This document shows, piece after piece, positions 1 through 38,093 of a stretch of DNA of 38,093 bases. The notes beneath the pieces are model-generated. The model saw only the letters and a program-made list of their open reading frames with translations. It was not told where the DNA came from and did no database searches. This DNA is from a virus, in IMG/VR virus record IMGVR_UViG_3300019132_000065, positions 1 through 38,093 of that record; one strand, 5' to 3'. Numbering within the stretch: the first letter of the stretch is position 1; each line of letters begins with the position of its first letter. A program made the position numbers and the translations under genes.

Positions 1-63
1 TAGCTTCTCGCCGGTATCCGGGTCGCTGATCGTGACCTTGATGGGCTTGTCGTAGGCGCTCAT
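1..63 (-). CDS. partial phage hypothetical protein, N-terminus only
   Basis: An ATG at 63 opens a minus-strand frame that runs off the left edge after 21 codons. It begins MSAYDKPIKVTISDPDTG and looks like the start of a small phage protein of unknown function. The start overlaps the stop of the upstream ASCH-like gene by 4 bp (ATGA), which supports it as the next gene of the left operon. If the molecule is circular, the frame joins in phase with the minus-strand gene at 38093. If not, the rest of the gene lies outside the window. Confidence 0.55.
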   Translation of the reverse strand, partial: MSAYDKPIKVTISDPDTGEKL

Positions 64-698
64 GCTGCCTCCAAGGCGTCGATGTTGTGGGGGTGGACTG
101 TGAAAGTGAGCGCTGCGACCCAGGGATTGGCTTCCCAGGAGCCGGGGCCGTGGAGGCGGTTCCAAAGCTGCTCGAAGGCGATGGCGTGCAGGTGTCGATT
201 GCCCACGCCGTGGTCGACGATTGGCTCTACGCCTTCTGCCTTCGCATCCTCTTCGCTGATGTCCTGAAGCCTCTGAACCCGAACCTCAGTGACGATCAGC
301 GTCAGGCGGGAAGCCCAGCGGGGCATGTGGATGGAGGGACGATGCCGAACGTGCCCGCAGTTGTCGCCGTGGCAGGGATGAAACTCGTCCGCGAGATAGC
401 CGTACTCGTTCGCAACATCTCCGCCTTCGGCGTCGTGCCACCAGCTCTCCCGCACCCACAGCCGGTCTCCGACTTCGTAGCGAACGGGAATGTTGTCGCC
501 GCACTTGTTCTCGACGTCTGTTCCGCGTGCGCCCCACATGCACCACACGTTGGTGTGGTTGTAGCGGTCGGCGTACCAGCGTCCGTCGTTGTAGCGTTCA
601 CGCGGCTGCGGCTTGATAACCCGCCTGTCTTGCGTCTTTCGCCCTTCCAACAGAGCGCGCACTTCCGGCCCGGAGAAGATCAGAGGACGGTCGGTCAT
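60..698 (-). CDS. ASCH-like phage protein
   Basis: This is a 212-aa protein starting MTDRPLIFSGPEVRALLEGRKTQ followed by RRVIKPQP. That opening, with the later GDRLWVRESW segment, is the hallmark of the ASCH/PUA-like phage proteins sometimes labelled morphogenetic. ASCH domains are thought to bind RNA or modified nucleotides; the exact role in phages is not known. The start overlaps the stop of the preceding gene by 4 bp (ATGA), so the two are translationally coupled in the early-left operon. The C-terminal ASCH-like part (VTEVRVQRLQDISEEDAKAEGV) is intact and the length is typical. Confidence 0.8.
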   Translation of the reverse strand: MTDRPLIFSGPEVRALLEGRKTQDRRVIKPQPRERYNDGRWYADRYNHTNVWCMWGARGTDVENKCGDNIPVRYEVGDRLWVRESWWHDAEGGDVANEYGYLADEFHPCHGDNCGHVRHRPSIHMPRWASRLTLIVTEVRVQRLQDISEEDAKAEGVEPIVDHGVGNRHLHAIAFEQLWNRLHGPGSWEANPWVAALTFTVHPHNIDALEAA

Positions 699-1162
699 AG
701 GGTGCTCTCCCGCTTGCGACGAGCGATTTCCAAATCGCGGGCGATGGCAGCCCCGCCCCCTTCAAAATCTTCGGGAAGGAGGCCGCGACGGCAGTGCGGA
801 CAGCACGCCGCCATCTTGTGTCCCCAGGTACGATCAAGCGACTTCGCGGCGCGTCGGACGAGGGTTGCTTGTTTGGCTTCTTCGGCGACTTTGAGCTTGT
901 AGCGAGCGGCGGTTTCCATCGCGCCGAAGTGCTTCACCATCGTCATCATCGCGTCGAAGTTGTCGATGGTACGCTCGCAGTCCTCGCACCAAACCCGCCG
1001 CTCCGTGGTGCTGTAGATCAGCTTTTTATGTTCGCAGACCTTCGTGCCCGTCTTGGTACGCCCCCAACGAACGCGAACTTCGCTCAGGTCTACGACCGTC
1101 GCTCCGGCTGGCGTAGAACCAGGGTCGATCATGAGCGGGACATCGGCCGGACGGTCGGTCAT
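695..1162 (-). CDS. hypothetical protein with two CxxC pairs
   Basis: This 155-aa protein has the pairs WCEDCERT and CCPHCRRG about 70 residues apart, plus CEHKK upstream, which suggests zinc binding. The middle is basic and helical. I chose ATG 1162 because it has a purine-rich site (AAGGCGAGAG) just upstream and clears the preceding gene's stop at 1174. A GTG at 1189 would add nine residues. I do not recognise the family. The position, between an ASCH-like gene and a small membrane protein in the early-left operon, suggests an accessory role after infection. Confidence 0.65.
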   Translation of the reverse strand: MTDRPADVPLMIDPGSTPAGATVVDLSEVRVRWGRTKTGTKVCEHKKLIYSTTERRVWCEDCERTIDNFDAMMTMVKHFGAMETAARYKLKVAEEAKQATLVRRAAKSLDRTWGHKMAACCPHCRRGLLPEDFEGGGAAIARDLEIARRKRESTL

Positions 1163-1173
1163 TTCTCTCGCCT

Positions 1174-1272
1174 TCAGGTCAATGCCCACTTGGCGAACCA
1201 GTAGGACGCCAGGAGTGCGGCAACTGCGGCTAGGATCAGGATGGCGGCTTGCATGGCGGTCTCGCGTGTCAT
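1174..1272 (-). CDS. small single-span membrane protein (32 aa)
   Basis: The frame begins MTRETAMQAAILILAAVAAL and continues as one hydrophobic helix ending KWALT. It is a single transmembrane segment with almost no soluble part. Its ATG overlaps the stop of the upstream gene in an ATGA arrangement (1269-1272), as do most genes in this operon, and this is the main reason to believe so short a frame. Function unknown; it could be a small membrane-active peptide or exclusion factor. Confidence 0.5.
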   Translation of the reverse strand: MTRETAMQAAILILAAVAALLASYWFAKWALT

Positions 1273-1538
1273 CGCGACACCTGAGAGCGCGTATCGTTGA
1301 AGGTCAGACGCCCTGGCTTCTTGGAGCGCCCGACATCCGCGAGCGTCACAGGTCGCCATGCGACGATTGGCACGACCATGGGCTTGCCCGTGTTCCCATG
1401 GCGCCAAGCACTTCCGTCGAACCGGCAGGGGAACGGGATTTCATAGGTGCCGGCTTGATCGCGAGCGGTCGGAATGACCTTCTGATCGCGGGCTGGAAGG
1501 CGCTCAGAGATGCTGACCGGAATGACCTTGCTGCTCAT
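1269..1538 (-). CDS. hypothetical phage protein, DUF551-like
   Basis: This is an 89-aa protein with SISERLPARDQKVIPTARDQ near the N-terminus and VVPIVAWRPV near residue 60. ERLP early and a conserved WRP after the middle are reminiscent of the small phage DUF551-type proteins, a family of unknown function. It starts two bases after the stop of the HNH gene and overlaps the next gene by 4 bp, so it is firmly inside the operon. Confidence 0.6.
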   Translation of the reverse strand: MSSKVIPVSISERLPARDQKVIPTARDQAGTYEIPFPCRFDGSAWRHGNTGKPMVVPIVAWRPVTLADVGRSKKPGRLTFNDTRSQVSR

Positions 1539-1540
1539 GT

Positions 1541-1993
1541 CTAGCTGCTCTTGTTGCTGGTGCGGCGCGCCGGTTTGGTCTTGCGGCTTTGGAACTTGCG
1601 TGAGGCCCAGCGGGAGGACTTCTCTCGTGGCTTCCCCGGCTCCTTCGCGAGCAGGCGGCGCCGGAACTCTTCGGTGTCCTTGGCGAGACGATCAGCCTTG
1701 CGGATGTTGCCGATGTCGGAGCCGTGGCTGGTGACGTGCTTCTCGCCGCGCCGACCGGTGGTTTTGTAGCGGTGGCATTCCGGGCAGAGAGGCCGGAAGT
1801 TCTCATCGGAATCGTCGCCGGTGAGGGCGCGTGCACCGATGTGATCGAACTCGATCCGCGACAGGTCGCCGAGCGCCTTGCCGCACTTGTGCTGCTTCTC
1901 CGGAAGGCCAGGGCAGCGGCAATACCGGATCATGATCCGCAGCTTGCGGAGCGTGGTGAGCTTCGGACGGGGAGCAAGAGCGGCGTCGGTCAT
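1541..1993 (-). CDS. HNH endonuclease-like protein
   Basis: This 150-aa protein has the HNH pattern: a Cys pair (CRCPG, CGKAL), FDHIGARAL carrying the central His, and ENFRPLCPECHRYKT with the final CxxCH. The last 60 residues are highly basic, suggesting a nucleic-acid-binding tail. This family of small HNH proteins is common in phages, where they nick DNA in packaging, act as free-standing nucleases, or are unassigned. It lies in the early-left operon, far from the terminase, so a packaging role is less likely than for the second HNH protein at 11404. The ATG overlaps the stop of the preceding small gene by 4 bp. Confidence 0.75.
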   Translation of the reverse strand: MTDAALAPRPKLTTLRKLRIMIRYCRCPGLPEKQHKCGKALGDLSRIEFDHIGARALTGDDSDENFRPLCPECHRYKTTGRRGEKHVTSHGSDIGNIRKADRLAKDTEEFRRRLLAKEPGKPREKSSRWASRKFQSRKTKPARRTSNKSS

Positions 1994-2154
1994 GACGCTT
2001 TCCTCTTCATCGCCCTGACGGCATGGCGCAGCTGTTTGTGGCGAAGCTCTGCAAGGCGAGCCTGATCCTTGCCAGTGCTTTGGCGCATGGCCTTCTTGCG
2101 GGCGATCCGCTCGAGCAGGGATTGGATTTCGGCTTCAAGAGATGTGCGGCGCAT
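1990..2154 (-). CDS. small basic helical protein (54 aa)
   Basis: The frame opens MRRTSLEAEIQSLLERIARK and ends AVRAMKRKAS. It is almost entirely helical and strongly basic, with heptad-like hydrophobic spacing in the first half. Its TGA overlaps the ATG of the HNH gene (ATGA at 1990-1993), and its ATG lies directly after the stop of the upstream membrane-protein gene. Both junctions match the operon style. Function unknown; it could partner or regulate the nuclease translated just after it. Confidence 0.6.
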   Translation of the reverse strand: MRRTSLEAEIQSLLERIARKKAMRQSTGKDQARLAELRHKQLRHAVRAMKRKAS

Positions 2155-2364
2155 TCACCACTCCCTCATGAAATCGTCTGCGGCAGCACGAACGCGGTCT
2201 TCGCGCGTGCACGTGCGCGCGTCGGGTTCCTCGTGTTCGACGGGTTCGGGATGTTCACGGCGCCCGGCGAAAAGCCGGATCGCCACCAGGACGGCCAAGC
2301 CAATCACCAGGATCCAGACCAGCTCAGCGAGCCTGCTTTCGATGGGAAGATCGGCCGGTTTCAT
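2155..2364 (-). CDS. small membrane protein with acidic/charged tail
   Basis: This 69-aa protein starts MKPADLPIESRLAELVW, runs through one transmembrane helix (VWILVIGLAVLVAIRLFAG), then has an acidic and then mixed-charge cytosolic tail with one Cys. The ATG at 2364 overlaps the TGA of the DUF4326 gene by one base (TGATG); an ATG four codons upstream is less well placed. Function unknown. Confidence 0.6.
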   Translation of the reverse strand: MKPADLPIESRLAELVWILVIGLAVLVAIRLFAGRREHPEPVEHEEPDARTCTREDRVRAAADDFMREW

Positions 2365-2897
2365 CAGCGCCCCCACCGAGGCCCGGAGCGGAAGCTTTTC
2401 AGCCGCCGTTCCATGGATGCCGTAACTGCAGCCCCCCGGACATCAGGGATCGGCAGAGGAATGGCCGCATGCAGCACAGACCCCGTGCTGTTGGCGATGG
2501 CAGCCAACACGTCGGCATGGCTTGGGTGCTCAAGATCGCACCAATCGGCCAGCACACGACCGCGCAACGCTACCTGGATGTCTTCGACCGAAGGCGGGAT
2601 CGGTAGCTTCGGGCCGAGTTTGCTCAGAACCTCAAGCGGCAAGGTGTAAGCAACGCTGTTGACCCAGGCCCGGTAGATCTCCGTTGCCGCCCACCTGCGA
2701 TTGGCAACGCTGTTCGGGTGACGGATGCGGTTGCTCGATTTCGCTGCCAGCATGGCCCGCACAGCCGCACGGTTCCCCGCGAACGGATTGGCCCAAGCGC
2801 TCCCTGGACCGACATAGATCGCCCCATCGGGGATCTTGCCGCCGTCCGTATGAAGGCACTGGATCCGGAAGGGTCTGCGGGCGCTGGCGCGGGGCAT
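2364..2897 (-). CDS. DUF4326-type protein
   Basis: This 177-aa protein has the DUF4326 signature: IYVGPGSAWANPFAGNR, then RAWVNS, and an ALRGRVLADWC segment in which a glycine-rich loop is followed by W-C. Phage and bacterial DUF4326 proteins have no established function; the fold is thought to be related to small nucleotide-binding domains. The start at 2897 lies one base from the stop of the upstream gene. A longer same-frame extension to 3239 reads across that upstream gene and is rejected. The C-terminus ends in a basic stretch (RRLKSFRSGPRWGR). Confidence 0.7.
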   Translation of the reverse strand: MPRASARRPFRIQCLHTDGGKIPDGAIYVGPGSAWANPFAGNRAAVRAMLAAKSSNRIRHPNSVANRRWAATEIYRAWVNSVAYTLPLEVLSKLGPKLPIPPSVEDIQVALRGRVLADWCDLEHPSHADVLAAIANSTGSVLHAAIPLPIPDVRGAAVTASMERRLKSFRSGPRWGR

Positions 2898-2898
2898 G

Positions 2899-3183
2899 TC
2901 AGCGGACCTCCCGGCGATAGCGGACCTTGTAGGAGCGCCCCCGCTCGGTGATCTCGTGGTCGAACTCTTCGCGCCAACCGCGCATCCCGGTGTCGGTGAT
3001 GTTCGCCGAATGCGCCCACGCCTCAAGATCGGCGTCGGACAAAGGGTTGTCCGCGGACATGCAGCCCGCGCCCAACGCAAACTCAATCCATTCCTCGATC
3101 TGCTTCCTAGTCGCGGCGTTCGGCAGCCGCACCTCGAAATCGACCCTGATGATTGAGCCTTCCGGCAGAAGCTCTTCAGCCAT
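2899..3183 (-). CDS. hypothetical phage protein
   Basis: This is a 94-aa acidic protein beginning MAEELLPEGSIIRVDFEVRL and ending SYKVRYRREVR. It has an N-terminal beta-rich stretch, a helix (ATRKQIEEWIEFALG) and a C-terminal basic strand. I do not recognise the family. The ATG at 3183 is preferred because a longer start at 3246 would cover the end of the first gene of the operon. It is the second gene after the left promoter, which for many phages is a slot for host-takeover or counter-defence proteins. Confidence 0.6.
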   Translation of the reverse strand: MAEELLPEGSIIRVDFEVRLPNAATRKQIEEWIEFALGAGCMSADNPLSDADLEAWAHSANITDTGMRGWREEFDHEITERGRSYKVRYRREVR

Positions 3184-3193
3184 CGCGCTCGCC

Positions 3194-3472
3194 TCAGCCC
3201 ACAAGCACTTGCACAGCGCCGAACAATCCAGCGCCGCACAAAACACCGCAGAGGTAGAAGGCTGCTTCTGGCTGACGGATCAGCGCGGAAAGCCGATGCG
3301 TCACCCGTTCGATGAGGGACGGCTGCTCTTGCTCAAAGGCAGGAAGGGCAACGACACGCCCAGCCTGAAAATGGCTCAGATCAACAACGCCGACGCGCTG
3401 ATCGACCTGCGGATAAGCCCGGCGGGAAAAGGCGAAAGCATCGGGGAGAGCTTGGCGGGACATGTGAGCCAT
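3194..3472 (-). CDS. first gene of the left operon, membrane-anchored protein
   Basis: This is a 92-aa protein with a soluble N-terminal part and one C-terminal transmembrane helix (AAFYLCGVLCGAGLFGAVQVLVG). It is the first gene after the repressed promoter at 3493-3521, so it should be made first on induction. The start is uncertain: ATG 3472 or ATG 3463, both inside or beside an 11-bp inverted repeat that could fold in the mRNA leader. Function unknown. C-terminal tail-anchored proteins in this slot could disturb the host membrane or exclude other phages, but nothing here proves it. Confidence 0.6.
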   Translation of the reverse strand: MAHMSRQALPDAFAFSRRAYPQVDQRVGVVDLSHFQAGRVVALPAFEQEQPSLIERVTHRLSALIRQPEAAFYLCGVLCGAGLFGAVQVLVG

Positions 3473-3494
3473 CCGTGATTGGAGGATGGCTCAC
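3464..3494. repeat. perfect 11-bp inverted repeat at the start of the left operon
   Basis: GTGAGCCATCC (3464-3474) and GGATGGCTCAC (3484-3494) are exact inverted copies separated by 9 bp. The repeat spans the -10 edge, the predicted transcription start near 3486 and the start codon at 3472. It could be a second operator or an RNA hairpin that masks the ribosome site. Confidence 0.6.
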
Positions 3495-3521
3495 CATAGA
3501 ACGGTAAAATTACCGCGTCAA
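3493..3521 (-). promoter_or_regulatory. early-left promoter with repressor operator in the spacer
   Basis: On the minus strand TTGACG (3521-3516), a 17-bp spacer and TATGGT (3498-3493) form a strong sigma70-type promoter. The spacer contains a full operator copy (3502-3515), so repressor and polymerase would exclude each other. Predicted transcription starts near 3486 and feeds the operon 3472 to 60. Confidence 0.7.
3502..3515. promoter_or_regulatory. operator 1 (CGGTAAAATTACCG)
   Basis: Perfect half-sites CGGTAA and TTACCG are separated by two bases. The site lies inside the -35/-10 spacer of the left promoter and is identical to the copy at 5119-5132 in the right promoter. Confidence 0.75.
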
Positions 3522-3529
3522 CACAAAAA

Positions 3530-3543
3530 CGGTAGAATTACCG
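3530..3543. promoter_or_regulatory. operator 2 (CGGTAGAATTACCG)
   Basis: One mismatch from operator 1, lying 28 bp from it start to start and upstream of the left promoter -35. The spacing, close to three helical turns, would allow cooperative binding of repressor dimers on one DNA face. Confidence 0.7.
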
Positions 3544-3544
3544 A

Positions 3545-3775
3545 TCAATGCGGGAGGACGTCTTTGACCGCCACTACGGTGCCGGACTGTCCATCGCACC
3601 GCGGACATCGGAAGGTCATTCCTCGCAAGATCCCGCTCTCGCGCAACTCCTCTTTGCTCCGAGGGGCGTCATCAACGTCGGGGATGTCGATGGTGCGTTC
3701 GATCAGTTTGCGGCAGTTGTGGCAGCGCACGTGAAGCCAAAATCGCGCAATGACGTTCGGCTGTTCGAGATACAT
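3545..3775 (-). CDS. small zinc-ribbon-like protein
   Basis: This 76-aa protein has two CxxC knuckles, RCHNCRKL and RCPRCDGQ, about 30 residues apart. That is the spacing of a zinc ribbon. It begins MYLEQPNVIARFWLHV. It lies on the minus strand between the repressor module and the left promoter, ending two bases before operator 2. Because it is upstream of the repressed promoter it may be expressed in lysogens with the repressor. Function unknown; related small Cys4 phage proteins are usually called hypothetical. Confidence 0.6.
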   Translation of the reverse strand: MYLEQPNVIARFWLHVRCHNCRKLIERTIDIPDVDDAPRSKEELRESGILRGMTFRCPRCDGQSGTVVAVKDVLPH

Positions 3776-3903
3776 TCGCAGCTCCGACCAGGCACGACAA
3801 TATTCCTAGTTTGTTCACGGAGCTGATCAGGAGTCGAGTCGAGAAATGCGGAGGCGGCCGGCGGCGTGGATGGGCTGGTTAATCGCTGCCCGCCTGAGTT
3901 CAT
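3703..3903 (-). CDS. possible small protein overlapping the zinc-ribbon gene
   Basis: A 66-aa frame starts with an ATG that overlaps the stop of the membrane-protein gene by 4 bp (ATGA at 3900-3903), the arrangement of genuine neighbours here. It overlaps the next gene by 73 bp, and its composition (Ser, Thr, Pro rich, no clear fold) is unconvincing. Included as a low-confidence alternative because the 3776-3899 gap is otherwise unoccupied. Confidence 0.25.
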   Translation of the reverse strand: MNSGGQRLTSPSTPPAASAFLDSTPDQLREQTRNIVVPGRSCECISNSRTSLRDFGFTCAATTAAN

Positions 3904-4298
3904 CGATTTGTCGGTCGAGGGTCCGAGTGGGATGGGCGGGCAGCCAAGCCCTGACTGTATTCCTGGCCTCGCTGCGCCTTTTCAGCTTCTCGCTGCGCGC
4001 GCATGTGCGCTATGGCCTCGCCGGCCTCTTTCTGCTGATCAGCCCTGACCTTTTCGGCCATCCTGTCGGCTACGACACGGACGCTCGACAACGCGCGAAT
4101 AATCCCTGCCAAGCCCGCACACAAAAAGGCTCCGATGCCAAGGGTCGCTGCCGTGCCTTCGTGGATAGCGCCCCTTGCGGTTAACGAAATCGCGGCCGCG
4201 GCGAGAAAGAATGCGATGGATCCCAAAATGAGACCGCTGAGCGGATGGAAGTACGAAACAAGTAGAGCTAGCAACAGGATTACCAAGAACACTTCCAT
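3900..4298 (-). CDS. repressor-linked membrane protein, possible superinfection exclusion
   Basis: This is a 132-aa protein with three hydrophobic helices in the first 80 residues (MEVFLVILLLALLVSYFH, LILGSIAFFLAAAAISL, LGIGAFLCAGLAGIIRAL) and a charged helical C-terminus (MAEKVRADQQKEAGEAIAH) that may form a coiled coil. The ATG at 4298 has a strong GGGAGG upstream. It lies 23 bp downstream of the repressor gene on the same strand, so it is likely transcribed in the lysogen. Membrane proteins expressed from a prophage beside the repressor often block superinfection, but that role is inferred from position only. Confidence 0.6.
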   Translation of the reverse strand: MEVFLVILLLALLVSYFHPLSGLILGSIAFFLAAAAISLTARGAIHEGTAATLGIGAFLCAGLAGIIRALSSVRVVADRMAEKVRADQQKEAGEAIAHMRAQREAEKAQRGQEYSQGLAARPSHSDPRPTNR

Positions 4299-4321
4299 CT
4301 GCGTCCCTCCCAGATAGCCGC

Positions 4322-5056
4322 TCAGCGTCGCCGCCGACCTCGTAGCCTCGTCGACGTGTTTATTTCCCTTACCAGCCCAAAGACGCGAACCTCTACGCTC
4401 TCCGAGTCCGTGTCGTGCGGCACAATGATGGGCCTGTGACGCTTGTTTGTTGAGCGCGGATGAAATTCGACGCGATCCGCGTAGTATTCCACCTCCTTGA
4501 CGGACCATTCTCGACGGAGACCGCCGTCGCTCGTGCGCTCTATGGCGACTAGCATGCCGTCCTCGAGCGGCAGCCCAGTGTCATCGAAGTCGATGCAGAT
4601 GACCCGGCTCCCAGGGACAATCGGCGGATCGGCCGCGTTCATGGAGTCGCCCTCAATTTCAAGGGCAAACATGCGCGCATTGGGAAACTCGGGGTCGCGT
4701 TCGCCGAAGAGCATTTCGGGCTCTTCGTCGTCGTACTCGATGACCTCCCGAAACACACCGGCAGCCGCTTTTCCCACAATAGGGATGGGATGCGGGTGCC
4801 CAGGCGCAAGACGCGCCTCGCTTGTCGACCGATCTTCCTGACCGCCTTCCATCAGCCATGACAGGCTTGTTCCTAGGACGGGAGCAAGCGCGGCCAAGGT
4901 GGCAGTCGATACGCCTTGCCGGTCGCCATTCTTGACTGCTCGACGCATGTTGCGGATCGCATCGGGCTTCCCGGCGGCAACGGATGCCGCATTCGCGGAC
5001 AAGCCCCGCTCCTTCAGCTTCTGTTCAACTCGGTCGAGAACTGCCGTCAGATCCAT
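4322..5056 (-). CDS. CI-like repressor, HTH plus S24 peptidase
   Basis: This 244-aa protein has an N-terminal helix-turn-helix region (about residues 5-70) and a LexA/CI-type S24 peptidase domain (about 90-235). Ala99-Gly100 in KAAAGVFREV matches the self-cleavage site, Ser138 in EGDSMNAADP is the nucleophile, and Lys187 in EWSVKEVEYY is the likely general base. RecA-stimulated self-cleavage would therefore induce the prophage after DNA damage. The ATG at 5056 starts only 5 bp from operator 3 and has no Shine-Dalgarno sequence; a longer upstream start would run through the operators. It would bind the five CGGTAA/TTACCG sites and repress both early operons. Confidence 0.9.
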   Translation of the reverse strand: MDLTAVLDRVEQKLKERGLSANAASVAAGKPDAIRNMRRAVKNGDRQGVSTATLAALAPVLGTSLSWLMEGGQEDRSTSEARLAPGHPHPIPIVGKAAAGVFREVIEYDDEEPEMLFGERDPEFPNARMFALEIEGDSMNAADPPIVPGSRVICIDFDDTGLPLEDGMLVAIERTSDGGLRREWSVKEVEYYADRVEFHPRSTNKRHRPIIVPHDTDSESVEVRVFGLVREINTSTRLRGRRRR

Positions 5057-5060
5057 GGCG

Positions 5061-5074
5061 CGGTAAGATGACCG
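5061..5074. promoter_or_regulatory. operator 3 (CGGTAAGATGACCG)
   Basis: The CGGTAA half is perfect and the other half (TGACCG) has one change. It lies 5 bp from the repressor start codon, so binding would block repressor transcription: a likely autoregulation site. Confidence 0.65.
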
Positions 5075-5094
5075 GAGAACGGGCGCTTCGCATC

Positions 5095-5108
5095 CGGTAA
5101 GATGACCG
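5095..5108. promoter_or_regulatory. operator 4 (CGGTAAGATGACCG)
   Basis: Identical to operator 3 and directly abutting the -35 of the right promoter (5109). It is 34 bp from operator 3 and 24 bp from operator 5, start to start. Confidence 0.65.
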
Positions 5109-5137
5109 TTGACGAAAGCGGTAAAATTACCGATATT
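5109..5137 (+). promoter_or_regulatory. early-right promoter with operator in the spacer
   Basis: TTGACG (5109-5114), a 17-bp spacer and GATATT (5132-5137). The spacer contains operator 5. The layout copies the left promoter, with the same -35 and spacer length and an operator in the spacer. Predicted transcription begins about 5143-5145, at or next to the ATG of the first gene. Confidence 0.65.
5119..5132. promoter_or_regulatory. operator 5 (CGGTAAAATTACCG)
   Basis: Identical to operator 1. It occupies the -35/-10 spacer of the right promoter, so binding would directly exclude RNA polymerase. Confidence 0.75.
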
Positions 5138-5144
5138 GAGTGCC

Positions 5145-5402
5145 ATGAGCGCAATTGATCAGCTTGTGGACCTCGCACGCCGCTACAGCGATGCGACAGG
5201 ATTGGAGCCGAAAACCGTTAGCTGGCGAGCTTTCGGCGACACGAAGAAATTAGCGGCCCTCGAAACTGGCGCCGACATTCAGGTCGGTCGCTACGAGCGG
5301 ACATTGCAGTGGTTTTCCGACAACTGGCCTGCTGAGGTTGAGTGGCCCGCTGACATTGCGAGGCCCCCGGTGCGTGCGACCACTGCCGGCGAGGCTGCCT
5401 GA
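5145..5402 (+). CDS. Cro-position small regulator
   Basis: This is an 85-aa protein beginning MSAIDQLVDLARRYSDATGL, with a helical region followed by RYERTLQWFSDNWPAEVEWP. Small proteins of this type sit in the cro position of many rhizobial prophages, but I cannot assign a classical HTH with confidence. The ATG at 5145 falls where transcription from the right promoter is predicted to start, and no Shine-Dalgarno sequence precedes it, so the message may be leaderless. It is divergent from the repressor and would be the first protein made on entering the lytic pathway. Confidence 0.7.
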   Translation: MSAIDQLVDLARRYSDATGLEPKTVSWRAFGDTKKLAALETGADIQVGRYERTLQWFSDNWPAEVEWPADIARPPVRATTAGEAA

Positions 5403-5737
5403 TGCGCGCCCGTCTCCGTCTCTGCTCCGAAGGCCATCTTTGGTTCTGCACGCAAGACGGTTGGATCGTCCGCAAAAGGCGGGCGGCTGATTGTACTTCC
5501 CCTTCCATCGGTCGGTTCGCCACTTCCGATGGTCGCCGCGCGGACGGGGTTTCGCCGCCTCTCGCCTCGTCCGCGCGTGAGTTTCTCTTCGCGCCGAACT
5601 GCCCCCTTGCACACCCTGGCGCGAAGCGGACGGCAGACGTCTCTCCTGGCTGTTCTGCCGTCCGCTTTTTCCTTCATCCCCGTGCTCATGGTCACAGGAT
5701 CGAGCATCGGGCCGCTTCCGTCATTGGCAATCGATAG
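5402..5737 (+). CDS. doubtful open frame (111 codons) between Cro-position gene and CII-like gene
   Basis: The ATG overlaps the TGA of the Cro-position gene by one base, which favours a real start. The first 28 residues (with CSEGHLWFCTQDGWIV) look protein-like, but the rest is Ser/Arg/Pro-rich and reads straight through a strong intrinsic terminator at 5626-5670. Either a short protein is made and the frame is fortuitously open, or this 347-bp stretch is mostly a leader and terminator region. No other convincing gene is visible in it. Confidence 0.3.
   Translation: MRARLRLCSEGHLWFCTQDGWIVRKRRAADCTSPSIGRFATSDGRRADGVSPPLASSAREFLFAPNCPLAHPGAKRTADVSPGCSAVRFFLHPRAHGHRIEHRAASVIGNR
5626..5670 (+). 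terminator. strong intrinsic terminator before the CII-like gene
   Basis: A perfect 12-bp stem (GCGGACGGCAGA 5626-5637, TCTGCCGTCCGC 5654-5665) with a 16-nt loop is followed by TTTTT. It would stop right-promoter transcripts after the Cro-position gene unless read-through or antitermination occurs. Confidence 0.8.
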
Positions 5738-5749
5738 GGTCGTTTTGAC

Positions 5750-6259
5750 ATGGCTAAGCGCCACACCTCGGGAAGCATTTACGAGGCCCTCGACGCCCTC
5801 ATGGAGGAGATCGGGGCCAAGACCGGCGTCAACGGCTACCAAGCCGCCGCGGACGCCGAGAACGTCACGAAGTTCACGATCTACAAGCAGGTTGATCCGG
5901 ACAACCCGGCGGAAATGTCTTTCGCGCGCGTCGTCAGGCTCTCGGCTCAGTTCGGCGCCACGGCAGCCCTGCAGCATTTCGCGCAGCAGCTTGGTTGCGT
6001 GGTCGTGGAGCGCTCCCAAACGGCTGCAGACGCGAACCTCGTCACGCACCTGTCGGTGCTCGCCAGCGAGAGCGGGCAAACCATCCAGGCGATCGCGGAA
6101 GGCATCACCGATCAAAGGCTGACCGAAGAAGAACTTGCCCGGATCGTGAAGGAAACCCGCGATCTGCGTGAGGCGGCTGCTGCCGCTGAACTGGCCGCAC
6201 AGCAGAAGCTCGACGCGCTGCGCAAGGTGGCCCCGATCCGCGGAAAGGTGGCGTCATGA
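5750..6259 (+). CDS. CII-like phage regulatory protein
   Basis: This is a 169-aa protein. The first 110 residues (SIYEALDALMEEIGAKTG, FTIYKQVDPDNPAEMSFARV, LVTHLSVLASESG) match the pattern of phage regulatory CII (CP76-type) proteins, which bind DNA as oligomers and steer the lysis/lysogeny choice and replication. The C-terminal 55 residues form a long helix (TEEELARIVKETRDLREAAAAAEL), probably a coiled coil for oligomerisation. The gene opens the early-right operon after the terminator at 5626 and overlaps the GapR gene by 4 bp. Confidence 0.7.
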   Translation: MAKRHTSGSIYEALDALMEEIGAKTGVNGYQAAADAENVTKFTIYKQVDPDNPAEMSFARVVRLSAQFGATAALQHFAQQLGCVVVERSQTAADANLVTHLSVLASESGQTIQAIAEGITDQRLTEEELARIVKETRDLREAAAAAELAAQQKLDALRKVAPIRGKVAS

Positions 6260-7026
6260 GCGAGACGAACAACGTCGTTGGCGAACAGCTCGTCTCCTTC
6301 ATCGAGCGTGCCGAGCGCCTGCATGAAGAGAAGAAGGGTATCGAGAGCGATCTGAGGGAGCTCTACGCCGAAGCCAAGGGCAACGGCTTCGACACGAAGG
6401 CCATGAAGAAGGTCCTCGCCCGGCGCCGCAAGGACTATGCGGAGCTGCAGGAAGAAGAGGCCATCGAAGAACTCTATCTCGATGCAATCGAGCGTGCGGA
6501 GCGCGATCGTTCCTCGCGTGCGCGCACACAGGCGCGCGACGCGCGTGAGGCCGAAACACCCAAACACGACCCCGAGACCGGAGAGATCCACGAGAACCCA
6601 CAGAGCCCCTCTAACCGCGATGTAAGCGCGGGTGACGAGGCATCCTCGGGCGCAGCTCCGCAAGGCGAAGCGCCCCACGCCGGCACAGGTAGCGAGACGC
6701 TTGCGGGTCACGAGGGGCGTAGCGCGAGGAGGGCAGGGGAAACCTTGCCCTCCGACAATTCGCCCGAAGGGGCGCCCAAGACCAAACGTCAGGTGAGGCC
6801 CGGTAGAAGCTCGCAGGAAACTGCCGCCGAAGGTCCTCAAGGCGTGACAGCCGGAGAGACGGCACCCTTGAGCGTCTCCTCCCCAACTAGCCGCCTCCCT
6901 TCATCGAGGGGAGGCGGCACTTTTGGGAAGGGCGCAGCATCCGGATCTAGCCGCCAGTCGGAGATCGCCCGGCGCTACGTGGATGCTTCGGGGACCTCCG
7001 ACGATAAGCGCGGGGTGTCGCCATGA
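6256..7026 (+). CDS. GapR (DUF2312) protein with long disordered tail
   Basis: Residues 1-78 are a GapR/DUF2312 domain: VVGEQLVSFIERAERLHEEK, then DLRELYAEAKGNGFDTKAMK and VLARRRKDYAELQEEE. GapR is an alphaproteobacterial nucleoid protein that encircles overtwisted DNA ahead of polymerases and helps topoisomerases. Cellular GapR is about 90 residues. Here another 170 residues follow, rich in Glu, Gly, Ser, Arg and Pro and probably disordered. A 12-bp hairpin followed by four Ts (6891-6923) lies inside the extension. The gene overlaps both neighbours by 4 bp. The extension may be a true linker or a frame left open by composition. Confidence 0.8.
   Translation: MSETNNVVGEQLVSFIERAERLHEEKKGIESDLRELYAEAKGNGFDTKAMKKVLARRRKDYAELQEEEAIEELYLDAIERAERDRSSRARTQARDAREAETPKHDPETGEIHENPQSPSNRDVSAGDEASSGAAPQGEAPHAGTGSETLAGHEGRSARRAGETLPSDNSPEGAPKTKRQVRPGRSSQETAAEGPQGVTAGETAPLSVSSPTSRLPSSRGGGTFGKGAASGSSRQSEIARRYVDASGTSDDKRGVSP
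6891..6923 (+). terminator. terminator-like hairpin inside the GapR gene
   Basis: CCGCCTCCCTTC (6891-6902) pairs with GAGGGGAGGCGG (6906-6917) over 12 bp with one G-U pair and a 3-nt loop, followed by CACTTTT. The U-tract is short and offset, so it may attenuate rather than fully terminate. Confidence 0.45.
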
Positions 7027-7862
7027 GTGATCCGGCGACCATCCTTGGGCAAGCGATTGCTGCTGGCCGTATCGCCGCGGGCTATCAGCCGCGCATGCCG
7101 ATCGTCCCTTTCAAGCGGGTCGGGCGTGTCCAGCCGCGTACACAGGCTGCATCCGAAGAGCCCACGGACGCTCCCGCATCAACCGAAGCAGAGCAGCCGG
7201 TGCAAGAGCAGCGTCGGATCCATACGCTCTCTGACCGGGCGCACTTACTCGTGGACGCGGTTGCAGATCGTGCGGGCATTTCCCTGGAGCAGTTCTTGCT
7301 CGATCACACGGTCGCTGCGGCGTCGGCCCGGCAGATCGCTTTCGCACTTCTGGTGCGCGCCAAGCTTGAGAGCCCGATCGAAGCAGCCTCGGCCATCGGT
7401 ATTACGCTCGGAGCCGGGCAACAGGCTCTGCGCAATCTGGACCCCGTTTTGGATCGCCAGGCGCTGCCGGTGATCCATGATCCGCACAGCTGTATCGAAG
7501 CGCTGTGGCAGCACATCGAAGGCGAGAGCCTCGCTCTGCGTTGCGTCACAGTGGCGGACTGCATCCGTTCGGCATCGCGCGCATCGGGCGTCATCGCGCG
7601 AGACATAATGGGAGCCGGCCGGGGAGTGCGCTTAGCGAAGGCCCGCCATATCGCCATGTGGCTTGCCCGGCGATACTCCGGCCGGTCCTTTCCTGAGATC
7701 GGGCGCCTCATGGGCGGGCGGGACCACACGACCGTGATAAGTGGCGTCCGCCGGGTCGACAGGGTTGTGGGCTTCGTCGAGGGCGATGAAAGCTGGGGCC
7801 TTCAGGAATGGGCTGACGCTCTCTGGCGCTTGGACTGGACGCAAGCCGGGAGGGCGCAATGA
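7023..7862 (+). CDS. DnaA domain-IV-like DNA-binding protein
   Basis: This is a 279-aa protein. Residues about 205-250 hold the DnaA C-terminal DNA-binding domain: ARHIAMWLARRYSGRSFPEI followed by GRLMGGRDHTTVISGVRRV, which includes the DHTTV signature that reads DnaA boxes. There is no AAA+ ATPase, so it cannot act as a full initiator. Residues about 60-180 are helical and unrecognised, and the first 60 look disordered. It may recruit or mislead host replication, or regulate transcription at DnaA-box-like sites. It lies between GapR and a LexA-type HTH gene, with 4-bp overlaps on both sides. Confidence 0.8.
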   Translation: MSDPATILGQAIAAGRIAAGYQPRMPIVPFKRVGRVQPRTQAASEEPTDAPASTEAEQPVQEQRRIHTLSDRAHLLVDAVADRAGISLEQFLLDHTVAAASARQIAFALLVRAKLESPIEAASAIGITLGAGQQALRNLDPVLDRQALPVIHDPHSCIEALWQHIEGESLALRCVTVADCIRSASRASGVIARDIMGAGRGVRLAKARHIAMWLARRYSGRSFPEIGRLMGGRDHTTVISGVRRVDRVVGFVEGDESWGLQEWADALWRLDWTQAGRAQ

Positions 7863-8209
7863 TCGGCCTGACCCGGAAGCAGCTCGATCTATTCCATTTC
7901 ATTCGCACTTACAGCGAATTGCACGGCATTGCTCCGACCTTCGAGGAAATGGCCGCGGCGGTCGGGCTTCGCTCGAAAAGCGGCATTCACCGGCTGCTTA
8001 CTGGCCTGGAGCAACGCGGCTGGATTGTTCGCGAGCCATTGCTCGCCAGGAGCATCCGGATCAGCGACGACGCGGCTGCGCTCCGTGTGAGCTTTGCCCC
8101 AGACGTCTCGCGCGCTCTGAGAGCCGCAGCCGCATCCCGCGGTGTCGATCCCACTGTCATCATTCAGGAGGCGGTAGCGGCCCGTGTGGGCTGCGCCGTG
8201 GCGGCATGA
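7859..8209 (+). CDS. LexA-type winged-helix regulator without peptidase
   Basis: This is a 116-aa protein. Residues 1-70 match the LexA N-terminal DNA-binding domain (LTRKQLDLFHFIRTYSELHG, IAPTFEEMAAAVGLRSKSGI, HRLLTGLEQRGWI). LexA binds SOS boxes, but this protein ends with about 45 residues that contain no S24 peptidase, so it cannot be inactivated by self-cleavage. It might compete with host LexA or control phage genes. It overlaps both neighbours by 4 bp in the replication operon. Confidence 0.8.
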   Translation: MIGLTRKQLDLFHFIRTYSELHGIAPTFEEMAAAVGLRSKSGIHRLLTGLEQRGWIVREPLLARSIRISDDAAALRVSFAPDVSRALRAAAASRGVDPTVIIQEAVAARVGCAVAA

Positions 8210-8550
8210 AGCTACTCATCTCCGAAAAGGAGATCCAGAAAGCCGCCATCGATCATTGGCGAGCCTTCGGTCTGCCTGACACGCTGGTGGCAGCGATCCC
8301 GAACGCGCGGGCCTTCGGTCAGCCCGGTCTGACGCGCGGTCTCTTCGACCTGCTCGTGATCGGCGGCGATGTTGGCGCGGGCTTCATCGAGCTCAAAACC
8401 GATCAGGGCGAACTGAGCAAACCCCAACAGGACTTCAAGCGCCTCTTGGTCATGAACAACGTTCCGTACGCCGTCACCTACGGGCGGGACCAAGTCATCG
8501 ACGTTCTGGAAACGTGGCGGATCGTCCGCAAGCAGGTGAGGGCGGCATGA
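8206..8550 (+). CDS. VRR-NUC domain nuclease
   Basis: This is a 114-aa single-domain protein of the VRR-NUC family (PD-(D/E)XK fold). Visible motifs are AAIPNARAFGQPGLTRGLFD carrying the catalytic Asp, GFIELKTDQGELS carrying E-x-K, and the PQQDFKRLL helix. Stand-alone VRR-NUC proteins in phages cleave Holliday junctions or branched DNA. The ATG at 8206 overlaps the preceding stop (ATGA), which excludes longer starts. It precedes a DNA methyltransferase, also with a 4-bp overlap. Confidence 0.85.
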   Translation: MKLLISEKEIQKAAIDHWRAFGLPDTLVAAIPNARAFGQPGLTRGLFDLLVIGGDVGAGFIELKTDQGELSKPQQDFKRLLVMNNVPYAVTYGRDQVIDVLETWRIVRKQVRAA

Positions 8551-9236
8551 AGGCTCTCCCGTTTGGATCCTCCGCCGTCATGGCCCGGCGCGTCGAGCCG
8601 CCGAACTCGCTGGATTTCTTCCCGACGCCACCATGGGCAACGCGCGCTCTTATGGAGCATGTGTTGCTGCCGCTCCGCCTTTCCCGCCGGCAGGAAGGCC
8701 ATGTGTGGGAGCCCGCGTGCGGCGAAGGGCACATGAGCGAGGTGCTCAAGGAATACTTCGCGTCTGTCGCGGCCTCCGATGTGTTCGCCTATGGGCGCGG
8801 CAGCGTCATGGATTTCTTGTCGGTCGAACGCGACCGGCCAGAGGCGGATTGGATTATCACGAACCCGCCGTTCAAGACAGCCGAAGAGTTTGCGCTGCGA
8901 GCCCTGGACCTTGCCTCTGACGGCGTGGCGTTCCTGGTGCGCTCTGTTTGGCTCGAGGGCAGCGGGCGCTACGAGAGGCTCTTCCGAGACAACCCTCCGG
9001 CCATCATCGCGCAATTCTGCGAGCGGGTGCCGATGGTCAAAGGCCGTTGGGATCCGAAAGCCTCGACAGCCACAAGCTACGCCTGGGTTGTTTGGCTCAA
9101 AGGCGTCCAAAGCGGCGGAACCGTATTCATGTGGATCCCGCCCGGACAACGCGCAGCTCTGACGCGTCCCGATGATGTGCAGCGGTTCACGGCGGTAGCT
9201 GAGATGCCTCTGCTGAGTAACGAGGTGGCAGCATGA
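8547..9236 (+). CDS. class I DNA adenine methyltransferase-like protein
   Basis: This is a 229-aa protein. WEPACGEGHMSEVL near residue 53 is the SAM-binding motif I, and WIITNPPFKTAEEF near residue 104 is the N-P-P-F catalytic motif of N6-adenine methyltransferases. No separate target-recognition domain is visible. Phage enzymes of this kind modify their own DNA against host restriction or mark replication origins. The start ATG at 8547 overlaps the VRR-NUC stop by 4 bp, and the stop overlaps the Rep-like gene by 4 bp. Confidence 0.8.
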   Translation: MKALPFGSSAVMARRVEPPNSLDFFPTPPWATRALMEHVLLPLRLSRRQEGHVWEPACGEGHMSEVLKEYFASVAASDVFAYGRGSVMDFLSVERDRPEADWIITNPPFKTAEEFALRALDLASDGVAFLVRSVWLEGSGRYERLFRDNPPAIIAQFCERVPMVKGRWDPKASTATSYAWVVWLKGVQSGGTVFMWIPPGQRAALTRPDDVQRFTAVAEMPLLSNEVAA

Positions 9237-10195
9237 GCTGGTATGCCGTCAGTTGGGCTAGGGCTCAGCAATGCGGCTCGCCCGCCCTGAAGGTCACGCT
9301 CATGGTGTTGGCAGAGTTCGCCAATGACCAGAACCTTGCATGGCCTTCGCAGCGCACCTTGTCGACCGCAACTGAGCAATCGGTTGATACGGTCGCTCGG
9401 TCTCTCCGAAAGCTGGAAGAGAAGGGCTTCATCGAGCGTGCCGGCGAGAAGAAGCGCCCGGACGGCGGGAAGTCGGTTGTCGTGTACCGGCTGCTCTTCG
9501 ATGGCGAGCGTTTTGAGCGGGAGTCTCAGGCAAACAGGAGCCCTAAGAGCAATACCGCAGATTGCGGCATTGGCAATACCGCAGATTGCGGCATTGGCAA
9601 TACCGCAGATTGCGGGGAGCAATACCGCACTGAAGACGGGACCAAACCCGCAAATTGCGGGGACAAGAACCTAACCAATAAACCACCAAAAGAACCTACC
9701 CCCAACCCCAACGGGGAATTGGGCGAGGGTTCTTCGATTGAGGATCAGATCGAGAAGATGCCCTCCAAGACGGCAGCAGAGCGCTTCGACCGACTGCGCG
9801 AGGCATGGCCGTCTGATCCGACCGTCAACTGGCTCAATGTCGAGAAGAGGTTCTTTCAGCTCTCGGCATCCGACCAGGCGGATGCTGCACGGATCGCCCC
9901 TCGGTACGTGGCCTACTGCGAGCAGATTGGCCGCAAGCTGAAATTCCCGGGCAACTGGATACGGGACCGCGGCTGGGAAGGCTTCATCGAGGAAGAGCGC
10001 AAGGCGGTTGCTGCCGCCGCCAAGGCCAGTGTTCGGGTGTTCGTTCGCGAGGGAACCCCGGCTTGGGAGGCATGGCGAGCCTACGACGTGGCTCATGGCC
10101 GCGTGCCTCGCACGGCGCATTGGTCCAGGGAGCACCGGGCCAACGGCTGGTGGTTCGACACGCTGTTCCCGCCCGAAGATCCAGCGCCATCGTGA
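9233..10195 (+). CDS. HTH replication protein carrying iterons in its gene
   Basis: This is a 320-aa protein. Residues 1-90 are an HTH_36-type winged helix (LAWPSQRTLSTATEQSVDTV, ARSLRKLEEKGFIERAGEK) as in phage and plasmid replication initiators. Residues about 106-150 are low-complexity with three copies of NTADCG. The C-terminal half (KRFFQLSASDQADAARIAPR, FPGNWIRDRGWEGF) resembles phage replication proteins that load helicases. The repeat peptide is encoded by DNA iterons, so the origin likely lies within the gene, as in lambda O. No helicase or primase follows, so host replication proteins must be recruited. Confidence 0.8.
   Translation: MSWYAVSWARAQQCGSPALKVTLMVLAEFANDQNLAWPSQRTLSTATEQSVDTVARSLRKLEEKGFIERAGEKKRPDGGKSVVVYRLLFDGERFERESQANRSPKSNTADCGIGNTADCGIGNTADCGEQYRTEDGTKPANCGDKNLTNKPPKEPTPNPNGELGEGSSIEDQIEKMPSKTAAERFDRLREAWPSDPTVNWLNVEKRFFQLSASDQADAARIAPRYVAYCEQIGRKLKFPGNWIRDRGWEGFIEEERKAVAAAAKASVRVFVREGTPAWEAWRAYDVAHGRVPRTAHWSREHRANGWWFDTLFPPEDPAPS
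9551..9660. repeat. iteron array, candidate phage origin
   Basis: Tandem 24-bp units (9551-9574, 9575-9598, shortened 9599-9620) each contain the palindrome CCGCAGATTGCGG, with cores at 9555-9567, 9579-9591 and 9603-9615. A half-site follows at 9625-9629 and a variant CCGCAAATTGCGG at 9648-9660. An A/C-rich, G-poor stretch follows (about 9668-9700). Palindromic iterons inside an initiator gene next to a strand-biased tract resemble lambdoid origins. Confidence 0.7.
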
Positions 10196-10248
10196 GGGGA
10201 TGTCCACCGATCCGCCCCGCCCGTCTCAGCACCACTGGATTTCCCGAC

Positions 10249-10866
10249 ATGGCCAAGAGCAAGAACCGCCGCAAGAAGCATCAACCTCGCCGCTACAGCC
10301 CTTCGGCCCTCACGCACCATGTGGCGAAGGTGTCTCGCGTTCCGGCGCCTGAAGGGATCGATCCGAGTGCTGATTGGTATGTCGTCTGCACGAACATCCG
10401 GTGCGAGCGCAGGGCTCAACTTGGGCTTGATCAGAAGGGTTACAAAACCTTCCTCCCGCAGCTCCGCAAAGAGGTGAAGAGCGGCCGCCAGACGAAAGAG
10501 GTCACCCGTCCACTCTTCCCGCGCTACCTGCTCGTCAGCATCGGCGACAAGCCTTGGTATCCCATTCGCCACGTCGACGGCGTGCTATCTATCATCCGGA
10601 ATGAGAACGGGCCTATCCGGGTGCCCACACGCTTCGTTGAAGAGCTGGTGCATCTGCACAACGAAGCTGGTCTTGATCTACCGGAGAACGTTGCAGAGCC
10701 GATGCCTGCGCCCGGTGAATCGGTAACGATCAAAGATGGGCCGTTCGCTAACCTCATCGCTACGATCGAGGCTGTGCTTCCAAGCGGACGAGCGAAGATC
10801 CTTGTGGATATCTTCGGTCGCGCAACCGAGATGGAGGTTGACGCTTCGCAACTTCGCGCGGCCTGA
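10249..10866 (+). CDS. NusG/RfaH-like transcription factor
   Basis: This is a 205-aa protein. After a basic N-terminal tail (MAKSKNRRKKHQPRRY) it has an NGN domain at about residues 42-150 (DWYVVCTNIRCERRAQLGLD, TRPLFPRYLLVSI) and a KOW domain at the C-terminus (PGESVTIKDGPFANLIATIE). NusG paralogues bind the RNA polymerase clamp and change pausing and termination. Placed last in the replication operon and just before a terminator and the late genes, it may promote read-through into the morphogenesis operon. ATG 10249 was chosen because an earlier in-frame start lies within the Rep gene. Confidence 0.85.
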   Translation: MAKSKNRRKKHQPRRYSPSALTHHVAKVSRVPAPEGIDPSADWYVVCTNIRCERRAQLGLDQKGYKTFLPQLRKEVKSGRQTKEVTRPLFPRYLLVSIGDKPWYPIRHVDGVLSIIRNENGPIRVPTRFVEELVHLHNEAGLDLPENVAEPMPAPGESVTIKDGPFANLIATIEAVLPSGRAKILVDIFGRATEMEVDASQLRAA

Positions 10867-10991
10867 GGTATTTACTTAAGGTAGTGATTTGCGGTGTCTG
10901 TGTGCTCGGCCTCTGGCCTTTGAGCTCGACCGCGTAGGGTGAAGGGCAGGACCTGCTTTCACCCACAAGTGCGGAGCATGCGCGCCGTCTG

Positions 10992-11020
10992 GCCCCGACG
11001 AGAGATCGCCGGGGCTTTTT
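10992..11020 (+). terminator. intrinsic terminator between early and late genes
   Basis: GCCCCG (10992-10997) pairs with CGGGGC (11010-11015) and is followed by TTTTT. It lies in the 201-bp gap (10867-11067) between the NusG-like gene and the late cluster. The rest of the gap holds no gene or tRNA that I can see. Confidence 0.7.
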
Positions 11021-11067
11021 CGTGCCCAGCGGCTTCCTGACCTTCGATGAGGATGGGGAATAACCCT

Positions 11068-11379
11068 ATGCGAATGATCCGACGGTGCGACCGCAGCCAG
11101 ACGGGCTGGAACAATGCCGATATCGACGTGGCGTTCCAGCTCTTCTCGTGCGGGATGGTCTGGGACGGCAATCTCGCCAGCAAGTCGAGCCGGGATCATT
11201 TCGTGACGCATGGCTACGCCGTTCGTCACAACGGCATGCAATCGCTGACGGGACGAGGTGTCCTGCATTTCCTGACCACGCCAGCGGTGTGGTGGTCGGC
11301 TTTCTGCCGTTGGCGGAACTGGAGCCGTAATCCTCTGGTGGCCGATGCTGCCCGTATCAAGCGCGCGATGACCTCATGA
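11068..11379 (+). CDS. hypothetical phage protein
   Basis: This is a 103-aa protein with a central block, MVWDGNLASKSSRDHFVTHG followed by YAVRHNGMQSLTG, that looks like a conserved phage family, and a Trp-rich C-terminus (AVWWSAFCRWRNW). Function unknown. ATG 11068 has GGGG nine bases upstream; ATG 11047 would add seven residues and has no clear ribosome site. It precedes an HNH gene and the terminase, so it may belong to the packaging module. Confidence 0.65.
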   Translation: MRMIRRCDRSQTGWNNADIDVAFQLFSCGMVWDGNLASKSSRDHFVTHGYAVRHNGMQSLTGRGVLHFLTTPAVWWSAFCRWRNWSRNPLVADAARIKRAMTS

Positions 11380-11403
11380 CCATCCCCGATCCCAAGACCA
11401 GGT

Positions 11404-11769
11404 ATGCCCGCCCCCCTCGACCGCCGCATCCGCAACCGTGAGCATGACGCGAAGCGGAGAGCGGATAAGCCATGGCGGAACTGGTACAAGCTTTCCGAAT
11501 GGCGAACGGCTCGTGAGGCGCAGCTTGCCAAGCAGCCCTTGTGCGAGCGGCATCTAGCCCGAAGCGAGATCGTCCCGGCTGACACGGTGAACCATCGCAA
11601 GCCGCATCGAGGCGATTGGGCTTTGTTCATCGACCCCGCCAATCATGAGAGCGTATGCAAAGGCTGCCATGACAGCGCAGTGCAACGCGAAGAGAAGCGC
11701 GGATACCCGATCGGATGTGACAATACAGGACGGCCGCGAGACCCTTCCCACCCCTGGAACCGCAGGTGA
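11404..11769 (+). CDS. HNH endonuclease beside terminase
   Basis: This is a 121-aa protein with KPWRNWYKLSEWRTAREAQL, then LCERHL, the central VNHRKPHRGDW and the final NHESVCKGCHDSAVQ, a complete HNH finger. In HK97-type phages the HNH protein encoded next to the terminase is needed for cos-site cleavage together with both terminase subunits. Its position 117 bp upstream of the small terminase gene fits this role well. Confidence 0.85.
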   Translation: MPAPLDRRIRNREHDAKRRADKPWRNWYKLSEWRTAREAQLAKQPLCERHLARSEIVPADTVNHRKPHRGDWALFIDPANHESVCKGCHDSAVQREEKRGYPIGCDNTGRPRDPSHPWNRR

Positions 11770-11886
11770 CCGGGGGGGCATCAAAAGTTGACGGCCCTGG
11801 GGGCCGCCACCGGCAGGGGCCCAGCGTTCGCACTGCGAGCAATTTCAGAACAAAAAGTTGAGGGCAGTACGAAGTACTGATCTGGC
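11770..11886. other. candidate packaging (cos/pac) region
   Basis: This 117-bp gap between the HNH gene and the small terminase has a G-run, two copies of AAAAGTTGA (one at about 11784, one at about 11853) and a perfect 6-3-6 inverted repeat CAGTAC-GAA-GTACTG (11865-11879). The location is where HK97-like phages carry cos. No cleavage site can be read from the sequence alone. Confidence 0.4.
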
Positions 11887-12327
11887 ATGAGCGTGGTCGG
11901 AATCGACGGGACTGGCGAGATCGTCCCGGAGCCGGATTGGGGTTCGCTGTTCAACGATGAACTCGAGATCGCCGCAGCCCGGGAGCATTGGCGGATCATC
12001 ACGACGGAGCTGAAGGAGCGTAGCCTACTCTCCCCCGGCAACGGACATTCGATCCAGCGCCTGATCTGCTCCTACATCTGCTACGACCGCGCCGCACGAG
12101 AAGTCGCCGAGCATGGCGCGGTCGTGAAGCCTCGTCGCGGCAACAGCAAGGCTATCGCGCGCCTCAGCCCGTATTTCACTGCCATGCGTGAGGCGGGGTC
12201 CGACGCCGCTGCCCTGGAAGCCGAATTAGGCCTATCCCCGCGCCGTCGCGGATCGGTGACAAAGGTTGAACGTGGCAAGAAAGCCTCGCGAGCAGCAGAC
12301 AGCTACCTCCGCTCGGTTTCCAAATGA
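11887..12327 (+). CDS. terS: terminase small subunit, P27-like
   Basis: This 146-aa protein is of the P27/Terminase_4 type. After an N-terminal arm there is a helical core (AAAREHWRIITTELKERSLL, LICSYICYDRAAREV) and a C-terminal part ending SPYFTAMREAGSDAAALEAE, then a basic tail. The small subunit binds the packaging site and regulates the large subunit. It lies upstream of the large-terminase gene and overlaps it by 56 bp. Confidence 0.8.
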   Translation: MSVVGIDGTGEIVPEPDWGSLFNDELEIAAAREHWRIITTELKERSLLSPGNGHSIQRLICSYICYDRAAREVAEHGAVVKPRRGNSKAIARLSPYFTAMREAGSDAAALEAELGLSPRRRGSVTKVERGKKASRAADSYLRSVSK

Positions 12328-14134
12328 TCCGACGACGGCCTGGGCACACGACGTTGTCGAGGGCCGGATCATTGCCGGCGAGCTGGTCCGGTATGCAGCC
12401 GAGCGTCATCTGCGGGATCTGAAGGACGGAGCGCGACGCGGGCTGTATTGGCGGCCTGAGAGGGCGGCGCACGCAATCGGGTTCTTCCCGGCCGTTCTCT
12501 CAATCACGGCCGGCGCGAAGGCTGGCGAGCCATTCCACTTGCTGCCGTGGCATGTGTTCGGTGTCGGCTCGTTGTTCGGCTGGCGAAAGGAAAGTGGCCG
12601 GATGCGGTTCCGGTCGGCTTGGTGGGAGACAGGCAAGGGGCAAGCGAAGTCCCCGATGATGGCCGGAGTCGGCATCTACATGGGCGGCTACTATGGCATT
12701 CCGCGATCCGAGATCTATTCAATTGGCCAGGATCGCGCGACCGCCAACGTGCTGTTCAAGGACGCCGTTGCGATGTGCCGGGCGCCCATTCCTGGTGGCG
12801 ATGACGACGACACCTTGGAGAACCGCGGCGAAGTGGTTATCCGGGGAGAGCTCGACAACGCCTGGAAGATCGAATTCCCGCAATCGGGCGGCAAGTTTCA
12901 GTCGCTGGCCAATGGCGAGGCGATCTCCGGACCGCGGCCCACGGCGGTGCTGGCGGACGAGATCCACGAGTTTAAGAGCAACGCCTCGATCGAGACCTGG
13001 AAACGCGCCATCGCCAAGATGCCAGGCGATGCGATCATGCTCCTCGGCACCAACACGCCGGCATCGACGCAGATCGTCGGTACCGACTACTCGGAGTTCT
13101 ATCAGAAGGTCGCGAAAGGCGAGATCCAGGACGACGAGGCTTTTGCGTTCATTGCTCGGGTGGACAAGGCTGATCGCGAGCGCGTTTTCGACGACGAAAA
13201 CTGTTGGCAAAAGGCGCTGCCGGCACTTGGCATCACCTTTCCCATCGAGAACATCCGGGGCGAGGTGAACACGGCTCGGGTGTTGCTCTCGACAGCGCTT
13301 TCCGTGAAGCGCCTGTACTTCGGTATACCCGTCGGTGCGACTGAGTTCTGGATTGCCGAAGAGGCATGGCAGGCGGTCCAGGGGAAGGTCGATCCAAACA
13401 AGATGCGGGGCCGTAAGTGTTGGCTCTCACTCGATCTGTCGCAGAAGAACGATTTGACCTCTCTGACGGCGGTTTGGGTCGGGGAAGACGGGCATCTCTA
13501 CGCCAAGACTTGGTATTGGACCACAAAGGAAGGTCTCGCAGATCGCGCCCGTGCCGACCAGGCACCCTACGAGCTCTGGGTTGAACAAGGTCATCTGACC
13601 GCCGTTCCCGGTGCTGTGATCGACAAGACGTTTGTAGCCGCCAAGGTGGCGGAGATCTGCGCCGGGCACGATGTGCAGTTTCTAGCCTTCGATCCGGCCG
13701 GCATGGGCGATTTCATGCGGGCCTGCGAGGAAATCGGGTTTTCGACGTGGCTTTGGGAAGGACCCGGAACGCCGGAGGGCAACGGGCTGAAGCTCGTGCC
13801 GCACGGGCAAGGTCTGAAAGTCCTGTTCTACAAGGAACTGGATGATAAGGGGCAGCCGATTGAACGGCTATGCATGCCTCGCTCGATCGAGCGTCTGGAA
13901 GACAAGATCCTGACCGGCGCCATTACGATTGACGACTCGCCGGTGACCTATTCCTGCGCAGCCAACGCGCAACTGATCACTGACGGTCAGAAGAACCGCG
14001 CCTTCGACAAGAAGCGGTCGCGCGGCCGCATCGATGGCATGGTGACCATCGCAATGGCAGTTGGGGCTGCGACGAGCGCGACAGCTCAGCCCATGAACCT
14101 CGACAACTTCCTTGCTAACGCGGTGTTCGTTTGA
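12272..14134 (+). CDS. terL: terminase large subunit
   Basis: This 620-aa HK97-type packaging motor has an ATPase domain with a Walker A-like WETGKGQAKSPM near residue 120 and Walker B VLADEIHEF near residue 225. The nuclease domain has acidic positions LSLDLSQKND (about 385), FDPAGMGDF (about 471) and GRIDGMVTI (about 585). It pumps DNA into the prohead and cuts it. I chose GTG 12272, which has AAAGG six bases upstream; TTG 12266 is the alternative. The stop overlaps the portal start by one base (TGATG). Confidence 0.93.
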   Translation: MARKPREQQTATSARFPNDPTTAWAHDVVEGRIIAGELVRYAAERHLRDLKDGARRGLYWRPERAAHAIGFFPAVLSITAGAKAGEPFHLLPWHVFGVGSLFGWRKESGRMRFRSAWWETGKGQAKSPMMAGVGIYMGGYYGIPRSEIYSIGQDRATANVLFKDAVAMCRAPIPGGDDDDTLENRGEVVIRGELDNAWKIEFPQSGGKFQSLANGEAISGPRPTAVLADEIHEFKSNASIETWKRAIAKMPGDAIMLLGTNTPASTQIVGTDYSEFYQKVAKGEIQDDEAFAFIARVDKADRERVFDDENCWQKALPALGITFPIENIRGEVNTARVLLSTALSVKRLYFGIPVGATEFWIAEEAWQAVQGKVDPNKMRGRKCWLSLDLSQKNDLTSLTAVWVGEDGHLYAKTWYWTTKEGLADRARADQAPYELWVEQGHLTAVPGAVIDKTFVAAKVAEICAGHDVQFLAFDPAGMGDFMRACEEIGFSTWLWEGPGTPEGNGLKLVPHGQGLKVLFYKELDDKGQPIERLCMPRSIERLEDKILTGAITIDDSPVTYSCAANAQLITDGQKNRAFDKKRSRGRIDGMVTIAMAVGAATSATAQPMNLDNFLANAVFV

Positions 14135-15354
14135 TGGCTTGGTGGACCCGATGGTTCGGGAAGAAACTGACGGCCCGCGATAAGGAGCTCTACGAGATCC
14201 TTGGGGGCTCCGACACATGGTCGGGGGAGCCTGTTACGGTTCAAGGGGCATTGAACCTATCTGCTTTCTGGGCCGCTACTCGGGTCACAGCCCAAACCGT
14301 TGCGAGCCTCTCCCTTGAGGTCATGGAGCGGCGCGACGATGGCGCAAGGGTGCGCGCTCCTGATCACTACTTGCAGGAAATCTTGGACGACAGCCCGAAC
14401 GCAGACCAGACATCGATCGAGTTCTGGGAAGGGCGCGTTCTTGGCCTTTGCACGACCGGCAACGCCTTTGCAGAAAAGGTTTACGGGTCAGGGGGGCGGC
14501 TCATCGCGCTCAACCCGATGCCGGCCACTACGGGAGTGGAGCGGACTTCGGACGGGGCATTGCGCTACCGATTTGATGACCGCGGGAAAGAGATCATCCT
14601 ACCCGAAGAAAAGGTGTTTCACCTGAAGGAGTGGGGCGACGGCGATCTCGGCATGTCGCCGGTGGAGTATGCGCGCCAAACGTTAGGGATCGCGATCGCA
14701 TCGGAAAAGGCGGCCGGTCAAACCTTTGGCAAGGGGCTTCGGGCCAAGGGCTTCTTCACTTTCCCGCAGCTTCTGAACGATGAACAGCGCAAGCAGGCGC
14801 AGAAGAATTTTGCTGACCGCTACAGCGGTCCCAATGCCCCTGGGGTCGGAATTCTTGAGGCGGGCGTCGATTTCAAGGCGGTGAACATCACGCCGCGCGA
14901 TGCCGAGATGATCCTGAATCGGCGCTTCAACGTCGAAGAGATCTGCCGCTGGGTCGGTGTCCCGCCCATTATCATCGGCCACTCTGCGGAAGGGCAAACG
15001 ATGTGGGGGACGGGTGTTTCCGCCATCATGCAGAATTGGCTGAACATCGGCCTGCGCGCCAAGCTGAAGCGTATCGAGAAGGCGGTCGCCAAGCGCATCA
15101 TGACGCCTGAGGAGCGTCGGCGCTTCAAAGTCAGGTTCAACTACGAGGATTTGTTGCGCGGCGACAGCACGGCTCGCGCCGGCTTCTACACGGCACTGCT
15201 CAACGCGGGCGTCATGACCATCAACGAGGTCCGCAAGCTCGAGGGGCTGCCGCCTGTCGAGGGCGGGGATGTGCCTCGGATGCAGATGCAGAACGTGCCC
15301 ATTACCGAGGCGAAGACTGGCGACAACGACGGGTCCGCCGCCGGAGGACGATGA
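14134..15354 (+). CDS. portal protein, HK97-type
   Basis: This 406-aa protein has the HK97 portal pattern: GALNLSAFWAATRVTAQTVA, LLGLCTTGNAFAEKV-like core, KVFHLKEWGDGDLGMSPV, and FNVEEICRWVGVPPIIIGHS near residue 270. It forms the dodecameric ring at the head vertex through which DNA enters and leaves and on which the terminase docks. It starts in a TGATG overlap with the terminase and ends directly before the protease ATG. Confidence 0.93.
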   Translation: MAWWTRWFGKKLTARDKELYEILGGSDTWSGEPVTVQGALNLSAFWAATRVTAQTVASLSLEVMERRDDGARVRAPDHYLQEILDDSPNADQTSIEFWEGRVLGLCTTGNAFAEKVYGSGGRLIALNPMPATTGVERTSDGALRYRFDDRGKEIILPEEKVFHLKEWGDGDLGMSPVEYARQTLGIAIASEKAAGQTFGKGLRAKGFFTFPQLLNDEQRKQAQKNFADRYSGPNAPGVGILEAGVDFKAVNITPRDAEMILNRRFNVEEICRWVGVPPIIIGHSAEGQTMWGTGVSAIMQNWLNIGLRAKLKRIEKAVAKRIMTPEERRRFKVRFNYEDLLRGDSTARAGFYTALLNAGVMTINEVRKLEGLPPVEGGDVPRMQMQNVPITEAKTGDNDGSAAGGR

Positions 15355-16212
15355 ATGACGATCCGCAAGCTTCCTGAACCGCCGCTCGCGGCTCGGGTCC
15401 CGAATGTCCGCTCAGACATCACAGAAGGGATCCTGGCCAAGTGGAACCCTGATGTGAAGGCCGCAGAGGCGGACGAGGCGTCGATCTCCATCCTCGATGT
15501 GATCGGTTATGACTTTTGGTCCGGCGACGGCGTCACCGCGAAGCGGATAGCGGCGGCCCTGCGGTCCATCGGCAATCGCCCAGTAACGGTGAACATCAAC
15601 TCCCCGGGCGGCGATGTGTTTGAGGGACTGGCGATCTACAATCTCCTGCGGGAGCATCCCGCCAAGGTCACTGTCAAGGTCCTGGGGCTCGCTGCGTCAG
15701 CCGCGTCAATCATTGCCATGGCGGGCGATGAGGTCCAGGTCGCTCGCGCCGGGTTCCTGATGATCCACAACACCTGGGTTGTGGTCTCGGGCAACAAGAA
15801 TGATCTGCGCGAGGCCGCCAATATGCTGGAGCCCTTCGATAAGGCCCTGGCGGATATCTATGCAGCGCGAACCGGCATCGACGAAACTGAAATTGCGGCG
15901 ATGCTGGACAAGGAAACATGGATCGGCGGGGCTGATGCGGTCGAGCAAGGTTTTGCTGACGGGCTTCTGCCCTCCGACGCGGTGAAGGAAGAGAAGGGCG
16001 CAAAGGCGTCCGCTCTGCGGCGGCTGGATGAAGCGCTCGCAAAGGGCGAGCGGCTCCCTCGCGCCGAGCGCCGCCAGCTGTTCAAGGAACTGGCCGCCAT
16101 GCCAAGCGCTGGCGCCGATGGCATGCCGAGCGCTGCCGAGCAAGCCTCCGACGACGGAGGCAATACTGCGCTGAGCCTGGCTCTGGCGCGTCTGAAGCTC
16201 GCAAGAGCGTAA
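15355..16212 (+). CDS. ClpP-like head maturation protease
   Basis: This 285-aa protein has the S14 ClpP-like fold: NINSPGGDVFEGLAIYNLLR, the nucleophile Ser in LGLAASAASIIAMAG, and the catalytic His in FLMIHNTWVVVSG. Prohead proteases of this type remove the capsid delta domain and themselves during maturation. The last 60 residues are charged and may act as scaffold or be self-cleaved. It lies between portal and capsid, the canonical order. Confidence 0.92.
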   Translation: MTIRKLPEPPLAARVPNVRSDITEGILAKWNPDVKAAEADEASISILDVIGYDFWSGDGVTAKRIAAALRSIGNRPVTVNINSPGGDVFEGLAIYNLLREHPAKVTVKVLGLAASAASIIAMAGDEVQVARAGFLMIHNTWVVVSGNKNDLREAANMLEPFDKALADIYAARTGIDETEIAAMLDKETWIGGADAVEQGFADGLLPSDAVKEEKGAKASALRRLDEALAKGERLPRAERRQLFKELAAMPSAGADGMPSAAEQASDDGGNTALSLALARLKLARA

Positions 16213-16233
16213 CCCTACAATCTGGAGGCCATT

Positions 16234-17451
16234 ATGGCTGATGAGACCAAGGACCTGCTGAAGCAGGTCTCGAACGAGCTCGTGCGTGTGAGCGACGAGT
16301 TCACCAAAAAGGCCGAAGAGGCCATGCGCGAGGTCAAGAATGCGGGTCGGCTCTCGGAAGAGACCAAGCGGGTTGTTGACGAACTTGCGACCACGCAAGC
16401 GGCGCTGACCGGCACCGTGGATGATCTCAAGGCCCGTCTGGGTGAGGTCGAGCAAAAGGCGGCACGGCGCGGCGGTAATGGGAGCGATGCTCGCAAGTCG
16501 GTCGGCGCCCAAGTCGTCGATAGCGAAGCGCTCAAGTCCTTTGCTCAAAGCGTTCAGGGCGGTCGCCGCGTCAGCGTCCCCGTCAAGAACGTCACCCTGA
16601 GCACGAATATTCCGGACGGCGTCGTCGAGCCTCAGCGTCTGCCCGGTATCGACGTGATGCCCAAGCAGCGTCTGTTCATCCGCGACCTGATTGCCCCCGG
16701 CCGTACAACGTCCCCGGCGATCTTCTGGGTGCAGCAGACCGGGTTCACCAACGCCGCTCGGGTCGTGGCCGAGAACACGCAGAAGCCGTACAGCGATATC
16801 ACCTTCACGACCAAGATCACGCCGGTCGTTACGATCGCGCATATGTTCAAGGCGTCGAAGCAGATCCTGGACGACTTTGCTCAGCTTCAGTCCACGGTCG
16901 ACGCAGAAATGCGCTATGGGCTGAAATACGTGGAAGAGCAGGAAATCCTGTTCGGCTCCGGAGCGGACGGCCACCTTCATGGCATTGTCCCGCAGGCTTC
17001 GGATTTTGCCCCCGCGTTCGATCCAAGCGACCGCACGCCCATTGACGACCTGCGTCTGGCGATCCTTCAGGCTCAGCTTGCCCGTCTCCCGGTGGATGGC
17101 TTCGTGGTCCACTTCACCGATTGGGCACGCATCGAGCTCACCAAGAATCCGAACGGCGACTATATCCTGGCCAACCCGCTTCGGCTCGCCGGCCCGACCC
17201 TCTGGGGCCGTCCCGTGGTCGAGACGGAAGTACCGGAGTTCGAGGGCGAGTTCTTGGCTGGTGCATTCCAGACCGGCGCTCAGATCTTCGATCGCGAAGA
17301 GGCCAACGTCGTCATTTCGACCGAGAACGTCGACGACTTCGAGAAGAACATGGTCTCGATCCGCTGCGAGGAGCGCCTTGCGCTCGCCGTGAAGCGGCCA
17401 GAAGCATTCGTGTCTGGCGCCTTTGGCACTGCTGTGCCGACCACTCCGTAA
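16234..17451 (+). CDS. major capsid protein, HK97 fold
   Basis: This is a 405-aa protein. Residues 1-90 are a coiled-coil delta domain (LLKQVSNELVRVSDEFTKKA, VVDELATTQAALTGTVDDLK), which serves as an internal scaffold and is then removed by the upstream protease. The rest matches HK97-type coat proteins (LPGIDVMPKQRLFIRDLIAP, AHMFKASKQILDDFAQLQST, MVSIRCEERLALAVKRPEAF). No separate scaffold gene is present, in agreement with the fused delta domain. Confidence 0.93.
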   Translation: MADETKDLLKQVSNELVRVSDEFTKKAEEAMREVKNAGRLSEETKRVVDELATTQAALTGTVDDLKARLGEVEQKAARRGGNGSDARKSVGAQVVDSEALKSFAQSVQGGRRVSVPVKNVTLSTNIPDGVVEPQRLPGIDVMPKQRLFIRDLIAPGRTTSPAIFWVQQTGFTNAARVVAENTQKPYSDITFTTKITPVVTIAHMFKASKQILDDFAQLQSTVDAEMRYGLKYVEEQEILFGSGADGHLHGIVPQASDFAPAFDPSDRTPIDDLRLAILQAQLARLPVDGFVVHFTDWARIELTKNPNGDYILANPLRLAGPTLWGRPVVETEVPEFEGEFLAGAFQTGAQIFDREEANVVISTENVDDFEKNMVSIRCEERLALAVKRPEAFVSGAFGTAVPTTP

Positions 17452-17468
17452 CCCGGAAAACTGAAACG

Positions 17469-17496
17469 GGCCGCCTCACGTTGGGGCGGCCTTGTT
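17469..17496 (+). terminator. hairpin after the capsid gene
   Basis: GGCCGCC (17469-17475) pairs with GGCGGCC (17485-17491), followed by TTGTTC. The U-run is weak. A partial terminator here would keep capsid mRNA more abundant or more stable than downstream messages. Confidence 0.5.
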
Positions 17497-17510
17497 CATG
17501 GGAGAAGGCC

Positions 17511-17696
17511 ATGCAGATCAAGGCATTGAAGACGTTCCGCATCGGGAACGTGAATATTCGGCGCGGCTCCACGGCTGAGATCGTCGACGCTCACGCTAAG
17601 GAGTTGCTGAAGGCAGGTTATGCCCAAGAGGTAAAGGGCAAGGCTGCTTCGGATGACGACAAGAAGACAGCCGACCAAAAGGGCAAGGGCAAGTAG
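17511..17696 (+). CDS. small phage structural-region protein (61 aa)
   Basis: The frame starts MQIKALKTFRIGNVNIRRGS and ends in a Lys/Asp-rich tail (DDDKKTADQKGKGK). The first 40 residues form the short fold seen in phage proteins that sit after the capsid gene (family unknown to me by name). A similar gene occurs at 19800, also with a Gly/Lys-rich tail. The ATG follows GGAGAAGG. It may decorate or stabilise the head. Confidence 0.7.
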   Translation: MQIKALKTFRIGNVNIRRGSTAEIVDAHAKELLKAGYAQEVKGKAASDDDKKTADQKGKGK

Positions 17697-17708
17697 GGCT
17701 GGTCCATC

Positions 17709-18356
17709 ATGCTCGTCCTGGTCACCCCTCCCGATCCCATCGTCACGCGTGACGAAGCGAAGAAGCATCTTCGCATCGATCACGTGGACGATGACGCCTA
17801 TATCGATGCGCTCGTTGAGACGGCGACGGCATCGATCGACGGGCGGGATGGGTGGCTCGGGCGCGCGCTTGCTCCCCAAACCTGGGATCTGCGGTTGGAC
17901 CGCAACACGGTCTGGCAAGGTTCTGCCGTCCGACTGCCTTTGCCACCTCTGATTTCGGTCGAGTGGATCAAGTACCGTGATCGGGATGGCGGCGAGCAGA
18001 CCTATGCTGCCGGCAACTACCGGGTGTCCGGTGTCGGCACGTATGGGGCCGTAAGCCTCCGGAGCGGCGCGGTGTGGCCGGCTGTCGACGATGGCGACGA
18101 CGCCGTGACCATCCGGTTCAGGGCCGGGTATCAGGCTGGCGATCCGCCGGCAGCGGCTGTCCCGGCACCGATCAAGCATGCCATCCTCTTGATGGTGGGG
18201 CACCTGTATTCCATTGGAGGAGAAAACCTGTTTCTCCGTCGCGAGACCGTGGAAGGCGTCAGTTCTCGTGAATGGACCGTGTCCGAAACGGCCGGCAAGA
18301 TCCTGACCGCAGCAGCCGAGCGCCTTTTGGCACCCTACAAGGTCTGGTCGTTATGA
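17709..18356 (+). CDS. head-tail connector, gp6/gp8-like adaptor
   Basis: This is a 215-aa protein starting MLVLVTPPDPIVTRDEAKKH followed by LRIDHVDDDAYIDALVETA. That is the typical opening of the phage head-tail connector family (HK97 gp6 / phiE125 gp8 type), with a later PAPIKHAILLMVGHLY helix. It forms the ring under the portal. It overlaps the next gene by 4 bp. Confidence 0.88.
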   Translation: MLVLVTPPDPIVTRDEAKKHLRIDHVDDDAYIDALVETATASIDGRDGWLGRALAPQTWDLRLDRNTVWQGSAVRLPLPPLISVEWIKYRDRDGGEQTYAAGNYRVSGVGTYGAVSLRSGAVWPAVDDGDDAVTIRFRAGYQAGDPPAAAVPAPIKHAILLMVGHLYSIGGENLFLRRETVEGVSSREWTVSETAGKILTAAAERLLAPYKVWSL

Positions 18357-18697
18357 CACCGGATCAAGCGCGAGCCGCTTACCGGCGGGAGATCAAGCGC
18401 GTCGGGGAGCTCGTGACTGTGCGTCGGGTCACCGGTGGCGGCGAGATCGCGGCGCAGACATGGGCCCGCGTCATGGGCTACAGGCCGGACGAATTGGTGG
18501 GCGGTATTACGCAAGGCAGCCGCAAGATCATCCTGCTTCCCGATGGTCTCGAAACGGCAGGCTGGCCGATCCCGATTGTGCGGGGCGACGAAGTCGTGGT
18601 GCGCGGCAAAACGCTCATCGTCGATCTTGTCGATGACAGCACCAGGCGGATCGCGGGCGAACTGATCGCCTATGAGCTGACGGCAAAAGGCTCATGA
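18353..18697 (+). CDS. head closure / head-tail adaptor protein
   Basis: This is a 114-aa beta-rich protein (ELVTVRRVTGGGEIAAQTWA, RGDEVVVRGKTLIVDLVDDS) at the position of the SPP1 gp16-like stopper. It would bind the connector ring and close the head before tail joining. Assignment rests on size, predicted fold and synteny. The ATG overlaps the connector stop (ATGA), excluding the longer in-frame start at 18272. Confidence 0.7.
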   Translation: MTPDQARAAYRREIKRVGELVTVRRVTGGGEIAAQTWARVMGYRPDELVGGITQGSRKIILLPDGLETAGWPIPIVRGDEVVVRGKTLIVDLVDDSTRRIAGELIAYELTAKGS

Positions 18698-19383
18698 AGA
18701 TTTCCGCTCGCATCGAACCCATCGATCGGGACCTGCAAGTTCTCTTCAAAGAGGATCTGTCGCCACAAGCCCGCAGCGCTGCGCTTGCCGCTTTTGCCAA
18801 GGAACAGCTTGCGGAGGCTCAGGCGCAAAACCAGCGTGCCATCGGCCGCGTTCCGCCGCACGAGACAATCGTGGATCAGCGCCGCGGCGCGCCCGTCGAG
18901 TCGGTCAAGCCGGACGGAACCATTGTGTTCGAGTTCGAGCTTCTGGACGATCTCTTTGCCTGGATCGGGGAGCAGCTTGTTCGGCACGCGCCGGTTCTGA
19001 CAGGGCGTTATCGATCATCGTTTTTATTCTTCGCTGACGGCGTCGAGGTCGAGCCCGGCGCTAAGCCGCCCGCCGCCAGTGAATACGTGTTCGTGAACAG
19101 TGTTCCGTATGCACGCAAGATTGAGCGCGGTCATTCGGACCAAGCTCCAAACGGTGTTTTCGAGGCAGTGGCGGCTTTAGCCAAGAAACGCTTCGGCAAT
19201 TTGGCGTCGATCAAGTTCAGCTACCGCGCGATCCAAGGCGGCGCCATGGTTCCGTATGCCCCTGTCCAACGGACGGTAGGTCGCGACAAGCGGGGGCGTT
19301 TCACGGCCACGGGCAGGGATAGAACCGCGCAGCGGCAAGAGCATTCGTCCCGTCAACCTGCCATCGTCATCAACCTGAGATAG
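18694..19383 (+). CDS. tail completion protein, HK97 gp10-like position
   Basis: This is a 229-aa protein with features of minor tail/neck proteins of the HK97 gp10 group: HAPVLTGRYRSSFLFFADGV, then VFVNSVPYARKIERGHSDQ (the Y-A-R-x-x-E-x-G pattern), and AVAALAKKRFG. It is longer than the usual 110-150 aa gp10 proteins, with a 90-residue helical N-terminal extension and a disordered basic C-terminus. Its place between the head closure and tail terminator genes supports a role at the head-tail joint. Confidence 0.7.
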   Translation: MKISARIEPIDRDLQVLFKEDLSPQARSAALAAFAKEQLAEAQAQNQRAIGRVPPHETIVDQRRGAPVESVKPDGTIVFEFELLDDLFAWIGEQLVRHAPVLTGRYRSSFLFFADGVEVEPGAKPPAASEYVFVNSVPYARKIERGHSDQAPNGVFEAVAALAKKRFGNLASIKFSYRAIQGGAMVPYAPVQRTVGRDKRGRFTATGRDRTAQRQEHSSRQPAIVINLR

Positions 19384-19387
19384 CCCC

Positions 19388-19789
19388 ATGGCGAGGAAAG
19401 CCGTTGTCGACGCTGTCGAAGCTCGCCTTGCGGCGCACTGGACGCGTTGCCCCGTCATCGGGATCAACCTTCAAGGCGAACCGCCGCACGACGCCTCGCC
19501 CTATCTGGTCGTGCAGTATCCGATTGCGGAAACCGCCCGCGTCTCTCTTGGAACGGCCTATTACCGCGAGGAAGGCGCCATCCGGTTCGTGCTGCACGTT
19601 CGGCGCAACCGTGGACTCGCAGAGGGTTTGTCCTGGGCGGACGAGCTCGCTGCCTTGTTCCGGTACCAGAAGTTCGACGGTGTCGAGTGCCAAGCGCCGA
19701 CATCTCCGTTCATCGACGACAGCAACGACGAGGGTGCCTACTTCCTGCTCTCCGTCGTGGCTCCCTACACGCACACGTTCCGAGACTGA
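19388..19789 (+). CDS. tail terminator-like protein (DUF4128 type)
   Basis: This 133-aa protein starts MARKAVVDAVEARLAAHWTR and continues with SPYLVVQYPIAETARVSLGT and YREEGAIRFVLHVRRNRGL. This pattern fits DUF4128/tail-terminator proteins, which cap the tail tube at its final length and join it to the head. The location just before the tail tube protein supports the call. Confidence 0.75.
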   Translation: MARKAVVDAVEARLAAHWTRCPVIGINLQGEPPHDASPYLVVQYPIAETARVSLGTAYYREEGAIRFVLHVRRNRGLAEGLSWADELAALFRYQKFDGVECQAPTSPFIDDSNDEGAYFLLSVVAPYTHTFRD

Positions 19790-19799
19790 GGAGATCGCC

Positions 19800-20033
19800 A
19801 TGCGGATCACGAACCACACACGCGAGACGCTGGATTTCATCGTGCGCGGGAAGGCCAAGAACGGGGTCGCGCCGACCGGCTCCGTTGCTCCAGGGCTGAC
19901 TAAAGACCTCGACGTGGATCCGAATGACCCGCAGCTGCGGGGGCGTCTCCGAAGCGGAGCGGTCAGCCTGAGCGATGGTGCAGCCGACACGGCTGAAACT
20001 GGCGGATCGGGACCGTCCGGCAAGCGCAAATAG
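19800..20033 (+). CDS. small phage structural-region protein (77 aa)
   Basis: The frame starts MRITNHTRETLDFIVRGKAK and has a beta-rich core and a Gly/Ser/Lys-rich tail. A GAGGAG site precedes the ATG by 6 bases. In size and design (short beta domain plus flexible charged tail) it resembles the gene at 17511. Function unknown; a decoration or accessory tail role is possible. Confidence 0.65.
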   Translation: MRITNHTRETLDFIVRGKAKNGVAPTGSVAPGLTKDLDVDPNDPQLRGRLRSGAVSLSDGAADTAETGGSGPSGKRK

Positions 20034-20054
20034 CCATTTGGCCCTGAAGGGCAT

Positions 20055-20079
20055 CCCGGCCGCCTCGCCGGGCTTTTCT
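20055..20079 (+). terminator. intrinsic terminator before the tail tube gene
   Basis: CCCGGC (20055-20060) and GCCGGG (20067-20072) with a 6-nt loop, followed by CTTTTCTT. Confidence 0.65.
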
Positions 20080-20131
20080 TCAACGTCTGCGCGACCGGGG
20101 CGGGCCGCGACCATCTCGAGGAACTTGGATC

Positions 20132-20614
20132 ATGGGTGACATTTTTACGGCGGCGGGCGCTAAGTTCTTTATCGGCCCGGCACTTACTGCAACGCCCGAA
20201 GATGCTGCTGCTTATGCGGCCCTGAACTGGACCGAAGTGGGGCTTGTTGAAAGCATCGGTGAGTACGGCGACGAGTCGTCGGCCGTCACGTTCGCGGCAC
20301 TTGGCGACGCCCGCACGCGGAAGGCAAAGGGCGCCCGGGACGCCGGCACTCTGGCGATTACCGTTGGCTGGGATGCGCTCGACGAGGGCCAGCAGGCGTT
20401 GGTCGCGGCTGAGGCCACCAACAACAATTTCGGCTTCAAGATCACTTTGCCGAACCGATTGAACCCAACCGGCACGGACGAGACCCATTATTTCAAGGGG
20501 CTCGTGATGGCAAAGCGCGGGAATCCCGGCGGCAACGACAACGTGGTGCGCCGCACGTTCAATATCGGCATCAACTCGCCCATCGTCGAAGTTGCGCCGA
20601 CCGCTGGACCGTAA
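20132..20614 (+). CDS. major tail tube protein
   Basis: This 160-aa protein starts MGDIFTAAGAKFFIGPALTA. It then has VGLVESIGEYGDESSAVTFA, a Thr/Ala-rich core and KGLVMAKRGNPGGNDNVVRR. The pattern of an early ESIGE motif and a late VRRTFNIGI strand is characteristic of siphophage tail tube proteins, which stack as hexamers around the tape measure. It is followed by the chaperone pair, the usual order. Confidence 0.85.
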   Translation: MGDIFTAAGAKFFIGPALTATPEDAAAYAALNWTEVGLVESIGEYGDESSAVTFAALGDARTRKAKGARDAGTLAITVGWDALDEGQQALVAAEATNNNFGFKITLPNRLNPTGTDETHYFKGLVMAKRGNPGGNDNVVRRTFNIGINSPIVEVAPTAGP

Positions 20615-20652
20615 TCGAGCGACACCCTCCACAGAGCACAAGGGCCAATCAC

Positions 20653-21039
20653 ATGAAACTGGACGAAATCGCCACCGTCACGCGCAACATCGAGCAGGGG
20701 GCTTGGGTTGCCGATCTGCCGAACCTGCCGGGCGTTTCCGTGAAGGTGCGCGGGGCATACAATGCGGACTACAGCCGACTTCTCGCCAAACTGCGGTCGG
20801 AGATGTCGCCGGAAGAGATCCGCGACCCCAATATTCAGGACTCGCTTGAACCGCAGCTTCTGCACGAAACGGTGCTGCTGGATTGGGATGGCATCGAAGA
20901 TACGCCGTACTCCAAAGAGACGGCGGCAAGGCTTCTGACGCACCCTGATTATGCTGCCTTCCGGCGGGCCGTCTCGTATGCGGCGAATGTGGTTGCTCGG
21001 CAGGGTAAGGCGAGCCTGGAGGCTGCGCGAAAAAACTGA
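20653..21039 (+). CDS. tail assembly chaperone (G-like, zero-frame product)
   Basis: This is a 128-aa protein starting MKLDEIATVTRNIEQGAWVA with LPGVSVKVRGAYNADYSRLL. It is the first tail assembly chaperone, between the tail tube and tape measure genes. It coats the tape measure and recruits tube subunits. Its last codons are CGA AAA AAC TGA, which form an in-phase A AAA AAC slippery heptamer at 21030-21036 immediately before the stop. A -1 slip extends the protein into the next frame (272 aa in total). Confidence 0.85.
   Translation: MKLDEIATVTRNIEQGAWVADLPNLPGVSVKVRGAYNADYSRLLAKLRSEMSPEEIRDPNIQDSLEPQLLHETVLLDWDGIEDTPYSKETAARLLTHPDYAAFRRAVSYAANVVARQGKASLEAARKN
21030..21036 (+). promoter_or_regulatory. 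programmed -1 ribosomal frameshift site (A AAA AAC)
   Basis: The heptamer is in the correct phase (xxA AAA AAC) relative to the chaperone frame and directly abuts its TGA. Slipping back by one base gives AAA AAA CTG and opens the following DUF1799-type frame with no intervening stop. This is the classic arrangement of lambda G/GT-type chaperones. Confidence 0.8.
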
Positions 21040-21470
21040 TTGACGCCCTACGCTGGCAAGTCGCGTGGGGCGACAAGATCGAGCACATGGAGCGCCTGCG
21101 TCAGCGCGGGCGCACTCTGGATCCTAGATACCTCGCGCGTCCGAAGATCGAGTTCGGGCTGCAGTTCTACTGGGACGCATTCTGGACCTTGCACGGCGAC
21201 CGGCAATCCGGTTTTGGGCTCGGTCCCATACCTTTCTCCGCGATGGACAGGTTCGCCGCCCGGTACGGTATCAGCGACACCGATGAATTCGACCGCTTCC
21301 AAGAACTGATCCGGGCCATGGATACGGCCTATCTTGCTCAGCGATCCGGGTCAGGAGGCGGAACCGTTGTTGAGGAAGCCGACGCGACCGATGTTGCGGG
21401 CGTACGGCAACTCCTCAAGCGACTTGGCGGACGGCGTCAATCCGGAGAGCCACCGCCTACGAAAAGGTGA
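21036..21470 (+). CDS. frameshift extension of tail chaperone (T-like, DUF1799 type)
   Basis: The -1 frame runs from the slippery site through LIDALRWQVAWGDKIEHMER to 21470 and adds 144 residues. It contains FGLQFYWDAFWTLHGDRQSG and PFSAMDRFAARYGI, typical of DUF1799 phage proteins in this slot. An ATG at 21087 could start a separate 127-aa protein, but 17 sense codons link it in phase to the slip site, which argues for the fusion. The T-like part is expected to bind the tape measure. Confidence 0.8.
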   Translation: MIDALRWQVAWGDKIEHMERLRQRGRTLDPRYLARPKIEFGLQFYWDAFWTLHGDRQSGFGLGPIPFSAMDRFAARYGISDTDEFDRFQELIRAMDTAYLAQRSGSGGGTVVEEADATDVAGVRQLLKRLGGRRQSGEPPPTKR

Positions 21471-21511
21471 GGCAGTAGATAACAGGTCGCATAGTTTAGG
21501 GGCAATTTTCG

Positions 21512-21961
21512 TCAAAGACCGCAGATACGTTTAACGTTCGGGTCGCCGGACGGGAATCCTTCAATCGCAAGATCGCTTTCGAAAGCGCCAATGCGGATGA
21601 ACAGAAATGCCTGTCTGTCGAATTGAGAGAGCAGTGCTCGGGCTTCCGGGCCAGTAAGAACTGCTTCATCGCCCCGCCCGGTCCATGTTGGATACGCTGG
21701 TTTGCCCTCTTCGATCCGATGTGCGCCCTGGACTGCGCCAACGCCGAACGGGACTCCCTTAAAGAGCCGCAACCCAACTGACGGCGCCGTATTGCCCGAG
21801 CAAACAACGACCAATAACGCGTCAGGATAGGCAAGCCGTTTCGTTATGGTCACTGTCTCCAGGCCATCAATCTTCGAAACCTTGTGTGCCGTCTCCCATT
21901 GCGACGCGTAGGCGTCTGCAATGCCCAACAGCACGCTGGCAAGTACAAGAAACGTTCTCAC
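21512..21961 (-). CDS. secreted cargo protein on the opposite strand (moron)
   Basis: This is a 149-aa protein on the minus strand between the chaperone and tape measure genes. It has a clear signal peptide (MRTFLVLASVLLGIADAYA, cut before SQWE) and two Cys in the mature part (VVVCSGN, KRICGL) that may form a disulphide. The segment HRIEEGKPAYPTWTGRGDEA followed by ALLSQFDRQAFLFIRI loosely recalls periplasmic VasI-like proteins; that link is weak. I chose GTG 21961 with GAGAGGG six bases upstream; GTG 21982 is possible. Opposite orientation, its own possible promoter and export signal mark it as a lysogen-expressed cargo gene. Confidence 0.75.
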   Translation of the reverse strand: MRTFLVLASVLLGIADAYASQWETAHKVSKIDGLETVTITKRLAYPDALLVVVCSGNTAPSVGLRLFKGVPFGVGAVQGAHRIEEGKPAYPTWTGRGDEAVLTGPEARALLSQFDRQAFLFIRIGAFESDLAIEGFPSGDPNVKRICGL

Positions 21962-21980
21962 TGCAGTCCCTCTCTTACCC

Positions 21981-22009
21981 ACTATTCCGTGGAGCCTCTG
22001 TTTTGACCA
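21981..22009 (-). promoter_or_regulatory. possible promoter of the cargo gene
   Basis: On the minus strand TGGTCA (22009-22004), 17 bp, then AATAGT (21986-21981), each 4/6 to consensus. It would start transcription near 21974, just ahead of the ribosome site, and overlaps the tape measure start. Confidence 0.35.
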
Positions 22010-24309
22010 CCCTTCAGCAGATCCGGGAGCTGACTATTCGCGGTCGCTCCGAAGGACTCGACAAGGTTGCCGGCGACCTTCAACGGGTTGGGCAGGCGGC
22101 CGAGGCTGTCGGAAAAGTGACTGAGACGAGCGCCCGGCGTCAACTCTCGGCTGCAAGCGCGTTCGAGCGGTTATCTGCCCAGATTGATCCCGCTTACCGG
22201 GCGCAGCAGCAATTTGCGCGGGGGCAGAACACGATTGATCGCGCGCTTGAGCAGGGGATCATCACTGCGAACCAGTATGCCGTCGCGCTCGACAAGTTGC
22301 GGTCTAAGTACAAGCCGATGGAGGCTGCTAACAGCAATCTAGCGAGACAGACGGACAACATCGCGGCGCAGTTCCAGGACGTTGCGGTACAGCTGGCAGC
22401 CGGACAAAGCCCGTTTCTGATCGCGCTTCAGCAAGGCACCCAGTTATCAAGCGTGCTCGGTTCTACCGGCGGCGGGTTGCGAGGAACGGTCGCGGCTCTC
22501 GGCGGAGCATTTGCATCGCTGATCAGCCCGGTCAGCCTCGTGACCATCGGACTGATTGCGGCCGGCGGGGCTGCCGTTCAGTATTTCACCAGTGGCAGCC
22601 AACAAGCGCAGTCGCTCGACGACAAGTTAAAAGCGCATTCCGATATTATCGCACGGATCAAGGACGCCTACGGCGAGGCGGCTAGTGGCCTGGAGGACTA
22701 CGCCAGCCGGAGCCGGGCTGTCTTGGAAGTGCAGCTTCGCGCCTCAATGGACCGGCTGACGGCCGAATTGCGCGAAAAGGCGGCTGAAATCCACCGCGCT
22801 CTCAGCGTCACCACTCCTGCCTTTTCAGACATTGCAAGCGGCGCCGGATTCGGCGGGATCGATTACGGATCTGCGCTGCCGCAATATCGAGCGTTCGAGG
22901 AGGCTATTACTCGCTTTCGGACTGAGGCGCGCAACGGCGCCGGGGACGTGCTGGCGCTCCGGCAGGCTGTGGCCGATCTTGCTTTGGCTGCAGGGAATGA
23001 TGCCAATCTGCGCAAGATGGCGGACGAGATTCTCGCCGCCACGAACGATGCCGCAAAGCTGGAAGAGATGTTGCAGCAGGCGAGGCGCGCCGTCGACATG
23101 ATGGGAGCCGCCGCCGCTGGGAATGCCGCGAAGGTCAAGGAATTCAATGCTGCCTTGAAAGCGCTTTCCCAAATGGGCTTGCCTGATACGCCGATGGATC
23201 GGGCGCGAGCCGAATACGAGCGGATGCGTGATAGCGCCACAACAGCAGCCGGTCGCGCGAGCGCCGACGAAGCGTATCTTGCTGCCGTGGACCGCCTCAA
23301 GCAGCGCGAAGCCGAGAAGGCGGCAGAGGAAGCGCAGCGGCGTGCTGAGGCGGCTGCAAGGCGCAGCGCCAATAAGGCAGACAACAGCTGGGAGAGCTCG
23401 GTTCGACAAGTCGAGGATCATACCCGCCGGCTTTACGAACAGGCTCAAACCTATGGCATGGCCGCGCGCGAGGTCGAACGCTTCCGGGCGGAACAAGAGC
23501 TACTGACGGCAGCTCAGCGCGCTTTTGGCGGCGTCACGCCTGAAATCCGGGCTGAGATCGCTCGCTTGGCAGACGCGGCGGGTGCCGCTGCGCAGCGAAT
23601 GGAGGAGCTTCGCGAGCGGGCGCGGTTCGACCATGAAATGCAGAGCATGGCAGGAGATGCCATCAAGGGCATTGTGTCCGACCTGCGCAGCGGCGCGTCG
23701 GCAGCGGAGGCCTTCACCAATGCGCTGAATCGTATCGCAGACAAGCTGATCGACATGGCGATCAACGATCTGGTCGCGAACGCTTTCGGAGGCAGAGGGG
23801 GCGCTGGCGGCGGGTTCCTGTCTGCACTGCTGCGAGGCTTTAGCGGCGGCGGCATCCCGACAATGGCGCAGGGTGGATATGGCCCGGACATGCCGATGGG
23901 CTTTGCGTCCGGCGGCTGGATCCGTGGCCCTGGCACAGCGACATCGGACTCAATTCCTGCGCGGCTGTCCAACGGCGAGTTTGTCGTTCGTGCCCGAGCG
24001 GCTGCACAGCATGCGGAACTGTTGGAAGCGATCAATTCCGGTCGGGTGCGTGCCTATGCCGATGGTGGCTTCGTTGGGAAGCCCGCCAACGATGTTTGGG
24101 CTGCGACGCCTGCGCCGTCCGCGACTGCGCCCAAGACCGAAGTTAATATTCTTCCACCAGACGGGTATAAGGCTCAAGTCACGGAAACGAATGGACCGAA
24201 AGGGCCGGCCCTTTTAGTTCAGTTCGAGCAAGTGTTTCGGGGTATGATCCAAGACGGTCGTTTCGACCGTGACTTGGCGCGCCGCATGCAAATGCGGGGG
24301 CGCGGCTGA
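22003..24309 (+). CDS. tail tape measure protein
   Basis: This is a 768-aa protein of the lambda-type tape measure family. The N-terminal coiled region is followed by DNIAAQFQDVAVQLAAGQSP, a hydrophobic segment (SLVTIGLIAAGGAAVQYF), long Ala-rich helices, and a C-terminal Gly-rich part (GGIPTMAQGGYGPDMPMGFA, RLSNGEFVVRARAAAQH). By the usual proportionality its length suggests a tail of roughly 115 nm. The start is taken as TTG 22003, preceded by GGAG with an 8-bp gap; earlier in-frame starts would overlap the cargo gene. Confidence 0.9.
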   Translation: MTTLQQIRELTIRGRSEGLDKVAGDLQRVGQAAEAVGKVTETSARRQLSAASAFERLSAQIDPAYRAQQQFARGQNTIDRALEQGIITANQYAVALDKLRSKYKPMEAANSNLARQTDNIAAQFQDVAVQLAAGQSPFLIALQQGTQLSSVLGSTGGGLRGTVAALGGAFASLISPVSLVTIGLIAAGGAAVQYFTSGSQQAQSLDDKLKAHSDIIARIKDAYGEAASGLEDYASRSRAVLEVQLRASMDRLTAELREKAAEIHRALSVTTPAFSDIASGAGFGGIDYGSALPQYRAFEEAITRFRTEARNGAGDVLALRQAVADLALAAGNDANLRKMADEILAATNDAAKLEEMLQQARRAVDMMGAAAAGNAAKVKEFNAALKALSQMGLPDTPMDRARAEYERMRDSATTAAGRASADEAYLAAVDRLKQREAEKAAEEAQRRAEAAARRSANKADNSWESSVRQVEDHTRRLYEQAQTYGMAAREVERFRAEQELLTAAQRAFGGVTPEIRAEIARLADAAGAAAQRMEELRERARFDHEMQSMAGDAIKGIVSDLRSGASAAEAFTNALNRIADKLIDMAINDLVANAFGGRGGAGGGFLSALLRGFSGGGIPTMAQGGYGPDMPMGFASGGWIRGPGTATSDSIPARLSNGEFVVRARAAAQHAELLEAINSGRVRAYADGGFVGKPANDVWAATPAPSATAPKTEVNILPPDGYKAQVTETNGPKGPALLVQFEQVFRGMIQDGRFDRDLARRMQMRGRG

Positions 24310-24689
24310 TGCCGATCGTCTGGCCTGCCAATCTTCCCTACGAGCCGCATCGTGAGGGATGGGAAATTCCGAACCGGTCGCAGCCTCTACTGCAAAGCGA
24401 AATGCAGTCCGGCAAGATCCGGCAGCGGCGACCGTTCACGGTCCGCATTGTTCCGATGAACTGGACGCGGTTCTACAGCCCGGCAGAACTCGGAGTTTTC
24501 GAGGCATTCCTGCTGAACGATCTGCAGGAAGGATCGGCGGAGTTCACGATGCCGATCTGGAATGCCGCGACTCAGACCTATGTGCAGCGAACGGTGCAGA
24601 TCAACGGTGGGGCGGCAGGTGTCGCGATCACTGAGGAGGATTTTGAGATCTACCGTGTGAGGATGGTCCTCAACGTGCAGGGCCTATGA
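24309..24689 (+). CDS. minor tail protein
   Basis: This 126-aa protein starts MPIVWPANLPYEPHREGWEI. It has NWTRFYSPAELGVFEAFLLN and EFTMPIWNAATQTYVQRTVQ, a beta-rich pattern of tail-tip adaptor proteins that follow the tape measure (lambda M-like position). It overlaps the tape measure stop by one base (TGATG). The specific family is not certain. Confidence 0.7.
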   Translation: MPIVWPANLPYEPHREGWEIPNRSQPLLQSEMQSGKIRQRRPFTVRIVPMNWTRFYSPAELGVFEAFLLNDLQEGSAEFTMPIWNAATQTYVQRTVQINGGAAGVAITEEDFEIYRVRMVLNVQGL

Positions 24690-25226
24690 ATGCCGGTCAG
24701 CTACACCCAAGCGTGGATCGAGGCAGCGGCGGCGGCGGACAAGAGCGAGGTCATGCTCCCGGCCGTCGAGTTGATCCATCCCGAGTTCGTTGAGAACGGG
24801 CAGGCAGCGCCGATCCGTGCGGTGCGCAACACCGTCGACCTGATGCTGAGACTGGAGCAGGAAGCTCCGCTTCACGGCGGGCTGCTGGTCCCGTTCAAAG
24901 GTATCCTTTTCGACGTGGATTATCCACGGATCGGGAAGTTTGGAGCTGAGGCAACGCTTCGGCTCGACAACGTGAACCGGGAGGCCATGCCGTATCTGGA
25001 GGCTGCTGCGAAGTCGAACGAGCCCATTAAGGTGATCTTCCGCGGTTATCTGGCGAGCGATCCGGACACGGTGGGGCAGGGGCCCTATCACCTGTTTCTG
25101 CGCCGCGTGCGCGTCAAAGGCTCGATCCTCGAAGGCATGTTGTCGATCGCGAGAACGCAGGACATCCGCGTGATCAAGGAAACCTACGACATGGTGCGCT
25201 TCGCTACGTTGTTGCAGGTGTCGTGA
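24690..25226 (+). CDS. minor tail protein, DUF1833-like
   Basis: This 178-aa protein contains MLPAVELIHPEFVENGQAAP, AVRNTVDLMLRLEQEAP and IRVIKETYDMVRFATLLQVS, a pattern I associate with DUF1833 phage proteins. It occupies the lambda L-like slot between the M-like protein and the NlpC/P60 gene and probably forms part of the distal tail hub. It starts directly after the previous stop. Confidence 0.75.
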   Translation: MPVSYTQAWIEAAAAADKSEVMLPAVELIHPEFVENGQAAPIRAVRNTVDLMLRLEQEAPLHGGLLVPFKGILFDVDYPRIGKFGAEATLRLDNVNREAMPYLEAAAKSNEPIKVIFRGYLASDPDTVGQGPYHLFLRRVRVKGSILEGMLSIARTQDIRVIKETYDMVRFATLLQVS

Positions 25227-25456
25227 TGACTGAAGAGAAAATTGAAGTTCTATTTCAGCAGCGAACCGAGGCAGAGGGCGCGATCCGCCTTGAGCGATGG
25301 CCCGAAGGGCTCGTTCTTTGGGTTGGCGGCGAGATCCAGTGGAAATCATGGCGCTCGGAGAAGGACGCTATTTCCGTCACTCTGAGCGCCGACACGACAC
25401 AGATGCAGGCCCTCCTGCGCAACATGGCGGCAAACATCAAAGAGGCGCTGTCCTGA
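25226..25456 (+). CDS. small hypothetical protein in tail-tip operon
   Basis: This is a 76-aa protein starting MTEEKIEVLFQQRTEAEGAI and ending MAANIKEALS. It has an N-terminal helix, a central beta hairpin (GLVLWVGGEIQWKSW) and a C-terminal helix. I do not recognise it. Both ends overlap neighbours by one base (TGATG), so it is co-translated with the tail genes. Confidence 0.65.
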   Translation: MTEEKIEVLFQQRTEAEGAIRLERWPEGLVLWVGGEIQWKSWRSEKDAISVTLSADTTQMQALLRNMAANIKEALS

Positions 25457-25749
25457 TGGATCGCCCCGCTTCCCTCAGCAAAGCCTTCCAAGCCCATATC
25501 GAGGGCGAGACTGTTCGCGCTCTCCATTTCGACGGCAGTCTTGAGAGCGTGCGGACCGTGGTCGACATGGGCGTTCTTTGCGACATGGTGCCGGACAAGG
25601 CGCGGGAGAACTTCTACTGGCTCGCCTTTTTTGGAAGAGCGGGGCTGACGATGGCGGCGCCCGGCGAGGTCATCGTGGTTTATCCGGACAACAGTTGCGT
25701 CGCGCTGCATCCGGACACCTTCGACGAGCACTTTGAGACGATTGGGTGA
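25456..25749 (+). CDS. small hypothetical protein in tail-tip operon
   Basis: This is a 97-aa protein with the blocks LSKAFQAHIEGETVRALHFD, DMVPDKARENFYWLAFFG and VIVVYPDNSCVALHPDTFDE. It looks like a compact soluble alpha/beta protein. Family and function unknown. It starts in a TGATG overlap with the previous gene and ends just before a Tat-signal protein. Confidence 0.65.
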   Translation: MDRPASLSKAFQAHIEGETVRALHFDGSLESVRTVVDMGVLCDMVPDKARENFYWLAFFGRAGLTMAAPGEVIVVYPDNSCVALHPDTFDEHFETIG

Positions 25750-25760
25750 TGGAGGAACCG

Positions 25761-26054
25761 ATGCTCTCCCGACGCAAGCTTTTCGGGTTCTTGGCGGCTG
25801 CCCCGGTCGGCGCTGTCGCGGCAATAAGAACGGCTTCGCCTCAAGCGGCGTCGTTTACTCTGGGCGGGTCTCAAGGGGTGGCTCGGATCACGATCGGCGG
25901 GTCCAACATTGCAGATGGCCACATCACAGCCGACAGAGTTTCAGTTCTTGACGCCGACCTGGGCACGTACACGGCGCGCGCGGACCTCTATGCGGTCAAG
26001 TTGACTCCCGAGGGAACATGGGCGGGGTTCGATGTCATCGAGCAACGCGGCTGA
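25761..26054 (+). CDS. Tat-signal protein sharing sequence with the J-like C-terminus
   Basis: This is a 97-aa protein. MLSRRKLFGFLAAAPVGAVA is a twin-arginine signal (S-R-R-x-L-F, hydrophobic stretch, Ala-x-Ala near 28-30). The mature part has GVARITIGGSNIADGHITAD and EGTWAGFDVIEQRG. Both match segments of the J-like protein C-terminus (GVARVVLRGDLIADGSINAN and GGYWSGFEVITSDG), but in the reverse order. The start 25761 has GGAGG five bases upstream; ATG 25749 would lengthen the n-region. A folded, exported tail-tip relative is unusual in a phage tail operon. Confidence 0.7.
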   Translation: MLSRRKLFGFLAAAPVGAVAAIRTASPQAASFTLGGSQGVARITIGGSNIADGHITADRVSVLDADLGTYTARADLYAVKLTPEGTWAGFDVIEQRG

Positions 26055-26081
26055 CCTCCTTGCTCTGCCGAAAGCGCCATC

Positions 26082-26336
26082 ATGACCAACATCTCGTCGT
26101 TCCCCAGATGTGCAACCTGCCGCCATTGGGGACCTAACAGCGGTTCCGAACCACGCGCCACCCTTCGCGCCCGGGACGGCATCGCGCTAGGCGACTGCCT
26201 GATGATGGGAGCCTATATGGACGAGCCAGATCGCCCTGAGACTCTCGCCTTTGCGGATGGCTACGATGGGGTGGCGCTGGGCGTCGCTACCAAGGAAACC
26301 TTTGGCTGCGTGATGCACAGCGATTTCGCCAAGTGA
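26082..26336 (+). CDS. small Cys-rich phage protein
   Basis: This 84-aa protein has the pattern PRCATCRHWGP, LGDCLMM and FGCVMHSDF, giving four or more Cys spaced like the small metal-binding phage proteins that end with F-G-C. It may bind zinc or iron. Its GTGA overlap with the NlpC/P60 gene shows co-translation. Function unknown. Confidence 0.65.
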   Translation: MTNISSFPRCATCRHWGPNSGSEPRATLRARDGIALGDCLMMGAYMDEPDRPETLAFADGYDGVALGVATKETFGCVMHSDFAK

Positions 26337-26755
26337 CAGGTCGCAACGCCTTCCTCGAAAGCCTGATTGGCAAGCCGTACCGGATCGGTGCGCGCGGGCC
26401 CGACGCTTTCGACTGCTACGGCTTGGCCCGGCACATCCAGCTTGAGCTGGCGGCCGTCGCGATGCCCGACGTCGAGTTCCGAGAGGCAACGACGCGCGCT
26501 CAGGCTGAGGCCATGCTGAACCATCCCGAGCGCAGCAACTGGTACGAGGTGCCGGAGCATGAGGCGCGGGATCTCGATCTTGTTCTGATGGGCAACGTCG
26601 CCAAGCGTGATTTTCACCTCGGCACCTTTGTCGTGCCTGTGACGGCGGGCGTGGTGATCCACACCGACCGGGATTGCGGTGTCGTGGTTCACGACATGCC
26701 GACCCTACGGGCCATCGGCTTCAACTTCCTGCGGTTTTTCCGTCGCAAATCCTGA
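26333..26755 (+). CDS. NlpC/P60-type tail peptidase
   Basis: This 140-aa protein has the NlpC/P60 nucleophile motif FDCYGLARHIQLEL and a downstream His region (GVVIHTDRDCGVVVHDMP). In siphophage tails this enzyme (lambda K-like) is thought to open peptidoglycan during DNA entry. The start is GTG 26333, overlapping the preceding TGA. It lies immediately before the J-like gene, the conserved order. Confidence 0.85.
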   Translation: MTGRNAFLESLIGKPYRIGARGPDAFDCYGLARHIQLELAAVAMPDVEFREATTRAQAEAMLNHPERSNWYEVPEHEARDLDLVLMGNVAKRDFHLGTFVVPVTAGVVIHTDRDCGVVVHDMPTLRAIGFNFLRFFRRKS

Positions 26756-26757
26756 CC

Positions 26758-29700
26758 ATGAAGCTTGCCATCAAGCATAACCTCCTGGCATTCGACCCGG
26801 AGCGCGACGACGTGCGCGTGCCGGAGAGCGGCCTCGTGCTGCCGATGGCCGTGCACCGGACCAAGAAGCGCAATCCCACCATCGAGGAGGTGATCGCGGA
26901 AGCCGGCTGGCGCTTCGACCTGCCGACCGTGTGCAAGATCAACGGCCAGTATTACGGCCGCGCCGAATGGTCGACCTATCGCATCGCCGCCAACGACAAT
27001 GTCGAGTTCCTGTCGCGGCCTTTGGGCGGCGGCAGCTCCGGCGGCTCGACGGCCAAGACGATCGGCGCCGTGGTTGCCATGGTGGCACTGACGGCGCTTG
27101 CGCCCTATGCCATGGCCGCCATCGGCCTGACGGGCATTGCAGCCAGCATCGGCAGCGCGCTTCTTATCGGCGCAGGTTCGCTGGCGATCAGCCACTTCCT
27201 GAAGCCCAAGCCCGGCGCCAAGACCGACGCCAAGGAAGAGATCTATTCCTTCAGCTTTGGCGGCAATCAGGCGCGGCCGCTGCAGCCGATTCCGGTCGGC
27301 TATGGCCGCACCTTGTCGTTCCCCGATTTCGCCGCGCCGCGCTATTCCGAATTCTCCGGCGAAGCCATGACGGAATATGCGCTGTTCGCGCTTGGGTGCG
27401 GGCGCTACGACGTTGAGGAAGTCCGGATCTCGGACACCACGATCTGGACCAAGGCCGGCGGCTACAGTCCTTCGTTCCCCGGCATTACGCTTGAGTTCGT
27501 CGAGCCGGGCCAGAATGTCACGCTGTTTCCAGTCAACGTGGTCACGGCCACGGAAGTCTCAGGCATCGAGCTCAACACGACGGCGACGCCTGGCTTCACG
27601 GCCAATGCCGCAACGACTCTCGCCCGCCAGCTCCTCATCGATCTCGTGTGGCCGTCCGGCGCTTTCGTAACCTACAAGGAGCGCGTTCTGCCGACGCCGA
27701 CCGGCATTCTGGTTGAGGCGCGCACCGTCAACGATCAGGGCCAGCCGACATCCGATTGGTTCCCGATCTTCTCCAAGACCTACAGCTTCGCCAAGCAGTC
27801 GCAGATCCGGGTGACGGAGCGGATCCCGGTCGGGCCAGGCCGCTACGAAGTGCGCGCACGCCGCACGAACCCATCGATCACCGGGCAACAGTTGTTCGGC
27901 GGCAAGGTCCAGGGCACCGACGATGTTGTGTGGTCGGCCCTGCGTGCTCATATCGACGCGCCGCAGGCATTCCCGCGCGTGACCACGATGGCAATCCGGG
28001 CCAGCGCCAACGAGCAGCTCCAGGGGCTGATCAACGGGCAAATTGGCGTGATTGCCACGCGCATCCTGCCGGTCTGGGAAAACGGCCAGTTCGTCGAGAA
28101 GCCGACGCGCTCCATTGCCTGGGCTGCGCTCGATATGTGGCGCAACACCAGTTACGGCGGCGAGCGCCCTCTCAGCCATGTCGATTTCCAGTCCTTTGTC
28201 GCCTACGACGCGTTCTGGAACGCGCAGGGGCATTTCTTCGATCACATCTTCAAGGAGCCGCAATCGCTCGACGACGCCCTTGAGACGATCCTGAAAGCGG
28301 GTCGCGCCTTTCCGGCGCCGGTGGGCGATCGGCTGACCATCGTTCGCGACGAGCCGCGGGGCCTCTCAAGTACCCTGTTCACGGATTACGACATCGTCCG
28401 CGACTCGTTGGAGATCGACTACAACATGTCGAATGAGGAATTCGCGGACGGGATCATTGGGCAGTATGTCGACAGCCTAACCCTGAAGCCGGCCGAAGTG
28501 TCCTCTGCGCCTCCGGGTGTGACGCTGGCGAAGCCAACTTATGTGCAACTGATCGGCGTGACGCAGCGGGCGCAGGCCATCGGTCTCGTACGCTTTATGG
28601 CGGCCGAAACGATGCGACGCCGGATTACCGTCAGCTGGACGGCCCGGGCCGAGGGACGCATGCTCAAGCGCGGCGCTCAGGTGAAGTTGTCGAGCGAATT
28701 ACCGCAAACCTGGGGGCAATCGGTCGAGCTGCAAGAGTTCGACGAGGTCTCGCGCCGCCTGATCTTCGACCAGGATCTGGCCTGGGATGACAATGCGCTG
28801 AACCATTACATCGAGATCCGCCGCCGCGACGGACAGCCGTGGGGCCCGGTGCGGGTCACGCGCGGCGCGACTGCGAACGTTGCCGTCGTGCATCCGGCCG
28901 ATCTCGAAACGGAGGCGGAGCGGCAGGGCATGACCCTGGCGGATGCGGTTGCCCGCTCGGATCTCATGGACCTGCCGACGGCCGCGTTCTCGCCCGGCCA
29001 GCCGCGCACCTTCCCGGTACTCATCACCGAAGGCATTCCCGATACGGACGGCGAGCATATCCACCTGACCGGCGTCATGGACGATCCGGAAGTCTACAAG
29101 GTGGTGGAAACGGGCGTACCGCCCATCCCGCCCGTGCCGCCGATCTTCGACAAGATCGTGCCCACGATTATCGACGTTGGGGCGCGCATCTATCAGCGGC
29201 ATGCGAGCCTTGTGCTGCAGGCCGGCTGGACGCCGCCGAAGGGTGCGGTCTCGTATGAGGCCAAGGTTGCCTATACGTCTGCCGCTGCGCCGATGCCGGA
29301 AGATGCTGCTTTCCTGCCGGCCTATTCCGGCGAGATCTCGTCGTTCGAGGCCGTCGTGGGCGGTGCCGAAAGGGTATACCTGAAGGTCCGCGCCAAGAAC
29401 GCGCAGGGCGTGCCGGGTCCGTGGACGACGGTTGCGGTAACCCCGCCGCCGCTCGTGATGGACAATCAGTTCTTCATGATGCGGATCCGCGAGGACGACC
29501 TTGTTCCGCAGGTCCGCCGGGCGCAAGAATTCCAGCGGCTGATAGAGCCGGTAGCGCTCACGGCGGCGGCCTCGCGGGTTGCGGCCAAGGCGGCGAGCGA
29601 CAAGGGCGAAGCGGCTATCACCAAGTCGGAAGAGGTTCGCGCCGATCTCACGGAATCGATCGCCACTCTGGAAACCGAGCTCAAAGCGAGGTTCGAGGAG

Positions 29701-30228
29701 AACGAAGCCGAGATCGACCATCTCTTTCAGACGCGCACCACGGAAGCGCAAGCCACCGCCATCGCGCAAACGGTGGTTAGCGCCAAGGTCGGGGACATCG
29801 GCGAGGCAACGGTGGCGCAGCGGTTCCAGGCCGTCGCCACGCAGTTCGGACAATTGACCGGCAGCTATTCGGTTCTGGTGACAGCGGGCGGCTATTGGAG
29901 CGGCTTCGAGGTCATCACGTCGGACGGACAGCCCGGACAGATCCATTCCGAGTTCCGCATTGCGACCGATAAGCTGCTGATCGGCGCTCCGGGCGCTGGC
30001 CACAGTGCGGACTATGTGTTCTCGGTTGGCACACGCAACGGGGTGGCTCGCGTGGTTCTGCGCGGCGACCTGATCGCGGATGGTTCGATCAATGCCAACC
30101 AGATCAACGTTTTGAACCTGTCGGCGATCTCGGCCAATGTCGGTGAAGTGACGGCCGGCGTGATCCGCAGCGCCAACAACAAGATGCGCCTTGAGCTCAG
30201 CAACAACCGCATGACCATGGCGGACTAA
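26758..30228 (+). CDS. J-like central tail tip / host specificity protein
   Basis: This 1156-aa protein has J/TipJ hallmarks: an N-terminal beta-grasp-like segment with ANDNVEFLSRPLGGGSSGGS (about residues 76-95), a hydrophobic hairpin (VVAMVALTALAPYAMAAIGL), and a long central tail-hub region (RPLQPIPVGYGRTLSFPDFA, LDDALETILKAGRAFPAPVG). A fibronectin-like part and a helical stretch follow (LTESIATLETELKARFEENE). The last 120 residues form a DUF1983-like tip with GGYWSGFEVITSDG and GVARVVLRGDLIADGSINAN. It contacts the host receptor. An in-frame start at 26674 lies inside the peptidase gene and is rejected. Confidence 0.9.
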   Translation: MKLAIKHNLLAFDPERDDVRVPESGLVLPMAVHRTKKRNPTIEEVIAEAGWRFDLPTVCKINGQYYGRAEWSTYRIAANDNVEFLSRPLGGGSSGGSTAKTIGAVVAMVALTALAPYAMAAIGLTGIAASIGSALLIGAGSLAISHFLKPKPGAKTDAKEEIYSFSFGGNQARPLQPIPVGYGRTLSFPDFAAPRYSEFSGEAMTEYALFALGCGRYDVEEVRISDTTIWTKAGGYSPSFPGITLEFVEPGQNVTLFPVNVVTATEVSGIELNTTATPGFTANAATTLARQLLIDLVWPSGAFVTYKERVLPTPTGILVEARTVNDQGQPTSDWFPIFSKTYSFAKQSQIRVTERIPVGPGRYEVRARRTNPSITGQQLFGGKVQGTDDVVWSALRAHIDAPQAFPRVTTMAIRASANEQLQGLINGQIGVIATRILPVWENGQFVEKPTRSIAWAALDMWRNTSYGGERPLSHVDFQSFVAYDAFWNAQGHFFDHIFKEPQSLDDALETILKAGRAFPAPVGDRLTIVRDEPRGLSSTLFTDYDIVRDSLEIDYNMSNEEFADGIIGQYVDSLTLKPAEVSSAPPGVTLAKPTYVQLIGVTQRAQAIGLVRFMAAETMRRRITVSWTARAEGRMLKRGAQVKLSSELPQTWGQSVELQEFDEVSRRLIFDQDLAWDDNALNHYIEIRRRDGQPWGPVRVTRGATANVAVVHPADLETEAERQGMTLADAVARSDLMDLPTAAFSPGQPRTFPVLITEGIPDTDGEHIHLTGVMDDPEVYKVVETGVPPIPPVPPIFDKIVPTIIDVGARIYQRHASLVLQAGWTPPKGAVSYEAKVAYTSAAAPMPEDAAFLPAYSGEISSFEAVVGGAERVYLKVRAKNAQGVPGPWTTVAVTPPPLVMDNQFFMMRIREDDLVPQVRRAQEFQRLIEPVALTAAASRVAAKAASDKGEAAITKSEEVRADLTESIATLETELKARFEENEAEIDHLFQTRTTEAQATAIAQTVVSAKVGDIGEATVAQRFQAVATQFGQLTGSYSVLVTAGGYWSGFEVITSDGQPGQIHSEFRIATDKLLIGAPGAGHSADYVFSVGTRNGVARVVLRGDLIADGSINANQINVLNLSAISANVGEVTAGVIRSANNKMRLELSNNRMTMAD

Positions 30229-30230
30229 TC

Positions 30231-30671
30231 ATGCCGACGCGGATCTCCATGGGGCAGCATCCCCTTGGGCATAACGGCATTGTGGTGTCGGTGCCGGGCG
30301 TCGACGTGCTGCAGGTCAATCCAGCGGACAAGACGCAGCTCGCCATGTCGACCGCTTGGGGGCAGATGGCGAACGTCATTGCGAGCGGCGTCTGCTACCA
30401 GGACACAACGGTTTGGCTCCCGTCCTCTGCCTCGGGCTTCTATCCCTACATTCTGTTCCATCAGCTCGTTGGCAGCGGCTACGACCCGCACGCGATTTCC
30501 AGAAACGTGAACGATCAGTGGAACGTCAGCGAGATCGAGGGGCTGTCGAAATGGCGGCTCGTGCATGGCGGCACTTACTTCTACGTCACCGTAAACGCCC
30601 GGAACGTGCCTGACCCGACAACCGGGGCCGTGTTCCGCTACGTGGCCTTCAACCTGCCGACCTACCCATGA
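30231..30671 (+). CDS. tail-tip accessory protein, paralogue A
   Basis: This is a 146-aa beta-rich protein with VVSVPGVDVLQV near the N-terminus, a central LPSSASGFYPYILFHQLVGS and a C-terminal TGAVFRYVAFNLPTYP. It is the first of three tandem proteins of similar size and layout (A, B, C). They share a V-S-x-P-G-V-D opening (A and B), an aromatic core and a C-terminal beta strand. Following J, they are probably receptor-binding or tail-tip accessory proteins. No named family recognised. Confidence 0.6.
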   Translation: MPTRISMGQHPLGHNGIVVSVPGVDVLQVNPADKTQLAMSTAWGQMANVIASGVCYQDTTVWLPSSASGFYPYILFHQLVGSGYDPHAISRNVNDQWNVSEIEGLSKWRLVHGGTYFYVTVNARNVPDPTTGAVFRYVAFNLPTYP

Positions 30672-31090
30672 GCATCCTGATTCAGCCTGGCTTGATCCGG
30701 GTTTCGCGCCCGGGGGTGGACGCGGCGACCGCGCTTGAAAAGGATCTGTTGCTGTCGATCGGCGCGCGCGTCGGGCAGATCCTCGGATCGGGCTACGCCT
30801 ACCTCAACGCAGAGGACGGCGGCTACTGGAGCGGGACCGCCTACTTCGGCCCCTTCGCCCGCGCGCCGGATGCTCTGGGGTACGTTCTGTTTCAGAACGG
30901 ATTTGCCTATGCGGCGCCCGGCGCACTCAACCTGACCACGGCCGGACCCAGCCAGTTCGTACGCCGTTGGGTCACGACAGACATGGTCATTGGTAGCAGC
31001 TCGATCTACATCCGCGGCTGGCAGGAGACCCAAAGCGTGCTCCCGTCCGCCTTTGTCTACGTGCTTTATCGCAAGCCGTTCCAAGGGTAG
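30668..31090 (+). CDS. tail-tip accessory protein, paralogue B
   Basis: This 140-aa protein starts MSILIQPGLIRVSRPGVDAA. The core GGYWSGTAYFGPFARAPDAL with GYVLFQ matches paralogue C (SGTFWFGRSYATVPLALGVA). GGYWSG also occurs in the J C-terminus. It overlaps paralogue A by 4 bp (ATGA). Likely a small beta-sandwich tip or receptor-binding protein. Confidence 0.6.
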   Translation: MSILIQPGLIRVSRPGVDAATALEKDLLLSIGARVGQILGSGYAYLNAEDGGYWSGTAYFGPFARAPDALGYVLFQNGFAYAAPGALNLTTAGPSQFVRRWVTTDMVIGSSSIYIRGWQETQSVLPSAFVYVLYRKPFQG

Positions 31091-31092
31091 CG

Positions 31093-31503
31093 ATGCTTCT
31101 CCAATTCCTCGATCACCCGGGCGATCCGTTCCGCGTCGTCGCCGGCACTTCGCCGGTGTCGGACGATCTCGACCCCGCCGTGTTGTTTTCGTCCCGGTGG
31201 CGCGGCGGCGCGACCGAATTCTTCCAAACCTCGTTCGGGGTGGGCGGCTCGGAAGTCTCCGGCACATTCTGGTTTGGGCGGTCCTACGCCACCGTGCCGC
31301 TGGCGCTCGGCGTGGCGTACTCGCCGCAGGTCGGATTCATCTACCCGCAGGGGTACGTTCACAGCCGGAAGTTCAGCAACACGGTTTGGGGCTACACGGC
31401 CGATTACCTGCTGATCGAGGTGACCGGCGGCTATGTGACCTTTCGGGCCCGCAGGGACAGCGGCGCCATCGACATGAACCTTCGCATCTGGGTTCTGGGG
31501 TGA
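31093..31503 (+). CDS. tail-tip accessory protein, paralogue C
   Basis: This is a 136-aa protein with DHPGDPFRVVAGTSPV at the N-terminus, SGTFWFGRSYATVPLALGVA in the core and FRARRDSGAIDMNLRIWVLG at the end. It aligns by eye with B in the SGT-x-x-FG and P-x-ALG positions. Third member of the tandem set. Confidence 0.6.
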   Translation: MLLQFLDHPGDPFRVVAGTSPVSDDLDPAVLFSSRWRGGATEFFQTSFGVGGSEVSGTFWFGRSYATVPLALGVAYSPQVGFIYPQGYVHSRKFSNTVWGYTADYLLIEVTGGYVTFRARRDSGAIDMNLRIWVLG

Positions 31504-31506
31504 AGC

Positions 31507-31914
31507 ATGATCGTTTCCTATGAACTCGAAACCGGAAAGATCACCGGAGCGCACGAGCCCGGGGGAGGCGAGGAGGCTTATCTTGAGCTGCTCCGTAGCA
31601 AAGGGCTTGGCGGCGTGCGGCTCGGGATCGACCCGCAGACCTATTATGTTCGAGACGGCGTCATCGTCCCGCGCCCAGAGGCGCAGATCCAGCTCGACAA
31701 AGACGTGGTCGGTGTCGGGCCAGAGGACCGCATTGTGCTCTCCGGCGTTCCGGCCGGCGCCAGCATTCAGATTGCCGGGCCGACCGGCACGCATCGACTC
31801 GAAGGCACTGGCGAAGATCTTCCGATCGGGTTCGGCCTGCCGGGCGTCTACGAAATCCAGATCGATCCGTTTCCGGCCCGGATCTTCATTAAGCGCGTGA
31901 CGGTGCAGCCATGA
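31507..31914 (+). CDS. hypothetical tail protein
   Basis: This 135-aa protein starts MIVSYELETGKITGAHEPGG. It then has a YYVRDGVIVPRPEAQI segment and an immunoglobulin-like stretch (IVLSGVPAGASIQIAGPTGT). The opening (Y-x-x-x-T-G-x-I) is common in small proteins encoded near phage tail fibres. Probably a fibre-associated or chaperone protein; not assigned. It overlaps the next gene by 4 bp. Confidence 0.6.
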   Translation: MIVSYELETGKITGAHEPGGGEEAYLELLRSKGLGGVRLGIDPQTYYVRDGVIVPRPEAQIQLDKDVVGVGPEDRIVLSGVPAGASIQIAGPTGTHRLEGTGEDLPIGFGLPGVYEIQIDPFPARIFIKRVTVQP

Positions 31915-32288
31915 TCTTTCTTGCCCCGCCCCTGGAAGATTATATCGAGCGCGCCGCGGAGGCCGTCGATGCGGCATTCGAGATCCGCCGCAAGCGCCCG
32001 GCCGGTCAACAATCGATGGACGCGCTGAAGGTATTCGAGGCGCAGAAGGTTGCCGCTGGCGGCACGTCGCCTTTGCTGGAAGCTGAAGCGCAGATCCGGG
32101 GCATTACCGTCGAGCAACAAGCCGAACGCATTCTGCACGTGGTCAAAGAGGCCGCAAACCTGGAACTCGACCGCATCGCGCTCAAGGACGCCATTCGCAA
32201 GGCGGGCAGTCATGCACAGGTCGCAGCCATTCTGAAGGCGAACGACATCCCCTTTGTCGTGCCGGGCACTCCGACCCTGACGGCCTGA
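31911..32288 (+). CDS. hypothetical helical protein, possible fibre assembly factor
   Basis: This is a 125-aa, mostly helical protein (YIERAAEAVDAAFEIRRKRP, GITVEQQAERILHVVKEAAN, LELDRIALKDAIRKAG) ending in IPFVVPGTPTLTA. In size and position just before the tail fibre gene it resembles DUF4376-type tail fibre assembly proteins, but the similarity is only by eye. Confidence 0.55.
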   Translation: MIFLAPPLEDYIERAAEAVDAAFEIRRKRPAGQQSMDALKVFEAQKVAAGGTSPLLEAEAQIRGITVEQQAERILHVVKEAANLELDRIALKDAIRKAGSHAQVAAILKANDIPFVVPGTPTLTA

Positions 32289-32369
32289 CAGCCAAGACAT
32301 CTCCATTGCCATCCGACCGCGGCGGAAGCGCCGTCGCGGCATGAGGTTTTGCGCCCATAAGGATCATTC

Positions 32370-34286
32370 ATGGCGACCGGCGATTATCCGATCCATTACG
32401 GCACATACATCGAGGGTGCCGGCAAGGACACGACCGCGACGTTTACCAATGGCTCAAGCCAAGTCGTGGGGCAGTTCACGACCTGGGAATCGGCGCTTCA
32501 GCCCGGAGATCAGATCTACGCCGGCGGCATCGTGTCCGTCGTCAAGTCGATCGAGGACAACGAGCACCTGACGCTTGCGTTGCCCTGGTCCGGCCCGACC
32601 ATGAATGCCGCGCCCTATGTGGCTCAGCGGTGGATGCAACACACCGACCCGCGCAAGATCGGTCTGGTGATCACCGAGTATTTCGCGACCTTGGAGAAGG
32701 TGCCGGCCGACGTGCAGGCCAATGCCAATCTGGCCAAAGCCTTCGCCACAAGCGCGTATAACGTCCAGATCAACGGTCAACCGGCTGGCACCTATTCGGC
32801 GCTCCATCACGCCGAGATGGCGAAGCGCTGGGCCGAGCATACGGATGGCCAGGACGTTGCCGGGACCGGCACGCGCTCGGCCAAACATCACGCAACGCAA
32901 GCGGCCGCAAGTGCAGAGGCCGCCAACACTTCAAAGAATGCGGCTGCGCAATCGGCCACGAATGCGGCAACGTCGGCAAGTCAAGCGGGTGCGGCCCAAA
33001 CCGCTGCGCAAACGTCTGCCGGCAGCGCTGCAGCGAGCGAACAGCGCGCAGCCGATTGGGCTGAGAAGCCGGACGGTGAGGATGTCACCACGCCGGGCAC
33101 TCGATCGTCCCGCCATTGGGCGCACCAAGCGGAGACCTCGGCCGCCAGCGCCACAGGCGCCGCAGGGGCTGCGCAAACCGCGCTCGCCGGATCCGTACAA
33201 GCTCGCGACAAGGCCGAAGAATGGGCCAATGCAGGATACAACGTCCAGGTCGAGCCAGGGCTGTTCTCAGCCTATCATTGGTCCGAAGTCGCAAGACAGT
33301 TCGCAGCAGGCCAAGCGTCGAACATCGCCTTCGCGCCGGTTGGCAGCATTCAGGCGACGAACGTTCAGGATGCCATTGCGGAGCTGGAAGCAGAAAAAGG
33401 CAGCCTGCCCAACGATAGCGTCACCAACGCCGAACTGGCCAATATGGCAACAGGGACAATCAAGGGTCGGGCAAGCGCCGGTGCAGGCGACCCGGAAGAC
33501 CTGACCCCTGCTCAGGTTCTGTCGCTGCTCGGCAACATGGCGCACGGCCAATGCCGCTTAACCAAGAGCGGGGCAAATTTGCTGCTCTCCCGTCACAACG
33601 GCAAGCATCTCATCATAAACGGGGCGCAAGAAACCATACCGGCAGGCGGAGTGACGCTTGCCCCTCCGGCCACCAACGGCATTCTCTACTACATCTACGC
33701 TTATATGAATTCCGGCACGATGGCGCTGGAAGCCTCAACCACGACCCACTCAACCGACAGCCAGACAGGCGTGGAAATCAAGGCGGGCGATGCAAGCCGC
33801 ACCCTTGTTGGCATCGCTCGCACAGGTTCTTCGGCTTGGGTCGATACGGAAAAGCAGCGGTTTGTCCGCTCTTGGTTCAATGATCCTGGAATACGGGGCA
33901 AGAACCAATACACGACCGACCGTTCAACCACGAGCGCGTCGTTTATCGAGATCAATTCGGAGATCCGTATCGAATTCCTCGCCCTGCCGGGGGATCTTGT
34001 ATTCCTGGCAACCAATGGGCGTGTTCTAAACAGCACAGGCGGCCTGACCTCTACCGGATTCCGTTTTGACGCAACGACGGGCACGGAAGACATCAACGCT
34101 ACGGCCGGTGTGGCAACCGCGAGCCAAAACCCCGGACTATCAGCAGTCTTCGACGGACTTTCCGAGGGATACCACTACGTGACCGTGGTGGGCGCGGTGA
34201 CGACTGGGACGGGAACCTGGGGCGGGTCCGGCGGGGCTATTGCTGGGACAACCTACTCGCTCAACCTTGCTGTCATGAGGGGCTAA
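32370..34286 (+). CDS. tail fibre protein
   Basis: This is a 638-aa protein. The N-terminus (about 1-110) looks like the attachment domain (GTYIEGAGKDTTATFTNGS). Residues about 125-320 contain three degenerate repeats with W-A-E-x-x-D-G-x-D-V and G-T-R-S-x-x-H (AEHTDGQDVAGTGTRSAKHH, AEKPDGEDVTTPGTRSSRHW, and YNVQVEPGLFSAYHWSEVA), linked by Ala-rich coiled-coil stretches. The C-terminal 250 residues are Thr/Gly/Ser-rich and probably the receptor-binding head. Fibres of this type trimerise. Confidence 0.85.
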   Translation: MATGDYPIHYGTYIEGAGKDTTATFTNGSSQVVGQFTTWESALQPGDQIYAGGIVSVVKSIEDNEHLTLALPWSGPTMNAAPYVAQRWMQHTDPRKIGLVITEYFATLEKVPADVQANANLAKAFATSAYNVQINGQPAGTYSALHHAEMAKRWAEHTDGQDVAGTGTRSAKHHATQAAASAEAANTSKNAAAQSATNAATSASQAGAAQTAAQTSAGSAAASEQRAADWAEKPDGEDVTTPGTRSSRHWAHQAETSAASATGAAGAAQTALAGSVQARDKAEEWANAGYNVQVEPGLFSAYHWSEVARQFAAGQASNIAFAPVGSIQATNVQDAIAELEAEKGSLPNDSVTNAELANMATGTIKGRASAGAGDPEDLTPAQVLSLLGNMAHGQCRLTKSGANLLLSRHNGKHLIINGAQETIPAGGVTLAPPATNGILYYIYAYMNSGTMALEASTTTHSTDSQTGVEIKAGDASRTLVGIARTGSSAWVDTEKQRFVRSWFNDPGIRGKNQYTTDRSTTSASFIEINSEIRIEFLALPGDLVFLATNGRVLNSTGGLTSTGFRFDATTGTEDINATAGVATASQNPGLSAVFDGLSEGYHYVTVVGAVTTGTGTWGGSGGAIAGTTYSLNLAVMRG

Positions 34287-34287
34287 G

Positions 34288-34737
34288 ATGATCGGACCAT
34301 CGTTCGGAGAAGAAATTGCGACCGCAGGTCTAGCCGGGCTTCCGTTCTCGTGGGGCACTGACGGGGTGTATGGTCGGGAAAACTTGACGCCGGAACAGAA
34401 TGCGGCATTGGACGCGGTGATTGCGGCTCATGACCCGAACAGGATCGTGCCGCCGCCCGCGATCTCCGACCGTCAATTCTTTCATGCTCTGGCAAAGCGG
34501 GGCCTGATTACAGGGGAAGAGGCCAAGGCCGCTGTCAAGACAGGCGAGATCCCGGCAGCGCTTCAGGTTGTCATCAACAATTTGCCGCCTGAATACAACC
34601 GTTTCGATGTCGAGATGCTGATCTCCGGCGCGACGGTCTTCGAGCGGCACCATCCGACAACGCAGGTGATTGCGTCCACGTTCGGGTGGAGTCGCGAGCA
34701 AACCGACGAGTTCTGGCGCTTCGCCGCCACTCTCTAA
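34288..34737 (+). CDS. hypothetical protein after the tail fibre gene
   Basis: This is a 149-aa protein with YGRENLTPEQNAALDAVIAA, ISDRQFFHALAKRGLITGEE and HHPTTQVIASTFGWSREQTD. The middle, with its ISDRQF..L...G-I-x-x-x-E-A pattern, looks like the C-terminal domain of phage proteins encoded after fibres and may help fibre assembly. It ends two bases before a strong terminator that closes the tail operon. Confidence 0.6.
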   Translation: MIGPSFGEEIATAGLAGLPFSWGTDGVYGRENLTPEQNAALDAVIAAHDPNRIVPPPAISDRQFFHALAKRGLITGEEAKAAVKTGEIPAALQVVINNLPPEYNRFDVEMLISGATVFERHHPTTQVIASTFGWSREQTDEFWRFAATL

Positions 34738-34739
34738 CA

Positions 34740-34760
34740 GCCGCCTTCGGGCGGCTTTTT
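34740..34760 (+). terminator. strong intrinsic terminator of the tail operon
   Basis: GCCGCC (34740-34745), UUCG tetraloop, GGCGGC (34750-34755) and TTTTT. It separates tail genes from the lysis cassette. Confidence 0.9.
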
Positions 34761-34784
34761 CATGCCCACAATCGGAGCATCCCC

Positions 34785-35549
34785 ATGGCCGCCGAAAATT
34801 TCGCGGCGTTGCTGCCGCGCGTCCTGAAACATGAGGGCGGGTATATCGACCACCCGCTGGATCCCGGCGGCGCGACCAATCTCGGCGTGACGATCCGCAC
34901 CTTGTCGGATTGGCTCGGTCGACCGGCAACCAAGGCAGAGGTCAGGGCGCTGACCGTCGAAAAGGTCGCGCCCATCTACCGCAAGCGTTACTGGAACGCC
35001 GTCAATGGTGATCGGCTCGCCGCCGGCGTCGACTATGCGACCTTTGACGCCGCGGTGAATTCCGGGCCCGCACGGGCCAAGAAGTGGCTGATCCGGGCTG
35101 TCGGCTCGGACGATCACGCCGTCACGGTACGCCGCTACTGCGAGATCCGCCGGTCCTTTCTGCGCGGGCTGAAGACATTCCAGGCGTTCGGCAAGGGCTG
35201 GATGCGTCGTGTGGCCGAGGTCGAGGCGCACGGAGTTGCGATGGCTATGGCCGCGGCAGGCGTGACCCGTGAGGTTATTGCCGAGACTTTGGCCGGTCAG
35301 GCGCCGCGGAACGAGCAGAAAGCCAAAGTCGAATTCCGGAAGGCCGCAGGGTCGGGCACAGGCGCGGCCGGCACCGGAGCCGTCGCTTCACAGCCCGACG
35401 TCATCGGCGCCGATCCGACATCCCTGATCATCTTCGGCCTTGTGGCCGCCGTTCTCGTCGTCGTCGCGGTCATCGCCTGGCGCAATGCCAGGGCCGAACG
35501 CGAGGTCGCCCGGGCCTATGCCGCCAAGGCGCAGGAAATCGTCGCCTAA
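34785..35549 (+). CDS. GH108 muramidase endolysin with C-terminal membrane helix
   Basis: This is a 254-aa protein. Residues 1-90 are a GH108 lysozyme domain (LPRVLKHEGGYIDHPLDPGG, ATNLGVTIRTL) with the catalytic Glu in HEGGY. Residues 95-170 match the linked peptidoglycan-binding fold (DAAVNSGPARAKKWLIRAVG). There is no N-terminal signal; instead one C-terminal transmembrane helix follows a Gly/Ala linker (SLIIFGLVAAVLVVVAVIAW, about 216-236). The enzyme would cut cell-wall glycan at lysis. ATG 34785 was chosen; the in-frame start at 34686 would run through the terminator. Confidence 0.9.
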   Translation: MAAENFAALLPRVLKHEGGYIDHPLDPGGATNLGVTIRTLSDWLGRPATKAEVRALTVEKVAPIYRKRYWNAVNGDRLAAGVDYATFDAAVNSGPARAKKWLIRAVGSDDHAVTVRRYCEIRRSFLRGLKTFQAFGKGWMRRVAEVEAHGVAMAMAAAGVTREVIAETLAGQAPRNEQKAKVEFRKAAGSGTGAAGTGAVASQPDVIGADPTSLIIFGLVAAVLVVVAVIAWRNARAEREVARAYAAKAQEIVA

Positions 35550-35576
35550 TCGTCCTCTCACAACCAGGAGAAACCT

Positions 35577-36278
35577 ATGCGTCACGTTCGTCTTTCGGGC
35601 GCGCTGTTGCTCGCGCTCATGCCTTCGCTGGCTTTCGCTGCTGGGACCAGCCCTGTTGATCCTGGCACTGGCAACGGCCTGGCCCTCGGACTGGCTGCTT
35701 TGGGGGTTACCGCCATCGGTCTGTTGGCCGTCCTCGCGGTGCTCGCGCGCTTCCCGCGGCTCGGAATGCTTACCTCACTTGGCCTTGCTGCTGTCGTCGT
35801 CGCAATGCCAGCCTTCGCCCAAACCGGTGGCCCGGTCGAAACCTGGCTTGATAGGCTGATCACGATCGGAACAGCAGTGATCGTCGCCCTGATTCCGATT
35901 GCAGTTCCGATCGCCATGAACCGGCTGCTCGATAAGTGGGGCGTGGAGGCCGACGCCGAGCGGCGTAAGGCCCTAGCCACGGCCATCGTGAACGGGCTTA
36001 TCCAAGCGCTCCATACGCGCGGGATCAAACGTGATGACCTTCCCGCTCAAGAGCACAAAGCGGCGGTGATCAACGATGCGGCGGAGTACGCTGCCAAGAC
36101 CGTTCCGGGCACCATCAAAAAACTCGGCGTGCCGCACGAGAACCTTGCTGCAATCGCAACAGCATATCTCCCGCAGGTGCTCGGCGCCTTCGGACCGGTC
36201 GGGGCGGTGATCGGCACGATCGGCGCCGCTGCTCTCGATGCGATCGACCATCAGCCAGAGCGCCCGGGAACGCGCTGA
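35577..36278 (+). CDS. multi-span membrane protein, candidate holin or lysis accessory
   Basis: This is a 233-aa protein with an N-terminal signal-like segment (MRHVRLSGALLLALMPSLAF, A-x-A end) and three hydrophobic helices (about 35-57, 64-80, 92-113). The middle one again looks like a signal sequence (MLTSLGLAAVVVAMPAFAQ) and begins with an in-frame Met at codon 64. The C-terminal 110 residues are soluble (ALATAIVNGLIQALHTRGIK). It lies right after the endolysin, which suggests a lysis role, but it is longer than ordinary holins. Confidence 0.6.
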   Translation: MRHVRLSGALLLALMPSLAFAAGTSPVDPGTGNGLALGLAALGVTAIGLLAVLAVLARFPRLGMLTSLGLAAVVVAMPAFAQTGGPVETWLDRLITIGTAVIVALIPIAVPIAMNRLLDKWGVEADAERRKALATAIVNGLIQALHTRGIKRDDLPAQEHKAAVINDAAEYAAKTVPGTIKKLGVPHENLAAIATAYLPQVLGAFGPVGAVIGTIGAAALDAIDHQPERPGTR

Positions 36279-36366
36279 CAATAGCTCGCAGGCCGTCGAA
36301 TCGATGCTCTCAAGCATGATGGCAGGCACGGGAGCGGCGGACGGATAGGGCAGGGAAGAGGCTCAC

Positions 36367-36717
36367 ATGCCTGTCACGATCAATTGGGAGATAAACCCAT
36401 TGGCTGTCGTCACGCTCGTGACCAGCCTTGTCACGGTTGTCGCATTTTGGGTGCGCTCCTCGGATGCCGCCGCTCAAGCCCGCACCGAGGCGCAGGACGC
36501 CCGTAAGCGAGCGGATGCCGCGCACGAGAGCATCGCTATGCTGCAGGCGTCTCTTGCGGCTTATCGGGAAACACAGGCCGAGCGCCTAGTTTCGCGCGAA
36601 GTCCTTCGGGAAGTCGAGGATCGCTTAACTGGGTCTATCGAACGGCTTGGCGACCGCCTGGACGCCTTAGTGAAGGAGCTGGTGTCACGCGGGCGCGATA
36701 ACCGCAGCAGTAATTAG
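36367..36717 (+). CDS. membrane-anchored coiled-coil protein of the lysis region
   Basis: This is a 116-aa protein with one N-terminal helix (AVVTLVTSLVTVVAFWVRSS) followed by a long charged coiled coil (ARTEAQDARKRADAAHESIA, LREVEDRLTGSIERLGDRLD). This layout fits a spanin-like or XhlA-like protein that cooperates with the holin, or a membrane scaffold. No lipobox or paired Rz1 frame is visible. Confidence 0.6.
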   Translation: MPVTINWEINPLAVVTLVTSLVTVVAFWVRSSDAAAQARTEAQDARKRADAAHESIAMLQASLAAYRETQAERLVSREVLREVEDRLTGSIERLGDRLDALVKELVSRGRDNRSSN

Positions 36718-36800
36718 CGTCCATGTCGAGCCGATGCGTGCCTGAGTTGAGCAAGGCGATTGGGGACAACAATCGCGACTGCGACAGGTGATCGCACTTG

Positions 36801-36826
36801 TCGCATCCGTATTTCATCGGATGCGA
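36801..36826. repeat. perfect 9-bp inverted repeat
   Basis: TCGCATCCG (36801-36809) and CGGATGCGA (36818-36826) with an 8-bp AT-rich loop. It lies in the 138-bp gap after the lysis genes, just before an AT-rich stretch. It may be an operator, a weak terminator or an attachment-type element. Confidence 0.55.
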
Positions 36827-36855
36827 AATCGTTGGTTAATCAACTATTTACCTAA

Positions 36856-37107
36856 ATGAGAGTGACGCAACGTCACTTGCGAAAAGTCCCTCCACCTTCG
36901 CTGTTTTCCTGTGCAATCTATCTGCGCTCATCGGCAGGTGAGCCGGGAATGGTAGCCCGAACCAAGCGCGAACGCCCTCGGCCTATGGCCGGGCGGCTAC
37001 GGGAGGTCCGCAAGGGCCTGCCGGGGTTGTTCGCGCCTCTGGTCTACCACCCGTATGTCCGTCCGGCCACCCGGCCGAGCCACGACAACGGGAGTGAGTT
37101 CAATTGA
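36856..37107 (+). CDS. doubtful small basic protein
   Basis: This is an 83-codon frame, rich in Arg and Pro. The part from the internal ATG at 36949 (MVARTKRERPRPMAGRLREV) is the most protein-like. Its end overlaps the TTG start of the next gene by 4 bp, which favours coding. No fold or family recognised. The upstream palindrome at 36861-36877 lies within the first codons, so the real start may be the internal one. Confidence 0.35.
   Translation: MRVTQRHLRKVPPPSLFSCAIYLRSSAGEPGMVARTKRERPRPMAGRLREVRKGLPGLFAPLVYHPYVRPATRPSHDNGSEFN
36861..36877. repeat. perfect 7-3-7 palindrome, possible operator
   Basis: AGTGACG-CAA-CGTCACT. Symmetric and close to the AT-rich stretch at 36830-36857, a typical setting for a regulator site. 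Confidence 0.5.
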
Positions 37108-37331
37108 CGCGAAACCTTCATGATCGTGGTGGGCATCCGGACCATGTGACGGAAGCCGCAAAGTTGCTCTCGAAAATTGTTGACCGCATGAATGTGGAAC
37201 AGTGTGGGCAGAAACGCCTCTTGTTCTCGTTCGAGGCCGACGATCAGCTCTACTCAGGTTTATGCGAGTGGGGCGCGTGCAATGAGGATCTGGAGGATGA
37301 TGACCCGAGGGAGGAAGATCACTGCGGATGA
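37104..37331 (+). CDS. small hypothetical phage protein
   Basis: This is a 75-aa protein starting with TTG: HPDHVTEAAKLLSKIVDRM, then a beta part with KRLLFSFEADDQLYSGLCEW and an acidic end (NEDLEDDDPREEDHCG). Three to four Cys suggest metal binding or a disulphide. GGGAG lies nine bases upstream. Not recognised. Confidence 0.5.
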   Translation: MTRNLHDRGGHPDHVTEAAKLLSKIVDRMNVEQCGQKRLLFSFEADDQLYSGLCEWGACNEDLEDDDPREEDHCG

Positions 37332-37382
37332 TGCTGGAATCCGCTCATTTTGCTTGATCGTTTTAGCCTGAACGAAAGAGGT

Positions 37383-37422
37383 GGCAGGGGTTCATGAACC
37401 CGATGGCGGAGCGCCCCCTGCC
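37383..37422. repeat. nested inverted repeats, possible structured RNA
   Basis: GGCAGGGG (37383-37390) and CCCCTGCC (37415-37422) form an outer stem. Inside lies the 14-bp palindrome GGGTTCATGAACCC (37388-37401), an alternative pairing. Located 18 bp before an intrinsic terminator. Confidence 0.5.
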
Positions 37423-37439
37423 GTCTCGCTCGACTACCG

Positions 37440-37471
37440 GACCTCCGCATTCGCCGTGCGGGGGTCTTTTT
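37440..37471 (+). terminator. intrinsic terminator
   Basis: GACCTCCGCA (37440-37449) pairs with TGCGGGGGTC (37457-37466, one G-U) and is followed by TTTTT. Confidence 0.85.
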
Positions 37472-37508
37472 GTTTGTTCTTACTTCGTTCTCGTGCTTAT
37501 CCTCGGGC

Positions 37509-37748
37509 ATGGCGAACATTCACCGACTCGACGATCTGCAATTCCAAGTGATCGAACGAACCCATGATGGTTCCGGCATCATAGAGGTTCTGGCAGCCGC
37601 TTCGGTCTTCAGTCTTGCTGAGGTTGCTTATGACAAGGCGCTGGAGGTCCGGCCGCGATCTTACATCACTCTGCAACAGGGGATTCGGGTGATGCGGGAG
37701 AGGAGGGCTCCTCAACCAACTCGCCCTCGATCACCTCACCAAAGCTGA
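37509..37748 (+). CDS. small hypothetical protein
   Basis: This is a 79-aa protein starting MANIHRLDDLQFQVIERTHD, with the helix AASVFSLAEVAYDKALEVRP and ITLQQGIRVMRERR. The first 65 residues look well folded; the C-terminal Arg/Pro tail is not. It is transcribed just after the terminator at 37440-37471 and converges with the minus-strand gene ending at 37666, overlapping it by 83 bp. Function unknown. Confidence 0.55.
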   Translation: MANIHRLDDLQFQVIERTHDGSGIIEVLAAASVFSLAEVAYDKALEVRPRSYITLQQGIRVMRERRAPQPTRPRSPHQS

Positions 37749-37857
37749 GAACTCGCAGCCGTCCGTTTGGCAAAACCTCGACATCGGCCATCATAGTTTT
37801 GTCGCCTCTCGGCGATCCCCAATCAATGCCGTAAGCTACCTTCTCAATCATGGTCAT
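37666..37857 (-). CDS. small hypothetical phage protein, minus strand
   Basis: This is a 63-aa protein starting MTMIEKVAYGIDWGSPRGDK with VEVLPNGRLRVLSFGEVIEG and an acidic tail. AAGGA lies about nine bases upstream of the ATG. The DWGSP-x-x-D opening resembles short phage proteins whose role is not known. It reads in the same direction as the left-end operon and would be its last gene if the genome is circular. Confidence 0.6.
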   Translation of the reverse strand: MTMIEKVAYGIDWGSPRGDKTMMADVEVLPNGRLRVLSFGEVIEGELVEEPSSPASPESPVAE

Positions 37858-37868
37858 GGGGAGTGTCC

Positions 37869-38093
37869 TTAAAACGGAAGGTCTGGATCAATTCGCATGT
37901 CGCGCTGAGCAATCCGCTCTTGAATGGTCATGCGCTTCGGCGGCTTGGGCTTCGGGGGATAGATCGAAGAGGCCGCGCCATAAGCATACCGATCAAGGGC
38001 GCGATCGATCCAGATTGGCGGCCAAACGCCGGACCTATTCCACATGCCTTTAGGCCAGAGCGGCGCATGAACGGCAATCGTACGGCGTCGCAT
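37869..38093 (-). CDS. phage hypothetical protein, possibly N-terminally incomplete
   Basis: This is a 74-codon frame beginning at the very last base of the window with ATG: MRRRTIAVHAPLWPKGMWNR, then SGVWPPIWIDRALDRYAYG and a C-terminus rich in Pro/Lys ending MRIDPDLPF. The Met may be internal: joined in a circle, the frame continues into the 21 codons at 63-1. Trp-rich, unrecognised. Confidence 0.5.
   Translation of the reverse strand: MRRRTIAVHAPLWPKGMWNRSGVWPPIWIDRALDRYAYGAASSIYPPKPKPPKRMTIQERIAQRDMRIDPDLPF

Follow-up and report, generated by a model that had tools for sequence, protein, structure and literature searches.

A small gene among tail-tip genes

The window, the whole 38093-base virus record analysed here, holds a 97-aa open reading frame that is preceded by GGAGG and lies a few genes upstream of the gene for the tail tip protein J. 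This ORF, at 25761-26054, is a real gene with a ribosome-binding site. It occupies a slot bounded by a DUF1833 gene and an NlpC gene, and it combines a putative export signal with a stretch that resembles the C-terminus of J, referred to below as the cargo. The features are as follows.

24690..25226, + strand: DUF1833 minor tail protein, left border of the slot (PF08875 41.7 bits, phrog_396)
25751..25755, + strand: GGAGG ribosome-binding site of the small gene, read from the sequence
25761..26054, + strand: small gene, 97 aa with an ATG start, encoding a putative RR-type export signal and J-like cargo
25761..25838, + strand: signal region, about residues 1-26, MLSRRKLFGFLAAAPVGAVAAIRTAS; its N-terminal 15 residues are near-identical in 10 related phages
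25830..25967, + strand: cargo block 1, residues 24-69, homologous to a J hairpin and IADGSI segment
25989..26051, + strand: cargo block 2, residues 77-97, resembling J's first DUF1983-type hairpin (GYWSGFEVI)
26333..26755, + strand: NlpC/P60-type tail protein, right border of the slot (phrog_329 E 2.7e-11; PF00877 22.5 bits, below the cut-off of 23)
26758..30228, + strand: J-like tail tip protein with a gpI-like N-terminus, its C-terminus resembled by the cargo (NF040662 275 bits, phrog_469/phrog_31)
29866..29928, + strand: J segment paired with cargo block 2 by pairwise blastp
30019..30156, + strand: J segment paired with cargo block 1 by pairwise blastp

The stop of the small gene does not overlap the start of the NlpC gene, unlike in most of the related genes of family A described below. 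Three more small ORFs share the slot (25223-25456, 25297-25749 and 26082-26336) with unconvincing family matches: the first weakly resembles the type III secretion chaperone SycN (20 bits, cut-off 27) and the last phrog_5306 (E 0.002). J itself is apparently fused N-terminally to a gpI-like part, with a ThiS-like match at residues 39-91 and a match to the tail assembly family phrog_32 at 81-185.

Pfam and NCBIfam searches with the small protein return no match, its PHROG match is at chance level, and a search for homologues among annotated phages gave nothing convincing. The N-terminus (SRRKLFGF, maximum 12-residue hydropathy 2.1, A-x-A sites after residues 18, 20 and 21) shows the features of a cleavable Tat signal, and export is predicted from these. 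The NCBIfam model TAT_signal_seq leaves the window protein unmatched and gives its relative L095 12.6 bits, below the cut-off of 16.7; the weak NCBIfam matches over the N-termini of relatives are mostly to Tat models. TatC is encoded in all three host genomes tested. A host-gene origin of the signal found no close match in four host genomes except the phage gene itself, and comparison with other tail proteins, of which the signal might be a fragment, gave no good match either.

The cargo aligns with J in two blocks (J positions follow a 1184-aa numbering). Pairwise blastp against the phage's own J pairs residues 32-72 of the small protein with J 1116-1161 (41%, E 1.6e-7) and residues 77-97 with J 1065-1085 (48%, E 0.003). 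A profile built from 20 other J C-termini, with the window row excluded, finds block 1 at 27.1 bits (E about 3e-9), and by sequence comparison the homology of this block to the J C-terminus is certain. Block 2, with the last 27 residues scored, reaches 7.9 bits, while 2000 shuffles of the same residues peak at 5.9. Because block 2 matches an earlier segment of J than block 1 does, the cargo would run in reverse order relative to J. Block 2 is short, and a multiple alignment also allows its placement on J's terminal hairpin, in J order; a J-end model gives it no match, which favours the swapped-order reading, short of proof. The earlier note had described J motifs in swapped order: the homology of block 1 stands, and the reversal is probable. 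A cargo does not in every case match its own phage's J best; for the window cargo that J ranks seventh. A role as a recombination reservoir for J was rejected, given that cargo and J lack extended DNA similarity and their protein identity is only about 40%.

Structure prediction covered both regions, as the earlier note proposed. AlphaFold models of short single chains show a partial fold for the J C-terminus (pLDDT 66), with hairpins over the block 1 counterpart and the J end, and no confident fold for the small protein monomer (pLDDT 57), in which the signal is helical and block 2 forms a single hairpin. A trimer might fold. The monomer model lends no support to the earlier note's idea of export in a folded state.

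The slot in related tail loci

Searches with the NlpC and DUF1833 proteins yield 60 distinct loci in which the slot between the two genes can be compared. It is empty in 28, holds a small gene with an RR/AxA signal in 17-18, and has other contents in 14. The signals are of two types. Family A fills 11 slots with genes starting MLSRR[KM]LFGFLAAAP, and family B fills seven (one contig counted twice) with the start MNRRS[IV]L[KR][LW]LGLAPVAAP; two further family B genes, L156 and L159, belong to a different tail cassette, where each lies just upstream of J. The named host genomes of related loci belong to Microvirga and Methylobacterium. The family A pattern occurs in one of 397 genomes of the host family and the family B pattern in three of 111 genomes of the genus of host genome G005; every occurrence is in a tail locus of this kind. 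That the gene is essential for tails is ruled out by the empty slots.

Several slots differ in what they hold before NlpC. L014, L015 and L007 have a small protein that lacks RR and is probably membrane-bound (MMWDLLQDATCWKGWAFGAIATIFGG...), and L009 and L010 an ORF in which an HNH-endonuclease-like motif (DGFRCRACDRAEDLEVHHRRYPATLGTETVDDLTTLCRECH) was recognised by eye. A second RR-type small protein of 106 aa (MAHGQHTTRRAL...) is encoded at L003:475-795 and L045:1905-2225; in L003 it lies upstream of the tape-measure gene, and its cargo has no visible relation to J.

All 19 distinct proteins share an RR pair, a stretch of moderate hydrophobicity and A-x-A sites. The joining of an RR-type signal to J-like sequence, seen earlier in the window alone, is borne out, with two distinct signal families sharing the plan. 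Such different signals on comparable cargo argue that export matters, and are most naturally read as exporting a mimic of the tail tip. Strong ribosome-binding sites precede most of the family genes, open frames are kept in all, and the stop of most family A genes overlaps the NlpC start. The signals are near-invariant in protein while synonymous sites change, pointing to strong purifying selection (dN/dS ~0.04 for L004 against L022). The cargo of the same pair evolves faster and is still constrained (~0.3); for L005 against L006 the cargo value is ~0.9, on few changes.

While the signals are conserved, the cargo differs strongly between proteins. At least 12 of the 19 distinct proteins carry cargo resembling J or the C-terminus of the tape measure, and seven have weak or no matches to tail proteins; as a control, 340 shuffled cargos gave three matches below E 0.01, the best at 0.005. 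The clearest cases are two family B proteins, L028 (43% over 75 aa of a related phage's J, E 3e-9) and L098 (39% over 69 aa of its own J, E 8e-9), which are shortened relatives of the J stalk in J order, or mini-Js. L028 also weakly matches annotated tail fibre proteins of unrelated phages. L041 and L032 match J as well, and L159, L156 and L040 do so more weakly. Five family A proteins (L005, L006, L023, L004 and L022) terminate in J's extreme C-terminal motif, at profile scores of 6.5-13.4 bits against at most 5.5 for 3400 shuffles and at most 4.4 for non-J ORFs; their final residues are partly set by the overlap with the NlpC start, and the match in L005 and L006 ends earlier. The tape measure is represented by its C-terminal motif in L095 (E 2e-4 against its own tape-measure protein) and L030 (phrog_1538, E 6e-4). 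Judged by sequence, then, tail modules of Methylobacteriaceae-type phages contain a set of small genes that join one of two RR signals to a J-like or tape-measure-like piece. The L022 cargo also has a 33-aa match (E 0.001) to ORFs of 482-574 aa in L147 and L088 (VRTIKHPDPAEFKVRADKYLIRL / LRWIKHTDPRIYGVRVSDYLTRL); the one in L088 lies downstream of J.

Possible roles of the cargo

What could an exported copy of the tail tip or of the tape-measure end do? Most plausibly it would compete with the incoming tip for a partner, and a mimic that hinders entry of related phages is the best explanation at hand, tentatively held and with somewhat less than an even chance of being right. The signal would route the protein through the host Tat system to the periplasm, probably late in infection. 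There, or after lysis, it would imitate the tip of an arriving phage and, as a decoy, occupy an envelope or tail-tip partner that the J spike or the tape-measure C-terminus normally touches. Related phages would be hindered at entry, or fewer progeny lost on the dying cell and its debris, and the variety of cargo would reflect differences and coevolution among these partners. In T5, superinfection is blocked by Llp, a small periplasmic protein whose gene adjoins the receptor-binding one (PMC9586334), and the lambda tape measure contacts inner-membrane proteins on entry (PMC13190303). Expression of the gene in a lysogen is doubtful, given its position within the tail operon and, in family A, the usual overlap with the NlpC start.

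Some observations weigh against a decoy. The copied part of J is spike-like, and the related T5 spike does not bind the receptor; the own J is not consistently the top match of a cargo, the monomer has no confident fold, and more than a third of the cargos resemble tail proteins weakly or not at all. The earlier note spoke of a receptor-contacting tip, a description that the comparisons do not support: a profile of the J C-terminal region finds the F2-pyocin fibre at E 7e-6 and gives a weak hit, at E 0.022, to T5 pb4, a spike with no direct part in host recognition (PMC10038345). A Foldseek search with this region had its best hit, also to T5 pb4, at E 0.44 and is counted as no evidence. A pure receptor decoy, as originally proposed, fails to explain why a tape-measure-like piece replaces J sequence in two relatives.

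The same cargo could work inside the cell. The hydrophobic N-terminus would then anchor the protein at the inner membrane while its J or tape-measure part binds the tail tip under construction, aiding or regulating tail assembly, or poisoning assembly by a related phage in the same cell, comparably to Tab and Tai, small prophage or satellite proteins that act on tail assembly (PMC10884400, PMC11364771). Membership of the tail operon, the NlpC overlap in most family A loci and the derivation of cargo from two tail-tip proteins fit such a cytoplasmic or membrane-tethered assembly factor. Both signals, however, keep RR and AxA sites that a plain anchor would not need, the 28 loci with no gene in the slot make it dispensable for assembly in general, and PADLOC profiles, which may not hold Tab or Tai, matched none of six proteins; the idea is unlikely, yet a serious rival. 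The variability of the cargo, its rapid change in L005/L006, the mixture of tail genes that it resembles and the many loci without the gene would also suit evolutionary debris of little function: a mobile gene that carries the signal and whose 3' end is replaced again and again by duplicated pieces of adjacent tail genes. Against this origin stand open frames throughout, ribosome-binding sites in most copies, strongly constrained signals and, in L004/L022, a constrained cargo, along with the J-end motif at the extreme end of five proteins and J order over ~70 residues in L028 and L098; it too is unlikely, though a serious rival.

Tails assemble in the cytoplasm, which makes the other suggestion of the earlier note, a virion tip component needing export, unlikely. 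A virion component could do without export if the hydrophobic RR N-terminus were a plain virion or membrane-penetrating segment. The gene does lie among tip genes, and J-like hairpins could add to the J spike; yet about half of the relatives have an empty slot, and the N-terminus looks like a cleavable Tat signal, the region over which the weak NCBIfam matches of relatives are mostly to Tat models. This is very unlikely. A bolder version of the preferred entry-blocking mimic makes the proteins Tat-exported, fast-changing mini-copies of the phage's own tip: since Tat transports folded complexes, separate receptor-binding proteins could even hitchhike on the J-end docking motif, which would close the receptor and exclude rivals by self-mimicry. 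That extension is decidedly doubtful.

Should export and a block of entry both prove true, phages would be excluding rivals through mimicry of their own tail tips. The excluded rivals could then be predicted from sequence, and the mimics would serve as handles to find the envelope components that J spikes and tape-measure proteins contact, of which we know none in these hosts. A literature search of open-access papers found no report of RR-signal tail mimics, and no described family matched.

Comparison with known systems

The proposed functional parallel is T5 Llp and the superinfection-exclusion protein Cor, which are likewise small, carry an export signal (export being predicted here) and are encoded near a tip or receptor-binding gene (PMC9586334). 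Unlike these, which have a lipoprotein signal, the proteins described here have RR and AxA sites, and the window protein has no cysteine and hence no lipobox; nor are Llp and Cor known to be built from tail-protein sequence. An exclusion role here is suggested by analogy. In its cargo the window protein is akin to the PF09327/DUF1983 fibres, T5 pb4 and the F2-pyocin fibre, being homologous to the J C-terminal hairpins whose profile matches those fibres. It differs from J and DUF1983 fibre proteins in having no full spike and, in profile searches, no hub or FNIII domains (NF040662, PF13550, PF24801), with a signal in place of the N-terminus and a probable swap of block order. HK97 gp15 and other entry-blocking morons are also small phage genes, and they concern a stage of entry that involves the tape measure. 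Unlike the window protein, gp15 is located in the membrane as a membrane protein and, to our knowledge, is no copy of a tail protein. Tab and Tai are small proteins from prophages or satellites that also act on tails, but they do so on assembly within the infected cell.
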